From: an uncultured Roseburia sp.
Lineage (GTDB): Bacteria > Bacillota > Clostridia > Lachnospirales > Lachnospiraceae
Direction: 5' to 3'
NCBI GenBank assembly: GCA_944380515.1
Contig: CALWHT010000021.1
Span: 1-64,000 of the forward strand
DNA: 64,000 bases
Shown here: positions 1 through 64,000 of the stretch, one piece after another
How positions within the stretch are numbered: the first letter of the stretch is position 1
Layout: each line of letters starts with the position of its first letter
Translations under genes and position numbers: made by a program
Notes under the pieces: model-generated
The model's input: only the letters and a program-made list of their open reading frames with translations
What the model was told of the DNA's origin: nothing
The model's database searches: none

Positions 1-1841
1 TGCCCGGGTATTATGAAGAGTGCTATTACGACATGCAGACGACCGCGATGCGCGAGCGCGTCAGCGGGGACGGAACGGCGCGGGACGGCATCACCGGCGT
101 CTACACACAGGGTTCATTTGCCAAGGGTATTGACGGGCTGGCTTATTCCTCGGCTGATCCAAGCGTAACCATGCCGAATGGCTCCGCCTGGTCCTACACT
201 GAGGGCTATTATCCGCACCTTGCCGTATTTGAAGTGCAGGGAGCAGGCAGCGCCTTTTTTGTGCCGTCCGTGACAGATGACGTACGGTATTCCGTCCCGA
301 TTGTCGACTGGATCAGCACCGAAGCCGACGGGACGGTGACAGCGGAATCACTGGATATGGTGGAAACGACGAACAACATGTCAAAGGCTTCCACGGCCAC
401 GGTTTTTCTGGAACATTGGGACAGTATTGTCAACACTGCCACGGGGACAGTCCCGGGGGAAAACGAATGGGTGTGCGGAGTCAGCGAAAATGAACTGAAA
501 TGGAATCAGACTAAAAACCGCTGGGAAATTTCCTATGAAAATGTGAAAGCAGGAATCTACGAGCTTAAGGTGCAGGAGGGAACCTCCTGGGCCTATAACT
601 TCGGCGGCGACGGGTTTAACGGGGGAAACTGCACCCTGACGCTGGCGGAAGACTCGGATGTGACCATAGGTTTTTCCTACAGAGGGAGTATCGTGGATGA
701 CGGGGCAAGCAACGTGCGGTATCAGATCGTTGCGGAGATAACACCAGGGGACGGAAACGCTCCCTACACGGTAACGCTCGGCACCAATCAGCTGCCGGCG
801 GATACCATTTATGTGGTGGCGGGAACCGAGCGTCTGACCGGGCATAACTGGGATACTAATGCGGATGATATGGTTATGACGGAAACCGCTTCCGGCAGCG
901 GTATTTACCAGCTGACCATAGATAATGTGGTGGGAGGATATAATTACGCCTATACGATACTGCCGAAAGGAGGGACCAGGGATGCCAGCGTAAATCAGTT
1001 CTTTTATCTGAAAAGCGCGGAGGAAGGAGGAAAGGATTTATACCGACTGGTCATTACCTATAACAGCCTTGACGGAACGGTAACCCAGGCGGTGTATGAA
1101 ACAGCAGACCCGGGTGTCGGAGGAAACAGTGTTGACGGAAAGGCGGCAAACCTGAGCATCGGCGAGACAGAAACCGAGGTGACAGAGCCGGAGAGTGAGG
1201 AAGCAGAGCCGGAAACTGAGGTGACAGAGCCGGAGAGTGAGGAAGCAGAGCCGGAAACCGGGGTGACGGAACCGGAGAGTGAGGAAACAGAGCCGGAAAC
1301 TGAGGTGACGGAACCGGAGAGTGAGGAAGCAGAGCCGGAAACCGAGGTGACGGAACCGGAGAGTGAGGAAGCAGAACCGGAAACCGGGGTGACGGAACCG
1401 GAGAGTGAGGAAGCAGAACCGGAAACCGGGGTGACGGAACCGGAGACGGAGACGGAGGGAGTAACTTCGGAAACAGAAATAACCGGGTCTGAGACCCAAG
1501 AAGCAGTTCTGGAGGTAGTGCAGACAAACCGTGCGGCATGGGTAACCAGTCCAGAGGAAGTGACTCCGGAAAACGAACAGGTAATTCCGGAGGACAAGGT
1601 GCTGGGAGCGCCCGGGGACGATGTCACGGCGGATTGTCTGGAAGAGGTGCCCCGGATCAGCACCGTGGTCGGAGATGAGGACGCCGACCTGATTGAATTC
1701 TTCAGCGTGGCGGGAGACGAGGGGCTGACCGGCTATAACTGGCTGGGCGTGGACGGAGATACCGAAGAATATAAACAGCAGGCGGCAGCGGCCGGCAGAA
1801 TGAATTACAATGACCTTACGGGAAAATATGAAAAGACCTAG
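1..1841 (+). CDS. Large cell-surface protein, N-terminal piece (5' partial, ends at in-frame TAG)
   Basis: The reading frame is open from base 3, so the true start lies upstream of the window. The visible piece has two domains resembling the X25 beta-sandwich modules of amylopullulanases (about residues 145-230 and 260-345, counting from base 33). An acidic Glu/Pro/Thr-rich linker encoded by 42-bp repeats follows (1170-1450), and then the first half of a third such domain. The frame stops at TAG 1839-1841 inside that third domain, and the remainder continues in the same frame at 1842. I therefore see one interrupted gene rather than two. The protein is probably exported and anchored by the C-terminal half. 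The ligand is unknown; X25-type modules occur in starch-active enzymes, but no catalytic domain is visible. Confidence 0.7.
   Translation, partial: PGYYEECYYDMQTTAMRERVSGDGTARDGITGVYTQGSFAKGIDGLAYSSADPSVTMPNGSAWSYTEGYYPHLAVFEVQGAGSAFFVPSVTDDVRYSVPIVDWISTEADGTVTAESLDMVETTNNMSKASTATVFLEHWDSIVNTATGTVPGENEWVCGVSENELKWNQTKNRWEISYENVKAGIYELKVQEGTSWAYNFGGDGFNGGNCTLTLAEDSDVTIGFSYRGSIVDDGASNVRYQIVAEITPGDGNAPYTVTLGTNQLPADTIYVVAGTERLTGHNWDTNADDMVMTETASGSGIYQLTIDNVVGGYNYAYTILPKGGTRDASVNQFFYLKSAEEGGKDLYRLVITYNSLDGTVTQAVYETADPGVGGNSVDGKAANLSIGETETEVTEPESEEAEPETEVTEPESEEAEPETGVTEPESEETEPETEVTEPESEEAEPETEVTEPESEEAEPETGVTEPESEEAEPETGVTEPETETEGVTSETEITGSETQEAVLEVVQTNRAAWVTSPEEVTPENEQVIPEDKVLGAPGDDVTADCLEEVPRISTVVGDEDADLIEFFSVAGDEGLTGYNWLGVDGDTEEYKQQAAAAGRMNYNDLTGKYEKT
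1170..1450 (+). repeat. 42-bp in-frame tandem repeats encoding a Glu/Pro/Thr-rich linker
   Basis: About six and a half copies of a 42-bp unit encode a 14-residue block of the type ETEVTEPESEEAEP. The copies differ at a few positions (Glu/Gly in the third residue, Ala/Thr late in the unit), so the array is old enough to have diverged. It forms an extended, strongly acidic spacer typical of wall-spanning surface proteins. Copy number probably varies between strains because each unit keeps the frame. Confidence 0.85.
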
Positions 1842-1847
1842 TTCGAT

Positions 1848-3848
1848 GTGCCGTTAGGAGGCAACGAAACCTACAGCTATTCCTTTAAGATTGTGGCAAA
1901 CGGAAGCTGGGATTACGGCGTCAATTACGGAATCGACGGTTCAAACTATATCCTGATGCTGCAAAATGAAAATGCGGCGCAATGCAACGTGACCATCAGC
2001 TTTGACCCCGGCACGGGGGAAATCGGAGTCACCACCGACCCGGTGGATACCATTGTAACCGCGGATGAGACTGCCTTCCGGTGGTATGTGGCCGCAGCAT
2101 ACAACCTGGTGAGCAACGACGCTTATACTGCGGCGGCAACCACCTATGATACGGTCCGGGATATCACGGCAGCTTTCGATTTTACCGCCGACGCGGATTT
2201 AAGCTGGGCGGTGGATGAGAGACGGAACGAGGAGGAGGATTATTACGGCAGCTTTGCCGACGGAGGCAGCTTTACCATCCCTTATGAGGTTGCGGGAAAG
2301 ACAGTAGAGGGAAGTTTTGGAGGGGAAGTGCTGACGCTCGAGGAAACCGAAGAAAACGGAGTCACCGTCTGCCGTGTGACCGACTTTATGCCGGGAAAGA
2401 ACTGGGTACAGGTGGTAAGCGGGACGGGAGAGGAGCGGGAAGCCGGCTTTGGCGGAATGCGCCGAATCCGTCTGTTGCCGACGGCCTATGTAGAGGCGGG
2501 AACGAATGCCAGTGTGTCCGTCGTCTATGATGGAGGAACCGGGGACTGGCTCAACGAGATCCAGTGGGCGGCAAAGGGGGGAGGACTCTCCTTAAGCGGT
2601 GTGGAAAATGAAACCTTCTCCTATTACAACTTTGCCCTGGGGGCAGGTTATGTCGTGACGGATAAGATAGGTAAGGGCGTATACGATAACTATGAGGGTC
2701 AGAGACTTCAGAGCTATGACGCGGGTATGCTGCGGGATGACGGAAATGACGCGGGTTACACCAGCGGGCAGTATTACGCGATGTATTCGGCCTTTGTGCA
2801 GACGGTTGCCTATCAGGACGGCTACAGCGGCAGCCGGCCGGACGGGAATACCTTAAGGCTGGATACGCTGGTGGAGCAGGCGATGATAGGCCCTTCCTAC
2901 AATGACGGGACAGGAAACGGAAGCAATACGATTGTAAAGGTATACCGGGTGCAGACTGCGGCGGACGGGACCGAAAGCTACAGTAAGGTGTTTATGGACA
3001 GCACCGACGGGAGTACATCCGCGTACCACCGGAATTACTTAAAGTGGACGGGGCAGGAAGCGTTCACGCAGGCGGATGCGGGGCAGTACATGGTAACGGT
3101 CTACTGGCTGATGTCGGACGGACGCTACTTATCGGACAGCAAATATGTCAGAATTTATGCCGGGAATGTAGGAAATCTGGAAATCAGCAAGGAAGTGACG
3201 GGGACAGGAGGAGAGACCAACCGCGCGTTCCGGTTCACGGTTACAGTGAATGACAGCAGCATCAACGGGTTTTACGGCAACGTGGCCTTCAGCAACGGAA
3301 CGGCGAGCTTTACCCTGCGGCACGGGGAGACGGCCCAGGTGATGGGGCTTTCCGCGGGCTTAAGGTATACGGTGGAAGAACTTGCGGCGGAAGGCTACAG
3401 CACCACAGTGACGGACGCTTCGGGGAATGCGGCGCAGGGACTTGCTGTCGGCGGGACGGTTGGGGAAGATGAAACGGACACGATAGACTATGTAAACCAC
3501 AGGGATGCCGCGGAGGAGCCGGAGGAACCGGGGGATACGGAGGAACCTGGAGACACGGAGACACCTGGAGATACGGAGAACCCGACAGATACGGAGGAAC
3601 CGGGGGATACAGAGAACCCGACAGATACAGAAAACCCGGGAGATACCGAAAACACAGGAAACGGACAGAATCCGGGAACAGGCAGCGGCACCGACGGGAC
3701 GGGAAATCCAAGAGGAACGGAGGGAAGCATCGTTTACTTAAAATCCCCGAAGACCTATGACAGAGGAGTGACGGGCTATGTCGTGGTTGCGGGATGCTGT
3801 GCAGTCTGTCTGATTGTAATTAATTGGAGGAAAAATAAATCTCAGTAG
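1848..3848 (+). pseudogene. Large cell-surface protein, C-terminal piece after the TAG (DUF7601-like domain, wall anchor)
   Basis: This is the continuation, in the same frame, of the gene cut by TAG 1839-1841. A GTG at 1848 could formally start it, but there is no ribosome binding site there and the first residues complete the broken X25-like domain. Next comes a large extracellular region. A DUF7601/Spy0128-like domain follows at about residues 440-550, with a Lys near its start (LEISKEV) and an Asn near its end (YVNHR), the pattern of intramolecular isopeptide domains. Then come repeats of Glu-Pro-Gly-Asp-Thr-Glu, a SPKTYD motif, a hydrophobic helix and a basic tail (WRKNKSQ). That order is a sortase-type sorting signal. 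Whether the full protein is made depends on readthrough or on other strains lacking the stop. Confidence 0.6.
3520..3660 (+). repeat. 18-bp in-frame repeats, Pro/Gly/Asp/Thr/Glu wall spacer
   Basis: Degenerate copies of an 18-bp unit encode EPGDTE, alternating with NPTDTE, just before the sorting signal. This is a typical peptidoglycan-spanning spacer. Confidence 0.75.
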
Positions 3849-3875
3849 ATTGTAAACTGAATGAAGAAGAATGTG

Positions 3876-3914
3876 CGGGCGGGATGCGGTTGGGTGTCCT
3901 GCCCGGATTTTTTA
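3876..3914 (+). terminator. Intrinsic terminator of the surface-protein gene
   Basis: A 9-bp GC-rich stem (CGGGCGGGA with TCCTGCCCG, one G-U pair) is followed by a T-rich run. It lies 27 bases after the stop codon and just before the next promoter. Confidence 0.75.
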
Positions 3915-3927
3915 ATAAAATCTTAAT

Positions 3928-3956
3928 TTGACAGAATATTTCAAATGCGCTATGAT
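3928..3956 (+). promoter_or_regulatory. Sigma-A promoter of the marR-citrate synthase operon
   Basis: TTGACA (3928-3933), a 17-base spacer and TATGAT (3951-3956) form a near-consensus housekeeping promoter. Transcription would begin near 3963. Confidence 0.75.
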
Positions 3957-3966
3957 ATAAGCAACA

Positions 3967-3982
3967 AGTTCGTTAATGAACT
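3967..3982. promoter_or_regulatory. Palindromic operator at the marR transcription start
   Basis: AGTTC-6-GAACT is a perfect inverted repeat lying right at the predicted start of transcription. MarR-family repressors commonly bind such sites upstream of their own gene, so autoregulation together with the citrate synthase gene is likely. The binding itself is inferred. Confidence 0.55.
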
Positions 3983-4023
3983 AATTGAAGCGCGGTGGAT
4001 TTTGACCGCAGGGAGCATGCAGC

Positions 4024-4452
4024 ATGTACAGCGAATATGAAATACTTGGAACAAGTCAGCAGATACGCAAGGTGATGGATCAGGCGTGCGAACCATTGAT
4101 GGAGGCGTGCGGGCTGCGCCATATCGAGTTGGATATTCTCTATCTTATTTCCCGTGAAAAAGAAAAAAATACGGCAAAGGATTTGATTGATATTCAGCAT
4201 ATGTCAAAAGCTCATATTTCCAAATCCGTGGATAATCTCCGACGGCATGGGTATATCGAGCTGGTTGCGGACGAGCTGGACCACAGAAAAATCCATATCC
4301 GCATTGCCCCCGCAGGGGAGCCGGTGATACAGGAATTTAAAAAAATCCGCCGGCGGATTTTAGAGCAGCTTTTTGCCGGTGTGACGGAGGAGGAGCGCGA
4401 GTGCCTGAGAACTGTCATGCGCAAAATAGAAAAAAATATACATTCAGAGTAA
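4024..4452 (+). CDS. MarR-family transcriptional regulator
   Basis: A 142-aa protein of normal MarR length. The winged helix-turn-helix lies around residues 45-105 (an AKDLIDIQHMSKAHISKSVD stretch followed by the HRKIHIRIAPAG wing). N- and C-terminal helices would form the dimer interface. The gene sits behind a strong promoter with a palindrome at the transcription start and is followed after 13 bases by a citrate synthase gene, so the two are co-transcribed. The effector is unknown. The layout suggests a repressor that controls citrate synthase and itself. Confidence 0.85.
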   Translation: MYSEYEILGTSQQIRKVMDQACEPLMEACGLRHIELDILYLISREKEKNTAKDLIDIQHMSKAHISKSVDNLRRHGYIELVADELDHRKIHIRIAPAGEPVIQEFKKIRRRILEQLFAGVTEEERECLRTVMRKIEKNIHSE

Positions 4453-4465
4453 GGAGGAGCAGAGT

Positions 4466-5821
4466 ATGAACCAGTACGGAGATTTTGGAAAAGAGACCGA
4501 AAAATTGATGGAAATCTGCGAACGCAACAGCCGGATAGCGCCGGAGCTGTTTAAGGAGTACGGCGTGAAACGCGGCTTGCGGGACCTGGACGGAACGGGT
4601 GTATTGGCGGGAATTACGAATATATCCAGAATTGACGCCTTTCGTATGGAGGACGGGAAGAAGGTTCCGTGTGACGGCAGCCTTTGGTACCGCGGCTATA
4701 ACGTCATTGATTTGATTCGGGGACTGGAGGGAAAGCGTCATGGCTTCGAGGAGGTGGCGTATCTGCTTTTGATGGGCGAGCTGCCGGACATGGAGCAGCT
4801 TAAGGCATTTTCCGGTATGCTGGAGGAATGCAGGCAGCTTCCGACGAATTTTACCAGAGACGTCATCATGAAAGCACCGAGCAAGGATTTGATGAATTCC
4901 CTGACCAGAAGCGTGCTCACGCTCGCGTCCTATGATGATACGCTTGAGGATCAGCAGCTCCACACCCAGCTTGAGCAATGCATTAAGCTTATCAGCGTTT
5001 TCCCGATGCTGGCGGTATACGGCTATCAGGCGTACAGCCATTATCTGTGTGACGACAGTCTTTATATCCATCGGCCGCAGGAGGGCTTGTCGGCAGCCGA
5101 GAATCTGCTTCTGATGCTGCGCCCCGACAAGAAATATACGGACCTTGAGGCGCGGGTGCTTGATATCGCACTCATACTGCATATGGAGCACGGCGGCGGC
5201 AATAATTCGACCTTTACCACGAGGGTGGTGACTTCCTCCGGATCCGACACCTACTCTGTTATGGCGGCGGCGCTTTCCTCGCTCAAGGGGCCGAAACACG
5301 GCGGTGCGAACATCAAGGTGGTACAGATGATGGCAGACATCCGGGAACATATTAAAGACTGGAATGACAGGGATGAGGTCAAGGCATATCTGGAGAAGCT
5401 TGTGGATAAACAGGCCTTCGACCGGAAGGGACTTATTTATGGAATGGGACATGCGGTCTACTCCCTTTCCGACCCGAGAGCGCGCGTATTCAAGAGCTTT
5501 GTGGAAAAGCTTGCGCAGGCGAAGGGAAGAGAGAAGGATTTTCAGCTCTACAGCCTGGTAGAGCAGCTTGCTCCGGAGGTGATTGCGGAAAAACGCCATA
5601 TTTATAAAGGCGTCAGCGCCAATGTGGATTTCTACAGCGGCTTTGTTTACAGTATGCTCGATATTCCGCTGGAGCTTTATACGCCGATTTTTGCGATTGC
5701 CCGTATTGTCGGCTGGAGCGCTCACCGCATGGAGGAGCTTGTCAATATGGATAAAATCATACGTCCCGCATATCGAAGTATTATGCCGGAAAAAGAATAT
5801 GTGCCGCTGGAGTCCAGATAA
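4466..5821 (+). CDS. gltA: Citrate synthase
   Basis: A 451-aa enzyme condensing oxaloacetate with acetyl-CoA to citrate in the cytoplasm, the first step towards 2-oxoglutarate and glutamate. The three catalytic positions of the family are visible: the His of KHGGAN, the His of GMGHAVYSLSDPRA and the Asp of NVDFYSG. The start is supported by AAGGAGGAG, 6 bases upstream. It is the second gene of a MarR-controlled operon, which is an unusual partner for citrate synthase. A 2-methylcitrate synthase activity cannot be excluded from sequence, but no other methylcitrate-cycle gene is nearby. Confidence 0.9.
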   Translation: MNQYGDFGKETEKLMEICERNSRIAPELFKEYGVKRGLRDLDGTGVLAGITNISRIDAFRMEDGKKVPCDGSLWYRGYNVIDLIRGLEGKRHGFEEVAYLLLMGELPDMEQLKAFSGMLEECRQLPTNFTRDVIMKAPSKDLMNSLTRSVLTLASYDDTLEDQQLHTQLEQCIKLISVFPMLAVYGYQAYSHYLCDDSLYIHRPQEGLSAAENLLLMLRPDKKYTDLEARVLDIALILHMEHGGGNNSTFTTRVVTSSGSDTYSVMAAALSSLKGPKHGGANIKVVQMMADIREHIKDWNDRDEVKAYLEKLVDKQAFDRKGLIYGMGHAVYSLSDPRARVFKSFVEKLAQAKGREKDFQLYSLVEQLAPEVIAEKRHIYKGVSANVDFYSGFVYSMLDIPLELYTPIFAIARIVGWSAHRMEELVNMDKIIRPAYRSIMPEKEYVPLESR

Positions 5822-5847
5822 GATAAAAAATCTCCTTTGCGGGCTTT

Positions 5848-5875
5848 ATGACCCTGCCGTTTTCGGCAGGGTCAT
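5848..5875. terminator. Strong hairpin between convergent genes
   Basis: ATGACCCTGCCG and its exact complement surround a TTTT loop. It lies between the citrate synthase gene and the minus-strand small membrane protein gene and can serve both. Neither side has a long U tract directly after the stem. Confidence 0.65.
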
Positions 5876-6096
5876 GTTTGCTTCTGGCTCTCATCGTCAT
5901 CCCCCTTTTTTACAAGGCGGTAGATAAATGAATATGCCCAGAGCAATACGGGAATAATGACCGTGGCGTAGACAGACGCCATCAGCATATTCATAAAATT
6001 TTCGCTCGCTGAGAGTGCGCAAAACAGCGTGGATAGATAAAGTGCGATCAGAACGGCCACACCGAGCAGGGCAAGGATGCGTTTTATTTTTTTCAT
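5872..6096 (-). CDS. Small two-helix membrane protein, function unknown
   Basis: A 74-aa protein with two predicted membrane helices (about residues 7-27 and 38-58) and a charged C-terminal tail ending DDDESQKQT. The start at 6096 is chosen because AAAGGAGG lies 6-7 bases upstream; the ATG at 6114 lies upstream of that site and has none of its own. Its gene is convergent with the citrate synthase gene. I do not recognise a characterised family. Size and topology fit the many small envelope proteins of Clostridia. Confidence 0.65.
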   Translation of the reverse strand: MKKIKRILALLGVAVLIALYLSTLFCALSASENFMNMLMASVYATVIIPVLLWAYSFIYRLVKKGDDDESQKQT

Positions 6097-6212
6097 GCCG
6101 GACCTCCTTTTCATACAAAACCCGTTACAGTAATCCTACTGGAAAGCATAAAAAGAGTCAAGCAGGTACTTTTGCGCTGTAAATAAAAATGGCAGCATTC
6201 AGAAAAAATATT

Positions 6213-6241
6213 TTGAAAAAACGCCAAAGATTTGTTATAAT
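6213..6241 (+). promoter_or_regulatory. Sigma-A promoter of the SEC-C protein gene
   Basis: TTGAAA (6213-6218), 17 bases, TATAAT (6236-6241). It lies in the otherwise gene-free stretch 6097-6296. Confidence 0.7.
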
Positions 6242-6296
6242 AGTACAAGCATTTTTAATGCGACTATAATTCACATAGAAAACGAGGAAATGGACT

Positions 6297-6797
6297 ATGG
6301 CATTATTGGAACAGTGGCAGAAGATTGCCTATAATGAAAAAGCGGACAAAGGGGAATTACAGAGATTTTGGCAGAGATATTTCCTTTTGGAAAAGGGCGT
6401 ATATGAAAAGCTTCTTACAAATCCGGATGAGAAGGTAGAGGGAACCGTAAAGGAGCTTGCCGATAAATATGGATTAAGCGTCATGGAGATGACGGGATTT
6501 TTGGACGGCATCAATGACAGCCTTGTGGAGCCGAATCCGATTGACACGATGGAGGAGGATACCCGGGTAAGCCTTGCCTTTGACAAGGAGAAGCTGTATA
6601 AAAACATGGTGGATGCCAGGGCGGACTGGCTGTATGAGCTTCCGCAGTGGAATGCGATTTTCGATGAGCAGACCAGAAAAAGACTTTATCTGGAGCAGAA
6701 GAAGTCCGGTACCGTTATTGTCGGCAAAAAGGTAGGGCGTAACGATCCGTGTCCCTGCGGCAGCGGTAAGAAGTATAAGTTCTGCTGCGGAAGATAA
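6297..6797 (+). CDS. SEC-C motif protein
   Basis: A 166-aa protein whose last residues carry the zinc-binding SEC-C motif ([17 protein letters not shown]), as found at the end of SecA. The preceding 140 residues are mostly helical and charged and match the stand-alone SEC-C proteins common in Firmicutes. The family is thought to bind zinc and perhaps nucleic acid or the translocation machinery, but the role of the free-standing form is not established. It has its own promoter and no co-directional partner before the T-box leader. Confidence 0.75.
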
Positions 6798-6837
6798 AAA
6801 AGGACTTTACAGATTGCAAAAATAGTATTAAAATCCA

Positions 6838-7123
6838 TATCAAGTGAAGGAAAGACAACACGCAGACGAGAAGAGTAGCCGGCGGAGCATAGCAGAGAGA
6901 GGCGCAGCGCGCTGAAAGCGCCTTTGTGGGAAGCCTGGTGAAAACCACCTCGGAGTGGCCCTAATCCGGTCCGGTGATTCCGTTACCATCGGCAATAAGA
7001 TTTTCCCTGAAGCAGATATATGCAGGGCATATATGGCTGTGGGAGAATGAATCCGGGTGGAACCACGTTAAAAAAGTTTATCGTCCCTGATATCGCATGG
7101 ATGCGGTGTCAGGGATTTTTTTA
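6838..7123 (+). promoter_or_regulatory. T-box leader (threonine specific)
   Basis: This leader senses uncharged tRNA and switches between terminator and antiterminator. The hallmark T-box GGGTGGAACCACG is at 7055-7067. A terminator follows: TCCCTGATATCGCAT pairs with the strand ending at 7115, then eight T's (7116-7123). On the 3' side of stem I two consecutive ACC triplets (6944-6949) are available as specifier; ACC is a threonine codon, which agrees with thrS downstream. A small membrane protein gene lies between the leader and thrS and should share the control. Confidence 0.92.
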
Positions 7124-7208
7124 TTTCACAGGAAAGACCTTGCTGTATTAACGTGTGAATGATTGGCTTTCCTATGAAACAAAAAGCAACGAGGAAAGGA
7201 GAAAAAGT

Positions 7209-7463
7209 ATGAAAAAATGGAAAGAAGCATGGCTGTCCCTGTCTGAGACAGTCACCGTAACAAAGTTGGATGGTTTACTGACCGTGGCTGTCGCTGCTCT
7301 CGCGGGAATCATTGTGGGAATGCTCTGCTCTCCGAGAAAGAACGTGAAATTTGGCTGTAATAACGGCAATCATACGGAGAATCATTTCTGTGAGGATGAG
7401 GATTTTTGGGACGAGGACTTCACGGAGGAAGACGAAGACGAGGATTGTCTGTCATTCAAATAA
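7209..7463 (+). CDS. Small acidic membrane protein between T-box and thrS
   Basis: An 84-aa protein with one membrane helix (about residues 20-40, GLLTVAVAALAGIIVGML) directly followed by CSPRKNVKFGCNNGNH and a very acidic tail of Glu, Asp, Phe and Trp. The ATG at 7209 has AAAGGAG 7-8 bases upstream and is preferred over the GTG at 7155, which has no site. The gene is downstream of the threonine T-box and 21 bases before thrS, so it should be expressed with it under threonine starvation. I do not recognise a named family. A link to tRNA charging is not evident. Confidence 0.7.
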   Translation: MKKWKEAWLSLSETVTVTKLDGLLTVAVAALAGIIVGMLCSPRKNVKFGCNNGNHTENHFCEDEDFWDEDFTEEDEDEDCLSFK

Positions 7464-7484
7464 GCAAAGAAAGGGATTGGAATT

Positions 7485-9449
7485 ATGAAGATTACATTAA
7501 AAGACGGCTCAGTAAAGGAGTATAGCGAGGCAAAATCCGTATATGACATCGCAAAGGACATCAGCGAAGGACTTGCACGGGTGGCATGTGCCGGGGAAGT
7601 GGACGGTAAAATCGTAGATTTGCGCACGGAGATTTCCGATGACTGCACGCTCAATATCGTGACGGCAAACGATGCGGACGGCTTAAGGGTCATTCGCCAT
7701 ACGGCGTCCCATATCCTGGCGCAGGCGGTAAAGAATCTGTTCCCCGAAGCGAAAATTACCATCGGGCCGGCGATTGACGACGGTTTTTACTATGACTTTG
7801 ACACAGAGCCGTTTTCCAGGGAGGATTTGGATAAGCTGGAAGCCGAAATGAAAAAAATCATCAAGCAGGGGCATGAGATTACAAGATTTACCCTGCCGAG
7901 GGAGGAAGCCATCCGGTTTATGCAGGAAAAGGGTGAGCCGTACAAGGTAGAGCTGATTGAAGAACTGCCGGAGGGCTCGGAGATTTCCTTTTATGACCAG
8001 GGAGGCTTTGTAGACCTGTGCGCAGGCCCGCATCTGATGACGACAAAGGGGGTAAAGGCGTTTAAACTGACTTCTTCCTCGATGGCATATTGGAGAGGCG
8101 ATTCCGACAAGGCGCGCCTGCAGAGGATTTACGGAACGGCTTACAATAAAAAAGAGGACCTTGCCGCGCACCTGGAGCGCATGGAGGATGCAAAACGCCG
8201 TGACCACAATAAGCTCGGACGGGAAATGGAGCTGTTTACCACGGTGGATGTTGTGGGCCAGGGGCTTCCGCTCTTTACGCCGAAGGGAACCAAAATGATC
8301 ATGAAGCTTCAGCGCTGGATTGAGGATCTGGAGGACAACGAGTGGGGTTATGTGCGCACGAGGACGCCGCTGATGGCAAAGAGTGATTTGTATAAAATTT
8401 CCGGTCACTGGGATCACTATAAGGAAGGCATGTTTGTGCTGGGGGACGAGGAAAAAGATAAGGAAGTATTTGCACTCCGTCCGATGACCTGCCCGTTCCA
8501 GTATTATGTATACAAGAATACCCAGAAATCCTACCGGGATCTGCCTTACCGCATGGGCGAAACCTCGACGCTGTTCCGTGCGGAGGACTCCGGAGAGATG
8601 CACGGCCTGACCCGTGTGCGCCAGTTTACGATTTCCGAGGGACATCTTGTCATCCGCCCGGACCAGGCGGTGGAGGAACTGCGCGGGTGTCTGGACCTTG
8701 CGCATTACGTGCTGTCGACGCTGGGACTTGCGGAGGATGTTACCTTCCGTTTGTCGAAATGGGACCCGGATAACCGGGAGAAATACCTCGGGGATGAGGA
8801 ATACTGGAACACGACACAGGATGCGCTGCGCGACGTGTTAAAGGCAAAAAATCTTCCGTTTGTGGAAGCGGACGGAGAGGCGGCATTCTACGGACCGAAG
8901 ATTGATATTCAGGCAAAGAATGTCTACGGAAAAGAAGACACCATGATTACGATTCAGCTCGATTGTGCCATCGCCGAAAATTTTGATATGTATTACATTG
9001 ACCAGAACGGCGAAAAAGTCCGCCCGTACATTATCCACAGAACCTCGCTGGGCTGCTACGAGAGGACGCTTGCATGGCTGATTGAAAAATACGCGGGCAA
9101 GTTCCCGACCTGGCTCTGCCCGGAGCAGGTCCGCGTGCTTCCGATTTCCGATAAGTATGAGAGCTATGCGGAGGAAGTTTTAAAGGAATTAAAGAAAAAC
9201 GGCATCGACGCAACGGTTGATAACCGTTCCGAGAAAATCGGTTTTAAAATCCGTGAGGCAAGACTCGATAAGCTTCCCTATATGCTGGTAGTCGGAGGAC
9301 AGGAGGAAGCGGACGGCACGGTGTCCGTGAGAAGCCGTTTCGCCGGAGACGAAGGTGTAAAACCGCTTTCTGAGTTTATCGACGCAATCTGCCGCGAGAT
9401 CCGCACGAAGGAAATCCGCAGGGAGCTTCCGCAGACGGAGCAGGCGTAA
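7485..9449 (+). CDS. thrS: Threonyl-tRNA synthetase
   Basis: A 654-aa cytoplasmic class II synthetase that charges tRNA-Thr. The domain order is normal: an N-terminal TGS domain (about 1-60), the editing-side domain with HTASHILAQAVKNLF (about 70-210), the catalytic core (about 260-540) and the anticodon-binding domain (about 545-645). Motif 2 reads RAEDSGEMHGLTRVRQFT and the zinc ligand Cys sits in MTCPFQYY. Some motif positions differ from the Escherichia coli enzyme but match a variant seen in Clostridia. Expression is controlled by the T-box leader at 6838-7123. Confidence 0.95.
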   Translation: MKITLKDGSVKEYSEAKSVYDIAKDISEGLARVACAGEVDGKIVDLRTEISDDCTLNIVTANDADGLRVIRHTASHILAQAVKNLFPEAKITIGPAIDDGFYYDFDTEPFSREDLDKLEAEMKKIIKQGHEITRFTLPREEAIRFMQEKGEPYKVELIEELPEGSEISFYDQGGFVDLCAGPHLMTTKGVKAFKLTSSSMAYWRGDSDKARLQRIYGTAYNKKEDLAAHLERMEDAKRRDHNKLGREMELFTTVDVVGQGLPLFTPKGTKMIMKLQRWIEDLEDNEWGYVRTRTPLMAKSDLYKISGHWDHYKEGMFVLGDEEKDKEVFALRPMTCPFQYYVYKNTQKSYRDLPYRMGETSTLFRAEDSGEMHGLTRVRQFTISEGHLVIRPDQAVEELRGCLDLAHYVLSTLGLAEDVTFRLSKWDPDNREKYLGDEEYWNTTQDALRDVLKAKNLPFVEADGEAAFYGPKIDIQAKNVYGKEDTMITIQLDCAIAENFDMYYIDQNGEKVRPYIIHRTSLGCYERTLAWLIEKYAGKFPTWLCPEQVRVLPISDKYESYAEEVLKELKKNGIDATVDNRSEKIGFKIREARLDKLPYMLVVGGQEEADGTVSVRSRFAGDEGVKPLSEFIDAICREIRTKEIRRELPQTEQA

Positions 9450-9471
9450 TATATTATTTCCCTGATTTTTT

Positions 9472-9492
9472 GGAAAAAATTGCTTTTTTTCC
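9472..9492 (+). terminator. Weak A/T-rich hairpin after thrS
   Basis: GGAAAAA and TTTTTCC flank a short loop 23 bases after the thrS stop. The stem is A/T-rich and there is no separate U tract, so termination efficiency is uncertain. Confidence 0.35.
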
Positions 9493-9561
9493 TTCACTTT
9501 CCACTGCCGTCAGTCAGACAGGCGGCATAAAAGCAAAAAATTAAGAGACACTAACATTGTA

Positions 9562-9605
9562 CGGCTGCAAAGCAAGATATGCTTTAACAGGTTGCTTTAC
9601 AGCCG
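9562..9605 (+). promoter_or_regulatory. 14-bp imperfect inverted repeat in the leader of the DUF1540 gene
   Basis: CGGCTGCAAAGCAA pairs with TTGCTTTACAGCCG with one mismatch, across a 16-base loop. It begins within or just after a weak promoter-like pair (TTGTAC 9557-9562, TATGCT 9578-9583, spacer only 15) and ends 33 bases before the start codon. It may be a protein-binding site or a leader hairpin; no U tract follows. Confidence 0.45.
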
Positions 9606-9638
9606 CCGGAATAACAGAAGTGAAAGGAGAAGGGCAGA

Positions 9639-9953
9639 ATGACAATTTTGGATTGTACGGTCACAGGATGCGTATACAATGCGGACAGATGCTGCTGCAA
9701 GGGAGACATTAAGGTTGAAGGGCACAGCGCCAAAACGATGGGAGAAACCTGCTGCGGAAGCTTCCGCGAGCGCGGGGAAAAGAGCGGAAAAAATACCGTC
9801 GGTAAGATTTCCAGGGAAATTGAGGTGGCATGTGAAGCATGCAACTGTAAGTTTAACGAAGACGGAAGGTGCAGCGCGAACCATATCGGAATCGCCGGAG
9901 GCGAGGCGTGTACCTGTGCCGAAACAGAGTGTGCAAGCTTTTGCTGCGGCTAA
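9639..9953 (+). CDS. DUF1540 cysteine-rich protein
   Basis: A 104-aa protein made of two short DUF1540 modules, each a cluster of cysteines. The first has CTVTGC and RCCCKG; the second has CEACNC, GRC and CTCAETECASFCCG. The spacing suggests metal binding, probably zinc. DUF1540 proteins are common in spore-forming Firmicutes, but no activity is established. AAAGGAG lies upstream of the ATG and a strong terminator follows, so it is transcribed alone. Confidence 0.85.
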   Translation: MTILDCTVTGCVYNADRCCCKGDIKVEGHSAKTMGETCCGSFRERGEKSGKNTVGKISREIEVACEACNCKFNEDGRCSANHIGIAGGEACTCAETECASFCCG

Positions 9954-9996
9954 AGCAGTGTAAGCGCACAAAGAGATATACCTGCCCGCGGGCAGG

Positions 9997-10033
9997 GATT
10001 CTGCCGGATAGTGACTATCCGGCAGAATCTTTT
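9997..10033 (+). terminator. Terminator of the DUF1540 gene
   Basis: GATTCTGCCGGATAG pairs perfectly with CTATCCGGCAGAATC across a 3-base loop, followed by TTTT. Confidence 0.8.
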
Positions 10034-10066
10034 ATCGGGAAACGGCGTTGTTTATAAAATTTTTAC

Positions 10067-10095
10067 TTGTATTTCGGAAAGGGCGGACGTATAAT
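10067..10095 (+). promoter_or_regulatory. Sigma-A promoter of the phospholipase C-like gene
   Basis: TTGTAT (10067-10072), 17 bases, TATAAT (10090-10095). Confidence 0.6.
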
Positions 10096-10150
10096 GCGGT
10101 TAGGAAAAAGGTCATAAGCTTTGCGGGCATCCCGCGGAAATGGAGGAAAA

Positions 10151-10735
10151 ATGCGCAAGAAATCTCATATTTCTCTTGCAAAGTATATTGTGGAAAGTCT
10201 CGGAGACGAGGAATTAAAAAAGCATAAGTATTCGTTTTATCTCGGCAGCATCCTGCCGGATATCAAGCCTTCTTTTATTTACAGGCGACATGAGATCACC
10301 GAAACCTTTCCTTCTATTAAAAAGCATATCGAACGGCTTTCGGAGGGCCAGAAAGTCATCGAGAAAAAAGGCAGGAAGTATTATATGGATTTAGGGCAAG
10401 TCAGCCACTATCTTGCGGATTATTTCACATTTCCCCACAATAAAATTTATCCGGGCGGGTTAAAGGACCATTGCTCCTATGAGGAGAAGCTCAAAAAAGA
10501 CCTTAGGACTTATATCAAAAACCAGACGGAACCTCACCACAAGGAGACGGGACATTTTCTGAATGCGGGTGCTTTGTGTGAATATATTCAAAAAGCGCAT
10601 GACGATTATATCGGAAGAAAGCATAATGTTGAGGATGATATCCGTCATATTGTTGAAGTGAACCACAGAGCAATTCAGGGTATGATGAATGTTTTGGCGG
10701 AAAAAAGAGCTGAGAGGTATCTGAAACACTCATAA
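10151..10735 (+). CDS. Zinc-dependent phospholipase C-family protein
   Basis: A 194-aa protein of the zinc-dependent phospholipase C / S1-P1 nuclease-like fold group. Visible markers are SHISLAKYIV near the N terminus, YLGSILPDI and the histidine/aspartate motif GQVSHYLADYFTFPHN, which would supply metal ligands. No signal peptide is visible, so this form may act in the cytoplasm. The substrate is unknown. The ATG at 10151 follows GGAGG by 4 bases and is preferred over the upstream GTG. The gene has its own promoter. Confidence 0.75.
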   Translation: MRKKSHISLAKYIVESLGDEELKKHKYSFYLGSILPDIKPSFIYRRHEITETFPSIKKHIERLSEGQKVIEKKGRKYYMDLGQVSHYLADYFTFPHNKIYPGGLKDHCSYEEKLKKDLRTYIKNQTEPHHKETGHFLNAGALCEYIQKAHDDYIGRKHNVEDDIRHIVEVNHRAIQGMMNVLAEKRAERYLKHS

Positions 10736-10756
10736 AATCGGTGATTTCGGCAGACA

Positions 10757-10765
10757 TTGTCGAAA
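10757..10765 (+). promoter_or_regulatory. Candidate Spo0A box upstream of the Spo0E-like gene
   Basis: TTGTCGAAA matches the Spo0A-binding consensus TTGTCGAA exactly. It lies 159 bases upstream of a Spo0E-like gene, in the gap 10736-10923. No clear -35/-10 pair is visible there. Confidence 0.5.
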
Positions 10766-10923
10766 AATGGGGAGATGTGACATGCTGTTTTGTTTGATTT
10801 TTGTACGATAAGGGAGTAATATGTAGATATGGAGTAAGGGTCATGCAAAAACTGTTTCGAGGGTGGGAAAAGGAACATTACGAGAAACGGCATAGGAATC
10901 TGCTAACTAAGGAGAGGATTCAT

Positions 10924-11088
10924 ATGGAGAATTTAAAGCTTTTACAGGAAAAAATTGAGTCCGCCAGGACGGAACTGGGGGAAGCGCTTTTACAGCGTGA
11001 CGAATTTGAGAGCTACTACAGGAAAAGCACGGAACTGGACAGGCTCATCGAGGAATACTTGGAGACAAAGCAGCAGATGGTCAGATAA
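10924..11088 (+). CDS. Spo0E-like aspartyl-phosphate phosphatase
   Basis: A 54-aa two-helix protein with the Spo0E signature STELDRLIEEY (Ser-x-x-x-Asp-x-Leu-Ile). Members dephosphorylate Spo0A-P and so delay entry into sporulation. The ATG at 10924 has AAGGAGAGGA upstream; a longer frame from 10801 has no ribosome binding site and adds no Spo0E sequence. A terminator follows at 11129. A perfect Spo0A box upstream suggests feedback control. Confidence 0.8.
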   Translation: MENLKLLQEKIESARTELGEALLQRDEFESYYRKSTELDRLIEEYLETKQQMVR

Positions 11089-11128
11089 CGGCATTTGCTG
11101 AAAGGGACAATTTCATACAAGAATAAAT

Positions 11129-11168
11129 AAGACAGACCGGTCTTTTGACAGGTTTGTCTTATTTTTTT
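11129..11168 (+). terminator. Terminator of the Spo0E-like gene
   Basis: AAGACAGACC pairs with GGTTTGTCTT (one G-U), followed by ATTTTTTT. Confidence 0.8.
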
Positions 11169-11194
11169 GCGGAAAAGAAAGGTTCTTGTTTTTG

Positions 11195-11223
11195 TTGACT
11201 TGTCCGTCAAAATGGGGTAAGAT
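11195..11223 (+). promoter_or_regulatory. Promoter of the dcw cluster
   Basis: TTGACT (11195-11200), 17 bases, TAAGAT (11218-11223). Transcription would start near 11230, immediately before the MraZ operator. Confidence 0.7.
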
Positions 11224-11233
11224 GTAATTAAAT

Positions 11234-11268
11234 GTGGAGGAAAGTGGTGGATAATGGTTCATAGTGGT
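11234..11268 (+). promoter_or_regulatory. MraZ operator: four 5-bp repeats at 10-bp period
   Basis: GTGGA (11234), GTGGT (11244), ATGGT (11254) and GTGGT (11264) recur exactly every 10 bp. Short G-rich direct repeats separated by 5 bp are the known target of MraZ, which regulates its own operon. The site overlaps the first transcribed bases. Confidence 0.75.
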
Positions 11269-11369
11269 GACTAAGTGCCGGATTAGTGGAAGGCCGGATA
11301 CGAGAAACATTGTCTCAGAGAGCACGGTTTCATGGAGCGGTATTCCGCGAAAAGGCAGGTGTTTGTGTA

Positions 11370-11804
11370 ATGTTCATGGGAGAATACAACCATACAGTGG
11401 ACCCGAAGGGAAGGCTGATTGTCCCGGCAAAGTTCAGAGAACAGTTGGGCGGCGAATTTGTCGTGACCAAGGGGCTGGACGGCTGTCTGTTTGTCTATCC
11501 TATGGAGGAGTGGCACAATATCGAGGAAAAGTTCCGGAACATTTCCATGACTTCCAAAGATGCAAGAAAGTTTTCGCGTTTTTTCTTTGCAGGTGCGGCG
11601 GCTGTGGAGCTGGACAAGCAGGGAAGGATACTGCTCCCTCCGGTGCTCAGAGAGTACGCCGATTTGCGGAAGGACGTGGTGCTGGTCGGTGTTTTAAGCC
11701 GGGTGGAAATCTGGGATAAAGAGCGCTGGCTGGAAAATACCTATGAGGAAGACGAGATGGACGACATTGCAGAGCATATGGCAGAGCTCGGATTCAGTAT
11801 TTAG
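11370..11804 (+). CDS. mraZ: Transcriptional regulator MraZ
   Basis: A 144-aa DNA-binding protein with two SpoVT-AbrB-like halves: [20 protein letters not shown] at the N terminus and [18 protein letters not shown] at about residues 75-92. It normally forms a ring and represses the division cluster it heads. The ATG at 11370 is chosen from family conservation (MFMGEYNH); the longer frame upstream would read through the operator. It has its own operator at 11234-11268. Confidence 0.95.
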
Positions 11805-11822
11805 AAATGAGAGGGTGAAAAC

Positions 11823-12791
11823 GTGGAGTTCAATCATTACTCCGTGCTGTTGCGGGAGACAATTGAAAATTTAAACGTCAGACCGGACGGCATCTATGTG
11901 GACGGAACCCTTGGAGGAGGCGGACACGCCTGTGAGGTCTTAAAGCGTCTCGGAAACGGCGGACGGCTGATTGGAATTGATCAGGATGCCGATGCCATCA
12001 GAGCGGCGGGAGAACGGCTGGCGGAGTTTGGAGACAAGGCCACGCTGATCCGCAGCAATTACGCGGATATGAAGGAGTGTCTTTCGGACATTGGCATACA
12101 GAAGGTGGACGGTATCGTCCTGGATTTGGGTGTTTCCTCATTTCAGCTTGATACGCCGGAGCGCGGCTTTACCTACCGGAATCCGGATGCTCCGCTTGAT
12201 ATGCGGATGGATGACCGGCAGACACAGACGGCGAAGGACATTATAAACGGCTACAGTGAAATGGAATTGTACCGGATCATACGTGATTACGGGGAAGACC
12301 GGTTCGCAAAAAATATCGCAAAGCACATAGTGAGAGCGAGGGAGGAGAAGGAAATTTCCACGGCGGGAGAGCTTACGGAAATTATTCAGGCTTCGATACC
12401 GAGAAAGGTACAGGCGACCGGCGGACATCCGGCGAAGCGGACCTTTCAGGCAATCCGCATTGAGTTAAACCATGAACTTGAAGTACTGAAAGATAATTTG
12501 GATACGATGATAGAACTGCTTGCTCCCGGCGGACGGATTTGTGTGATCACCTTCCATTCGCTGGAGGACAGAATCGTAAAGGCAAACTTTAAGCGGAATG
12601 AAAATCCATGCACCTGCCCGAGTGATTTTCCGGTATGTGTGTGCGGAAAGGTATCTAAGGGAAAAGTGATCACGAAAAAGCCGATTCTGCCGTCCGGGGA
12701 GGAACTGGCGGAAAATACGAGGTCAAAGAGTGCGAAGCTCAGAGTCTTTGAAAAAGCTCTTAAGGGTTCGGGAGAAAACGGTGCCGTATGA
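11823..12791 (+). CDS. rsmH: 16S rRNA (cytosine1402-N4)-methyltransferase
   Basis: A 322-aa SAM-dependent enzyme methylating N4 of C1402 in 16S rRNA. The SAM-binding loop reads [10 protein letters not shown] (about residues 24-40) and the C-terminal part has the family [11 protein letters not shown] motif. It starts with GTG, 18 bases after mraZ, in the order mraZ-rsmH-ftsL usual for Firmicutes. Confidence 0.95.
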
Positions 12792-12831
12792 CGGCGCGGT
12801 GAACAGGTATTTAAAGTGAGGAGTGGCAGAG

Positions 12832-13335
12832 ATGAGAAATCAGACAGAGAGAAGAATACCGGAAAGAAATTATTATGTGGACGGCAATACGGTCCGCAGA
12901 ATGGAAGCAGCACCGGATTACCGAAGAATCAGAAAAGAAAAAATCGAGCGGGAAAAAGAGGAGGAGCTTCGCAGAAGAAAACGTCAGGCAAGGCGCAATC
13001 AGGAGCGTGCGCTTCGAATGAGCAGAAGCTACGTGGCGTTTCTTACCGTGGCCGTGTTAGTGTTCGGGGTTTTTGCCGGAACCTATATCAAATTGCAGTC
13101 CGACGTGACGGCGAGAATGAAAGAAATTTCCAGTCTCGAAAGCCAGATTTCGGATTTGAAAGCGGATAATGATGAGGCGTACAAACGCATCAGCACCTCC
13201 GTAGATTTGGAGAGCGTCAGGGAGCAGGCGATGAACGGGCTGGGAATGTCTTATGTCAAGGAGTCCCAGATTATGTATTATTCGGTCGGCGATGACGATT
13301 ATATGAACCAGTATAGCGAGATTCCGGAGGAATAG
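12832..13335 (+). CDS. ftsL: FtsL-like division protein
   Basis: A 167-aa bitopic protein: a long, highly charged cytoplasmic N terminus (about 1-65), one membrane helix (about 68-88), then an extracellular coiled coil (MKEISSLESQISDLKADND) and a short tail. Position between rsmH and a class B PBP and this topology identify FtsL, a partner of FtsQ/DivIB and DivIC. The basic N-terminal extension is longer than in Bacillus FtsL. The ATG at 12832 has GAGGAG at good distance; a GTG at 12823 is the alternative. Confidence 0.8.
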   Translation: MRNQTERRIPERNYYVDGNTVRRMEAAPDYRRIRKEKIEREKEEELRRRKRQARRNQERALRMSRSYVAFLTVAVLVFGVFAGTYIKLQSDVTARMKEISSLESQISDLKADNDEAYKRISTSVDLESVREQAMNGLGMSYVKESQIMYYSVGDDDYMNQYSEIPEE

Positions 13336-13352
13336 GAAGTACAGGGGTTACG

Positions 13353-15545
13353 ATGGCAGCAAAAAGAAAAAGAAAACCGTGGTTAAAATTTCCGAAGCGC
13401 ATGCAGAAAAAACTGATTGTCATGTTTTGCGGCATTGCGCTTCTGTTAATAGGGCTGATTGGAAGGCTGATGTACATTGAGCATACCAGCGGGGAAAAGT
13501 ATGAAAAAATCGTGCTGTCCCAGCAGGGATATGACAGTCAGACCATACCATATCAGCGCGGAGATATTGTAGACAGCCAGGGAACCGTACTTGCCACCAG
13601 TATTGCGGTATATAACGTCATTTTGGACTGTTCCGTGCTGACAAGCGACGAGGATTATATAAGTCCTACCATTGAGGCGCTGACAAGCTGCTTTTCCGAA
13701 CTGACAAGCGACGAGCTTTACGGTTATGTCAGGGACGAGCCGGACAGCCGTTACATTGTGCTCAAGAAAAAGGCATCTTATGAAGAAATCCAGCCCTTTG
13801 TCGAAATGCAGGAGGCGGTAGACGAGAAAGGCTCTAAAGTCAATCCGAATATCAAGGGCGTATGGTTTGAAAAGGAATTTGAGAGGCAATATCCCTACAA
13901 TTCGCTTGCCAGCTCGGTCATCGGTTTTACGGCTTCCGGCAATCTTGGCTTAAACGGGCTGGAGCAGTATTACAACGATACGTTAAACGGTGTTGACGGC
14001 AGAGAATACGGATATCTCAACAGTGACAATAATTTTGAAAAAACCATCAAGGAGGCCAAAAACGGCAATACGGTCGTAACCACGATTGACGCCAATATTC
14101 AGACCGTCGTGGAAAAGAAAATCGCGGAATTTAACGAGGCTTACGCCGGAAATTACCGTGAGGATGACGCGGGGGCGAGCCACATCGACGTCCTGATCAT
14201 GAATCCGAATAACGGCGATGTGCTTGCCATGGCAAACTATCCCAATTATGATCTGAGCAACCCGAGAGATTTGTCGGCCTACTACTCCGAGGAAGAGCTT
14301 GCACAGATGGACGAGGAAGAACAGCTTGACGCGCTCAACCAGCTCTGGCAGAATTTTTGCGTGACCTATACCTATGAGCCGGGCTCCACGGCAAAGCCGT
14401 TTACGGTGGCGGCGGGGCTTGAAACCGGCAAGGTATCCACGTCGGACACCTACTACTGCGACGGTGTGGAGCATGTGGGAGGACATGATATCCACTGTGT
14501 CAACCGGAGCGGTCACGGAATGGAGACGCTGGAGCAGACGCTGATGAATTCCTGCAACGACGCGATGATGCAGATCTCCTACAAGCTGGGCACGGACATC
14601 TTTACCCGGTATCAGCAGATTTTCGGATTCGGGCAGAAGACGAACATTGATTTGCCCGGTGAGGCGCGTACGGATTCCCTGATTTATACGGCGGAGGATA
14701 TGGGGCCGGTCGATTTGGCGACCAATGTTTTCGGTCAGAACTTTAATACGACCATGATACAGCTTGCGACGGCGTATTGTTCCATCGTAAACGGGGGGTA
14801 TCTCTATCAGCCCCATGTGGTGAAGCGCATTACCGATGAAAACGGCAATACGATTGAGGAAATATCGCCCACGCTCCTGCGGGAAACAGTTTCCAAATCT
14901 ACCAGTGATATTTTAAAGCAATATATGTATTCCACCGTCACCAGCGGAACCGGGGCGACGGCCAAGGTAGACGGCTATTCGATGGGCGGAAAAACCGGTA
15001 CGGCGCAAAAGGCGGGACGTGACGGCGTCAATTATCTGGTGTCCTTTATCGGCTTTGCACCGGTGGAGGATCCGCAGCTTGTTATTTACTGCGTTGTGGA
15101 TGAGCCGAATGTGGAGGAGCAGTATCACAGTACCTTTGCACAGAATATCGTTCGTGAGATTCTTGAAGAGGTGCTTCCCTATATGAATATTTACCGCGAC
15201 GAGGAGACGACGGGACTTCATGCCGGCTGGGGCATTACGGGAGAGGATGAAGGAGACGTCGGTTCCGTGGCGGCAACGGATGTTGCCAACCAGCCGGTTG
15301 AGGAAAGCCTTGACGTGCCGGATACCACGGACGGACTGCCCGAGAGCACCGGAGAGGATGTGTCGGGGATAGACCCCGACGCCGAGGATGCGGTGCAGAT
15401 TACGGATGACGGAAGCGGCCAGACAGACGGTCAGACAGACGATGGAGCCGGTCAGGCAGATGACGGAAGCGGTCAGACGGACGGTCAGACAGATGACGGA
15501 AGCGGTCAGACGGATGGCCAGACAGATGACGGAGCCGGGCAATAG
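13353..15545 (+). CDS. Class B penicillin-binding protein (FtsI/PBP2B type) with repetitive C-tail
   Basis: A 730-aa septal peptidoglycan transpeptidase. It has one N-terminal membrane helix (about 20-42), a dimerisation domain (about 55-230) and a transpeptidase domain with all three motifs intact: S345-T-A-K348, SCN in NSCNDAMM and K547-T-G. There are no PASTA domains. After about residue 625 it carries an acidic, low-complexity tail ending in repeats of DGSGQTDGQTD encoded by 33-bp units (15409-15543). It is the first of two adjacent class B PBP genes and is probably the division-specific one. Confidence 0.88.
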   Translation: MAAKRKRKPWLKFPKRMQKKLIVMFCGIALLLIGLIGRLMYIEHTSGEKYEKIVLSQQGYDSQTIPYQRGDIVDSQGTVLATSIAVYNVILDCSVLTSDEDYISPTIEALTSCFSELTSDELYGYVRDEPDSRYIVLKKKASYEEIQPFVEMQEAVDEKGSKVNPNIKGVWFEKEFERQYPYNSLASSVIGFTASGNLGLNGLEQYYNDTLNGVDGREYGYLNSDNNFEKTIKEAKNGNTVVTTIDANIQTVVEKKIAEFNEAYAGNYREDDAGASHIDVLIMNPNNGDVLAMANYPNYDLSNPRDLSAYYSEEELAQMDEEEQLDALNQLWQNFCVTYTYEPGSTAKPFTVAAGLETGKVSTSDTYYCDGVEHVGGHDIHCVNRSGHGMETLEQTLMNSCNDAMMQISYKLGTDIFTRYQQIFGFGQKTNIDLPGEARTDSLIYTAEDMGPVDLATNVFGQNFNTTMIQLATAYCSIVNGGYLYQPHVVKRITDENGNTIEEISPTLLRETVSKSTSDILKQYMYSTVTSGTGATAKVDGYSMGGKTGTAQKAGRDGVNYLVSFIGFAPVEDPQLVIYCVVDEPNVEEQYHSTFAQNIVREILEEVLPYMNIYRDEETTGLHAGWGITGEDEGDVGSVAATDVANQPVEESLDVPDTTDGLPESTGEDVSGIDPDAEDAVQITDDGSGQTDGQTDDGAGQADDGSGQTDGQTDDGSGQTDGQTDDGAGQ
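15409..15543 (+). repeat. 33-bp in-frame repeats at the C terminus of the first PBP
   Basis: Units of 33 bp encode DGSGQTDGQTD, with one truncated 21-bp unit and a terminal partial unit. They form a flexible Gly/Gln/Asp tail outside the membrane. Confidence 0.8.
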
Positions 15546-15595
15546 GAGTTCGGATTTCGTCACCCCAGGAAAGAAAATGAGAATAAGGAACATAA

Positions 15596-15645
15596 CCTCA
15601 CAAAAGTCGGAATAAAATGCTATGAAAACTTTTGTGGGGTTTTTG
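15596..15645 (+). terminator. Terminator-like hairpin overlapping the start of the second PBP gene
   Basis: CCTCACAAAAG pairs with CTTTTGTGGGG (one G-U) around a 24-base loop, followed by TTTTTGT. The right arm lies inside the coding frame if translation starts at ATG 15622, but upstream of it if the start is ATG 15649. It could reduce readthrough from the first PBP gene into the second. Confidence 0.55.
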
Positions 15646-15648
15646 TAT

Positions 15649-17382
15649 ATGAGCAGGGAGCTTCCTTTTTATAGAAGCAAAACCTTTCATCGGAAAAAAA
15701 CAGTCGTTCTGTTCGTGGCAGTGCTTTTTATGCTCATGTTTCTGATTGGAAGGCTGGTATACCTTATGGTATTCTGCTCCGAGTATTACGGGCAGAAAGC
15801 GGAGGATTTGCATGAGAGGGAGCGGGATATCAAGGCGGCGCGGGGAAAAATCATCGACGCCACCGGAACCGTCCTTGCCACAAATAAATCGGTTTGTACC
15901 GTTTCGGTCATTCACAGTCAGATTGAAGACCCCGAGGCGGTGATCGCCGCGCTGGTAAAAGAGCTCGGGCTGTCCGAGGAGACGGTCCGCAAAAGAGTGG
16001 AAAAGGTCAGCTCTATTGAACGCGTCAAAACGAATGTGGATAAGGAAACGGGCGACAGAATCCGCGCCTACGGGCTGGCGGGGATTAAGGTAGATGAGGA
16101 TTATAAAAGATATTATCCCTATGATACGCTGGCATCCAAGGTTCTTGGCTTTACCGGGGGCGATAATCAGGGAATTGTGGGATTGGAGGTCAAATATGAT
16201 GAATACCTGCAGGGAACCGACGGCAAAATATTAACGTTGACGGACGCGAGGGGAATCGAAATCGAAAATGCCGGAGAGACGCGGATGGAGCCGGTCAACG
16301 GCTATGATCTTTACATTTCGATGGATTATAATATACAGCTCTACTGTGAGCAGGCGGCGGAAAAAACCTATGTGAAGAAAAACGCGGATAATGTTTCGGT
16401 CATTGTGATGAATCCCTCCAACGGGGAAATTATGGCGATGGTGAATTATCCGGAATTTAACTTAAACGACCCTTTCACCTTAAATTATGAACTGACACAG
16501 GAGGTTACGGCGGAGGAGAAGCAGAATTTGCTGAACCGGATGTGGCGGAATCAGTGTGTCAGCGATACCTATGAGCCGGGTTCTACCTTTAAGATTATCA
16601 CAGCCGCCGCGGCCTTGGAGCAGGGCGTCGTAAAACTTGACGATAACTTTTACTGTCCCGGATATAAGATTGTGGAGGACCGCAGGATCCGCTGTGCCAA
16701 AACCACAGGCCACGGCGCGGAAACCTTCGAGACCGGAATTATGAATTCCTGCAATCCGGTTTTTATCGAACTGGGAGAACGGCTGGGCGTTGATAATTTT
16801 TACCATTACTTCAGTCAGTTTGGACTTTTGTCGAAAACAAATATTGATTTGCCGGGAGAGGCGGCAACCATCATGCATCAGAAGGACAATGTCGGACCGG
16901 TCGAGCTGGCGACCATTTCCTTCGGACAGTCCTTCCAGATTACACCCATACAGCTTGTGACGACAGTTTCTTCTATTATAAATGGAGGAACCCGCGTAAC
17001 GCCGCATTTCGGCGTAAAGATCGTGGACGAAGACGGAAAGCTTGTCGAGACGTTTGACTATGAGAGCTATGAAAATATCTGCAGTGAGGAAACCTCCGAA
17101 ACGATGCAGTATCTTCTGGAGCGGGTAGTGTCTGAGGGCAGCGGAAAGAATGCAAAGATTGAAGGCTATGAGATTGGCGGGAAGACTGCCACCTCACAGA
17201 CACTGCCGAGAAGTGAGCATAAATATATTTCATCCTTTTTAGGCTTCGCGCCGGCAGATGACCCCAAGGTCCTTGTCCTTGTGGTGATCAACAATCCTCA
17301 GGGAATGTATTACGGCGGACAGATCGCGGCGCCTGTCGCCAAAGAAATTCTGGAAAACATTTTACCGTACCTTGATAAATGA
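15649..17382 (+). CDS. Second class B penicillin-binding protein, SpoVD-like, with KTA in place of KTG
   Basis: A 577-aa transpeptidase (586 aa from ATG 15622). It has an N-terminal membrane helix, a dimerisation domain and a transpeptidase domain. The SxxK motif (STFK, S at 16582) and SCN (16744) are intact, but the third motif reads GGKTATSQ at 17176-17199 rather than KTG. The neighbouring-gene order in Bacillus (pbpB then spoVD) suggests a sporulation-specific SpoVD role; the usual PASTA domain is absent. The start is uncertain: ATG 15622 lies in a terminator-like hairpin and neither ATG has a strong ribosome binding site. Confidence 0.8.
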   Translation: MSRELPFYRSKTFHRKKTVVLFVAVLFMLMFLIGRLVYLMVFCSEYYGQKAEDLHERERDIKAARGKIIDATGTVLATNKSVCTVSVIHSQIEDPEAVIAALVKELGLSEETVRKRVEKVSSIERVKTNVDKETGDRIRAYGLAGIKVDEDYKRYYPYDTLASKVLGFTGGDNQGIVGLEVKYDEYLQGTDGKILTLTDARGIEIENAGETRMEPVNGYDLYISMDYNIQLYCEQAAEKTYVKKNADNVSVIVMNPSNGEIMAMVNYPEFNLNDPFTLNYELTQEVTAEEKQNLLNRMWRNQCVSDTYEPGSTFKIITAAAALEQGVVKLDDNFYCPGYKIVEDRRIRCAKTTGHGAETFETGIMNSCNPVFIELGERLGVDNFYHYFSQFGLLSKTNIDLPGEAATIMHQKDNVGPVELATISFGQSFQITPIQLVTTVSSIINGGTRVTPHFGVKIVDEDGKLVETFDYESYENICSEETSETMQYLLERVVSEGSGKNAKIEGYEIGGKTATSQTLPRSEHKYISSFLGFAPADDPKVLVLVVINNPQGMYYGGQIAAPVAKEILENILPYLDK

Positions 17383-17436
17383 TAAAAAATAACGTATACT
17401 ATTGTGTTGTTAAAAAAGTACATGAGGTGTTTGATT

Positions 17437-18390
17437 ATGACATATGACATTCTAATTCCGGTAATCGCAGCGTTTGCCATCACCGCGGTTTTGGGACCGA
17501 TTGTGATACCGTTTCTGCGCAGATTAAAAGTCGGGCAGACGGAGCGCAAGGAGCTGGCCTCCCATCTGAAAAAGAACGGGACGCCGACGATGGGCGGAAT
17601 CATGATCCTTGCGGCGATTGTGATTACCTCTCTGTTTTATGTGAGGGATTATCCCAAAATCATCCCGATTCTGTTTATGACAGTGGGCTTTGGCGTAATC
17701 GGGTTTCTGGACGACTATTTAAAGGTTGTGCTGCGCCGGTCCGACGGGCTTTTGGCATGGCAGAAGATGCTGCTCCAGATTGTGCTCACTGCGGTATTTG
17801 CCTATTATATGGTGAATTACTCGGGTGTTTCCCTTACCATGCTGATTCCGTTTTCCGGCGGCAGGTATCTGGATGCGGGCTGGCTCACCATCCCGATTCT
17901 GTTTGTGGCAGTGGTGGGAACGGTCAATGGAACGAATTTTACCGACGGACTGGACGGACTCGCGTCGAGCGTGACGATAATGGTGGCAACCTTTTTCTCG
18001 GTCGTCGCGGTCGGAACGGATGCCGGCATAGCGCCGATTACCTGTGCGGTCGTCGGAGCGCTGCTGGGCTTTCTGCTGTTTAATGTTTATCCTGCCAGTG
18101 TATTTATGGGAGATACGGGATCACTTGCCCTCGGCGGTTTTGTGGTGTCTACCGCATATATGCTCCAGATGCCGTTATTCATTTTGATTGTGGGACTTAT
18201 CTATCTGGTTGAGGTACTTTCCGTGATATTGCAGGTGACTTACTTTAAGCTGACGGGCGGGAAGCGGATTTTCCGCATGGCGCCGATTCATCATCATTTT
18301 GAGCTGGGAGGCTGGTCCGAGACCAGGGTGGTCGCAGTATTTTCCATCATTACGGCAATCCTGTGCATGATAGCGCTGCTTGCGATGTAG
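17437..18390 (+). CDS. mraY: Phospho-N-acetylmuramoyl-pentapeptide-transferase
   Basis: A 317-aa polytopic enzyme (about ten membrane helices) that links UDP-MurNAc-pentapeptide to undecaprenyl phosphate, giving lipid I. Family motifs are present: GFLDDYLKV, NGTNFTDGLDGLA, FMGDTGSLALGG and MAPIHHHFELGGWSE. ATG 17437 has GAGGTG 7 bases upstream and is preferred over the upstream TTG. It lies in the dcw operon without the murE and murF genes usual beside it. Confidence 0.96.
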   Translation: MTYDILIPVIAAFAITAVLGPIVIPFLRRLKVGQTERKELASHLKKNGTPTMGGIMILAAIVITSLFYVRDYPKIIPILFMTVGFGVIGFLDDYLKVVLRRSDGLLAWQKMLLQIVLTAVFAYYMVNYSGVSLTMLIPFSGGRYLDAGWLTIPILFVAVVGTVNGTNFTDGLDGLASSVTIMVATFFSVVAVGTDAGIAPITCAVVGALLGFLLFNVYPASVFMGDTGSLALGGFVVSTAYMLQMPLFILIVGLIYLVEVLSVILQVTYFKLTGGKRIFRMAPIHHHFELGGWSETRVVAVFSIITAILCMIALLAM

Positions 18391-18412
18391 TCTTCGGCAA
18401 AGGGGGAAGGAC

Positions 18413-19771
18413 ATGGATTTGACGGGGAAAAAGGTTCTGGTGGCAGGCTGCGGCACAAGCGGTGCGGCGGCCGCGGCGCTGCTTCGCGAAAAAGGGAGCG
18501 AGGTTCTTCTCTTTGAGGGGAATGAGCGCGTGGATGTCGAAAAGCTCCGCGGAAAATATCCGGCGTTTGCAGGGCTTCCGGTTTTTGTGGGAGAGCTTTC
18601 GGGGGAAGTGCTTAAGGAACTTTCACTTGCGGTGTTCAGCCCCGGCATTCCGACGGATCTTCCGTTTGCAGAGGCCATCCGTGAACAGGGAATTCCCATC
18701 TGGGGGGAGATAGAGCTTGCCTGCCGCTTCGCGAAGGGAAAAGTTGCGGCAATTACCGGAACCAACGGAAAAACGACGACGACAGCGCTGACCGGAGAGA
18801 TATTAAAGGGCTGCTTTTCTGATGTGAGAGTGGTCGGAAATATCGGTATTCCCTATGCTTCTGTTGCGTCAGAGACAACGGAGAGGACCGTGACGGTGGC
18901 GGAAATCAGCAGCTTTCAGATGGAGACCACAGATACCTTCCACCCAAAGGTGTCTGCCGTGTTGAATATCACGCCGGATCATCTCGACAGGCATCACACG
19001 ATGCAGCGGTACATAGAGCTGAAAGAGCGTATTACCCAAAATCAGACCCCGTCCGATTTGTGTGTGCTAAATTACGAAGACAGGGAACTGCGGGAGTTTG
19101 GGCAGCGGCTTTCCTGCCGTGTGCTGTTTTTCAGCAGCAAAAGACGTCTTTCTTCTGGTATTTATCTTAAGGACGGTGTCATATGGCAGGAGCAGGACGG
19201 ACGCCGCAGAAAAATCATTGATGTTTCCGAATTGCAGCTTCTCGGGCTTCACAATTATGAAAATGTAATGGCGGCAGCCGGAATTGCGCTTGGCATGGGA
19301 GCTTCCCGCACCTGCATTGCGGAGGCGCTGCGGGAATTTCGGGGTGTGGAGCACCGGATTGAATTTGTTCGCGAGCTTCGGGGCGTGCGTTTTTACAACG
19401 ATTCCAAGGCGACCAATCCCGACGCGGCAATCCGGGGGATTCGGGCGATGGATCGCGACACGCTTCTGATTGGCGGCGGTTACGATAAACAGAACGAATT
19501 TGACGAATGGATCGAAAGCTTTGAAGGAAAGGTCCGGCGTCTCGTTTTGATCGGACAGACAAGAGAGAAGATTGCGGCGTGCGCCGCGCGTCACGGATTT
19601 TCGGCGGTGACGCTCTGCGGCAGCTTAAGGGAAGCGGTCGATTTCTGTGCAGGGGAGGCGCGGGACGGTGAGGCAGTACTGCTTTCGCCCGCCTGTGCGA
19701 GCTGGGGAGATTTTGTGAATTATGAGGAGCGCGGAAAGCTGTTTAAACAGTATGTCCTGGGATTAGAGTAG
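18413..19771 (+). CDS. murD: UDP-N-acetylmuramoylalanine-D-glutamate ligase
   Basis: A 452-aa cytoplasmic ligase adding D-Glu to UDP-MurNAc-L-Ala. The N-terminal Rossmann-like domain begins KKVLVAGCGTSG, the ATP loop is GTNGKTTTTAL (about residue 117) and the C-terminal domain contains the NDSKATNPDA motif. ATG 18413 follows GGGGGAAGG. It lies 22 bases after mraY and belongs to the same operon. Confidence 0.95.
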   Translation: MDLTGKKVLVAGCGTSGAAAAALLREKGSEVLLFEGNERVDVEKLRGKYPAFAGLPVFVGELSGEVLKELSLAVFSPGIPTDLPFAEAIREQGIPIWGEIELACRFAKGKVAAITGTNGKTTTTALTGEILKGCFSDVRVVGNIGIPYASVASETTERTVTVAEISSFQMETTDTFHPKVSAVLNITPDHLDRHHTMQRYIELKERITQNQTPSDLCVLNYEDRELREFGQRLSCRVLFFSSKRRLSSGIYLKDGVIWQEQDGRRRKIIDVSELQLLGLHNYENVMAAAGIALGMGASRTCIAEALREFRGVEHRIEFVRELRGVRFYNDSKATNPDAAIRGIRAMDRDTLLIGGGYDKQNEFDEWIESFEGKVRRLVLIGQTREKIAACAARHGFSAVTLCGSLREAVDFCAGEARDGEAVLLSPACASWGDFVNYEERGKLFKQYVLGLE

Positions 19772-19804
19772 CGATTGAAGTTTTTCCGGAAAAGAGGATG
19801 GATG

Positions 19805-20923
19805 ATGGCAAGAAGACAGGAGAGAGAAAAAAAAGAAAAACCGGTTCGATATTTTGACTATAGCCTGTTGTTTTTAATCATATTTCTGCTCTGTTTCGGT
19901 CTGGTGATGCTTTACAGCACCAGTTCTTATTACGGCTCCACCCGTTTTGACGATGCGGCATATTATGTGAAGCGGCAGATGTATGCAAGTGCTCTGGGGC
20001 TGGCGGCGATGATTGTGGTATCAAGGATTCCCTATCAGATTTGGATGCGTTTTTCCACGCTTGCTTATTTCGGGGCGCTGACACTATGTACCGCGGTTAT
20101 TTTCGTGGGAACAGAAGCGAAAGGTCAGTCCAGATGGCTTAAAATCGGACCTGTACAGTTTCAGCCCTCGGAGCTGGCAAAAATCGGCGTCATTATCTTT
20201 TTGGCGACGATTATTTATAAGACGCCGAAGCGGATGGGGGAGTTTAAAAGCCTCCTGAAGGTTATGTGCTTTATTTTGCCCGTGGTCGGGGTGGTTGCCT
20301 ACAATAACCTGAGTACGGCGATTATTATTCTTGGCATCGCGGTGTGCATGCTGTTTGTGGCGAGCCCGAAATATTTCCATTTTATTCTGATGGGCGTCGG
20401 AGTGCTTCTGGTGGGCGTCGTTTTCATCCTTGCGGCCGCTTACCGCGCGGAGCGTATTAAAATCTGGCTGCATCCCGAGGATTATGAAAAGGGGTATCAG
20501 ACGCTCCAGGGTCTTTACGCCATCGGCTCGGGCGGATTGTTCGGCAAGGGACTCGGGGAGAGCATGCAGAAGCTCGGGTTTATCCCCGAGGCGCAGAACG
20601 ATATGATTTTTTCGGTCATCTGCGAGGAACTGGGGCTGTTTGGGGCGATATGCCTTATCTTACTGTATCTTCTGATTATCTGGAGACTCATGGTGATTGC
20701 AAACAATGCGGCAGACCTTTACGGAGCGCTGATCGTGGTAGGGATTTTGGCGCATCTTTCCATCCAGGTATTGTTGAATATCGCGGTTGTGACGAATACG
20801 ATACCGAATACCGGAGTGTCGCTCCCGTTTGTCAGCTACGGGGGAACCTCCATTTCGATTTTGCTTGCGGAAATGGGGCTGGCGCTTTCCGTATCGCGGG
20901 GAATTAAATTAGAGGTTACCTGA
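19805..20923 (+). CDS. ftsW: FtsW/RodA/SpoVE-family peptidoglycan glycosyltransferase
   Basis: A 372-aa SEDS protein with about ten membrane helices. Conserved segments include GQSRWLKIGPVQFQPSELAK and, near the C terminus, NTGVSLPFVSYGGTS. It polymerises lipid II together with a class B PBP at the septum; a SpoVE-like role in spore cortex is equally possible. ATG 19805 follows AGAGGA by 6 bases; a TTG at 19775 extends the frame but has no site. Confidence 0.9.
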   Translation: MARRQEREKKEKPVRYFDYSLLFLIIFLLCFGLVMLYSTSSYYGSTRFDDAAYYVKRQMYASALGLAAMIVVSRIPYQIWMRFSTLAYFGALTLCTAVIFVGTEAKGQSRWLKIGPVQFQPSELAKIGVIIFLATIIYKTPKRMGEFKSLLKVMCFILPVVGVVAYNNLSTAIIILGIAVCMLFVASPKYFHFILMGVGVLLVGVVFILAAAYRAERIKIWLHPEDYEKGYQTLQGLYAIGSGGLFGKGLGESMQKLGFIPEAQNDMIFSVICEELGLFGAICLILLYLLIIWRLMVIANNAADLYGALIVVGILAHLSIQVLLNIAVVTNTIPNTGVSLPFVSYGGTSISILLAEMGLALSVSRGIKLEVT

Positions 20924-20925
20924 TT

Positions 20926-21678
20926 ATGATTAGAGAACAGAGAAGAAAAAAAAGGCGCAGAAAAATGATTCTTTGCATTTTTCTGATTGTGCTGATGTTT
21001 CTGGCAATCGCCGCACTTATCGTAGTGAAGGTGTTTACGGTGGAGAATGTGGTGGTTGAGGGAAACGAGCTGTATTCGTCCGAGCAGATACAGGAAATGG
21101 TGCTGAATGATGAATATTCCTGGAATTCGCTTTACGTGGAATTAAAATACCGTCTCATTGACGTGGGCGAGGTACCGTTTGTGGATTCCATGGAGGTAAC
21201 GCTCGACGATCCACATACGGTCCGGATTTCCGTATATGAAAAGGGGATTCTCGGAAGCTTTTATATCGATACGCTTGGGCAGTATGCTTATTTTGACAAG
21301 GACGGCTTTGTGGTGGAAACCTCGTCGGAGGTGATAAAAGATGTTCCGAAGGTTACGGGGATTTCGTGCGATACGGTGGTGCTGTATGAAAAGCTTCCTC
21401 TGGAAAATGAGGACGTGCTGGATGACCTGTTGGGGCTGACACAGATATTGCAGAAATACGATTTGTCTCCGGAGGAAATCCATTATGACAGCAGCGGGAA
21501 TCCACAGCTTACCTACGGAAATATTGAGGTCATCGTCGGTTCTGACGAATACCTCACGCAGAAGGCGGCACGACTGGCTGCCATTCTGCCGCAGCTTTCC
21601 GGGCTGTCGGGAACCCTGCATCTGGAAACCTGGACGCCCGATACGACAGATATCGTTTTCGAGCGGGAGGATTTATAA
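20926..21678 (+). CDS. ftsQ: Cell-division protein FtsQ/DivIB
   Basis: A 250-aa bitopic protein with a very basic cytoplasmic start (MIREQRRKKRRRK), a membrane helix (about 14-36) and an extracellular POTRA domain beginning VENVVVEGNELYS, followed by the FtsQ beta domain. It links FtsL and the septal synthase. It starts 2 bases after the ftsW stop. Confidence 0.88.
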   Translation: MIREQRRKKRRRKMILCIFLIVLMFLAIAALIVVKVFTVENVVVEGNELYSSEQIQEMVLNDEYSWNSLYVELKYRLIDVGEVPFVDSMEVTLDDPHTVRISVYEKGILGSFYIDTLGQYAYFDKDGFVVETSSEVIKDVPKVTGISCDTVVLYEKLPLENEDVLDDLLGLTQILQKYDLSPEEIHYDSSGNPQLTYGNIEVIVGSDEYLTQKAARLAAILPQLSGLSGTLHLETWTPDTTDIVFEREDL

Positions 21679-21706
21679 TTTTTTTGATAAGATTTTGAAA
21701 AATCAG

Positions 21707-21735
21707 TTGATTAATTGAAAGAAAAATTATATTAT
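21707..21735 (+). promoter_or_regulatory. Promoter of ftsZ
   Basis: TTGATT (21707-21712), 17 bases, TATTAT (21730-21735), in the A/T-rich gap between ftsQ and ftsZ. It would let ftsZ be expressed above the level of the upstream operon. Confidence 0.5.
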
Positions 21736-21790
21736 AGTTTATATGAGTTTTTGAGCCGTGGATTTTGGGCGGAATGAAGGAGGAAGTACC

Positions 21791-22999
21791 TTGCTGGAAA
21801 TTATGACAACGGAAGCAGATACCAGTGCAAAAATAATTGTAATCGGAGTTGGAGGAGCTGGTAATAATGCTGTAAATAGAATGATTGATGAAAATATCGG
21901 CGGAGTGGAGTTTATCGGCATCAATACCGATAAGCAGGCGCTTGCACTCTGTAAGGCGCCGACACTGATTCAGATTGGAGAGAAGCTGACCAAGGGACTC
22001 GGAGCGGGAGCTCAGCCTGAGATTGGCGAGAAAGCTGCGGAGGAGAGCATGGAAGAACTGTCCGCGGCGGTGAAGGGTGCGGATATGGTGTTTGTAACCT
22101 GCGGAATGGGCGGCGGTACCGGTACCGGCGCTGCTCCGGTAGTGGCAAAAATCGCCAAAGAGCAGGGGATCCTCACGGTCGGGGTTGTGACGAAGCCCTT
22201 TAAATTCGAGGCAAAACAGCGTATGTTGAATGCGCTTTCCGGTATCGATCGCTTAAAGGACAGCGTAGATACCTTAATCGTCATTCCGAATGACAAGCTG
22301 CTGGAAATCGTAGACAGGCGGACAACCATGCCGGATGCTTTAAAGAAGGCCGATGAGGTGCTTCAGCAGGCGGTTCAGGGAATTACCGACCTTATTAACC
22401 TTCCGGCATTGATCAATCTGGATTTTGCCGACGTATCCACCGTTATGAAGGACAAGGGTATGGCGCATATCGGTATCGGCAGTGCCAAGGGAGACGATAA
22501 GGCGATCGAGGCGGTTAAGCTTGCAGTTGCAAGCCCGCTGCTTGAGACAACCATCAGCGGCGCGTCCCATGTCATCATCAATATTTCCGGAGATATCTCT
22601 CTGATGGATGCCAACGATGCGGCAAGCTATGTACAGGATCTGGCGGGTGACAACGCGAATATTATTTTCGGTGCGAAGTATGACGAATCCATGACGGACG
22701 AGGCTACGATCACTGTTATTGCGACAGGACTTGAGAATGCGGCACAGGCTCCAAAGAGCAAGATTATGCCGGATTTAAGATATGGCAATACCGGCAGTGT
22801 CACAAGACCGGTAGGTACATCCCCCATCAACCGGAGCACACCCGGTCAGGCAACTGGCTTTGGCGCGGGAGCACAGACACGCCCGCAGGCGAATCCGACG
22901 CCGACCTTTTCCGGTATACAAAAACCCCGCCAGCCCGAAAGCTCGGTACAGCAGGTGGAGATTAAAATTCCGGATTTCCTTAAAAATTCCAGAAAATAG
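21791..22999 (+). CDS. ftsZ: Cell-division GTPase FtsZ
   Basis: A 402-aa tubulin-like GTPase that forms the division ring. The N-terminal GTP-binding segment is [14 protein letters not shown], the tubulin signature is [10 protein letters not shown] and the C-terminal partner-binding tail ends [14 protein letters not shown]. The TTG at 21791 is chosen because AAGGAGG lies exactly 7 bases upstream and the resulting start MLEIM matches the Bacillus FtsZ start; a GTG at 21758 lies upstream of that site. No ftsA gene lies beside it. Confidence 0.96.
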
Positions 23000-23021
23000 C
23001 ATAAGACATACAAAATTTAAT

Positions 23022-23067
23022 GAGGTTGTGAAAAAACGAGGCTTCGTTCTTTCACAGCCTCGTTTTT
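23022..23067 (+). terminator. Terminator of the dcw cluster
   Basis: GAGGTTGTGAAA pairs with TTTCACAGCCTC (one G-U), followed by a T run. It separates ftsZ from the sporulation promoter. Confidence 0.85.
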
Positions 23068-23093
23068 GTGTGACAGGATATTGCGCGTGCCGG

Positions 23094-23170
23094 GTGTCGA
23101 AAAAGCGGAATGAAACCCTTTGTTTGTGGGACGCATTTTGACAAAAACAGATTGGGACAGCGGTTATAAT
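23094..23170 (+). promoter_or_regulatory. spoIIG-type Spo0A-dependent promoter
   Basis: TTGACA (23138-23143) and TATAAT (23165-23170) are both consensus, but are separated by 21 bases. The Bacillus subtilis spoIIG promoter is known for the same kind of over-long (22-base) spacer, which makes sigma-A depend on Spo0A-P. A near-consensus 0A box (GTGTCGAAA, 23094-23102) lies about 80 bases upstream of the predicted start, and the -35 itself is embedded in TTTTGACAAAAA, one change from a second box. Confidence 0.65.
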
Positions 23171-23205
23171 GACAGGGTGCAGAAAAGGGGTGATGGAAAA
23201 TTTAT

Positions 23206-24045
23206 GTGTTTTATGCGGACATATTTCTGCTGCAAAATCTGTTCCTGGATTATGTGGCGGTGCTGGGCACCAACTGTCTGCTGAAAAGAGGAAAAAGCAA
23301 AAGGCGCCTGTTTGCTGTGAGCCTTTTGTCCGGAATGGCGGGACTTGCCGCCGTGCTTTTGCTTACGGATTGGATGCTGTACCAGATACTGACGCATTTT
23401 ATTCTCAATACGGGCATGGTGCTGCTCTGCTTTGGGGCGGAGGGAAGAAAAAGCTTTCTGGAAAACTGGGTTGTCACTTATTTTATGGTGGTGCTCTTAG
23501 GAGGCGGGCTGGAGTGGCTGCGGGAAACCGGACTGTTTGCCCCCAATTTTTTATTGCAGGCGCTGATTGCCTCGGCGGTGCTGTTTACCGCGGTGTCCTA
23601 TGTCAGTGCGTTCCGTTCCTTCGGAAATCATATGTTTCCGGCGGAGCTTCGGAAGGACTGCCGAAGCATAAAGCTGCGGGCCTATTGGGACAGCGGCTGC
23701 CAGCTTAAGGATCCCTATACCGGAAAGGAAATCAGTATTTTAAGCGGCGCAAAGGCAAAAGAATTTCTGGAAGAAAGCAGGGATAAGCTGCGGCTTGTGC
23801 CTTATCGCTCCCTGGGCGAGGAGCACGGGCTGCTGGCGGTGACGGAGGTAGATGAGCTTTCCGTCTGCATGGGCGGCCGCAGCGTTTGTGTGAAAAATAC
23901 CGAAATCGGGATTGCCGGGGAGGGTCTGCTTAAGGATAAGGAATATGATCTGATTTTACATGCAGCGTTGATAAGGCCGGAAGGGGAGAAGAGACACGTA
24001 AGGAGAAAGAAAAAGACGCAGAGAAATGAAACAGAGGCAGGGTGA
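23206..24045 (+). CDS. spoIIGA: Sigma-E processing peptidase SpoIIGA
   Basis: A 279-aa membrane aspartic protease that cleaves pro-sigma-E in the mother cell. The N-terminal half has five membrane helices; the C-terminal half has the active-site Asp162 in [14 protein letters not shown] and the conserved [16 protein letters not shown] segment. The GTG at 23206 is annotated, but an ATT at 23200 would give MYVFYAD, closer to family members and better spaced from GGGGTG; the start is unsettled. It is followed directly by its substrate gene. Confidence 0.92.
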
Positions 24046-24050
24046 GGCAT

Positions 24051-24782
24051 ATGTACATAAAATTTTTAGTGCCTAAAATAAAGGCATTTATGGTTCCAAA
24101 GATATTCTGGAAGGAGAAGGATGAGGTACATTATATCGGCGGCGCTGAGGTGCTTCCGCCGCCGCTTGCGGGGGAAGAGGAGGCGGCCTGTATCGAGATG
24201 CTTGCGGGCAGCGATACGGAGCAGACGGCGAGAAAACGGCTGATTGAGCACAATTTACGGCTGGTGGTTTACATTGCCAAGAAATTTGATAATACGGGAG
24301 TAGGCGTGGAGGATTTGATATCCATCGGTACGATCGGACTGATCAAAGCAATCAATACCTTTAACCCCGGGAAAAATATTAAGCTGGCGACTTATGCCTC
24401 GCGCTGTATCGAAAATGAGATTCTGATGTATCTGAGAAGAAACAGTAAAACAAGGCTTGAGGTTTCGATTGATGAGCCTCTTAATGTGGACTGGGACGGT
24501 AATGAACTGCTGCTTTCGGATATTCTCGGTACGGACGAGGATGTCATTTACCGCGATATTGAGACGGATGTGGAGCGCAGGCTGCTCAAGGGAGCCATCG
24601 AGAAGCTGTCGGGCAGGGAGCGGATGATTATTGAGCTGCGCTTCGGGCTTAATTCCGCCGACGGGGAAGAAAAAACACAGAAAGAGGTCGCCGACATGCT
24701 GGGGATTTCCCAGTCCTATATTTCCAGGCTGGAAAAAAAGATTATGAATCGTCTGAAAAAAGAGATCGTACGTCTGGAATAA
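24051..24782 (+). CDS. sigE: RNA polymerase sporulation sigma factor sigma-E (pro-form)
   Basis: A 243-aa sigma-70 family factor for the mother-cell programme. It has the N-terminal pro-sequence (about residues 1-28) removed by SpoIIGA, region 2 ([20 protein letters not shown] and following) and region 4 with the helix-turn-helix [20 protein letters not shown]. The ATG at 24051 is preferred; a GTG at 24042 overlaps the spoIIGA stop. It is co-transcribed with spoIIGA. Confidence 0.95.
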
Positions 24783-24814
24783 GAAAGTAAAATTGTATAA
24801 AATGTATAAAAATA

Positions 24815-24843
24815 TTGTGCAAAACGAAAAGGAATAGTATAAT
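24815..24843 (+). promoter_or_regulatory. Promoter of the beta-CASP nuclease gene
   Basis: TTGTGC (24815-24820), 17 bases, TATAAT (24838-24843). Confidence 0.6.
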
Positions 24844-24886
24844 TATACCATACAAAAGGAATCGGACAGAACAGGGGGGACTTCGT

Positions 24887-26494
24887 ATGGTATTACAATT
24901 TTTAGGGGCTGCTCACGAGGTAACGGGGAGCTGCCATTATCTCTCTTTCGGGGAAAAGCATATTCTGGTGGACTGCGGAATGGAACAGGGACCGGATATT
25001 TACGTGAACCAGGAGATACCGGTCAACGCGTCCATGATTGACTATATTTTTATTACTCACGCGCACATCGACCATTCCGGATTGCTTCCGCTGTTGTACA
25101 GCCATGGCTTTCGGGGACAGATTTTCTGTACGCTGGCGACGAATGAGCTCTGCAATATCATGCTCAAGGACAGCGCGCATATTCAGATGTCTGAGGCGGA
25201 GTGGCGCAACCGCAAGGCGAGAAGGGCAGGAAAGCCGGAGGTGGAACCGCTCTACGATATGAATGACGCGGTGAGTGTACTCGGGTGTTTCGTACCCTGT
25301 GATTATCGAAAGACGATTGAGATTTGTGAGGGGTTGCGGGTAAGATTTGTGGACGCGGGGCATCTGCTTGGTTCCTCGAGCATTGAGATGTGGGTGCAGG
25401 AGGACGGGAACGAGGTAAAGCTTTTGTTTTCCGGGGATATCGGTTCCGGAAATCGTCCGCTGATCAAAGACCCGGAATATGTCAGCGAGGCGGATTATGT
25501 GATCATGGAATCTACCTACGGGGACAGAGTCCACGCTGCGCCCCCTGATTTTGCGCCGGCGCTGGCCGGGGTCATTCGGGATACCTTTATCCGGGGAGGC
25601 AATCTTGTGATTCCCGCATTTTCGGTGGGACGTACGCAGGAAATGCTTTATTTTATCCGAAGAATCAAGACCGAACGGCTTCTGCCGGAATTTGAGGGTT
25701 TTGAGGTTTATATAGACAGCCCGCTTGCGGTGGAGGCGACGAGCATTTTCCACAAGAACGTGGCGGACTGCTTTGACGAGGAGGCCCTTGAGCTGGTGCA
25801 CCAGGGGATGAATCCCATCGGCTTTCCGGGGCTTAAGATGGCAATTACCAGCGACGAGTCCAAGATGATTAATTTTGACGATAAGCCCAAGGTGATTATC
25901 TCGGCCTCCGGCATGTGCGAGGCGGGACGTATCCGCCATCATCTGAAGCATAACCTGTGGAGAAAGGATTCCACGGTGCTTTTCGTCGGATTCCAGGTGC
26001 CGGGAACACTCGGGCATTCCCTGATCAACGGGGCAAAGCAGGTAAAACTGTTCGGGGAGACCATCGAGGTGCAGGCGAAAATCGAGAACCTTCCGGGCAT
26101 CAGCGGACATGCGGATCGGGAACAGCTCACCCGCTGGGCGGGGGCTCTTCGGGAGAAGCCGAAAAAAGTCTTTGTCGTACACGGAGAGGACACGGTGACG
26201 GAGCAGTTTGCGGCGCACTTAAAGGATGCGCTGGGTTATGAGGCCTACGCCCCGTTTTCCGGGGACGCCTTTGACCTCGTGACAGGACAGCAGGTGAAGC
26301 AGGGCTCCAGAGAAGCCGCGGCAAAGAAACGGGAAAGGGCGCAGGGACGTGTATCGAACAACGTATTTGCAAGGCTTTTGGCGGCCGGACAGAGGCTGCT
26401 TTCGGTTATCAATAAGTGCGAGGGCATGCCGAACAAGGAGCTCGGAAAGTTTGCGGACCAGATTAACGCGATGTGCGATAAGTGGGAGCGGTAG
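24887..26494 (+). CDS. Metallo-beta-lactamase / beta-CASP RNase-like protein
   Basis: A 535-aa cytoplasmic protein. The N-terminal metallo-beta-lactamase fold has the metal motif THAHIDHSG (about residue 56), the downstream DAGHLLGSSSIE and FSGDIG motifs. The beta-CASP insert shows PAFSVGRTQEML, and the C-terminal motif C region shows SGHADREQL. This matches the CPSF73/YsaD-type RNA-processing family. The target RNA is unknown. ATG 24887 follows AGGGGGGA by 6 bases. It has its own promoter between sigE and the inverted sigG. Confidence 0.85.
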   Translation: MVLQFLGAAHEVTGSCHYLSFGEKHILVDCGMEQGPDIYVNQEIPVNASMIDYIFITHAHIDHSGLLPLLYSHGFRGQIFCTLATNELCNIMLKDSAHIQMSEAEWRNRKARRAGKPEVEPLYDMNDAVSVLGCFVPCDYRKTIEICEGLRVRFVDAGHLLGSSSIEMWVQEDGNEVKLLFSGDIGSGNRPLIKDPEYVSEADYVIMESTYGDRVHAAPPDFAPALAGVIRDTFIRGGNLVIPAFSVGRTQEMLYFIRRIKTERLLPEFEGFEVYIDSPLAVEATSIFHKNVADCFDEEALELVHQGMNPIGFPGLKMAITSDESKMINFDDKPKVIISASGMCEAGRIRHHLKHNLWRKDSTVLFVGFQVPGTLGHSLINGAKQVKLFGETIEVQAKIENLPGISGHADREQLTRWAGALREKPKKVFVVHGEDTVTEQFAAHLKDALGYEAYAPFSGDAFDLVTGQQVKQGSREAAAKKRERAQGRVSNNVFARLLAAGQRLLSVINKCEGMPNKELGKFADQINAMCDKWER

Positions 26495-26497
26495 CCG

Positions 26498-27277
26498 CTA
26501 CGGCGACAGGTAATGACGGATGGATTTTAAGGCTGATTTTTCCAGCCGGCTTACCTGCGCCTGTGAGATGTGGATTTCTTCGGCGACCTCCATCTGCGTT
26601 TTGCCCTCGAAGAAGCGAAGCTTAAGAATGTAATTTTCGCGTTCGTTCAGGTGATCTAAAGCGTCGTTTAGGGAGAGCTGTTCAATCCAGTTTTCCTCCC
26701 GGTTCTTTTTGTCGCTGATTTGGTCCATGACATAGAGCGTGTCTCCGCCGTCGGTATAGACCGGGTCGTAGAGGCTTAAGGGGCTTTGGATCGCATCCAG
26801 CGCAAAGACAATGTCCTCCTTGGGGATACCGGCCTCCCTGGCGATTTCGTCCAGGGTAGGCTCCCTTGTGGCAGTGCGGGAGAGGATTTCTCTGGCGTGG
26901 ATTGCCTTATAAGCGGTATCGCGCAGGGAACGGCTGACGCGGATGGAATTGTTGTCGCGCAGATAGCGGCGGATTTCTCCGATGATCATCGGAACGGCAT
27001 AGGTTGAGAATTTCACGCCCATCGTGGGGTCAAAATTATCGATGGACTTAATCAGCCCGATGCAGCCGATTTGGAACAGGTCGTCCACGTTTTCGTGGTT
27101 GCCGGAAAAACGCTTGATGACACTTAACACGAGGCGCAGGTTTCCTTTAATATAGGTTTCACGGGCCTCGGTGTCTCCCTGCTTGATGCGGGCGAAGAGG
27201 GCGTCCTTTTCTTCTTCTTTGAGGATGGGAAGCTTGGCGGTATTGACACCGCAGATTTCTACTTTATACGAAGCCAT
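26498..27277 (-). CDS. sigG: RNA polymerase sporulation sigma factor sigma-G
   Basis: A 259-aa sigma factor for late gene expression in the forespore. It starts MASYKVEICGVNTAKLP, as sigma-G proteins do, and has region 2 (DDLFQIGCIGLIKSIDNFDP), region 3 and the region 4 helix-turn-helix EVAEEIHISQAQVSRLEK. GGAGGAA lies upstream of the ATG. Its gene is convergent with the beta-CASP gene, 3 bases apart, and opposite to spoIIGA-sigE; in Bacillus and many Clostridia sigG follows sigE on the same strand. Confidence 0.94.
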   Translation of the reverse strand: MASYKVEICGVNTAKLPILKEEEKDALFARIKQGDTEARETYIKGNLRLVLSVIKRFSGNHENVDDLFQIGCIGLIKSIDNFDPTMGVKFSTYAVPMIIGEIRRYLRDNNSIRVSRSLRDTAYKAIHAREILSRTATREPTLDEIAREAGIPKEDIVFALDAIQSPLSLYDPVYTDGGDTLYVMDQISDKKNREENWIEQLSLNDALDHLNERENYILKLRFFEGKTQMEVAEEIHISQAQVSRLEKSALKSIRHYLSP

Positions 27278-27310
27278 AATGAGTTCCTCCGGAGTTTTGT
27301 TTTCTCTTAA

Positions 27311-27340
27311 GAGGATGCTTCAAAGTGGCGTGTTTTATGC
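27311..27340 (-). promoter_or_regulatory. Candidate sigma-F/sigma-G promoter of sigG
   Basis: On the minus strand GCATA (27340-27336), exactly 18 bases, then CATCCTC (27317-27311). This fits the forespore consensus GHATR-N18-CATWHTA well at the -35 and partly at the -10. It lies 34 bases before the sigG start codon. Confidence 0.5.
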
Positions 27341-27415
27341 AGAAAGAAACTTTTTTTCCTTAGCAGTTTGTGGTAAAATAAAGAGAAAAACAGATGCGGA
27401 TATGGGGCGGCAGAG

Positions 27416-27754
27416 ATGAAAGATTCGATTGATGAAAGAAACGAGAGAGAGCGTATCGGAAAAAGCATTATCAAATATTGGAACGTCAATTATGTTCCCT
27501 GTGAATTTCCCGGGGCAGTGAAAACGGGAGAGGACACGGAGGATGCGACGGATGCGTCTTGTGATACCGTTTCGGACGCGCAGGAGGATCGTGAGCTTTA
27601 TAATGAGACGACCGGGGCGTATTCCGGCAAATACGGAAGGGCGGAACTGGATGGCGTGACAAAGGGGCAGATTGACAAGATCCTCCACGAGAAGGCCGAG
27701 AAGCTGCGCAGCCTGATCCGGGAAAGTGAACGAAAGCAGGGAGACGGCATATAA
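27416..27754 (+). CDS. Hypothetical protein upstream of dapF
   Basis: A 112-aa soluble, acidic protein with no signal peptide or membrane helix. It has a YWNVNYVPCEFPG segment near residue 22, a variable acidic middle and a C-terminal helix (VTKGQIDKILHEKAEKLRSL). I recognise no family. It is divergent from sigG and ends 31 bases before dapF, so it is probably co-transcribed with dapF. A GGGGCGG sequence precedes the ATG. Confidence 0.6.
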   Translation: MKDSIDERNERERIGKSIIKYWNVNYVPCEFPGAVKTGEDTEDATDASCDTVSDAQEDRELYNETTGAYSGKYGRAELDGVTKGQIDKILHEKAEKLRSLIRESERKQGDGI

Positions 27755-27785
27755 TAGGATAAGGAAAGAAAATGAAGGGCTGTGT

Positions 27786-28631
27786 ATGGCGGAAATTGTT
27801 CTGCGTAAATATCATGGGCTTGGAAACGATTATCTTATTTATGATCCCCAGAGAAACAATGTGACGCTCGGGGAACGGCAGATTACGCAGCTGTGCAGGC
27901 GCAACATCGGCATCGGTGCGGACGGGATATTGTACGGGCCGTTTTTTGAGGAGGGAAAGATAAAGGTGCGGATTTTTAATCCGGACGGAAGCGAGGCAGA
28001 GAAAAGCGGAAACGGAATCCGGATTTTTTCGAGGTACTTAAAGGATGCGGGCTATGTGAAGGACAGCAGCTACCGTCTGACCACGAAGGCGGGGGAGACG
28101 GAGGTTGCCTTTCTGGACGAGGCCGGCAGCGAGATGCGCGTCGATATGGGATACCCAAAGTTTGAGGCGAAGGAAATCCCGGCAGTCGGCTTTGAAGGTG
28201 AGATTGTAAATGAAGCTGTTTTCTTCTGCGATAATTTTTACAATGCGACCTGCGTGTCGATCGGAAATCCGAACTGTGTGATCATGCTGGAAGAGGTCAA
28301 CCGAAAGAAGGCATTGCAGTTAGGTCCCTATGTCGAAAATGCCAGATATTTTCCGAACAGGATTAACATGCAGCTTTGCAGGATTGTCGATGACTCCAAT
28401 ATCCAGATAGAAATTTACGAGCGGGGAGCGGGCTATACCTACGCTTCGGGAACCGGTGCATGTGCGGCTGCCGCGGCTGCCTACAGGCTTAATCTCATCG
28501 GCAGCAAAGTCACCGTACATATGCACGGCGGTGAGCTTTTTGTAGAGTTTGCAAAGGACGGAAGGATTTACATGACGGGGCCGGTTGTCTATGTAGGGAA
28601 AATTACGCTGGAGGAACAGTTTTTTTCCTGA
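27786..28631 (+). CDS. dapF: Diaminopimelate epimerase-like protein (first catalytic Cys replaced by Ser)
   Basis: A 281-aa protein of the DapF fold, which interconverts LL- and meso-diaminopimelate for lysine and peptidoglycan. The start FxKYHGLGNDY, NPDGSEAEKSGNGIR and the C-terminal GTGACAAA motifs are present. The second catalytic cysteine (C226) is there, but the first, normally in CGNG, is Ser74. Such SGNG variants exist among annotated DapF proteins, but the reaction should be slower or different. ATG 27786 is chosen from the family start; a longer frame begins at 27726. A terminator follows. Confidence 0.82.
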   Translation: MAEIVLRKYHGLGNDYLIYDPQRNNVTLGERQITQLCRRNIGIGADGILYGPFFEEGKIKVRIFNPDGSEAEKSGNGIRIFSRYLKDAGYVKDSSYRLTTKAGETEVAFLDEAGSEMRVDMGYPKFEAKEIPAVGFEGEIVNEAVFFCDNFYNATCVSIGNPNCVIMLEEVNRKKALQLGPYVENARYFPNRINMQLCRIVDDSNIQIEIYERGAGYTYASGTGACAAAAAAYRLNLIGSKVTVHMHGGELFVEFAKDGRIYMTGPVVYVGKITLEEQFFS

Positions 28632-28642
28632 TAAAATTAGCT

Positions 28643-28691
28643 AAAAAAAAGAAAGAACTACAAAAGAGTTAAAGTGGTTCTTTCTTTTTTT
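28643..28691 (+). terminator. Terminator after dapF
   Basis: A long stem of AAAAGAAAGAACTAC with GTGGTTCTTTCTTTT ends in a T run. It isolates the polysaccharide operon from dapF. Tandem weak -10-like sequences (TATGAT 28699, TATAGT 28704) follow, but no convincing -35 is seen. Confidence 0.75.
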
Positions 28692-28749
28692 ACGTTAATA
28701 TGATATAGTTATAAAGTGATTGTTTAAGGAATGTATCTATGGAGGAGAA

Positions 28750-29010
28750 ATGAAAAAAAAGAATCGTTATCAGCTCCGTCGTGCGGCAGGCGTGTACTGG
28801 CTGCTTGATATGGAGCAGGACGGATTATCCTGCGAAAGACCGATCATGCTCAATGAATGCGGTGCTTTCCTGTGGCAGAGATTCCGGGACGGAAAAACCA
28901 AAGAAGCCGCAGTGCAGGAGCTCTGCGCGGAGTATGAAATCCCGCCGGAGAGAGCGAAGGCTGATGTGGAACGATTTATCGGGCAGTTAAAGGAACAGGG
29001 AATCTTATGA
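28750..29010 (+). CDS. PqqD-family small protein
   Basis: An 86-aa protein matching the PqqD fold: an N-terminal hydrophobic strand pair, the LNECGAFLWQRF segment (usually LN-x-xGxxIW) and a C-terminal helix ending VERFIGQLKEQGIL. PqqD proteins bind leader peptides for modifying enzymes, yet here the gene heads a polysaccharide operon and overlaps the next gene by 4 bases (ATGA). GGAGG precedes the ATG at 28750. Its partner could be the PqqD-HPr-kinase locus at 48-53 kb, or it may have been recruited for another protein interaction. Confidence 0.7.
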   Translation: MKKKNRYQLRRAAGVYWLLDMEQDGLSCERPIMLNECGAFLWQRFRDGKTKEAAVQELCAEYEIPPERAKADVERFIGQLKEQGIL

Positions 29011-31181
29011 ATATTTTATTGATTGGCGGAACTGGAAGCTTTACGGGGCTTTTGGTAGACAAGCTGGATAAGGAAGGGCACCGGATATTTCTGCTGACGC
29101 AGGAGCCGAAAAAGGGCCGGGGGCCAAAAAAGATATTTGAAACCTATTATTTTTCCTACCGTGATGCGTGTGTCAGGGAGGTGTTTGAGAGCATCCGCCC
29201 TGACATAGTCCTTTTTCTGGGTGCATACGACCTGGTTTTTTCCTGGGACGGGCCAGGCAATACGGCGGCCGATTATATTGCCGGACTGACAAATGTGCTG
29301 ATGGCCTTTGCGGCGGGAGGGACAGGGAGATTTCTCTATCTGTCCTCCGAGCTTGTATTTCAAAAGAAACGCTCCGGAGAGGTCGGCGAGGAGGAGCCCT
29401 GCGCGGCTGATACCGCAAAGGGACAGGCCGTGGCAATCGGAGAGGGAATCTGCGAAAGCTATCGGAGAATGGGAAGTGATACCGTCGTGCTGCGTCTGGA
29501 GCATCTGTACGGGACGCCGCATACGGCGGCGGAGGCGGATGCCGTCTGTGCCGTGATGTGTGTGGAGGCGCTTGAGACGGGAGAGATCACCGCAGCGGAC
29601 GGAAAATACCGGCTTTTGCATATGTCGGACGCGGTGGAGTTTATCTATCAGGTTATGTGCGCCGGACAGCATGAGTACGGCATTTATCATATTTCCTCCG
29701 GTGAGGCGGTGTCGGGCAGACGGATAGCGGAGCTGATTGCAGAAGGGCTTGGCGATGACATTCCGATTGCAGAGGCTTCTGACGGACGGGGACATGAGGT
29801 GATGCTTTCAGGGAACCGGTTCCGGGAGGAGTTCGGGATCCGTATCATACATAAGCCGGAGAAGGAGATCCCGGCGATGGCGGAATACATAAAGCGCCAT
29901 AAAAAAGATTTTATCCGCATCTCAGGGGGAAAACGGAGTCCCATCGAACGGCTGCGAGAGGAGAGCAGGGGACTGTTTTCCTCCGTCATTCCGTTTTTGG
30001 AAAATCTGGTTTGCTTTATCCCGTTTTTTATGCTCAATAACCGCGCCGTCGGGAGCGAGTATTTCCAGAATATCGATTTCTATCTGCTGTATGTGCTGCT
30101 GTTCGCGATTGTTTACGGTCAGCAGCAGGCGGCCTTTTCTGCTCTGCTGGCTGTTTTTGGCTATTGCTTCCGTCAGATGTACCACCGCAGCGGGTTTGAG
30201 GTTATGCTTGACTATAACACCTATGTCTGGATTGCCCAGATTTTTATTTTGGGCCTGGTGGTTGGCTACATGAAGGACCGGCTTAAGAGCATGCAGGAGG
30301 AGGAAAAGCACGAGGTGTCCTATCTATCCAAGCAGATAGAGGATATTTCTGAAATCAATCTGAGCAATGTGCGCGTCAAGGAGATTTTGTCCGACCAGCT
30401 TGTGAATCAAAATGACAGCTTCGGAAAGCTTTATGAGATAACCTCAAGCCTTGATAAATATGAGCCGGGAGAAGTGCTGTTTTATGCAGCGGAGGTGCTT
30501 TCCAGGCTGATGGGGAGCCGCGATGCCGCGATTTATACGGTGGCGAACCGCTCCTATGCGAGGCTTTTTTCCGCCACCTCGAAGAAGGCGCGCAGCATGG
30601 GGAACTCCATCCATTACGTGGAGATGGAGGAGCTTTATGCGAGCCTGAAGGAAAAGAAGGTTTTCATTAATAAAAGTATGGATGAGCGGTATCCGCTGAT
30701 GGCCAATGCCATTTATTCCGAGGATGAGATGCAGCTTATTTTGATGGTGTGGGGGATTCCCTGGGAGCGTATGACGCTTGGACAGGCGAACATGCTTACG
30801 GTAATCGGATATCTGATCCAGAACGCGGTGCTGCGCGCCAATCGTTATATATCCGCGCTCGAGCAGCAGCGCTACATTGAGGGAACGAATATTCTCGGGG
30901 AAGCTTCCTTCCGCTCTCTGGTAAAGGCGTATCTGAATGCGCGCAGCAGGGAACTGACCGAATGTGCGCTGATTCGGATTGATGCCGGGGATATGCCGCG
31001 TGAGGAAGCGGGCAGGAAGCTTGCGGCTATGCTGCGCCAGAGTGATTTTATCGGGGAGTTAAAAGACGGACAGCTTTATGCGCTGCTGGCGAACACAAAC
31101 AGCAGGGATGCCGTTCTTGTGGAAAAGAGGTTTTCGGAGGCGGGCTTTGCCTGCCTGATTCAGGAGGACATAGCGGTATGA
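29007..31181 (+). CDS. Degenerate SDR epimerase fused to PelD-like c-di-GMP receptor
   Basis: A 724-aa fusion. Residues 1-310 are an extended SDR (NAD-dependent epimerase-type) domain with the loop GGTGSFTG, but the catalytic Tyr-x-x-x-Lys is not found where expected (the PCAADTAKGQAVAIGE region). About 325-425 holds four membrane helices, 430-465 a coiled region, 470-600 a GAF-like domain and 620-724 a GGDEF-like domain. There the I-site RQSD (677-680) is intact while GGDEF is replaced by KDGQL. This is the PelD arrangement: c-di-GMP is bound and not made. It should activate polymer synthesis with the downstream PelE/F/G-like proteins. Confidence 0.78.
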   Translation: MNILLIGGTGSFTGLLVDKLDKEGHRIFLLTQEPKKGRGPKKIFETYYFSYRDACVREVFESIRPDIVLFLGAYDLVFSWDGPGNTAADYIAGLTNVLMAFAAGGTGRFLYLSSELVFQKKRSGEVGEEEPCAADTAKGQAVAIGEGICESYRRMGSDTVVLRLEHLYGTPHTAAEADAVCAVMCVEALETGEITAADGKYRLLHMSDAVEFIYQVMCAGQHEYGIYHISSGEAVSGRRIAELIAEGLGDDIPIAEASDGRGHEVMLSGNRFREEFGIRIIHKPEKEIPAMAEYIKRHKKDFIRISGGKRSPIERLREESRGLFSSVIPFLENLVCFIPFFMLNNRAVGSEYFQNIDFYLLYVLLFAIVYGQQQAAFSALLAVFGYCFRQMYHRSGFEVMLDYNTYVWIAQIFILGLVVGYMKDRLKSMQEEEKHEVSYLSKQIEDISEINLSNVRVKEILSDQLVNQNDSFGKLYEITSSLDKYEPGEVLFYAAEVLSRLMGSRDAAIYTVANRSYARLFSATSKKARSMGNSIHYVEMEELYASLKEKKVFINKSMDERYPLMANAIYSEDEMQLILMVWGIPWERMTLGQANMLTVIGYLIQNAVLRANRYISALEQQRYIEGTNILGEASFRSLVKAYLNARSRELTECALIRIDAGDMPREEAGRKLAAMLRQSDFIGELKDGQLYALLANTNSRDAVLVEKRFSEAGFACLIQEDIAV

Positions 31182-32089
31182 GTGGAACGGAGCGCATCTT
31201 TCTGGGGATTTTTGTAATCAACGCCATAACAGCCGTCTGTTATTACGTATGGAACGCGTGGTTTCCGGGGAGACACAGGGAAAGGCGCATGGAATATCTG
31301 TTCAAGGCTGTGGTCATGCTGCTCTGCCCGGTGGTGGGCCCTGCGTTTTTCCTCTGCGGACAGCTTTTTTACTGTCTGTTTTTCCGTCAGGATGTAGATT
31401 TGGAGGACGTGATTTTCAGCAAGGAGCGCGTCAGGACGCATCTGCGGGCGGACGAGGAGCGGGAAGGGAATCTGGCGCCGATTGAGGAGGCGCTTGCCAT
31501 CAGCGATAAGGACAGCCTGCGCACGCTCGTGATGAATGTCGTGCGGGGGGATGTGAAAAATTCCCTGGCCTCCATTGCGCTTGCCTTAAACAGCGAGGAC
31601 ACGGAGACAGCCCATTATGCGGCGGCGGTGCTCGGCGATGCGCTGAACGAATTTCGGAAAAAGGCGCAGGAGCTTTTGATTGCGATGCGGCGTGGGGAGG
31701 AAAACGCCGCGGAATATGCACAGCTTTTGATTGAATATATGAACGGTGTGCTGGTGCAGGGAGTGCTTCACGAGCAGGAGCAGCGAACTTACGTGGATTG
31801 GATGGAGGAGGCCTGCACCCTGCTGTATGAAAAAGGCAGCGTAAAGGCGCGCTATATCGAATGGCTGTGCGGTCTGCTGCTCGGGGAAAAGGAATTTGAG
31901 CGGATGAGGCGCTGGTGCCAGAGGAGCCGTGAGCTTTATCCCGATGAGCTTTCGACTTATACCTGCTTTTTGAAGCTCTATTTTACGACGGGAAGAAGAC
32001 AGGAATTTTTTGAGGAATTGAACCGTTTAAAAAGTTCGGAGGTTGTGATAGACAGGGAAACCCTGGAGCTTATCCGAACCTTCCGTTAA
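31178..32089 (+). CDS. PelE-like membrane protein with helical repeats
   Basis: A 303-aa protein with two N-terminal membrane helices (about 7-25 and 43-68) followed by a cytoplasmic, TPR/HEAT-like helical region. It overlaps the PelD-like gene by 4 bases and lies where PelE occurs in pel operons. PelE is a membrane protein with helical repeats that binds PelD. Sequence identity cannot be judged here, so the call rests on order, size and topology. Confidence 0.6.
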   Translation: MSGTERIFLGIFVINAITAVCYYVWNAWFPGRHRERRMEYLFKAVVMLLCPVVGPAFFLCGQLFYCLFFRQDVDLEDVIFSKERVRTHLRADEEREGNLAPIEEALAISDKDSLRTLVMNVVRGDVKNSLASIALALNSEDTETAHYAAAVLGDALNEFRKKAQELLIAMRRGEENAAEYAQLLIEYMNGVLVQGVLHEQEQRTYVDWMEEACTLLYEKGSVKARYIEWLCGLLLGEKEFERMRRWCQRSRELYPDELSTYTCFLKLYFTTGRRQEFFEELNRLKSSEVVIDRETLELIRTFR

Positions 32090-32113
32090 ATGCGGACGCA
32101 GGAAAGGAGAGGT

Positions 32114-33988
32114 ATGGTATCTCGCCGGAATTATATCGCGATTGTCACCATGTTTCTGATACTCTTTTTTATGTTTCAGTTTACGGGTGTGATGAAGGAG
32201 CGGTTAAATGAATACGGAATCAATGAATATGAGGAGCTGACAAAGACCGGCCTGGGTGAAAAGGATGCCTGGGGAGGTTCTGCAGCAGGACAAGGCGGTA
32301 TATCGGATGGCAGGCCGTATGTGGTTTATGCGGGAGATTTGTCCGAAGCTCCCGGAAGCGTTGTTCGGTGGTGGTGTATCTACACAAAGCGGGAACTGGC
32401 GGTCTGTGAGACAATCGCAGAGTGCAAAATAGCAGAGGAGGCACCGCCCGAGGTGCTTGTGGCAGACGGCAGCCTGGTGCGCGGGGAGGAGGACGTGCGC
32501 CTGCTCACGGGGCTTGCCGGGCAGGGAATCAGCATCATTTTTGCGTCCCTGCCTGATGTCTCGATTATTTCAGAATATGAGGAGCTCAGGGAGCTTTTGG
32601 GCATCCGTTATGTCATAGAGGAGGAAACAGAGCTTTCGGGCATGCATTTATATGAGGGCTTCCTGCTGGGAGGAGAGGCAATTTATGAGGCGGATACCGA
32701 CGATGAGAAGGAGCGGCAGGATTTGGAGCAAACGCTTCCGTGGTATGTCACCGGAGCGGGGACCAAGACGTATCTTTCCGGCATGCTCTCCGGGGAGGAA
32801 TTGGAGGAATCGGTGCCGCAGGATATCTGGCAACAGTACGGGATGATGGACGGGCAGTCCGCCGAAAACGCTCTGCTTCCCGCGGTCATTTGGCGGAACA
32901 GCTTTTCCGGTGCAAAAATTTTCTGCGTCAACGGTTCCTGGCTTTCGGATATGTCGGGCATCGGAATTTTAAGCGCCATGATGTCGGAGATTTCGTCCTA
33001 TGAGCTTTATCCGGTTGTCAATGCCCAGAATCTTGTTATCGCCGGTTATCCGTCCTTTGCGGAGGAAAATGATAAGGAATTGCAGGAGCGTTACAGTCAG
33101 GGAATCCGGGGCATCTGCCGTGAGATTGTAGGGCCCTCGCTCTCGTCTCTTATTTCACGGATAGACCGAAAGGCGACCTTTATGCTCACACCGCAGTATG
33201 ATTATGAAGATGAAATCAAGCCGCAGGGCGGCGATGTATCTTATTATCTGAGACTTATGAAGGAGGAACGCGCGGAGGCGGGGCTTTACGGGGCAGCGGC
33301 ATCGGACACGGCTCCGGCAAAAAAGCTTGCCGCCGACGAGGATTTCTGGGAAGAGAATGCGCCGGACTATGCATTTTTATCTTTGTACCTGTCCGAAGAA
33401 GGACAGATTGCGGACACGCTTGCAGACGGGCAGAACGGGGAGATTCGAACAGTGGCGCTCGGAGAGAATGACGGCGGTACGCCGCCCGTCTCCTACGCGG
33501 GAGATGACGTGACGGTGCAGCGCTCCACCAGCACCGGAGTGCGCCACACGTTTTACGATGATTTTAAGGTCAGGGCATTCGAAACGGCGCTCGGTTATTC
33601 CAATGTGACGCTCGATTTAAAAAGTGTGGCCTACCCGGAATCGGAGGAGGATTCCTGGGAAAAAATGGGCAAAAAAATTTCTTCGAACCTTTCCACCTAC
33701 TGGAGTGCTTTTGCGGCCTTTGACGCGACAACGCTCTCGGAGAGCGATGCAAGAATCCGCAGATTTTTGGCGCTTGATTTTTCTGATGAGCGAACGGAAA
33801 ATGAGATTTCTCTTTCTGTTTCCAACTTCGAGGAGGAGGCGTGGTTTCTTCTGCGCTTAAGCGGGGAGGAAGTCAAAAGCGTGGACGGGGGAGACTGGGT
33901 GAAAATTGAGGATGGAGCGTACCTGATTCTGGCGGAGAGAGACGGGATTGTGATTCGTTTAAAGCAGCAGGACGGGCTGCACTATTAA
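32114..33988 (+). CDS. Membrane-anchored extracytoplasmic protein of the Pel-like cluster (possibly DUF2194-like)
   Basis: A 624-aa protein with one N-terminal helix (YIAIVTMFLILFFMFQF) and a large outside region. Residues about 85-190 look like a Rossmann-type domain (VVYAGDL through EVLVADG). The rest is not recognised. Its place between pelE-like and pelF suggests a structural or modifying part of the synthase. ATG 32114 follows AAAGGAGAGG and is preferred over ATG 32090. A DUF2194 assignment is possible but unverified. The fixed Ser, Asp or His residues of a hydrolase are not evident to me. Confidence 0.55.
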   Translation: MVSRRNYIAIVTMFLILFFMFQFTGVMKERLNEYGINEYEELTKTGLGEKDAWGGSAAGQGGISDGRPYVVYAGDLSEAPGSVVRWWCIYTKRELAVCETIAECKIAEEAPPEVLVADGSLVRGEEDVRLLTGLAGQGISIIFASLPDVSIISEYEELRELLGIRYVIEEETELSGMHLYEGFLLGGEAIYEADTDDEKERQDLEQTLPWYVTGAGTKTYLSGMLSGEELEESVPQDIWQQYGMMDGQSAENALLPAVIWRNSFSGAKIFCVNGSWLSDMSGIGILSAMMSEISSYELYPVVNAQNLVIAGYPSFAEENDKELQERYSQGIRGICREIVGPSLSSLISRIDRKATFMLTPQYDYEDEIKPQGGDVSYYLRLMKEERAEAGLYGAAASDTAPAKKLAADEDFWEENAPDYAFLSLYLSEEGQIADTLADGQNGEIRTVALGENDGGTPPVSYAGDDVTVQRSTSTGVRHTFYDDFKVRAFETALGYSNVTLDLKSVAYPESEEDSWEKMGKKISSNLSTYWSAFAAFDATTLSESDARIRRFLALDFSDERTENEISLSVSNFEEEAWFLLRLSGEEVKSVDGGDWVKIEDGAYLILAERDGIVIRLKQQDGLHY

Positions 33989-34009
33989 GGAAGGACGGAA
34001 GCTGGGACA

Positions 34010-35425
34010 ATGAAAATATGTATTGTGGCCGAGGGATGTTATCCTTATGTCGTCGGCGGTGTTTCAAGCTGGATTCACAGTATGATAAAAGCGTTTCCGG
34101 ATTATCAGTTTATTATTTTGGCGATTGTCGCAAATCGCTCCTGCCGGGGAAAGTTCGTCTACGAGCTTCCCGAAAATGTGAGTGAGGTCTATGAGCTTTA
34201 TCTGGAGGATTTTGACTGGCAGGGCGGAGAAGTGAAGCATTTAAAGCTTGGCATGAGGGAAAGAGAAGCGCTGCGCAGTCTGCTTCTCAACCGGAATGTA
34301 GAGTGGGAGACGCTGTTTGAACTGTTTTCAAAAAAGAGATTTTCCTTAAACGCGCTGCTGATGGGACAGGATTTTCTGGAGGCTGCCCGTGATTGCTACC
34401 GGCTTCGTTATCCGCAGGTTGTGTTTTCCGATTTTCTGTGGACGATGCGTTCCATCTATCTGCCGCTGTTTCTGACGCTTCAGGCAGAGCTTCCCAGGGC
34501 GGATTTGTACCACTGTGTCGCCACCGGGTACGCGGGAGTGCTCGGAAGTATGGCAAAGCTGCGCTACGGCTGCGGTCTTTTGATTTCGGAGCATGGGATT
34601 TATACGAGAGAGCGGGAGGAGGAGTTGATTCGGGCAAAGTGGGTCGAAGGCATCTACAAAAATATCTGGATCGAGCAGTTCCGCAAAATGTCGTATCTTG
34701 CATACGGGCAGGCGGATGTTGTGACAAGTTTGTACGAGCATGCGAGAGAGCTTCAGCTTGAACTCGGCTGCCCTCCCGAAAAGACCGTGGTGACGCCGAA
34801 TGGCATTGATGTATCCCGGTTTGCCGGGCTTTGCCGTCCGGCACAGATGGAGGAAACGATGATTCATGTCGGGGCGGTGCTGCGCGTGACGCCGATTAAG
34901 GATGTCAAAACATTGCTCCGGGCATTTGCCTACGCCGTGGAAACGGTGCCCAACCTTAAGCTCTGGATTATGGGGCCGACCGATGAGGATGAGGAATACG
35001 CCAGGGAATGTTTTGCGCTTGTAGAACAGTCGGGGATTCCGAATGTGGTGTTTACCGGCAGGGTCAATGTAACGGAATATATCGGCGGCATGGATATGAC
35101 CGTTTTAACCAGTATCAGCGAGGGGCAGCCCCTGACGATTCTCGAAAGCTATGCGGCGAAAAAGCCTGTCATCGCCACGGACGTGGGAAACTGCAGGGGG
35201 CTGATCTACGGGGAAGGGGACAGCTTCGGGGAGGCGGGGATTCTGACGCATATTATGAACGCGGAGGAGATTGCGGCCGCAATCACGGAGCTTGCGCTTC
35301 ACCCGAAAAAGCGGGAGCAGATGGGGGAGAACGGCTACAGGAGGCTGATGAGTAAGTATCGGATTGAGGATATGAGAGAAAATTATCGGAAGATTTATTG
35401 GAAATTTGAGGATATTCAGTGCTAG
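34010..35425 (+). CDS. pelF: PelF-type glycosyltransferase (GT4, DUF3492)
   Basis: A 471-aa cytoplasmic retaining glycosyltransferase. The N terminus KICIVAEGCYPYVVGGVSSW is the DUF3492/PelF hallmark. The GT4 C-terminal domain has the UDP-sugar loop E-x7-E in SEGQPLTILESYAAKKPVIA. In Pseudomonas, PelF polymerises UDP-GlcNAc/GalNAc for the cationic Pel polymer. It is followed directly by a PelG gene, which strengthens the call. The sugar used here is unknown. Confidence 0.88.
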   Translation: MKICIVAEGCYPYVVGGVSSWIHSMIKAFPDYQFIILAIVANRSCRGKFVYELPENVSEVYELYLEDFDWQGGEVKHLKLGMREREALRSLLLNRNVEWETLFELFSKKRFSLNALLMGQDFLEAARDCYRLRYPQVVFSDFLWTMRSIYLPLFLTLQAELPRADLYHCVATGYAGVLGSMAKLRYGCGLLISEHGIYTREREEELIRAKWVEGIYKNIWIEQFRKMSYLAYGQADVVTSLYEHARELQLELGCPPEKTVVTPNGIDVSRFAGLCRPAQMEETMIHVGAVLRVTPIKDVKTLLRAFAYAVETVPNLKLWIMGPTDEDEEYARECFALVEQSGIPNVVFTGRVNVTEYIGGMDMTVLTSISEGQPLTILESYAAKKPVIATDVGNCRGLIYGEGDSFGEAGILTHIMNAEEIAAAITELALHPKKREQMGENGYRRLMSKYRIEDMRENYRKIYWKFEDIQC

Positions 35426-35440
35426 GAAGCGGAGGATCAT

Positions 35441-36901
35441 ATGGCTGGAATCGGTGTAAAGCTTCAGAAAATCTATGAAAAACAGACAATTCTGGCAAAT
35501 ATTGCAGGCTTTGGCTACAGTACGATGGTCACGGTCGCGCCGATGTTTGTGGTCATCGGCACCGTGCTGCTGATGGGCCTGACGCTGGGATATGAGACGG
35601 TAGGCTATGCAAGACGCGGACTTTTTTCCGGTACGGTGCTGTATATCTTTATTTTTTCTCTTTTGACGGCAGCACCATTTAACGCGGTATTGTCGAGGTA
35701 TATGTCGGATATCATATATGAGGAGACCTATGAGGATATATTGCCCTGTTATCATGTCGGACTTTTCTGCAATATTTTATTGAGCTGCGCGGTGGGGATT
35801 CCGTTCTGTATCCGGGAATATGTAACAGGCGGTGTGAACCCTGTTTTTGTATTTACCGGCTTCTGCGGTTATATCGCGCTTGTCCTGGTATTTTATTCGA
35901 TGCTGTATTTATCCATCTGTAAGGACTATCAGAAAATATCACTGTTTTTTCTGCTTGGGATGGCGGCGGCCTTCGGTCTCGCCTGTATCTTTGTAAAGGT
36001 GTTTCACCGGGAGGTCGCCTACAGCATGCTTCTTGCCTTAACCTGCGGCTTTTTTTTGACGGCGGTGCTTGAGGCTGCCACCATCAAAAGCTATTTTAAA
36101 AGGAACAGCGGCCGCTACCGCAGGGTGTTTACCTATTTCAGAAAATACTGGAAGCTGGTGGCGACAAATTTCTGCTATACGCTGGGGCTTTATATCCATA
36201 ATTTTGTATTCTGGAACACGGATCTTCGGATGACAGTGGCGGATTCCTTTGTGTATGCCCCCTCCTATGATATGGCGACCTGCCTGGCAATGTTTACCAA
36301 TCTTTCCTCCACGATTATCTTTATTTCCCGGGTGGAAATGCATTTCCATGAGCGCTATAAAGCGTACTCCGAAGCGGTCATCGGAGGGCGGTGGGAGGAT
36401 ATACAAAACGCGAAAAACCGCATGTTCCGCCAGCTTTCCGCCGAGCTTATGAATCTGGTGCGGATCCAGTTCATCATTTCGGTGGCAATCTATCTGGTGT
36501 GCGTCGTTGTGCTTCCGCAGTTCGGCTTTTCCGGCATGGTGATGCAGATTTATCCTTGCCTTGCCGCAGGATATTTTATATTATTTTTACTGTACGCGGA
36601 AATTATATTTCTGTATTATTTTAACGATTTGACCGGGGCGCTTGCAGCTTCCGTTTCCTTTTGTCTCGTAACGTTCCTCGTCTCCGTGATTTCCTGCCGC
36701 CTGTCGGACCTCTGGTACGGACTGGGGGTTGTCATTGGAAGCTTTGTCGGATTTACGGTCGCTTATCTGCGGCTGCGTTGGGTGGAACGCCACATGGATG
36801 AGCATACGTTCTGCGTGGGGATTCTGTTTCCGGTGAAACGCGGGAAAAGGCCTTCCGCGCGTGTTTATCAGAAAAATAATAAGGAGGTAGGCGGAAGATG
36901 A
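35441..36901 (+). CDS. pelG: PelG-type polysaccharide transport membrane protein
   Basis: A 486-aa protein with about twelve membrane helices in the MATE/Wzx-like fold. The start GIGVKLQKIYEKQTILANIA and the following GFGYSTMVTVAPMFVVIG are typical of PelG. With the PelD- and PelE-like proteins and PelF it would form the inner-membrane synthase that polymerises and exports the chain. GGAGG lies 6 bases before the ATG. It overlaps the next gene by 4 bases. Confidence 0.85.
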   Translation: MAGIGVKLQKIYEKQTILANIAGFGYSTMVTVAPMFVVIGTVLLMGLTLGYETVGYARRGLFSGTVLYIFIFSLLTAAPFNAVLSRYMSDIIYEETYEDILPCYHVGLFCNILLSCAVGIPFCIREYVTGGVNPVFVFTGFCGYIALVLVFYSMLYLSICKDYQKISLFFLLGMAAAFGLACIFVKVFHREVAYSMLLALTCGFFLTAVLEAATIKSYFKRNSGRYRRVFTYFRKYWKLVATNFCYTLGLYIHNFVFWNTDLRMTVADSFVYAPSYDMATCLAMFTNLSSTIIFISRVEMHFHERYKAYSEAVIGGRWEDIQNAKNRMFRQLSAELMNLVRIQFIISVAIYLVCVVVLPQFGFSGMVMQIYPCLAAGYFILFLLYAEIIFLYYFNDLTGALAASVSFCLVTFLVSVISCRLSDLWYGLGVVIGSFVGFTVAYLRLRWVERHMDEHTFCVGILFPVKRGKRPSARVYQKNNKEVGGR

Positions 36902-37278
36902 AAACAATGATGATTTTAAGGCTTTTGTTTGCGGGGACGGGAATTGTACTTTTGGTGCTGTCATTTCTCTCCTACGCGCGCCAGCGGCTGACGGAGGGCA
37001 TGGGGCTGATCTGGGGCTTTTTTTCACTGCTGCTGATTGCCGTGGGCGTCTTCCCCGGCCTGCTTGGTCTGACAGAAGGGCATGCGGCGCTTCTGGTGTG
37101 CCTGCTTGGCCTTCTGCTCATTTTTCTGCTGTTTAAAATCAGCATGGAGGTTTCCGTACTCGCGATGAAAAATCAGGAACTGGCGATGCAGGTGTCGCTG
37201 CTGAACCAGGAGAATGAGAGAATTTTGCATGAATTGGGGATACTGACCGATGAAAAAAAGGATACTGTTCGTGATTAA
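36898..37278 (+). CDS. DUF2304 membrane protein
   Basis: A 126-aa protein with an N-terminal helix, two further helices in the middle and a C-terminal coiled coil (LAMKNQELAMQVSLLNQENE). This is the DUF2304 layout. Such proteins usually sit beside glycosyltransferases in polysaccharide clusters; activity is unknown. Its end overlaps the following glycosyltransferase gene by 29 bases. Confidence 0.7.
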   Translation: MKTMMILRLLFAGTGIVLLVLSFLSYARQRLTEGMGLIWGFFSLLLIAVGVFPGLLGLTEGHAALLVCLLGLLLIFLLFKISMEVSVLAMKNQELAMQVSLLNQENERILHELGILTDEKKDTVRD

Positions 37279-38473
37279 TACGCTAAGCCGCGCCGGGGCG
37301 GAGAAGGCGTTTCTGGAGCTCCTTCGCAGTATTGATTATGAGGCGTATGAGGTTTCGCTTTACGTGCTGATGGGGCAGGGGGAATTGGCAGGACTCCTTC
37401 CGAAGGAGGTTTGTCTGCGGAACAAAAGCTATAGCGAAAAGTCCGTGCTGGAAAAAGACGGAAGGCGGCATATGTATCGGACCATCGCGGCCGCGATGCT
37501 TCGCAGGGGAACGGCGGTAAAGCTGTTTCCCTATCTTGCGTTTGGGTTTGCGGAAATGCTTAAGGCGGGGCGATTGCAGCCCGATAAGCTGCTCTGGCGC
37601 GTTCTCTCCGACGCGGGGGAGCGCTTTGAGGAGACCTTTGATTTGGCGGTGGCGTTTTTGGAAGGGGGGTCTGCCTACTATGTAGCCGACCATGTGAAAG
37701 CAAAAAAGAAGGCGGCATTTATTCATATTGATTATACGGGCGCGGGTTATACGAGGCGGCTGGATCAGGACTGCTATCTTCGTTTTGACGCGGTGTTCCC
37801 GATCGGCGAGGATGTAAAGCGGAGTTTTCTTGCCGTATACCCGGAATGTGCGGATAAAACGAGTGTTATCGGAAATATTATCAACCGGGAAGAAATCAGA
37901 CGAAAGGCAGAGCTGCCCGGAGGATTTACGGACGATTTTGACGGTATCAGGCTTTTGACCGTCGGAAGGCTTACGGAGCAGAAGGCGTATCCAGTGGCGA
38001 TTGAGGCGCTGCGGCTGCTGAAAGAGGGGCATCCGAAGCTTAAGGTCCGCTGGTATGTGCTGGGAGAGGGACCGGAGCGGGCAAAGCTGAAGCGGCAGAT
38101 TGCGGCGGCAAAGCTTACGGAGGATTTTATTCTTGAGGGAGCCGTCGAGAATCCGTTTCCCTGGTATGCGCAGGCCGACATCTACATACATGCGACGCGG
38201 TTTGAGGGAAAGAGCATTGCCGTTCAGGAGGCGCAGGCGCTCGGGTGTGCCGTCATTGCCTCCGAGGGCAGCAGAGAGCTGGTGGAGGATGGAAAAGACG
38301 GGATTTTATGCAGGCTTGTCCCGGAGGACATCCGGGATGCGGTTGTCTGGCTGGCGGAGCATGAGGAAGAGCGCCGGCGTATGGGCCGGGCGGCGGCGGA
38401 GCGGGTGACGGGCAGCGCAGAGGATTCGGAGGCGTTGTGGCAATTACTGACGGAAACGCGGGAGGGGTCGTGA
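37250..38473 (+). CDS. GT4-family glycosyltransferase
   Basis: A 407-aa cytoplasmic enzyme. The N-terminal fold starts RILFVINTLSRAGAEKAFLE; the C-terminal nucleotide-sugar domain has LLTVGRLTEQKAY, VLGEGPE and the E-x7-E motif FEGKSIAVQEAQALG. It is a retaining glycosyltransferase adding a sugar to the polymer or to a lipid carrier; donor and acceptor are unknown. It overlaps both neighbours, so translation is coupled. Confidence 0.85.
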   Translation: MKKRILFVINTLSRAGAEKAFLELLRSIDYEAYEVSLYVLMGQGELAGLLPKEVCLRNKSYSEKSVLEKDGRRHMYRTIAAAMLRRGTAVKLFPYLAFGFAEMLKAGRLQPDKLLWRVLSDAGERFEETFDLAVAFLEGGSAYYVADHVKAKKKAAFIHIDYTGAGYTRRLDQDCYLRFDAVFPIGEDVKRSFLAVYPECADKTSVIGNIINREEIRRKAELPGGFTDDFDGIRLLTVGRLTEQKAYPVAIEALRLLKEGHPKLKVRWYVLGEGPERAKLKRQIAAAKLTEDFILEGAVENPFPWYAQADIYIHATRFEGKSIAVQEAQALGCAVIASEGSRELVEDGKDGILCRLVPEDIRDAVVWLAEHEEERRRMGRAAAERVTGSAEDSEALWQLLTETREGS

Positions 38474-39249
38474 TGGAGACAAAGCAAAAGGAATTATTAA
38501 TTATCATGCCTGCCTATAACGAGGAGAAAAACATCGAGGCGGTGCTGCGTGAACTGGAGAGACCGGAAATCGCGGAAATCGCGGATGTGCTTGTGATGAA
38601 TGACGCGTCGTCGGATTCCACCAACTGGGTGGTAAAGGCACACGGCCATACGCTGGTGACGCATGTGTTTAATCTCGGCTACGGAAGTGCGCTTCAGTTG
38701 GGGTATAAGTATGCGATTCGGAGAAATTACCGCTATGTCATCCAGATGGATGCGGACGGACAACATGACGTGTGCAATATCCCTCATATCTACGAGCGTT
38801 TAAAGCGGCCGGATGCGGGCGGGCATTGTCCCGATATTGTGCTGTGCTCCAGGTTCATGGAAGGAAGCTCCGAATTTCCGGTTTCCTTTGCAAAGCGGGC
38901 GGCTTACGGGCTGTTCCGGGGAATGATAAAGCTGTTTAGCGGGCGTGTCATCGCGGACCCGACCACCGGGCTTCAGGGCTTAAGCCGAAGGGCGGTGCTG
39001 TATTATTCCAAATACCGGCATTTTGACGACCGTTATCCCGATGCCAATATGATTATCCAAATGCTGCTTTTGGGTTTTCGGGTGGATGAGATTCCGGCTG
39101 TGATGCATGCAAGAAGCGCCGGTGAGAGTATGCATTCGGGCCTCAAGCCGTTTATCTATATGTTCCGCATGATATTTTCGATTTTTGCGGTGGTATTCCG
39201 CATTCGGGTTTTGCACATGGATACGGGGGCGGGAAAACAACATGCTTGA
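38473..39249 (+). CDS. GT2-family glycosyltransferase
   Basis: A 258-aa enzyme of the dolichyl-phosphate mannose synthase-like GT2 branch: IIMPAYNEEKNIEAVL, VMNDASSDST and the metal motif MDADGQHD. There is one weak hydrophobic segment near the C terminus. It probably makes a lipid-linked sugar or extends a chain. ATG 38473 overlaps the previous stop (TGATG) and is preferred over an upstream start at 38437. Confidence 0.88.
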   Translation: METKQKELLIIMPAYNEEKNIEAVLRELERPEIAEIADVLVMNDASSDSTNWVVKAHGHTLVTHVFNLGYGSALQLGYKYAIRRNYRYVIQMDADGQHDVCNIPHIYERLKRPDAGGHCPDIVLCSRFMEGSSEFPVSFAKRAAYGLFRGMIKLFSGRVIADPTTGLQGLSRRAVLYYSKYRHFDDRYPDANMIIQMLLLGFRVDEIPAVMHARSAGESMHSGLKPFIYMFRMIFSIFAVVFRIRVLHMDTGAGKQHA

Positions 39250-40555
39250 CTTAAGAAGAAGTGAAAGGCTGCGGCCGAAGGTGCGCGGAGAGGCGGCCGG
39301 GGATTGCCCGAATCCCGGCAGAGGCTGGTACCGCATTTATACCTTCCGCCTCGGCGAGTCCGATGAGGAAGGCTTGCGGTGGCTGCCGTTTGAGCCCGGC
39401 GAACGGCTGGCGCTCATCCGTCTTGACATCGGCGGGCTTGGCGCAGATGATTTCAATAAAGAAAGGCTTTCCTTTGCGGAGCGGATATTCGAACGTTTCC
39501 GCACTGAGGAAAAAGATATCATTTTAAGGATCCTTTACGATACGGAGGGCCGGGGCATGGAGCGGGAGCCGTCGTCCTTACGGGAGGTGCTCGCTCATAT
39601 GCGCGTGCTCGGTCCTGTCGTTGAAAAGTATGCCGACGCGATTTTTTTGTGCCAGGGCCTTTTTGTCGGGAATTGGGGTGAAATGCACGGTTCGAAATTT
39701 CTTGCGCCCGCGCAGATCAGAGAGCTTGCCGCAACCTGGCGGGAGGCAACAGGCGGAAGCGTCCGCCTTGCGCTGCGCAGACCCTGTTTTTGCCGCATGG
39801 TTTCTCCCGAGGGAGAAGAACCTGCCAAAACGGGACTTTACGACGACGCCATTTTCGGCTCAAAGAGCCATCTCGGAACCTTCGGGGAGAAGCCGGGGGA
39901 AACGGCAGGCTGGGAGGAGGCGTGGAGGCCGGAGGATGAGCTGTTGTATTTAAAACACAGTCTGACGAGGGTTCCGTGCGGCGGTGAGGCCCTGTGGCAG
40001 GAAGCTGTGGGAGCAGACGAGAGGAACGGCAGGAGCAAAAAAGAGGCGGAGGAAACCGTAAGACTTTTGAAAAGCATGGGTGTGACGTATCTCAACTGTA
40101 TTCATGACGCGCGCCTGTTAAGCCGTTGGAAAACACTTACATGGCAAGGCGGGGAAAGCCTTTATGACTATATCGGATCGCATCTGGGCTACCGTATCTT
40201 TGTGCGCGGCGTTTCGGCAGAGCGCGGCGGCCGCCTGCGGATTTTTCTTGAAAATACAGGCTTTGCGCCGATGTATGACGAGGCGGAGCTAAAGCTTACG
40301 ATAGAAGACGCAAAAGGCCAAAGGAAGACGAGGGGGGTCGCGTTTGATGTGTGCGGGCTTTCGGGCGGAGCGTCCGCAAAGCTGGACGTTGCCGTTCGGG
40401 AGCTTTCGGAACCCGGCATACGGGTCTTCCTTTCGATGCTGCGCAAAAAGGACGGCAGGCCGATACGGTTTGCGAACGAAGGGGCAGAGGATTTGCTGTT
40501 ATTAGCAGAGACGGCGGCCGGAAAAAAGACCGGCAGGGAGGCGGAAGATGAATGA
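39242..40555 (+). CDS. DUF4874/DUF4832 protein, cytoplasmic form
   Basis: A 437-aa protein with the DUF4874 barrel-like N-terminal domain (NPGRGWYRIYTF; LCQGLFVGNWGEMHGS at about 135-152) and a C-terminal DUF4832 domain (NTGFAPMYDEAELKL). The barrel and its Gly-Asn-Trp-Gly-Glu motif resemble glycoside hydrolases, with the Glu as possible catalyst. It lacks a signal peptide, unlike its paralogue at 46874. A role in trimming or modifying the polysaccharide is inference. Confidence 0.72.
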   Translation: MLDLRRSERLRPKVRGEAAGDCPNPGRGWYRIYTFRLGESDEEGLRWLPFEPGERLALIRLDIGGLGADDFNKERLSFAERIFERFRTEEKDIILRILYDTEGRGMEREPSSLREVLAHMRVLGPVVEKYADAIFLCQGLFVGNWGEMHGSKFLAPAQIRELAATWREATGGSVRLALRRPCFCRMVSPEGEEPAKTGLYDDAIFGSKSHLGTFGEKPGETAGWEEAWRPEDELLYLKHSLTRVPCGGEALWQEAVGADERNGRSKKEAEETVRLLKSMGVTYLNCIHDARLLSRWKTLTWQGGESLYDYIGSHLGYRIFVRGVSAERGGRLRIFLENTGFAPMYDEAELKLTIEDAKGQRKTRGVAFDVCGLSGGASAKLDVAVRELSEPGIRVFLSMLRKKDGRPIRFANEGAEDLLLLAETAAGKKTGREAEDE

Positions 40556-41573
40556 AAACAGAGAACAGATCGATTTTGTAGTCGCCTGGGTGGACGGGGC
40601 GGACGAAGCGTGGAGAAGTGAGCGTGCGCGGTACGCTAAAGCGGAAGGCATACAGGCGGACAGTGACGACGGAGAGGCGCGTTACCGGGACTGGGGTATT
40701 TTAAAATATTGGTTCCGCGGCGTGGAAACCTATGCCCCGTGGGTGCATAAGGTCTATTTTGTGACCTGCGGGCAGCTTCCGCCGTGGCTGAACACGGACT
40801 GCCCGAAGCTGGTACACGTAAAGCACAGCGATTATATTCCGGCAGAATTTCTGCCGACCTTCAATTCCCATACGATTGAGTGGAATTTTCACCGGATTTC
40901 GGGGCTGTCGGAGCGGTTTGTCTATTTTAACGATGATATGTTTGTGATAAACCGCATCAGGCCGGAGGATTTTTTTGTGGGCGGGCTGCCGAAGGACATG
41001 CTTGCGCTGCAGCCGGTGATCGCCAACGAAAGCGACACGGTTATGCCGTATATTTATCTGAATAACGCGATGGTGCTTGCAAAATACTTTGACAAGCGGG
41101 AAAATGTAAGGTGGCAGCCGGGCAGCTATTTTCATCCGGGATATCCCCCGCTTAATTTTTTTTACAATCTGCTTGAGCTGGCGTTCCCGAGGTTTACCGG
41201 GTTTTATACGGCACATGGGCCTTCGCCCTTAAAGAAGGCCGCCTACCGTACGCTGTGGGAGCTTGAAGGAGAGCTGCTCTCTAAGGTGTGCAGCCATAAA
41301 TTCCGGGAGCGGGGGGATGTCAGCCAGTATCTGCTGCGGGAGTGGCAGAAGCTTTCCGGCAGGTTTGTGCCCGCGAATATCAAACGGCTGTGCCGTTATT
41401 TCGAGCTCGGCGGACAAAACGGGAAGCTGCTTCAGACGATAAGACGGCAGTCCGCGAAAATGGTCTGCGTGAATGACACAAACAGGCAGGTGGACGAGGA
41501 GCGGCTGCGCCCGCAGCTTCTTGCGGCCTTTGAGGAAATCCTGCCGCATCCTTCCGCCTTTGAACTGCAATAG
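40548..41573 (+). CDS. Stealth-family sugar-phosphate transferase
   Basis: A 341-aa protein with the four Stealth regions: CR1 FVVAWVDGADEAW, CR2 from RYRDWGILKYWFRGVE to FVYFNDDMF, then CR3 and CR4 (GHGPS-like HGPSPLKKA). Family members transfer hexose-1-phosphate from a nucleotide sugar and so build phosphodiester-linked capsule. Its presence suggests the polymer, or a second polymer, carries phosphodiester links. It overlaps the previous gene by 8 bases. Confidence 0.88.
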   Translation: MNENREQIDFVVAWVDGADEAWRSERARYAKAEGIQADSDDGEARYRDWGILKYWFRGVETYAPWVHKVYFVTCGQLPPWLNTDCPKLVHVKHSDYIPAEFLPTFNSHTIEWNFHRISGLSERFVYFNDDMFVINRIRPEDFFVGGLPKDMLALQPVIANESDTVMPYIYLNNAMVLAKYFDKRENVRWQPGSYFHPGYPPLNFFYNLLELAFPRFTGFYTAHGPSPLKKAAYRTLWELEGELLSKVCSHKFRERGDVSQYLLREWQKLSGRFVPANIKRLCRYFELGGQNGKLLQTIRRQSAKMVCVNDTNRQVDEERLRPQLLAAFEEILPHPSAFELQ

Positions 41574-41611
41574 GGCTTTATCCGGGAGGAAAACGAGAGG
41601 AGTGTGGCGCC

Positions 41612-43165
41612 GTGAAACAAAAGAGCAGAACTGAATATTCCGCGCTCAACACTTCGGTAGCGATCGTGGCGAGAATCATTGCGATTCTTATGGGCTTTGT
41701 GACGAGAGTGGTGTTTACACGAACCTTAAGCGAGAGCTATGTGGGGGTAAACGGACTGTTTACGGATATTTTAAATGTCCTTTCGCTGACGGAGCTTGGT
41801 GCGGGAACCGCCATTGTCTATGCGCTCTATGGGCCCATTGCAAAGGGAGACCAAAAAAGGCAGCAGGCGTTAATGCGCCTGTACCGGAATTTTTACCGCC
41901 TGACGGCGGCGTGTGTGGCAGCCGGGGGACTTTTGCTGATCCCGTTTCTGGACGTGCTGATGAAGAACCGTTCGCAGGTGGATCATCTGCTGTTGATTTA
42001 TCTGCTCTACCTCGCAAATTCGGTGCTTTCTTACCTGCTGGTGTATAAAAGGACGCTGATTGAGGCTCACCAGATGAATTATGTGGTGCTGATTTATCAG
42101 ACCGCGTTTCTGGTTATACAGGATGTCTGCCAGATCGTGATTCTGGTGACGACGCGCAATTTTATCGCGTTTCTGTTGATTTATATTGCCTGTACGTTGT
42201 TTAACAATCTGTGTATTTCCGCAAAGGCCGACCGCCTGTTTCCTTATTTGCGGGAAAAGGGAGTAAAGGAGCTGCCAGGGCCGGAGAAAAAGGAGATTTT
42301 CCGGAACATCCGGGCAATGATGATGCACAAGCTCGGCAATGTGGCGGTGAACAATACGGATAATCTTTTGATTTCCTCCTTTGTTGGGGTGGTCAGCGTC
42401 GGAATTTATTCCAATTATTATCTGCTGATTGGCTCCGTGCGTCAGGTGCTGGATCAGATTTTCCAGGGAATTACGGCGAGCGTGGGAAACCTTGGGGCCA
42501 CGGAGGATGGGGGAAGGGTAAAGCGCGTATTTGAGACGGCGTTTTTTATCGGCCAGTGGCTTTACGGGGCGGCGGCAATCTGTCTTTATGAGCTGCTAAA
42601 CCCCTTTGTGGAGCTTTCCTTCGGCAGCAATTATCTCTTTTCGAAGGAGATTGTACTGATTCTGTGTGTGAATTTTTATGTCAATGGTACGAGAAAGGCG
42701 GTATTAACCTTTCGGGATTCGATGGGGCTGTTCTGGTTTGACCGCTACAAGGCGCTGGCGGAGGCGGTGTTAAATCTGGTGCTTTCGATTGTGCTGGTGC
42801 GTCGGTTCGGCACCTTCGGCGTCTTTGCGGGGACGCTGATCAGTATGCTTTTGACCTCCGTGTGGGTGGAGCCCTATGTGCTTTACCGTCACAGGCTATA
42901 TGCCCCGCTGGCCCCGTTTTATCGGAAATATCTGTGCTTTGCGGCGGTCACGGCAGGGGCCTGGGCGGCGGCGGATGTGCTCTGCGCGCAGTTTACGGGA
43001 AGTCTGCCTGCAATGCTTATTTATCGGCTCGCTGTCTGCGCGGTGGTTCCGAATCTGATGATGCTGCTTTGTTATTTCAGGCTTCCGGAGTTTCGGGAGG
43101 TCAGACAAATGCTGTCTGATATTGTCAAAGGAAGGAGGCGCGCCGGTGAGCCGTCAGTTAAATGA
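41612..43165 (+). CDS. Wzx-type oligosaccharide flippase
   Basis: A 517-aa polytopic protein of the polysaccharide transporter family (about twelve to fourteen helices). It starts EYSALNTSVAIVARIIAILM and has FVTRVVFTRTLSESYVG, as in Gram-positive Wzx proteins. It would flip undecaprenyl-linked units. This is a second exporter beside PelG, so the cluster may make two polymers or one by a mixed route. GTG start at 41612 with AGAGGAG upstream. Confidence 0.87.
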   Translation: MKQKSRTEYSALNTSVAIVARIIAILMGFVTRVVFTRTLSESYVGVNGLFTDILNVLSLTELGAGTAIVYALYGPIAKGDQKRQQALMRLYRNFYRLTAACVAAGGLLLIPFLDVLMKNRSQVDHLLLIYLLYLANSVLSYLLVYKRTLIEAHQMNYVVLIYQTAFLVIQDVCQIVILVTTRNFIAFLLIYIACTLFNNLCISAKADRLFPYLREKGVKELPGPEKKEIFRNIRAMMMHKLGNVAVNNTDNLLISSFVGVVSVGIYSNYYLLIGSVRQVLDQIFQGITASVGNLGATEDGGRVKRVFETAFFIGQWLYGAAAICLYELLNPFVELSFGSNYLFSKEIVLILCVNFYVNGTRKAVLTFRDSMGLFWFDRYKALAEAVLNLVLSIVLVRRFGTFGVFAGTLISMLLTSVWVEPYVLYRHRLYAPLAPFYRKYLCFAAVTAGAWAAADVLCAQFTGSLPAMLIYRLAVCAVVPNLMMLLCYFRLPEFREVRQMLSDIVKGRRRAGEPSVK

Positions 43166-44411
43166 GGAAGAAACGGTGTTGTGCCGCCTGCTTTCGGCGG
43201 CGCTCCACGCAAAGCCGTGCCGTATGCAGGAGGTCAAAAATGCGGACTGGGAAAAGGTGCTCGGGCTGGCGGATGGGCACAGGGTGCTGCCGCTTTTATA
43301 TGATGTGCTTTCGGAAGCCTCGGTGCTGACTCCGGAGCAGCAGAAGCTTTTGGATCATAAGAGCCGCCGGACGGTACGCCAGAGCTATCGGCTGCTGTTT
43401 TTAAGCCGCGGCGTCATTGAACTTTTAAAGGAGAACGGAGTGGACGCCGTTCTGTTAAAGGGCAGCGGCACGGCGGGGCTTTATCCGGTGCCGGAGCTTC
43501 GAAAATCCGGTGATATTGATCTGCTCCTCTGCGGTGAGGCTAAGACAGAGCGGGCGGCGGAAATTCTGTGCGCGCACGGCTTTCGCCGGGCGGAAAAGCA
43601 GAGTGCGCACCATCATCTTGTATTGTTTTCCCCGGACGGAATCGGTGTAGAGCTGCATAAAATGCTGGCGGAGCCTTTCGACAACGGGCAAATTAACGCC
43701 CGGCTGGCGGAGCTGATTCCGGAATATTTAAGACATCTGGAAACGAAAGAGGTTATGGGGGTAAAATTTCAGCTTCCGCAGGCCCCCTGGCACGCCTTTT
43801 ATCTTCTGGTGCACATGCTCCAGCACTTTCTGCGTGCGGGCTTCGGGTTAAAGCTGCTGTGCGACTGGGTGGTTTTCTGGGAAAAGGAATATTCGAGGGA
43901 AGAGCAGCAGACCTTTCTTGAGCTTGTACAAAAAACCGGAATCCGCGGCTTTGCGGAGATGGTGACAGGCGTCTGTGTGCGTTATCTGGGACTGTCGGCG
44001 GAACGTGTGCGTTTCCTTGTGGGGGACGCGGCGGGAAAACGCAGCGGCCATTTCGGAGACGGGGACGCGCAGGAGCTGCTTTTGGATATTCTTGAGGCGG
44101 AGGAGTTCGGAAGGTCTGACGCAAAGCGCATGGTGGCGATGCGCGGCAACAGCCTCCCGGATTATCTGAGAGAGTTCCATCATCAGACCCTGCTGACCTA
44201 TCCGAGTGCGCAGAAATATAAAATCCTGCTCCCGGCGTTCTGGACGGCCGCGCTTTTGGGGTTCCTTTATCGGAATCGAAAGCTGCGGGGCGTCTCAGGC
44301 TGGGCGGTATTACGGAAAGCGGGTGTCCGCAGCAGGCTTGCGGGACGGATGCAGCTGTTCCGAAGCGGTAAAAGCGATGCGAAGAGACCGCGGGGAAGCA
44401 GACGAAAATAA
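43146..44411 (+). CDS. Nucleotidyltransferase-family protein (NTP_transf_5 type)
   Basis: A 421-aa protein with the nucleotidyltransferase motif LLKGSGTAGLYP...KSGDIDLLL (about residues 100-130), giving the Gly-Ser and Asp-x-Asp pair. The remainder is helical. Such proteins are found in Clostridia near polysaccharide clusters and near PqqD/HPr-kinase peptide loci, both of which are present here. Substrate unknown. The GTG at 43146 follows AAGGAGG by 7 bases and overlaps the flippase gene by 20 bases. Confidence 0.72.
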   Translation: MSRQLNEEETVLCRLLSAALHAKPCRMQEVKNADWEKVLGLADGHRVLPLLYDVLSEASVLTPEQQKLLDHKSRRTVRQSYRLLFLSRGVIELLKENGVDAVLLKGSGTAGLYPVPELRKSGDIDLLLCGEAKTERAAEILCAHGFRRAEKQSAHHHLVLFSPDGIGVELHKMLAEPFDNGQINARLAELIPEYLRHLETKEVMGVKFQLPQAPWHAFYLLVHMLQHFLRAGFGLKLLCDWVVFWEKEYSREEQQTFLELVQKTGIRGFAEMVTGVCVRYLGLSAERVRFLVGDAAGKRSGHFGDGDAQELLLDILEAEEFGRSDAKRMVAMRGNSLPDYLREFHHQTLLTYPSAQKYKILLPAFWTAALLGFLYRNRKLRGVSGWAVLRKAGVRSRLAGRMQLFRSGKSDAKRPRGSRRK

Positions 44412-44432
44412 AACGGAAAGGGAGGTGAACCC

Positions 44433-46877
44433 ATGGCAGAAGGGTATTGGTTTTTCGAATATGCAAAAGTGCTGGCGGCTTACGTGCTGCTGATGTTTGT
44501 CTGGCCGTCTGTCGTCTTCCGCGGCTATCTGCGGGGGAAGGGCAAGACAGTGCGCTTCTGTTTCTGTGTGACGGTACAGGTTTTGCTTGTAAATACCGTG
44601 GTGCTGGGGCTGGGTTTGCTTCATATCTTAAACCCGTTTACTGTCTGCGCGCTGTTTTACGGCGTGTTCCTCTTTTCGCTGCTCCGCGGAAAAAGGGTGA
44701 GCGCTGCGAACCGCAAGAGGTTTCGGCGTCTTCTGCGCGGAACCGAGGGAATGAAATGGTTTCTGTTTCAGGCGGGAGGGCGCATCAGGGGCGCTATACG
44801 GCGGAAATGGGCAGACTTTTGGCAGGCAAATCGAAACCATATGCCGGAATATGCGGCGCTGGCCGCCGTCATTCTTTTTGGGATGCTGTATTTTTCCTAT
44901 GGGGTGTTCCGGAATTATTCCTACGGCTCCGGCGATATGTATGTACATCATCAGTGGATTCAGGGCCTGATAGAAGGACAGATTTTTTATGACGGTATCT
45001 ATCCCGAGGCTATGCACTGTTTTGTCTACAGCCTGCATACCCTGTTCGGGATTCGTGTTTACAGCATTATGCTCTTTTTGGCGGGGATTCATGTGGCGGT
45101 GCTGTTTGCGGCGGTTTACCTGCTCTTAAAGGAGGTATTTCACTGGCGTTATACGGGAATCTTTGTCCTGACGCTGTTTTTGACAGTTGAGCTCCTGTGT
45201 GTGAATGAGATAGCCGGTATGTCGCGTCTGCAATGGACAATTCCGCAGGAGTTCGGTATGTATTCCCAATTCCTGTGCGTCCTGTTTTTGCTGCGCTATC
45301 TTAAGGGAGAGCTTCCCGGCATTGAAAAAGAGAACCGCAAAGGGGAAAAGAAGCGGGTGATTCTGGTGTGGAATGAGAATCTTCTGCTGTTTATGACATC
45401 TCTTGGCGTGTCTCTGGCGGTGCATTTTTATATCACCATTATGGCGTTTTTCCTGTGCGCTTCGTTTGCACTGTTTTCCCCGCGCAGAATTTTTTCCACG
45501 GGCTATTTCCGAGGACTTGTGCTGGCCGTCCTCTGCGGTTTTTTTATCGCGGCGGCTCCGATGGGGCTGGCGTTTGCATCCGGCATGCCGTTTCAGGGCT
45601 CCATCGGCTGGGCGTTAAATGTCATCCGCGGAACGGACGGACAGGAGGAAGCGGAAATAACGGAAGGTCAGGCGGAGAGCGGGACGCAGGGCGATATGGG
45701 AGAGGGGCAGCCGCAGGGCAGTGCCGCAGAGAGCGGGCGTTCGGAAAACACAGAAGAAGGGCAGGCTCCGGCTGCGAGCGCGGCAAACGGAGCGGAAAGC
45801 ACAGGAGAGGCCCCTGTCAAACGGCCGACGGAGCTTGTGTCCCGGGGACAGAGGTTTCTTGAAGAAAAGCTCACGGCGCTGTATGAAAACGGCTACCGCC
45901 AGCTCTACCTTGAGCGGGGGGCTGCCTGTATTATCGGCTTTACGCTGCTTGGTGCGGCGCTTTGGATCGGTTTTCGGCTTGTGCTGTTTGGTCTGGGCTT
46001 CGTCCGGCGGCTGGGAATCACCGGGGAACAGAAGAGCTGCTTTAACGGCTACCCGCCGCTGCTCTTTGCATCGGTGCTCTTTATGGTATTATACGCCGCG
46101 CCGTCGCTGGGGCTGCCGGAGCTGCTTGAGTCCGTGAGGCTCTGCACGACGGAGCAGCTGCTTATCCTCTGCGTTGCCGTGATGCCGTTTGATATGCTTT
46201 TTTCCCTTCTGTCGCTGTTTTTGGGGAAACGTGTGCTTCACGTGCTTTCTGTTGCCTGTGTCGGAGGAATTTATGCGATGACGGTGGAGCTTGGCATTTT
46301 CCACGGATATCTTTACTGCGAGCTGACACGCTATAATTCCGCCGTGATGGTGACCAATGAAATTATTGCGGGCTTTCCGGAAAACAGCTATACGGTGGTA
46401 TCGACGACCGACGAATTATATCAGGTCACGGAGTACGGGCGTCATGAGGAAATCCTGTCTTTTCTGGACGGGGTGGAGCGAAGCGTCTATACGCTTCCGA
46501 CAAAATATATTTTTGTCTATGTGGAAAAAACACCCATCGAGCGCTCCCAGAATCATTTTTTTGCGGGGCCGGACTGGCTGGCGCAGGAAAAATACCCGGA
46601 GCGATGGCCTCCGGGTTGCAGCGAGGGAGAAGATATCCATGCGTCCGAGATTTCACCGGAGGCGGCAGAGGGCGTGTTAAGCGGCATGGAGAAGCTTTCG
46701 GATGCCTATTCCGATCTGGATAACCGTACGCTTCTGCAATCGAAGCTGTATGAATGGTGTGCAACATTTGGGGAACTATATGAGAAGGAAATGAACATAT
46801 ACTATGAGGATGATAATCTTATCTGTTATATGATTACGCAGAATCCAAACAGTCTGTTTCATCTGGAGGTGCAATGA
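44433..46877 (+). CDS. Large GT-C-like membrane protein
   Basis: An 814-aa protein with about a dozen membrane helices. Between helices, at about residues 405-475, it has a low-complexity Glu/Gly/Ala/Ser-rich insert (GTQGDMGEGQPQGSAAESG and following). The C-terminal part (about 630-814) is soluble and outside. GSGDMYVHHQW near residue 170 resembles the acidic loop motif of GT-C enzymes, so it may be a lipid-linked sugar transferase or polymerase. I do not recognise a family. AGGGAGGTGA precedes the ATG, and it overlaps the next gene by 4 bases. Confidence 0.6.
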   Translation: MAEGYWFFEYAKVLAAYVLLMFVWPSVVFRGYLRGKGKTVRFCFCVTVQVLLVNTVVLGLGLLHILNPFTVCALFYGVFLFSLLRGKRVSAANRKRFRRLLRGTEGMKWFLFQAGGRIRGAIRRKWADFWQANRNHMPEYAALAAVILFGMLYFSYGVFRNYSYGSGDMYVHHQWIQGLIEGQIFYDGIYPEAMHCFVYSLHTLFGIRVYSIMLFLAGIHVAVLFAAVYLLLKEVFHWRYTGIFVLTLFLTVELLCVNEIAGMSRLQWTIPQEFGMYSQFLCVLFLLRYLKGELPGIEKENRKGEKKRVILVWNENLLLFMTSLGVSLAVHFYITIMAFFLCASFALFSPRRIFSTGYFRGLVLAVLCGFFIAAAPMGLAFASGMPFQGSIGWALNVIRGTDGQEEAEITEGQAESGTQGDMGEGQPQGSAAESGRSENTEEGQAPAASAANGAESTGEAPVKRPTELVSRGQRFLEEKLTALYENGYRQLYLERGAACIIGFTLLGAALWIGFRLVLFGLGFVRRLGITGEQKSCFNGYPPLLFASVLFMVLYAAPSLGLPELLESVRLCTTEQLLILCVAVMPFDMLFSLLSLFLGKRVLHVLSVACVGGIYAMTVELGIFHGYLYCELTRYNSAVMVTNEIIAGFPENSYTVVSTTDELYQVTEYGRHEEILSFLDGVERSVYTLPTKYIFVYVEKTPIERSQNHFFAGPDWLAQEKYPERWPPGCSEGEDIHASEISPEAAEGVLSGMEKLSDAYSDLDNRTLLQSKLYEWCATFGELYEKEMNIYYEDDNLICYMITQNPNSLFHLEVQ

Positions 46878-48301
46878 AAAGAGGTGTGAAATGGAAAGGG
46901 GGAGCGGTGATTGTTTTACTTGCCGCCGCTGCCGTTCTTGTCTGCTTTTTCCTGGGGCGGTTCCACTGGAGGGTGGAATTTTCAACGCGGCAGTTTACGG
47001 AATCCGCCAGGAGCCTGAAAAATCCGAACCGCGGCTTTTATTACATTTACCGCTTTATGATCGGGGACGAGACAAACGATTACGGGGCGCTGGTGAAAGA
47101 GCAGTTTGCCGATGATACTGACACGAGCCTTGCCCTGATTCAGATTAATTTACAGAAATACCGGAACGGGGCAATTTCCGAACAGGGGCTTGCCAATATC
47201 CGGGGGCTGTTTGAGGCGCTCTCCGGGAGCGGAAAACAGCTTCTCGTCCGTTTCCTCTATGACTGGAACGGGGAAAATGCGCTTTATGAGCCGGAGAGCA
47301 TTGATATTATTTTAGGGCATATGGCACAGGTGGAAGATATTCTGCGGGATTACAGCGCGCAGATTTTTGCGGTGCAGGGTCTCTTTATCGGAAATTGGGG
47401 CGAGATGAACGGCTCTGAATATACGGACCCGGAATCGCTTCGGCTTCTGGCAAACCGGCTCTTAGAGGTGACGGAGGAGACAACCTGGCTTTCGGTGCGT
47501 ACCCCGGCACAGTGGCGGCAGATTACGGGACTTTCCGGGAGCTTTTCAGAGGAGCTTTCCTCCCATCCGCTTGCCGGACGGCTGGGGCTGTACAACGACG
47601 GTATGCTGGGAAGCGAAAGTGATTATGGCACTTACGCCTCCGGCAGCGGCGTACTGTCGGGGGGCGACGGACCCTGGAGCCGAGAGGAGGAGCTTGCCTT
47701 TCAGGAGGAGCTTTGCAGCATAACGCCGAACGGCGGGGAGGTCATCGTGGATAATCCCTATAATGATTTGGAAAACGCCATACGGGATTTCCGGAGCATG
47801 CATGTGACGTATCTGAATCGGGATTACGATAAGGCGGTGCTCGACAAATGGGCGGTCCAGACCGTGACGACGGGAGACTGCTTTGACGGCATGGACGGTT
47901 TATCCTATATCAGCCGTCATCTCGGGTACCGTCTGGTTCTGACAGAGACCGGGTTCTCCCATGATTTCTGGCAGGACCGCGTCACGTTGCAGGTCTGCCT
48001 GAAAAATGTCGGTTTTGCTCCAATCTACCGGGACTGCAGGGCGGTATTTGTCCTGTGCGGCGCGGATGGGGAGCGGGAGCGCACTTATGAGGCACCGCAG
48101 AGCTTAACAGGCCTCTCGGGAGGAAACAATGACGAAAAGGAGCAGGAGTTATCGGCGGAGGTGTTTCTCGGAGATTTGAAGGGCGAACGTTATTCGGTTT
48201 ATTTTTATCTGGAGGATACGGCGAGCGGGGCGCATATTCAGCTTGGAAACGGGCAGGACGAGGAGGAGAACGGATACTTTCTCGGCAGCTTTACATTGTA
48301 G
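46874..48301 (+). CDS. DUF4874/DUF4832 protein, membrane-anchored extracellular form
   Basis: A 475-aa protein with an N-terminal membrane anchor (VIVLLAAAAVLVCFFLG) and the same two domains as its paralogue at 39242: NPNRGFYYIYRF, AVQGLFIGNWGEMNGSEYTD and NVGFAPIYRDCRAVF. The conserved Glu in GNWGEMNG again suggests a glycosidase-like barrel. It should act outside the cell, possibly on the exported polymer. It is the last gene of the 28750-48301 block. Confidence 0.72.
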   Translation: MKRGVKWKGGAVIVLLAAAAVLVCFFLGRFHWRVEFSTRQFTESARSLKNPNRGFYYIYRFMIGDETNDYGALVKEQFADDTDTSLALIQINLQKYRNGAISEQGLANIRGLFEALSGSGKQLLVRFLYDWNGENALYEPESIDIILGHMAQVEDILRDYSAQIFAVQGLFIGNWGEMNGSEYTDPESLRLLANRLLEVTEETTWLSVRTPAQWRQITGLSGSFSEELSSHPLAGRLGLYNDGMLGSESDYGTYASGSGVLSGGDGPWSREEELAFQEELCSITPNGGEVIVDNPYNDLENAIRDFRSMHVTYLNRDYDKAVLDKWAVQTVTTGDCFDGMDGLSYISRHLGYRLVLTETGFSHDFWQDRVTLQVCLKNVGFAPIYRDCRAVFVLCGADGERERTYEAPQSLTGLSGGNNDEKEQELSAEVFLGDLKGERYSVYFYLEDTASGAHIQLGNGQDEEENGYFLGSFTL

Positions 48302-48303
48302 GC

Positions 48304-48334
48304 CTCCGGAAGAGCCGGAGATAGCCTTCCGGAG
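48304..48334 (+). other. Perfect 9-bp hairpin after the polysaccharide block
   Basis: CTCCGGAAG and CTTCCGGAG flank a 13-base loop 3 bases after the stop codon. No U tract follows on either strand, so it may stabilise the mRNA end or be a weak terminator. Confidence 0.45.
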
Positions 48335-48370
48335 AGAAAAATTAGGTAAAATTTGGGTAATAAGTCTGCC

Positions 48371-48399
48371 TTGACACAGAAAACGGAAACATTTATACT
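48371..48399 (+). promoter_or_regulatory. Consensus sigma-A promoter of the structured leader
   Basis: TTGACA (48371-48376), 17 bases, TATACT (48394-48399). This is one of the strongest promoters in the window. Transcription would start near 48406, 15 bases before the first stem of the leader. Confidence 0.78.
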
Positions 48400-48420
48400 T
48401 AATTTGTAATAGTGATATAC

Positions 48421-48603
48421 CTTGAGTTTCTGCAAATTGCATTTCCAATGTGCCAAAAGAACATGCTGCGATAGCAGCATTGTTAAATTGCACAAAATTG
48501 CTCTTGGAAAACCTGTTTTCCAGATGCAATTTATGTGCAATGTTCACCTGCCATATTTTATGGCAGGTGCTTTTGGCACTTTAAAAAAATGCGCAAACTC
48601 AAG
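48421..48603 (+). ncRNA. Structured RNA: closing stem and four-way junction, unknown class
   Basis: Pairing found by eye. P1: CTTGAGTTT (48421-48429) with AAACTCAAG (48595-48603). P2: GTGCCAAAAG (48450-48459) with CTTTTGGCAC (48570-48579), 10 bp perfect. Inside P2 lie three hairpins almost without spacers: P3 ATGCTGC-GATA-GCAGCAT (48463-48480, extendable to 48460-48484); P4 AAATTGCA (48485-48492) with TGCAATTT (48525-48532), capped by TGGAAAA-CCTG-TTTTCCA (48505-48522); and P5 CACCTGCCATA with TATGGCAGGTG (48545-48569). A second copy of AAATTGCA at 48434-48441 could compete for the P4 3' strand, as in a switch. It precedes the 128-aa gene. It could be a leader, a free RNA or a mobile-element remnant. 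Confidence 0.7.
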
Positions 48604-48634
48604 TGATAAACATTTTGGGAAGGAGCAGACTGAC

Positions 48635-49021
48635 ATGAATCGTTATGAAAGTCCGATGTTGTTTACGAATGAGGAGCTTTCAGAGGGGGTTTATCTGGCA
48701 AGCGGGGACGCAGGAGGCTGTTATACGGCGTCGGCCACTATCCATCAGACTCCGCAGGCGGGCAGGGGAGATTACCGTATTCAGGTGAACGGCCAGCATA
48801 ATGCGGATCATACGAGAGAAGCACAGACACTGACCATATCCTTTAATCTTCCGGTGACTTACAGCAGCTCCGGCGGTACTTATGTCTCCGGCAGCGGCAC
48901 GCAGACGCTTGTTATCAATTATGGCTATCATCAGAATCCGACCGATAATATCGGTCTGGGAGATTTGGTGGTTACCGCCGACGCGGGACTTGCGGTTACG
49001 AGCGTGAGCATTACGGACTGA
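48635..49021 (+). CDS. 128-aa protein with leader-like N terminus and beta-rich body
   Basis: A 128-aa protein with no classical signal peptide. Residues 1-28 (MNRYESPMLFTNEELSEGVY and a following Ser-Gly and Gly-Gly) resemble peptide-export leaders; residues 29-128 alternate polar and hydrophobic residues, rich in Ser, Thr, Gly and Tyr, as in beta-sandwich domains. It has AAGGAG 9 bases before the ATG at 48635, its own strong promoter, a structured 5' leader and its own terminator. It is followed by an ABC exporter gene. A role as exported or modified substrate is inference; I know no characterised family. Confidence 0.65.
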   Translation: MNRYESPMLFTNEELSEGVYLASGDAGGCYTASATIHQTPQAGRGDYRIQVNGQHNADHTREAQTLTISFNLPVTYSSSGGTYVSGSGTQTLVINYGYHQNPTDNIGLGDLVVTADAGLAVTSVSITD

Positions 49022-49040
49022 TCATTTGTTTTTGGCAGGG

Positions 49041-49093
49041 GAGGGGCGGTTGTCCGGCAGCAGGAAAGCTGACGGCAGCGGCCTCTTTTTTTT
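49041..49093 (+). terminator. Terminator after the 128-aa gene
   Basis: An imperfect G/C-rich stem from GAGGGGCGG to GGCCTC is followed by eight T's (49086-49093). It should make the 128-aa transcript abundant relative to the ABC transporter mRNA. Confidence 0.75.
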
Positions 49094-49139
49094 GGGGTTA
49101 TAGGATAGCATCTTTGGTTGTGAGAAAAAGGACGGAAGT

Positions 49140-50906
49140 ATGTTTCAGACAGTGAGGCATTATATCAATCGAATCAAAGCCGGCGGCTTAAGGGAGATGT
49201 GGAGGGAAACGCTCTGGATTTACCGATATGCGCGTCTTTATTGGAAGCAGATGATTTTTTATACGGTGCTCGGATTGACGGGGACGCTTGTGACCCTTAT
49301 TTCCAGTCTGATTTCCCGGGATATGGTGGATATTATCACGGGACACCAGACGGGCCGCCTGATAGAGACCTTTTGTCTGTATATCGGTTTTTCGGTCGGA
49401 AATGTTCTGGTTTCCCAGTGCTCCAACTATTTTTCCAGTAAAATCAGTATCAGTGTAGACAGTGCGATCAAGGCCGATATTTTTGCCAGGATGCTGCAAA
49501 CGGATTTGGAAGCTCTCTGGGGTTACCATACCGGGGATCTGCTCACACGCTGGAGCTCCGATGCCTCCAATATATCCAACGGGATTTTAAACTGGATTCC
49601 GAATCTGATCATATATACGGTGCGTTTTATCAGCACGCTTGCGCTGGTCTGCTATTATGACCCGATCTTTGCGCTTTTGGCTTTGCTCGGAATGCCGGTG
49701 AGCATGCTGATGTCGCGCCGCCTGTTAAAGCGGATGAAGGGCAATAACGAGCAGAGCGCTGCAATGAGCGCAAAGATGTCCGGTTTTCATCAGGAGGCTT
49801 TTTCAAATATACAGACGATAAAGGCGTTCGATTTGATCGAGCGCTGCACCGGGCGCTTAAAGCAGCTTCAGACGGAATTTCTCGGCATGAAGATGGAATT
49901 TCAGCGGATGTCTATGGCGGCCTCCTTTCTGCTTTCCGTCGTCGGCCTTGCCGTGTCCTACAGCTGCTACGGCTTCGGTATTTACCGGGTGTGGAGCGGG
50001 GCAATTTCCTACGGCACAATGACAATGTTTTTGTCGCTCTCGGGAACATTGACGGGAACGTTGAACCAGCTGACGTCGCTGGTGCCGACCGCCGTTTCGA
50101 TGACGACCTCCGCAGGGCGTCTGATGGATATTCTGGAGATGCCGCAGGAGGATTTTTCACAGACAAAGCGCGCCGATGAATTTTTGGACGAGAACCGCGG
50201 GCGCGGCGTAAGCCTCTGTCTTTTTGGACTCTCCTATACATATCATAACGGTACGGAAGTATTTTCAGGGGCTGATTTCGTTGCGCATCCGCATGAAATC
50301 GTAGCTCTGGTAGGCCCTTCCGGGGAAGGGAAGACGACGCTGCTGCGGCTGATGCTCGCGCTGCTTGTACCGAAGGAGGGAAAAGCCTTTCTCAAGGGAG
50401 AGGACACAGGGGATATTTTTGATATCTGTCCATCTGCGCGGCGGCTTTTTTCCTATGTGCCGCAGGGAAATACGATGTTTTCGGGAACCATTGCGGAAAA
50501 TATGAGAAATGTCAAGCCCGATGCGTCGGACGATGAAATCAGAGAAGCGTTAAAGGCTGCGTGCGCATGGGAATTTGTAACCAGACTGCCGGACGGCATC
50601 TACAGCAAAATCGGCGAGCGAGGAGGCGGCTTTTCCGAGGGGCAGTCCCAGCGGCTTTCCATTGCAAGGGCGCTTTTGCGCCGTTCCCCGATTCTGCTGC
50701 TCGACGAGGCAACCTCCGCGCTCGATGTCGCGACCGAGCGCAGGGTATTGAAGAATATTATGGCGGATGACTATCCGAGAACCTGTATCGTGACGACGCA
50801 TCGGCCCACGGTGCTTACCATCTGCCAGAGAGTTTACGGCATCCGTGACAGGAAGTGCGTCATTTTGCAGGAGGACGAAATCGCCGGGCTGATTGACGAC
50901 TTCTAA
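49140..50906 (+). CDS. ABC exporter, fused permease and ATPase
   Basis: A 588-aa half-transporter. Six membrane helices span about residues 35-320. The ATPase has Walker A GPSGEGKTT (392-400), Q-loop VPQGNTMFSGT, signature FSEGQSQRLSIARAL, Walker B ILLLDEATSALD and the switch His in TTHRP. There is no N-terminal C39 protease domain, so leader removal, if any, needs another enzyme. It works as a homodimer. Its position after the 128-aa gene and beside the PqqD-kinase gene suggests peptide or protein export. Its end overlaps the convergent gene by 4 bases. Confidence 0.88.
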   Translation: MFQTVRHYINRIKAGGLREMWRETLWIYRYARLYWKQMIFYTVLGLTGTLVTLISSLISRDMVDIITGHQTGRLIETFCLYIGFSVGNVLVSQCSNYFSSKISISVDSAIKADIFARMLQTDLEALWGYHTGDLLTRWSSDASNISNGILNWIPNLIIYTVRFISTLALVCYYDPIFALLALLGMPVSMLMSRRLLKRMKGNNEQSAAMSAKMSGFHQEAFSNIQTIKAFDLIERCTGRLKQLQTEFLGMKMEFQRMSMAASFLLSVVGLAVSYSCYGFGIYRVWSGAISYGTMTMFLSLSGTLTGTLNQLTSLVPTAVSMTTSAGRLMDILEMPQEDFSQTKRADEFLDENRGRGVSLCLFGLSYTYHNGTEVFSGADFVAHPHEIVALVGPSGEGKTTLLRLMLALLVPKEGKAFLKGEDTGDIFDICPSARRLFSYVPQGNTMFSGTIAENMRNVKPDASDDEIREALKAACAWEFVTRLPDGIYSKIGERGGGFSEGQSQRLSIARALLRRSPILLLDEATSALDVATERRVLKNIMADDYPRTCIVTTHRPTVLTICQRVYGIRDRKCVILQEDEIAGLIDDF

Positions 50907-52063
50907 AGTCGGTCGATGGCGCGCCTGATGGTTTCCGCCGCTTCAGGCTGTGCGGTGCAGTACAGGCGGAAGATGGGGACTAAGTCCGTAAGGCGCTCGG
51001 AAAAACGGATATTTTTGGCAAGCAGTTCTTCGTTCCACGAGGGAGAAATCAGCCGCTGCATCAGAAGGAGTGCTTTCTCATCCGCCGCAGGAATTGCGGC
51101 GCGGTTTTCGGGCGCCTGCTTTAAAAAGACGATGCCGCCGAGCGGATATGTTTCTGCGGTGTGGATGCCGGAGGTGCCGCACCAGGGAAGTCCGTAGACC
51201 AGCGGGGCGGAATCGGTTCCGATACCGAGCAGATTTAAGTCTCCGTTTAAGTGCTGGGTGTGGTAGCAGTCATGCCAGAGTGCCGCGTGTGTGGATTTTC
51301 CTGTTCCGGAAGCGCCGGAAAACAGCCATGCCCTGCCGGCATAGAGAATGGAAGCGGAGTGGAGGACATAAAGCTCCCGGTTCTGCGCCAGAATCAGAAA
51401 GGCAAAGCGCAGGGCGTGAAATATATCGGAAAAATCGGATGGGGAATATTCCGGTTTGACAAAAAGGACGGCGGCGGAGCCGTCCTTTGTCACGTTCATT
51501 TCCCGGACGCCGCAGGGCTTAGAATAGAGAAAGTGATATTCGCCGCCGGCATCGCAGATGATAAGCTCGTCGGTGCGAATCAGAATCCGGCCGTTTTTGC
51601 GCGCTGCGGGAGAGCCGGTGTAAACCGTAATATGCTGGTCCGTGCGTTGTTCGGAAGAATTGTCAGGCGCGCAGGAAAAATCCGAAAAAAATTCGAAAAA
51701 AACCTCACTCGGCCCATCGAAGGAAAAGACCAGCGGTCCGATTTTCCAGTAAAAAAGCTGCTGATTTTCAGGCGGAACACATTCCCGGGAAGATGCGAGC
51801 ATTCCCGTGCGGGAGAGAGCGTTCAGCCAGCAGTCCAAATCCTTTTTCAGAGCCGGAAGGTCGGATGGGTCTGCGTCATATTCCTTTGCCAGCAGAGCAA
51901 GAAGCTCATCCTGCGTGGCGCCCGCCGTAAGGGCGTCCCACAGGAGGCTGCCGGAGGCGTTTAAACGGATGGAAGGCGCATGATCCGCAATCTGCTGACC
52001 GTAGGGAAGCAGATAGGGTACGCCCGCGATAGTGGTCTTTACATAGCCGTCCGTCGGTTGCAT
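50903..52063 (-). CDS. PqqD domain fused to HPr-kinase-like domain
   Basis: A 386-aa protein. Residues about 1-95 are PqqD-like (SIRLNASGSLLWDALTAGAT), and about 235-386 are an HPr-kinase/phosphorylase-like domain with P-loop FSGASGTGKST near residue 250. The middle region is not recognised. HPr-kinase homologues of this sort phosphorylate or bind peptide precursors in some RiPP systems (lasso peptides). The ATG at 52063 follows AAGGAG by 7 bases and is preferred over ATG 52081. It shares its terminal bases with the convergent ABC exporter gene. Confidence 0.8.
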   Translation of the reverse strand: MQPTDGYVKTTIAGVPYLLPYGQQIADHAPSIRLNASGSLLWDALTAGATQDELLALLAKEYDADPSDLPALKKDLDCWLNALSRTGMLASSRECVPPENQQLFYWKIGPLVFSFDGPSEVFFEFFSDFSCAPDNSSEQRTDQHITVYTGSPAARKNGRILIRTDELIICDAGGEYHFLYSKPCGVREMNVTKDGSAAVLFVKPEYSPSDFSDIFHALRFAFLILAQNRELYVLHSASILYAGRAWLFSGASGTGKSTHAALWHDCYHTQHLNGDLNLLGIGTDSAPLVYGLPWCGTSGIHTAETYPLGGIVFLKQAPENRAAIPAADEKALLLMQRLISPSWNEELLAKNIRFSERLTDLVPIFRLYCTAQPEAAETIRRAIDRL

Positions 52064-52089
52064 GGTTTTCTCCTTTTTCATGAGCGCAT

Positions 52090-52962
52090 TTATTCCTTTT
52101 CCACGCTGCTGTTGAATTTATCCAGCAGCAATGCGATGACGATACCGCAGACAATGCAGACAAGGTTGATCACGCACTGCGACAGGGAAGCGGTAAAGCT
52201 GGAAAACGGGATGATCATGACGGTTGCCGCAATGACAATTCCGATAATTCCGTGAAAAGCAATGGAATAAAAGTGATCGAATAAGGCGTTTACGGCCTTG
52301 GCAAGGCAGATAATCGTCACAAGTCCTCCGATTCCGCCCGGAATGAGCACGGAAAAATCCAGATGTCCGATGCCGTCCACAAAGGGCGTATAAAGTCCGA
52401 GCGGCATCAGCAGGGTGGAAAAGCTCATGCCCGGGGCAATGATGCTGAGCGCGAGGCAGAAGCCGCAGAATAAATACCAGAAAAAGTTAGGCGTTATGGT
52501 AACGGAAGCCATGTTTAAGCCGCCCAGCAGCAGGAAAATAAAAATCATGCACGCAAACAGGGAGATATAAGAGCCGCGGCTGGTACCCTGTTCTCTCGCC
52601 TCGCGGAACAGAGAGGGCAGCATACCGGTAATCAGGCCGATAAACAGGCAGACGGAAGGATCCGGGTATTTTTCCAGGAAAAATGCCAAAAGATTGGCAA
52701 TTCCGAGAAATCCGATGATTCCGCCTAAGAATACGGGAATCAGCTTTGGAACATGTGTTTTAAAATTGGCAATGGGATTGGAGAGCAGCTCCATGATGGG
52801 CTTATATACTCCGAAAATTACGCCGAGAACGCCTCCGGAAATGCCGGGAAGCACTGCGCCGAGCCCAATCAGCGCTCCCTGAAGGACGCGAATGAGAAAT
52901 TTCAGCGGGCGAAACTGTGTTGTTTTGGTTGATTTGCTAGAATTCATGTTCATAGTCTCCAT
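52090..52962 (-). CDS. DUF368 membrane protein (undecaprenyl-phosphate translocase family)
   Basis: A 290-aa polytopic protein with the DUF368 signature GALIGLGAVLPGISGGVLGV near the N terminus and the related second copy ALSIIAPGMSFSTLL. DUF368 (PopT) proteins return undecaprenyl phosphate to the inner leaflet, which would serve wall and capsule synthesis. It lies upstream of the PqqD-kinase gene on the same strand. Start uncertain: ATG 52962 or ATG 52947, the latter with GGAG nearby. A TATAAT on the minus strand (52991-52986) may be its -10. Confidence 0.85.
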   Translation of the reverse strand: METMNMNSSKSTKTTQFRPLKFLIRVLQGALIGLGAVLPGISGGVLGVIFGVYKPIMELLSNPIANFKTHVPKLIPVFLGGIIGFLGIANLLAFFLEKYPDPSVCLFIGLITGMLPSLFREAREQGTSRGSYISLFACMIFIFLLLGGLNMASVTITPNFFWYLFCGFCLALSIIAPGMSFSTLLMPLGLYTPFVDGIGHLDFSVLIPGGIGGLVTIICLAKAVNALFDHFYSIAFHGIIGIVIAATVMIIPFSSFTASLSQCVINLVCIVCGIVIALLLDKFNSSVEKE

Positions 52963-53040
52963 TCATTTTACTTTTTACGGTGTTCATTATAGCATTAGAC
53001 AGGTGAAAATGCTACAATGGTTTCTATGGAGTGTGAAAAA

Positions 53041-53493
53041 ATGGACGGAAAGAAGGTAAATATAGAGCTGCTGCTGCGGGAGGGGAAAACGGTGCAGATT
53101 TTTCCGCAGGGCTTCAGTATGTACCCGATGCTTGTGCCGGGACGTGACGAGGCGGTGATCGCTGCTGCGGATACGGAAAAGCTGCATCGCGGAGACGTGG
53201 CGCTTTACCGCAGAAAATCAGGACTTTTGGTGCTGCACCGCATCTGGAAAAAGAAAAAAGACGGTTTTTATATGGTAGGGGACCATCAGACGCAGATTGA
53301 GGGACCGATAGAGCCGGAGCAGTTTGTCGGCGTTCTCGTGGCGTTTGTGCGGAACGGCCGTCGGATAGATGTGAAAAATCCGATGTACCGTGCTGCCGCA
53401 GGATTGTGGCTTTTACTCCGCCCCATGCGCCGTGCGTTTATGGCTGCGGGCGCGGCAGTAAAAAAGGGAATGAAAATACACGGAGCCGGTTGA
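53041..53493 (+). CDS. S24/S26-type peptidase-like protein with Ser-His pair
   Basis: A 150-aa protein of the signal-peptidase/LexA fold. The nucleophile Ser26 is in GFSMYPML and the second catalytic position is His66 in LVLHRI, as in SipW/ER-type signal peptidases rather than the Lys of the bacterial type. GDHQTQIEGPI and FVGVLVAF complete the family pattern. There is no N-terminal anchor; only a weak hydrophobic stretch near residue 120. It could remove leaders from the neighbouring cargo. The ATG at 53041 has GGAGTG 9 bases upstream; ATG 53017 is an alternative. Confidence 0.75.
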   Translation: MDGKKVNIELLLREGKTVQIFPQGFSMYPMLVPGRDEAVIAAADTEKLHRGDVALYRRKSGLLVLHRIWKKKKDGFYMVGDHQTQIEGPIEPEQFVGVLVAFVRNGRRIDVKNPMYRAAAGLWLLLRPMRRAFMAAGAAVKKGMKIHGAG

Positions 53494-53565
53494 TTTTTAA
53501 AAGCGGTTGTGATAGACTGGCAGAGTTGCGGTCCGGGAGTTTCCGGGGCTGCAGCAAAAATATAC

Positions 53566-53606
53566 CGAGTGTTCGAGACCTTCCACTCGTAAAACAAAAC
53601 TAAAGG
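53566..53606 (+). promoter_or_regulatory. preQ1-I riboswitch upstream of queT
   Basis: A 5-bp stem GAGTG/CACTC encloses a loop with the conserved TTC and ACC, followed by an A-rich tail ending AAAACTAA directly before AAAGGAG. This matches the small preQ1-I aptamer. Ligand binding would bury the ribosome binding site, so preQ1 should repress translation of queT. Confidence 0.82.
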
Positions 53607-53616
53607 AGAAAAGAAT

Positions 53617-54108
53617 ATGAGAAACAAAAAGGTATTACTTATCGCTCAGGCTGCCCTCATTGCAGCCCTCTACTTTGTGCTGACTTATTTTATCAGCGCG
53701 TTTGGTCTTGCTTCCGGCGCAATTCAAGTCCGGATTTCCGAAGCACTTACCGTTTTACCGGTGTTTACCCCGGCCGCAATCCCGGGACTGTTTGTGGGCT
53801 GTCTTATCAGCAATCTGGTGACCGGCTGCATGCCGCTTGATGTTATATTCGGAAGCCTTGCGACGCTGCTCGGAGCGCTGGGAACCTACGCGTTACGCAG
53901 ACACAGATGGCTTGCCCCGCTGCCGCCAATCGTGTCGAATACGATTATCGTTCCGTTTGTGCTGGCATATGTCTATGAGGCGGAGGGCACCATTCCGTTT
54001 TTTATGCTGACAGTCGGAATCGGTGAGGTGATTTCCTGCTATGTGCTGGGCGGTATTCTGCTTCAGGTATTAAACCGGTACCGGAACGTGATTTTCCGTC
54101 AGGAATAG
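53617..54108 (+). CDS. queT: Queuosine-precursor transporter QueT (ECF S component)
   Basis: A 163-aa protein with five to six membrane helices and the QueT-type segment GAIQVRISEALTVLPVFTPAAI. It takes up queuosine precursors together with the shared ECF energising module, which is not in this window. The preQ1-I riboswitch directly upstream supports the substrate. AAAGGAG lies 8 bases before the ATG. Confidence 0.9.
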   Translation: MRNKKVLLIAQAALIAALYFVLTYFISAFGLASGAIQVRISEALTVLPVFTPAAIPGLFVGCLISNLVTGCMPLDVIFGSLATLLGALGTYALRRHRWLAPLPPIVSNTIIVPFVLAYVYEAEGTIPFFMLTVGIGEVISCYVLGGILLQVLNRYRNVIFRQE

Positions 54109-54116
54109 ATTAATAT

Positions 54117-54145
54117 TTGACAATTCAGAAGTCGACGGCTACAAT
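54117..54145 (+). promoter_or_regulatory. Promoter of argS
   Basis: TTGACA (54117-54122), 17 bases, TACAAT (54140-54145). A short hairpin AGCACC-AAA-GGTGCT followed by TTTT lies at the start of the transcript (54151-54169) and a GGCGGC/GCCGCC hairpin further on; no T-box sequence is present. Confidence 0.7.
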
Positions 54146-54224
54146 GATAGCACCAAAGGTGCTTTTAACACCCTTATCGTAATAAAATCAGGCGGCTGCG
54201 CCGCCCGGAAAGGAAATAACGGTT

Positions 54225-56012
54225 ATGAAAAAAATCTTGGATCTGATAACGGATGAAGTGACGGAAGCGTTTACGGCATGCGGTTATGACGCAAAATACG
54301 GCAGGGTAACCTTATCCAACCGCCCGGATCTCTGTGAATTTCAATGCAACGGGGCGCTTGCCGCGGCAAAAGAATATAAAAAGGCGCCGTTTTTGATTGC
54401 GGACGAGGTGGCGGCAAAGCTTGCCGGACGGCCGATGTTTTCCGCGGCGGAGTCCGTAAAGCCCGGATTTCTGAATTTAAAGCTGAAGGAAGAGTATCTG
54501 GCGTCGTATCTTTCGGACATGCAGGCGGATGAGGGGCGCTACGGCTGTGAGAAGCCCGGACAGCCCAAAACCATAATCGTGGATTACGGCGGAGCCAACG
54601 TTGCAAAGCCGCTTCATGTGGGGCATCTGCGCTCCGCCATTATCGGAGAGAGCATAAAGCGCATGGGCCGGTTTGTAGGACACCGTATGATCGGGGATGT
54701 GCATCTGGGCGACTGGGGGCTTCAGATGGGCCTGATTATCGTTGAGTTAAAGGAACGGAAGCCAGGTCTGGTTTATTTTGACGAGAGCTATACCGGGGAA
54801 TATCCGGCGGAGGCGCCCTTTACGATTTCCGAGCTGGAGGAAATTTACCCGACCGCGAGCAAAAAGTCGAAGGAGGACGAGGCGTACCGGGAGGCAGCCA
54901 TGCAGGCGACCGGTGAGCTTCAGCAGGGAAGACGGGGCTATCGGGCGCTGTTGTCCCATATTTTAAATGTCTCTGTCACTGATTTAAAGAAAAATTATGA
55001 GAGCCTTAACGTATCCTTTGATTTGTGGAAGGGAGAGTCTGACGCACAGCCCTATATTCCGGATATGGTACAGCGGATGAAAGACGAGGGCTTTGCTTAT
55101 ATGAGCGACGGCGCGCTGGTTGTGGATGTAAGCGAGGAGACCGACGCAAAGGAGGTTCCTCCCTGTATTATCTTAAAATCGGACGGCGCTTCCCTTTACA
55201 GCACGACCGACCTTGCGACGATTGTCTGGCGTATGCAGGATTACAACCCGGACGGAATGATTTATCTTGCAGATAAGCGGCAGGAGCTTCATTTTATCCA
55301 GGTATTCCGCTGCGCAAGGAAAACAGGGCTGGTGAAGCCGGAAACGGAATTGACGCATATCGGCTTCGGCACGATGAACGGAAAGGACGGAAAGCCCTTT
55401 AAGACCCGGGACGGCGGTGTTATGCGTCTGGAATACCTCGTCAACGAAATTAACGAGGAAATGTTAAAGAAAATCAACGAAAACCAGAAGTCGAAGGAGA
55501 ACCTTTCCATCAGTCCGAAGGAGGCGGAGGAGACGGCGCGCATGGTGGCGCTTGCGGCGATTAAATACGGTGACCTTTCCAATCAGGCAGGCAAGGACTA
55601 TATTTTTGATATCGACCGCTTTACCTCCTTTGAGGGGAATACGGGACCGTACATTCTTTATACGATTGTGCGCATCAAATCCATCTTAAATAAATATTAC
55701 GGAGCCGGAAAGAATACGGAAGGGGCGGCCATTGAGGGGGCGCATTCCGGCAGCGAGAAAAATCTCATGCTGGAGCTCTCAAAGTTTAACGAGGTGGTGG
55801 CAAACGCTTTTGACGAGCTTGCGCCGCATAAGCTTTGTGCCTATATATATGAGCTTGCGAACGCCTTCAACAGCTTTTACCATGAGACGAAGATTATGTC
55901 GGAGGAAAATGAGCGGATTCAGAAATCTTATATCAGGCTGCTGGAGCTGACAAAATCCATTCTTGAGACCTGCATTGATATGCTGGGCTTTTCCGCACCC
56001 GAACGGATGTAA
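54225..56012 (+). CDS. argS: Arginyl-tRNA synthetase
   Basis: A 595-aa class I synthetase. It has the N-terminal Arg-tRNA domain (about 1-110), the HIGH-type motif KPLHVGHLRSAIIGE, the GFGTMNGKDGKPFKTRDGG loop and the C-terminal anticodon-binding domain (DALR type, about 470-595). It has its own promoter and a strong terminator, so it is transcribed alone. Confidence 0.95.
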   Translation: MKKILDLITDEVTEAFTACGYDAKYGRVTLSNRPDLCEFQCNGALAAAKEYKKAPFLIADEVAAKLAGRPMFSAAESVKPGFLNLKLKEEYLASYLSDMQADEGRYGCEKPGQPKTIIVDYGGANVAKPLHVGHLRSAIIGESIKRMGRFVGHRMIGDVHLGDWGLQMGLIIVELKERKPGLVYFDESYTGEYPAEAPFTISELEEIYPTASKKSKEDEAYREAAMQATGELQQGRRGYRALLSHILNVSVTDLKKNYESLNVSFDLWKGESDAQPYIPDMVQRMKDEGFAYMSDGALVVDVSEETDAKEVPPCIILKSDGASLYSTTDLATIVWRMQDYNPDGMIYLADKRQELHFIQVFRCARKTGLVKPETELTHIGFGTMNGKDGKPFKTRDGGVMRLEYLVNEINEEMLKKINENQKSKENLSISPKEAEETARMVALAAIKYGDLSNQAGKDYIFDIDRFTSFEGNTGPYILYTIVRIKSILNKYYGAGKNTEGAAIEGAHSGSEKNLMLELSKFNEVVANAFDELAPHKLCAYIYELANAFNSFYHETKIMSEENERIQKSYIRLLELTKSILETCIDMLGFSAPERM

Positions 56013-56040
56013 ACGAACATAATAATATGAAATAAATAAA

Positions 56041-56077
56041 CAGGAGTGTTGACAAAAATGTCAGCGCTCCTGTTTTT
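56041..56077 (+). terminator. Terminator of argS
   Basis: CAGGAGTGTTGAC pairs with GTCAGCGCTCCTG (two G-U pairs), followed by TTTTT. Confidence 0.85.
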
Positions 56078-56082
56078 CTGTG

Positions 56083-56110
56083 TCATAAATGCGGACAGGT
56101 TTCATACAAT
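56083..56110 (+). promoter_or_regulatory. Candidate sigma-E promoter of the spoIIIA operon
   Basis: TCATAAA (56083-56089), 13 bases, CATACAAT (56103-56110). The -10 matches the sigma-E consensus CATACAHT exactly and the -35 fits KMATATW at six of seven positions. The Bacillus spoIIIA operon is sigma-E dependent. Confidence 0.65.
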
Positions 56111-56183
56111 GAATCATGGGAAAACAAAGCGCGTGAAAGCGGCGAAATCGTATTTCCCATCAGGGAAAGGAGGAAGGCGGCTT

Positions 56184-57140
56184 ATGTGTGAAATTGACAG
56201 GCTCTTTCCGCTGCATATCCGGCAAAAATTAAGCCCGGATTATATGGACGGGCTGGAGGAAATCCGCATCCGCATCGGACAGCCCCTGGAATTTTCCTAT
56301 GCGAAAGGACGGTGGTATCTGATGCTGCGAGGAGAGCGCTATTCTTTATGCGGGGAGGAACAGGCGGCTGCTGCGGGAGAGCTCCTCTACCGGGTCACGG
56401 GGGAGGATATTGCCGAAATGTTGAACTACATCAGCAACTATTCGCTGTACGCCTACCGGGAGGAAATGAAACAGGGTTACATTACCGTGGAAGGAGGGCA
56501 TAGAATCGGCATCGCGGGACAGACAGCGGTGGAGCAGGGAAAAGTTTCGGGGATGCATCATATCTCTTTTTTGAATATCCGGGTCGCGCATGAGAGACGG
56601 GGCTGCGCCCAGAAGCTGCTGCCATATATCAGGTACAGGAACAGCATTTACAACACTCTGTTTTTGTCGGAGCCGGGCGCCGGTAAGACAACCTATCTGA
56701 GGGACTGTGTCCGCATACTCTCGGACGGAGAAGCCGATTGGCCGGGTTTAAAGGTCTGCGTCGTGGACGAGCGCTCCGAAATTGCCGCCTGCCATATGGG
56801 CGTGCCGCAAAATGATGTCGGAAGCCGCACTGATGTTTTGGACGGCTGCACAAAGGCGGAGGGAATGCTTATGCTTTTACGCTCCATGTCGCCGCAGGTG
56901 ATTGCGGTGGATGAGCTGGGAGGGGAACGGGATTTTTGGGCTGTGGAACAGGCGGTCTTTTCGGGCAGCCGGGTCCTGGGAACCGTCCATGCGGGAGAGA
57001 TGGCCGAGCTGTCGCAAAAGCCCTTTCTTCGGAACTGGCTGAAGCGTCAGGTATTCCGCCGGTTTGTGCTGATTGAGCGGAAGGCGGGAGGAAAACGTGG
57101 CATACATATTTTTGACGAGCATATGGAGAGATTATGTTAA
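56184..57140 (+). CDS. spoIIIAA: Stage III sporulation protein AA (ATPase)
   Basis: A 318-aa cytoplasmic ATPase of the secretion-ATPase type, with Walker A LSEPGAGKTTYLRD and VIAVDELGGERDFWAVEQA. It energises the mother-cell to forespore feeding-tube channel formed by the SpoIIIA proteins and SpoIIQ. ATG 56184 has AAAGGAGG 10 bases upstream; a longer frame from 56046 would run through the promoter. First gene of the spoIIIA operon. Confidence 0.94.
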   Translation: MCEIDRLFPLHIRQKLSPDYMDGLEEIRIRIGQPLEFSYAKGRWYLMLRGERYSLCGEEQAAAAGELLYRVTGEDIAEMLNYISNYSLYAYREEMKQGYITVEGGHRIGIAGQTAVEQGKVSGMHHISFLNIRVAHERRGCAQKLLPYIRYRNSIYNTLFLSEPGAGKTTYLRDCVRILSDGEADWPGLKVCVVDERSEIAACHMGVPQNDVGSRTDVLDGCTKAEGMLMLLRSMSPQVIAVDELGGERDFWAVEQAVFSGSRVLGTVHAGEMAELSQKPFLRNWLKRQVFRRFVLIERKAGGKRGIHIFDEHMERLC

Positions 57141-57652
57141 AGCTGTTGGGAAGTATATTAATCGGTACGGCAAGTATCGGACTTGCCCTGCGCATTACCG
57201 GGGAGCTGAAGGAGCATCTGGAGCTGCTTTATGAGGTACGTCAGCTTTTCGTAGACATTGCCGGCGAGGCGGCGTATTCGCTGCAGCCCGTGGAGCATAT
57301 CCTGGGTGGCCGTATCCGGGTGCGTGACGCGCGCCTTACGGAAATCTGCGGTGAGATTGCCGAAAAGCTGGCGATGCGCCGGGATGCGAAGGGCGAGGAG
57401 GTGTGGGCGGCGGTATTTGAGGAGCATAAAAAGCTTCTGGGGCTGGAGGAGACCGAGCTTGCGGTGATTCGGGATGCGGGGAAAGCGTTTTTCGGGAAAA
57501 GCATGGAGGAAAATGAGAAAAATCTGGCGGCCTATCTCGAACGCCTGGATTTTCTGATTGAGGGGAGAAGGCGGGAGCAGAAGGAAAAGCAAAAGGTCAT
57601 TCAGACCGTGAGCGTGATGTGCGGGCTGATGCTGATTATTCTGCTGATATAG
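57134..57652 (+). CDS. spoIIIAB: Stage III sporulation protein AB
   Basis: A 172-aa protein resembling GspF of type II secretion, with an N-terminal helix (LKLLGSILIGTASIGLALRI) and a C-terminal one (VIQTVSVMCGLMLIILLI). It overlaps spoIIIAA by 7 bases. Confidence 0.92.
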   Translation: MLKLLGSILIGTASIGLALRITGELKEHLELLYEVRQLFVDIAGEAAYSLQPVEHILGGRIRVRDARLTEICGEIAEKLAMRRDAKGEEVWAAVFEEHKKLLGLEETELAVIRDAGKAFFGKSMEENEKNLAAYLERLDFLIEGRRREQKEKQKVIQTVSVMCGLMLIILLI

Positions 57653-57682
57653 CAAATGGCGATAGAAAGGATTGAAACACGG

Positions 57683-57877
57683 ATGAGCGTAAATTTGATT
57701 TTTAAGATTGCGGCGGTGGGGATATTGGTGACGGTCATCAGCCAGGTGCTAAAGCACAGCGGCAGGGAGGAGCATGCGTTTTTGACGAGCCTGGCGGGTC
57801 TGATCATTGTGCTTTTCTGGATTGTGCCCTACATCTATGAGCTGTTTGAAACCATGCAGTCGCTGTTTGCCTTATAG
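57683..57877 (+). CDS. spoIIIAC: Stage III sporulation protein AC
   Basis: A 64-aa two-helix membrane protein starting MSVNLIFKIAAVGILVTVIS, with QVLKHSGREE between the helices, as in the family. ATG 57683 is chosen over ATG 57656 because family members start at this point and AAAGGATTG precedes it. Confidence 0.92.
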   Translation: MSVNLIFKIAAVGILVTVISQVLKHSGREEHAFLTSLAGLIIVLFWIVPYIYELFETMQSLFAL

Positions 57878-57896
57878 CGCAGAAATGAGGAGAACC

Positions 57897-58280
57897 ATGG
57901 ATATTTTAAGAATTGCAGTCCTCGGAATCGCCGGCGTGCTGATTGCACTCGTGCTGAAAAAGGAGCGGGGGGAGTACAGTGCCTTTGTCAGCATGGCAGT
58001 CTGCATATGTATCTTTTTTTACATCATTACGAAGGTGGAGACCATTCTTGCGTTTGCTGAACGGATGGAGACGCTCATCTCGGTGGACGGCAGCTATATT
58101 GCCCTTGTGGTAAAAATGGTGGGCATTACATATGTTGCCGAGTTCGCGATGAATGTCTGCAAGGATGCCGGTTATGCCGCTATCGGCAATCAGATTGAAA
58201 TGTTTGCGAAAATGTCAATTCTGGTGGTGAGCCTTCCGGTTCTGACGGCGTTTCTGGAGACGATAGGGAGCTTTTTATGA
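57897..58280 (+). CDS. spoIIIAD: Stage III sporulation protein AD
   Basis: A 127-aa protein with three to four membrane helices, related to SpoIIIAC (VVKMVGITYVAEFAMNVCKD). GAGGAG lies before the ATG at 57897. It overlaps spoIIIAE by 4 bases. Confidence 0.92.
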   Translation: MDILRIAVLGIAGVLIALVLKKERGEYSAFVSMAVCICIFFYIITKVETILAFAERMETLISVDGSYIALVVKMVGITYVAEFAMNVCKDAGYAAIGNQIEMFAKMSILVVSLPVLTAFLETIGSFL

Positions 58281-59434
58281 AAAAAAGAAAATTAAGCTGC
58301 GGGATTCTTATCTTTTTGCTGCTGCTCTGGGGAGCCATGCCCTTAAAAGCGGCGGAGACAGATGAGGACTCCTATCTGGAGGAGATGAAGGACAGTGTCG
58401 ATTTTTCCGGTCTGGACGATTTTTTGTCGGGGATACAGACGCCGGAGGAAAGCCTTACGTTTTCGGGGCTGGTGGAGGAACTGCTGGATGAGGGAATAAG
58501 CGGCTTTGACGCCGGAGTGATCATCGAATGGTTAAAGGATGTGCTGCTGGGACAGCTTCAGGAAAACCGTAAGCTTTTGATTGAGGTGGTTCTGCTGGCG
58601 GTGGGGTTTTCCATCCTCAAAAATTTCGCGGGAGCTTTTGCTTCCTCCTACATCTCGGATTTATGCTTTATTTTGGTGTACTGTGTGCTTGCCGTCATGC
58701 TGCTGCAATCATTTCTGGCATTCGGGGAAATTGCGGGCGGAGCGCTCTCGGACAGCGTGGATTTTATGACGGCACTGATTCCGACCTTTTGCATTACGAT
58801 GGTGTTTTCCGCGGGGACCGGGAGCGCGGCGGGCTTTTACCAGACGGCGTTTCTGGTGATCTATCTGGTTCAATGGCTGTTTTTAAATATTTTGGTCCCG
58901 ATGATTCACATCTATGTATTAATGGAGCTGATGAACCACTTTTTTGAGGATGAAAAATTTGAGAATCTGACGGAGCTGTTAAAGGGGATGATCTGCTGGG
59001 GCATGAAAATTGCGGGAGTCGCCGTTTTAGGGCTGAATGTGGTGCAGGGACTTATCGCGCCGGCAAAGGACCGGCTGCTCCACGGGGGAATCAGCCGGGC
59101 GGCGTCTCTGATTCCCGGAATCGGAAACACCATAAACGGCGTAAGCGAGCTGCTGCTTGGTTCCGGTATTCTGATCAAAAACTGTGTGGGCGCCGCGGCG
59201 CTTGCGATTTTGGTGCTGATTGCCCTGATGCCGATGCTTCAGGTAGCCTGTATGGCATTTTTTTATAAGGTGGCCGCGGTTTTGGCGGAACCGGTGACGG
59301 ACAAGCGGATTGCGGGCTGCCTGCGGGGAATGGCGGCGGGAGGGGTTCTTTACCTTAAGCTGATGGGCTACTGCATAGCGCTGTTTTTTCTGACCATAGC
59401 GCTTTGTACGGCAGTTTCAGGATTTATTTATTAG
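58277..59434 (+). CDS. spoIIIAE: Stage III sporulation protein AE
   Basis: A 385-aa polytopic protein with an N-terminal signal sequence (ILIFLLLLWGAMPLKAAE), an external segment of about 80 residues and about seven membrane helices. It is the large membrane subunit of the spoIIIA channel. ATG overlaps the spoIIIAD stop. Confidence 0.94.
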   Translation: MKKRKLSCGILIFLLLLWGAMPLKAAETDEDSYLEEMKDSVDFSGLDDFLSGIQTPEESLTFSGLVEELLDEGISGFDAGVIIEWLKDVLLGQLQENRKLLIEVVLLAVGFSILKNFAGAFASSYISDLCFILVYCVLAVMLLQSFLAFGEIAGGALSDSVDFMTALIPTFCITMVFSAGTGSAAGFYQTAFLVIYLVQWLFLNILVPMIHIYVLMELMNHFFEDEKFENLTELLKGMICWGMKIAGVAVLGLNVVQGLIAPAKDRLLHGGISRAASLIPGIGNTINGVSELLLGSGILIKNCVGAAALAILVLIALMPMLQVACMAFFYKVAAVLAEPVTDKRIAGCLRGMAAGGVLYLKLMGYCIALFFLTIALCTAVSGFIY

Positions 59435-59457
59435 GTGTGGGAGGAAAGAGGAAAAAC

Positions 59458-60030
59458 ATGACTGCGGTGGCGGGCTATGTCAAAAGCTTTATGGCGCTGT
59501 TTCTCCTGATTATGGTACTGCGTCAGCTTGTGCCGGGAGAAAAATTGAAAAAATACATCTACTTTTTTACGGAAATTCTTCTGACCCTGGGGTTTTTATA
59601 TCCGGTTTTGTCCGTTTTGTGCGACGGGGAAGCTTTTTTGGAGACCATCCGATATGAGGAATTTACTGAGCGCCTTTCGGAGGCGTCCAGGGACGCGGAG
59701 CGCATGGAATTTCTGCAAAATGATTATTATCTGCAGCAGTACGAGGAGGCGGCCGGCCTGGACGTAAAGACAACTGCGGAGGGCTATCTGGATTCGTACG
59801 GACTGAAGGTGCAAAAGGTGGATGTGACGCTGACGGAGGAATATAACGTCGCGTACATGGAGGTGGTGTTCGGGGAGGCAGACGAGGAAAAAATAGAGGT
59901 TGAAGGAATCCTTGTGGAGTGCGGGAAGGAGCAGGGAAATGAGGCAATCGCCAGGGGGCTGGCCGAAAAACTTCGGGAAACTTATCAGCTTTTGGAGGAA
60001 CAGGTCAAAGTGCAGTATAAGGGCTCGTAA
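59458..60030 (+). CDS. spoIIIAF: Stage III sporulation protein AF
   Basis: A 190-aa protein with two N-terminal membrane helices (about 5-24 and 34-53) and an external ring-building-like domain (VQKVDVTLTEEYNVAYMEVV). ATG 59458 follows AAAGAGG. Confidence 0.92.
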   Translation: MTAVAGYVKSFMALFLLIMVLRQLVPGEKLKKYIYFFTEILLTLGFLYPVLSVLCDGEAFLETIRYEEFTERLSEASRDAERMEFLQNDYYLQQYEEAAGLDVKTTAEGYLDSYGLKVQKVDVTLTEEYNVAYMEVVFGEADEEKIEVEGILVECGKEQGNEAIARGLAEKLRETYQLLEEQVKVQYKGS

Positions 60031-60059
60031 GCCCGGGGCTTCGGAAGGGAGGGAGAGAA

Positions 60060-60659
60060 TTGGAGAAATTCAGAGAATTTTTCAGACAGAAAGGGTGGAA
60101 GCGCCTGAAAAAGAGCGACTGGGCGGCAATCGCGCTGCTTGGCGTCCTGTTGCTCATCATTGCGATGCCGTCGGGGAGTAAGACGGCGGTGAATAAGACG
60201 GACAATTTTGAAACAGTTTCCGGGACGGAAGCAGAGGAAACAACGGAAAAAGAGGACTATTCCGCGTATCTGGAGAATAAACTGGAAAGGGTACTGGCAC
60301 AGATGGAGGGGGTGGGCAGGGTTACGGTTATGATTACCGTTTCGGACAACGGGGAGAGCGTGGTGGAGAAGGATGCCTCCGGATCGTCCACGACAACAAC
60401 GGAAAACGACAGCAGCGGCGGAGTGCGGACGGTAACGGAGGAACAGAGCAGCGAAACAACCGTTTACCTGGAAACGGACGGGGAGAGCCGGCCCTATGTC
60501 CAAAAGGAGAAGCTGCCCTCCATCGAGGGGGTTATCGTGGTCGCGGAGGGCGGAGGAAATTCCAGGATTGTTTCGGAGATTTCGGAGGCGGTAGAGGCAT
60601 TATTTTCGGTAGAAGCACATAAAATTAAGGTAGTAAAGATGAGTTCCAAGGAGGAATGA
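60060..60659 (+). CDS. spoIIIAG: Stage III sporulation protein AG
   Basis: A 199-aa protein with one membrane helix (IALLGVLLLIIAMP) and an external ring-forming domain (LERVLAQMEGVGRVTVMITV) containing a Ser/Thr-rich insertion loop. The start codon is TTG, preceded by GGGAGGGAG. Confidence 0.92.
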   Translation: MEKFREFFRQKGWKRLKKSDWAAIALLGVLLLIIAMPSGSKTAVNKTDNFETVSGTEAEETTEKEDYSAYLENKLERVLAQMEGVGRVTVMITVSDNGESVVEKDASGSSTTTTENDSSGGVRTVTEEQSSETTVYLETDGESRPYVQKEKLPSIEGVIVVAEGGGNSRIVSEISEAVEALFSVEAHKIKVVKMSSKEE

Positions 60660-60661
60660 GC

Positions 60662-61438
60662 GTGAAAAAAATATTTCGGAAGAATCAGCTAATTATTACA
60701 GCACTTGCACTGATGATTGCAGTAGCCGGATATTTCAGTTACATGAATAATAACATTGACGACGGTACGGCTGCGGCCTCTGCGGGGGCGGGAACACTGG
60801 AGGAGGAGTACGAGATTTCGGATGAGGATTCTTACATAGAGGGAGAAATTTTTACGGATGAGGGAACCGGCGAGGAGCTTGCGGTGGTAGAGGGAACAGA
60901 GACCGCTTCCGCGGAGGAGACGGCGGACGTGGCGGCAGAGGAGACGGCCGATGTGTCGGCGGAGGATGCTGCCGTGGATGCAGCGGCCGGGGAAACGGCG
61001 GACGCCGGGACGACTGCCTCAGACGAGGTGGAAAATCCGGGCGAGGCGGTCCTTACCAGCACCAATATCGCCAATCTGGATTATGCTGCCGAGATGAAAT
61101 TAAACCGGGAGCAGATTCGTTCCAAAAATAAGGAGGCGCTGCTTCAAATCGTCAACAACACGGCGTTGTCGGATGATTTAAAGCAGGATGCCGTCAATAA
61201 GATGGTGGCGATGACAGACATTGCCGAGCGGGAGGCGGCCGCGGAAATGCTGCTGGAGGCAAAGGGCTTTACCGATGTTGTGGTGAGCATTACAGACGAT
61301 AACTGTGACGTGGTCTTAAACATGGGCGAGGTGACGGACGCAAAGCGCGCTCAGGTGGAGGACATCGTAAAACGCAAAACCAACATATCCGCAGACAAAA
61401 TCGTGATCACGCCGATCGTGGTGACAGACGCCGAGTAA
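60662..61438 (+). CDS. spoIIIAH: Stage III sporulation protein AH
   Basis: A 258-aa protein with one membrane helix (about 9-27), an acidic Ala/Glu/Asp-rich linker (about 40-130) and a C-terminal ring-building domain that should bind SpoIIQ across the inter-membrane space. GTG 60662 lies 7 bases after AAGGAGG; an ATG at 60656 sits too close to that site. The linker is long for the family. Confidence 0.92.
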   Translation: MKKIFRKNQLIITALALMIAVAGYFSYMNNNIDDGTAAASAGAGTLEEEYEISDEDSYIEGEIFTDEGTGEELAVVEGTETASAEETADVAAEETADVSAEDAAVDAAAGETADAGTTASDEVENPGEAVLTSTNIANLDYAAEMKLNREQIRSKNKEALLQIVNNTALSDDLKQDAVNKMVAMTDIAEREAAAEMLLEAKGFTDVVVSITDDNCDVVLNMGEVTDAKRAQVEDIVKRKTNISADKIVITPIVVTDAE

Positions 61439-61452
61439 GGCGTCTGTTTTTT
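61424..61452 (+). terminator. Terminator of the spoIIIA operon
   Basis: ACAGACGCC pairs perfectly with GGCGTCTGT, followed by TTTTT. The left arm includes the last spoIIIAH codons. Confidence 0.85.
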
Positions 61453-61512
61453 AGCGGAGGAGAAAGAGCGCGAGCCAAGTATAGTGAGTTAGGGAGAATG
61501 CGGTTTTTTTGC

Positions 61513-61541
61513 TTGATTTTATGCGATATCCGGTTTATTCT
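61513..61541 (+). promoter_or_regulatory. Promoter of deoB
   Basis: TTGATT (61513-61518), 17 bases, TATTCT (61536-61541), 40 bases before the start codon. Confidence 0.5.
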
Positions 61542-61580
61542 ATTACGGTAATAGAGATTCTGTTATTTGTGAGGATGAAC

Positions 61581-62744
61581 ATGAAACGAGTATTTTTGAT
61601 TGTGCTTGACAGTGTCGGAATCGGGGAGATGCCGGACGCCGCGGAATACGGCGACGCCGGGAGCAATACGTTAAGGGCGGCGGCAGGGAGCCCGTATTTT
61701 TCGATGCCGAATATGGCAAAGCTTGGTTTTTTTAATATTGACGGTGTCACCGTTGGGGAAAAGGCAGGGCGTCCGGCGGCTGCATTTGCGCGCATGGCGG
61801 AGCAGTCGAAGGGGAAGGATACCACCATCGGCCACTGGGAGATTGCGGGGCTGATTTCCAGACGTCCGCTGCCGACCTATCCGAACGGGTTCCCGCAGGA
61901 CGTTATTACGGAGTTTGAGAAGAGGACCGGACGGGGCGTGCTCTGCAACCGTCCCTATTCCGGGACGGAGGTCATAAAGGATTACGGCAGTCAGCATATG
62001 CAGACCGGGGATTTGATTGTATATACGTCGGCGGATTCCGTTTTTCAGGTGGCGGCGCATGAGGACGTGGTTCCCGTGGAAACACTCTATGCGTACTGCC
62101 GGACGGCAAGGGAGCTGCTGACGGGAGAGCATGGCGTCGGCCGTGTGATCGCAAGGCCTTTTACCGGGACGCCGGGCAATTTTACCAGAACCGCGGGGCG
62201 GCACGATTTTTCGCTGAAGCCGCCCGGAGTGACGATGCTGGATGAACTTTCGGGAAACGGTTTTGACGTGCTTTCCGTGGGAAAAATCATTGATATTTTT
62301 GCGGAAAAAGGAATCACGGAATATGTACGCATCGCCGGGAACGACGACGGAATCGACAAAACACTCGCTTACATGAAGAAAGATTTTGAGGGACTTTGCT
62401 TTACCAATCTCGTGGATTATGATATGCTCTACGGGCACCGCAATGATGTGGACGGGTATGCAAAGGCGCTCACTCATTTTGATAAGAGGCTGCCGGAGCT
62501 TCTCGACGCGCTGCGGGAAGAAGATGTCCTTATGATCACCGCTGACCACGGCTGTGACCCAAGCACGCCGTCTACGGACCATTCGCGGGAATACACGCCG
62601 TTTTTGATTTACGGGAAGCCGGTCCGGGCGGGCGTCAATTTCGGGACGAGGGAAACCTTTGCGGATATTGCCGCTACGGTGCTTGCTTATTTCGGGCTGA
62701 AACAGGAGTGCGCGGGAACGCCTCTTCCGGTGTTTGAGCCTTAA
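61581..62744 (+). CDS. deoB: Phosphopentomutase
   Basis: A 387-aa alkaline-phosphatase-superfamily enzyme converting ribose-1- or deoxyribose-1-phosphate to the 5-phosphate in nucleoside salvage. It begins KRVFLIVLDSVGIGEMPDA and has the metal motifs DTTIGHWE (Thr nucleophile region) and ITADHGCDPSTPSTDHSRE. ATG 61581 follows GAGGATG. Confidence 0.95.
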   Translation: MKRVFLIVLDSVGIGEMPDAAEYGDAGSNTLRAAAGSPYFSMPNMAKLGFFNIDGVTVGEKAGRPAAAFARMAEQSKGKDTTIGHWEIAGLISRRPLPTYPNGFPQDVITEFEKRTGRGVLCNRPYSGTEVIKDYGSQHMQTGDLIVYTSADSVFQVAAHEDVVPVETLYAYCRTARELLTGEHGVGRVIARPFTGTPGNFTRTAGRHDFSLKPPGVTMLDELSGNGFDVLSVGKIIDIFAEKGITEYVRIAGNDDGIDKTLAYMKKDFEGLCFTNLVDYDMLYGHRNDVDGYAKALTHFDKRLPELLDALREEDVLMITADHGCDPSTPSTDHSREYTPFLIYGKPVRAGVNFGTRETFADIAATVLAYFGLKQECAGTPLPVFEP

Positions 62745-62816
62745 GGAGCCTGCACGCCGGCTTTCGGCAGGACTTGCGGCGCTTTAATGATTTTAAGTTT
62801 GGAGGATAATATAGTT

Positions 62817-64000
62817 TTGGCTGATTTGAGAAAAGAGATAGAAAAAAGACGCACCTTTGCGATCATATCCCATCCGGATGCCGGAAAGACGACGCTGACG
62901 GAAAAGTTTCTGCTCTACGGAGGAGCGATCAACCTGGCCGGCTCGGTCAAGGGGAAGGCGACCGCCCGCCATGCGGTATCGGACTGGATGGAAATCGAAA
63001 AGGAGAGAGGTATTTCCGTGACCTCCTCCGTATTGCAGTTTAACTACGGTGGCTACTGCATTAATATTCTGGATACGCCCGGACATCAGGACTTCTCGGA
63101 GGATACCTACCGGACACTGATGGCGGCGGACTCCGCGGTCATGGTCATCGACGGCTCCAAGGGCGTAGAGGCGCAGACAAGAAAGCTTTTTAAGGTCTGT
63201 GTGATGCGTCATATTCCGATTTTTACGTTTATCAATAAAATGGACCGCGATGCCAATGATACCTTTGATTTGCTCGATGAAATCGAAAAGGAGCTGGGGA
63301 TCGCGACCTGCCCCGTGAACTGGCCGATTGGCTCGGGAAAAGCCTTTAAGGGCGTTTATGACCGCAATACCAGAGAGGTTATGACGTTTTCGGATACCTT
63401 AAAGGGGACGAAGGAGGGAAATGAAAAACATATCTCCATCGACGATCCCGCTTTAGTGGAGGAAATCGGCGAGGAAGCGAAGAAAAAGCTTTTGGAGGAA
63501 ATTGAGCTGCTTGACGGCGCCAGTGCGGAGTTTGATATGGAGCTTGTGACAAAGGGAGAGCTTTCTCCGGTATTTTTCGGTTCCGCGCTGACCAATTTCG
63601 GTGTGGAAACCTTCCTGCAGCACTTTTTGCAGATGACCTTTTCTCCGCTGCCGCGCAAGGCGGATATCGGGGAAATCGACCCGTTTGACGAGCATTTTTC
63701 CGCCTTTGTCTTTAAGATTCAGGCAAATATGAATAAAGCCCACAGGGACAGGATTGCGTTTATGCGTATCTGCTCGGGAAAGTTTACGGCAGGCATGGAG
63801 GTTACTCATGTGCAGGGCGGCAATAAGAAAATCAAGCTTTCCCAGCCGCAGCAGATGATGGCGCAGGAGCGCCATATTGTAGAGGAAGCGTATGCGGGAG
63901 ACATCATCGGCGTGTTTGATCCCGGTATTTTTTCGATTGGAGATACCTTAACGACGGCAAAGCCGTTCCGGTTTGAGGGCATCCCGACGTTTGCGCCGGA
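62817..64000 (+). CDS. prfC: Peptide chain release factor 3 (3' partial)
   Basis: The frame is open to the end of the window (394 complete codons). It is a translational GTPase that recycles RF1 and RF2 after termination. The G motifs are complete: HPDAGKTT (G1), DTPGHQDF (G3) and NKMD (G4), and the ATARHAVSDWMEIEKERGIS segment is typical of RF3. The TTG at 62817 is chosen because GGAGGA lies 10 bases upstream and it gives LADLRKEIEKRRTFAIISHP; no upstream ATG is in frame. Confidence 0.92.
   Translation, partial: MADLRKEIEKRRTFAIISHPDAGKTTLTEKFLLYGGAINLAGSVKGKATARHAVSDWMEIEKERGISVTSSVLQFNYGGYCINILDTPGHQDFSEDTYRTLMAADSAVMVIDGSKGVEAQTRKLFKVCVMRHIPIFTFINKMDRDANDTFDLLDEIEKELGIATCPVNWPIGSGKAFKGVYDRNTREVMTFSDTLKGTKEGNEKHISIDDPALVEEIGEEAKKKLLEEIELLDGASAEFDMELVTKGELSPVFFGSALTNFGVETFLQHFLQMTFSPLPRKADIGEIDPFDEHFSAFVFKIQANMNKAHRDRIAFMRICSGKFTAGMEVTHVQGGNKKIKLSQPQQMMAQERHIVEEAYAGDIIGVFDPGIFSIGDTLTTAKPFRFEGIPTFAP

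Follow-up and report, generated by a model that had tools for sequence, protein, structure and literature searches.

MITEs such as Correia, ERIC and QMITE2 are short, mostly intergenic elements with terminal inverted repeats (TIRs), target duplications and a stable fold in the transcript, and once inserted they can alter the transcripts that carry them, according to a review (PMC10969869). The pneumococcal BOX, RUP and SPRITE repeats are dispersed, have extensive secondary structure and are thought to be mobile, as described in PMC3049150. The ISPepr1 subgroup of the IS4 family of insertion sequences is characterised by ends of the form YT-AA-YTT---A and by target duplications of 7-8 bp (PMC2266710).

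Here we describe a 183-bp element in an uncultured Roseburia sp., found in a window of 64,000 nucleotides of contig CALWHT010000021.1, the whole stretch of DNA that was analysed. It shares with Correia, ERIC and QMITE2 the short length, the mostly intergenic position, the TIRs with target duplications and the stable fold, and it may likewise alter the transcripts that carry it. It appears to differ from MITEs in general, as PMC10969869 presents them, in that its interior is not derived from the interior of its partner IS and in that its branched three-hairpin core carries compensatory changes across three genera. The likeness to BOX, RUP and SPRITE concerns dispersal, structure and presumed mobility; in the main text of PMC3049150, 'covari' and 'compensatory' were counted zero times. 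No published description of the element was found by title and start of abstract in a partial coverage of the literature. Preservation of a branched hairpin core in three genera of gut bacteria most likely makes it unusual among MITEs.

A compact fold of 183 bases

An earlier note on this DNA had described a structured RNA at 48371-48640, behind a consensus promoter. The compact fold is confirmed by calculation: folded as RNA, 48411-48615 reaches -85.8 kcal/mol (z -9.4) and, folded as DNA, the element 48421-48603 reaches -58.2 (z -10.8), with 0 of 200 shuffles equally good in each case. The closing stem (formed from CTTGAGTTT/AAACTCAAG), the 10-bp stem and the three hairpins can be read in the sequence as claimed. 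The span has to be corrected, since the element occupies exactly 183 bases, from C48421 to G48603 (Table 1). A similar branched fold forms on both strands. In an alignment read by eye the genera resemble each other most at the base of hairpin H2 (TGCACA/TGTGCA) and at its apex (GGAAAAC..GTTTTCC). The duplicate of a stem strand, AAATTGCA at 48434-48441, which had been taken to allow an alternative pairing, does exist but belongs to the terminal inverted repeat, and the AGTGATA direct repeat at 48411 and 48602 is present and overlaps the 8-bp target duplications.

Table 1. Features of the element and its surroundings, in window coordinates. Hairpin coordinates are those of the consensus structure of the aligned copies, placed on the window.
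Feature	Position	Strand	Remark
Sigma-70-like promoter TTGACA-17-TATACT	48371..48399	+	Outside the element; 11/12 consensus; presumed in use
Left target-site duplication TGATATAC	48413..48420		7/8 identical to 48604-48611
Whole miniature transposon, 183 bp	48421..48603	+	Strand is the orientation used for alignments
Left terminal inverted repeat CTTGAGTTTCTGCAAATTGCA	48421..48441	+	90% identical to the left end of the IS over 21 bases
10-bp stem P1, 5' strand GTGCCAAAAG	48450..48459	+	Consensus structure
Hairpin H1	48464..48479	+	Consensus structure
Long hairpin H2	48487..48541	+	Consensus structure
Hairpin H3	48545..48569	+	Double changes at 11/11 pairs in the 28-element set
Stem P1, 3' strand CTTTTGGCAC	48570..48579	+	Consensus structure
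Right terminal inverted repeat TGCGCAAACTCAAG	48590..48603	+	13/14 identical to the right end of the IS
Right target-site duplication TGATAAAC	48604..48611		Pairs with the left duplication, 48413-48420
Downstream 128-aa gene	48635..49021	+	Element in front most probably gained by insertion

The view that the fold belongs to no known class also stands, as no Rfam family reached its gathering score in the window. When 48350-48660 was searched with E up to 10, only 16 sub-threshold matches were obtained, all with E 0.021 or worse; the best was AfaR (E 0.021; 24.5 bits, where the gathering score is 100), and SAM-II appeared at E 8.7. Eight relative loci yielded nothing except a tRNA at gathering score.

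Dispersed copies with common ends and target duplications

A 270-bp query gave at least 24 matches in its own genome (G000) at about 16 distinct places, the remaining matches being palindromic reverse matches or second pieces. At least eight are long copies, the window included, which share 84-100% identity and are accompanied by shorter pieces; the length of long copies in Roseburia is 183-188 bp, and one of the eight (C48) is without its left end. When aligned, the long copies have the common ends CTTGAGTTTCC...GGAAACTCAAG (inverted), outside which the flanks differ. Copy and genome counts given here and below are lower bounds, because the genome searches scored a limited number of candidates under strict filters. 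The earlier note had left a mobile-element origin open, naming many dispersed identical copies as an outcome that would refute its RNA reading; this outcome was obtained, with copies that are similar, not identical, sit at unrelated sites and have a partner transposase.

Direct repeats of 8-9 bp flank 8 of 14 sites (7 of 13 elements, plus the IS), a count reached in 0 of 20000 permutations. The sites comprised 12 own-genome elements, one of genome G006 and the IS, with element ends set by eye beforehand; at the other six no clear duplication was seen, and one passing site (C3b) is AT-rich. Allowing at most one mismatch, the genome contains the end motif TTGAGTTTCCGCAAA 12 times; by our own reading 11 of these occurrences belong to elements or IS ends, that at C39 being probably coding. 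With up to two mismatches allowed the number rises to 28, and the reversed pattern gives 11. In a rough scan 21 of 22 copies lay outside ORFs, in both orientations, and most were no further than about 150 bp from an adjacent ORF. The element contains no transposase gene; the ORF that crosses the window copy is a mechanical one.

At the site C37b the element is absent from G006, and the flanks do not reconstruct an empty site perfectly; this presence/absence bears on transposition indirectly. A clean empty site at C11 was considered and rejected, as G006 keeps a TIR-like remnant there. A phage or plasmid origin was also rejected, blastn at E up to 0.001 having found no match to the element in phage and plasmid collections. 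As a separate observation, MITE ends at C51 (L029, from C51:31360 on) and at C48 (left flank of the copy in L021) contain or adjoin a different hairpin repeat (ATAAGCTG / CAGCTTAT), apparently a nested insertion.

An IS4-type partner

The same genome holds an IS of 1574 bp (L022:992-2565) that has the same ends as the element, is flanked on both sides by the perfect 9-bp duplication agtgtgaaa and encodes a 417-aa DDE transposase (Pfam DDE_Tnp_1, 50 bits against a cut-off of 23). The YREK motif Y(2)R(3)E(6)K is present (YFSRWRIEEYFRSKK, from residue 304), and D102/103, D192 and E311 give the spacing D(60-110)D(100-150)E, the first D being our own choice. Because the NCBIfam IS4 models stay below their curated cut-offs (best 49.3 bits against 115), we regard the transposase as IS4-type but divergent. 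It is like the IS4 family, as PMC2266710 describes it, in motif and spacing, and the IS is like it in its 5'-CT ends and in a target duplication of about one helix turn; the difference lies in the sub-threshold model scores. The length falls in the ISPepr1 size range given there, whereas the ends of IS and element fit the subgroup consensus only in part, positions 4 and 13 differing in our own reading, and the duplications measure 8-10 bp instead of 7-8 bp. Judged by these features the partner IS is IS4-type; its size and its 5'-CT ends bring it closest to ISPepr1, but we do not place it in that subgroup.

At E 0.001 or better, IS and element are alike only at their ends; in the interior, one stretch of 25 bases in copy C37c matches the IS at E 0.01. 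Derivation of the interior from the IS by internal deletion was rejected on the grounds that the ends alone match. Only one intact transposase is present in the assembled genome; more IS ends are located at the contig edges C49 (L023) and C15 (L024), which suggests that further IS copies may have broken the assembly there.

Relatives in other genomes

A DNA search of the genus gave matches in at least 4 of 60 genomes (G000, G006, G002 and, weakly, G059), a search with model R1 in at least 4 of 62 (G000, G006, G002 and, weakly, G032) and a family-wide search in at least 7 of 299, each a different genus and two of them weak. A pattern scan of genome contigs returned five stretches in two MAGs, a Roseburia MAG and a Clostridiales MAG. 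In a second genus (G237) at least 39 elements were examined, 34 of them with two readable ends; 29 of the 34 are 193-198 bp long. Target duplications flank 30 of the 34, compared with a permutation mean of 2.4 and maximum of 10, the five copies without two readable ends being left out of this test. The G237 transposase is 72% identical to that of the own genome over 417 aa, and its IS, of 1572 bp, has the same ends and flanks, GATTGTCCTT/GATTGTACTT, that agree at 9 of 10 bases.

Several genomes count against the simplest picture of an element travelling with its IS. Copies are present in G006 (84% complete) and G002 (82% complete), where no transposase match was found. Six of 62 genus genomes have transposase relatives or pieces, and G000 alone among the six also shows strong element matches; 5 of the 61 other genus genomes have them without a strong element match. 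G117 (99% complete) contains the same core with no transposase detected and, among five copies read, similar ends at L146 only, so that the core may not always travel with the IS.

Two arrangements in G237 are recorded as side observations: at L138 two MITE copies (1501-1633 and 1760-1870) adjoin at one locus, and at L129 another TIR follows a copy. In G349, of another genus, several loci are quasi-palindromes, among them L131, L137 and L139 with a self inverted repeat of about 420-460 bp (71-74% identity), and a fourth (L142) is about 170 bp long; their tips resemble the three-hairpin core, and their outer stems differ between copies and stay self-complementary.

Probable insertion upstream of the 128-aa gene

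Homologues of the 128-aa gene are found in G035 (82% identical), G050 (70%) and G052 (67%), and none of these three genomes has an element match anywhere. In G050 and G052 a promoter-like site and a short leader can be read upstream; in G052 a second, weaker 128-aa-like match adjoins the first. G006 has a homologue that is 97% identical, and there the same two junctions as in the window enclose an element copy (L059/L045, G006:C115; orthologous to 48421-48603). The interior of this copy matches the window better when inverted (94% and 86% identity on the minus strand), and its central hairpin is deleted; this may reflect inversion in place or another insertion into the same target. Given its absence from three genomes with the gene and its inverted, core-deleted state in G006, the element is not a conserved leader, and the constant position upstream of the same gene that the earlier note expected of one was not found. 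The promoter-like site TTGACA-17-TATACT is present; as a promoter it is no more than plausible, because the shuffled region yields 1.0 such site on average. The site probably serves the 128-aa gene.

We consider it very probable that the window fold is a MITE belonging to an IS4-type element and that it was inserted into a leader region. It is classed as a MITE because of its dispersed copies, inverted ends, target duplications and a partner IS with the same ends; these ends, duplications and copy numbers, the partner IS and the conserved fold are all read from sequence. According to this scheme the element would have inserted just downstream of the promoter, in front of the 128-aa gene, with duplication of about 8 bp of target. 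Having entered between promoter and gene, it would have become part of the leader by accident. Mobilisation would be in trans, by the IS transposase. The element would be transcribed with the gene and might affect the transcript passively, by weak attenuation, RNase III cleavage or stabilisation.

Around the 128-aa gene, window positions 43122-53493 may hold a peptide-modification/export cluster, with an NTP_transf_5 nucleotidyltransferase, a DUF4874/DUF4832 protein, an ABC exporter and a PqqD-domain protein. The 128-aa protein itself matches no family and has a conserved N-terminus, EGVYLASG or EGVYMASG.

Shortened copies

Thirteen shortened copies in G000, G006 and G002 have 12 distinct deletion junctions, as placed by alignment and uncertain by a few bases; the single shared junction is that of C61 and C64, which are orthologous sites, and C8 has also lost its left end. 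At four sites orthologous by their flanks (the window, C30/C55, C16/C31 and C8/C12) the deletions of G000 and G006 differ. From the distinct junctions and from these orthologous sites the deletions appear to arise in place, and the idea that the short forms are a separate, multiplying subfamily was rejected on the same junctions. Core-less copies give no sign of spread, which suggests that the core may help mobility; lack of time could account for this too.

Covariation of the core

The earlier note had proposed to look for compensatory changes in homologues, and they are present. In a MAFFT alignment of 14 copies, 95.2% of cells pair and double changes occur at 10 of 50 pairs, against a shuffle mean of 3.2 (0 of 500 shuffles reaching the count) and 1-3 for slid structures. 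In 28 elements from three genera they occur at 35 of 50 pairs, where shuffles average 21.8 and reach 28 at most and slid structures give 9-18; the paired fraction of cells is 94.6%, compared with at most 78.5% in shuffles and 38-45% in slid structures. Nine representatives that are 44-80% identical keep 95.7% of cells paired. In G237 alone (31 rows) the signal is weaker, with double changes at 10 pairs where shuffles average 5.7 and reach 9 at most. The 28-element count, like that for G237 and that for 50 elements below, uses alignments fitted to model R1, because MAFFT set H3 out of register in the three-genus alignment; such fitted alignments lean towards the structure, and the 14-copy count, made with MAFFT, stands beside them. 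The 28-element set keeps one orientation of each element, 27 opposite-strand matches and one partial having been dropped from 56 matches; the 50-element set derives from 106 matches, less the opposite-strand matches and four partial elements. As judged from these alignments, the three-hairpin core covaries across three genera, and its branched form belongs to the element family as a whole.

Conserved unpaired bases of the kind expected at a ligand site were sought in 11 representatives. Invariance was seen in 2 of 32 unpaired columns and in 27 of the 100 paired columns, a pattern unlike that of a ligand-binding aptamer.

What maintains the core

Selection on the RNA of one strand should favour G-U over A-C mismatches. 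Among 2469 cells of the 50 elements, 64 G-T and 66 A-C mismatches were counted, with 15 rows leaning to each and 20 ties. This equality suggests maintenance at the DNA level or RNA selection in both orientations. We think that the core is kept at the DNA level, either because it is needed for efficient transposition or because it is repaired as a palindrome during replication, since neither strand is favoured in the keeping of the pairs and core-deleted copies show no sign of multiplication.

Template switching in replication turns imperfect palindromes into perfect ones, which leads to double changes. It is possible, though less likely than not, that mutation of this kind keeps the core paired by itself and that the pairing has no function. 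Such an origin would fit the strand symmetry of the mismatches, the frequency of internal deletions (typical of palindromes) and the larger quasi-palindromes of G349, in which the same tip is combined with outer stems that differ between copies. It accounts less well for the persistence of the three-hairpin architecture and of the motifs CAAAAG, TGCACA and GGAAA..TTTCC among representatives only 44-80% identical, and for the retention of full length in 29 of the 34 two-ended G237 copies.

That the branched, four-way-junction core is a working part of the DNA is a more tentative proposal, about which we are doubtful. If it were true, the core would form by extrusion where the DNA is single-stranded or supercoiled, and transposition would involve its recognition or require it; full-core copies would multiply, core-deleted ones would be dead ends, and the shape would outlive the sequence across genera.

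It is unlikely that the RNA of the core acts for the element or its host in either orientation, as an RNase III substrate, a bidirectional attenuator or an RNA stabiliser. The strong covariation (10/50 and 35/50 pairs), the similar branched shape of both strands, the placement of copies outside but mostly near ORFs in the rough scan and a minus-strand terminator-like site (48463-48480; 0.3 expected from shuffles) speak for such a role, and precedents have been reported or proposed for Correia, ERIC and BOX in PMC10969869 and PMC3049150. On the other hand, few unpaired bases are conserved, copy orientation varies, and G-T is not in excess over A-C, an uncalibrated comparison in which selection on both strands would also give equality. 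Least probable by far is the switch for the 128-aa gene that the earlier note thought plausible: the element does lie between a promoter-like site and that gene and folds strongly, but it recurs at many unrelated loci, its position is not conserved, its unpaired columns are nearly all variable and Rfam offers only sub-threshold matches.

With the window fold read as a MITE, a striking 'orphan riboswitch' is explained as a transposon. The case also warns against taking strong covariation by itself as proof of regulatory RNA where the homologues compared are mobile copies. Checking whether G-T and A-C mismatches are equally frequent costs little and, given calibration, could tell structure kept at the DNA level apart from structure kept at the RNA level in other repeats. 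Were the core required for movement, these elements would have a structural requirement inside the transposon, beyond its ends.
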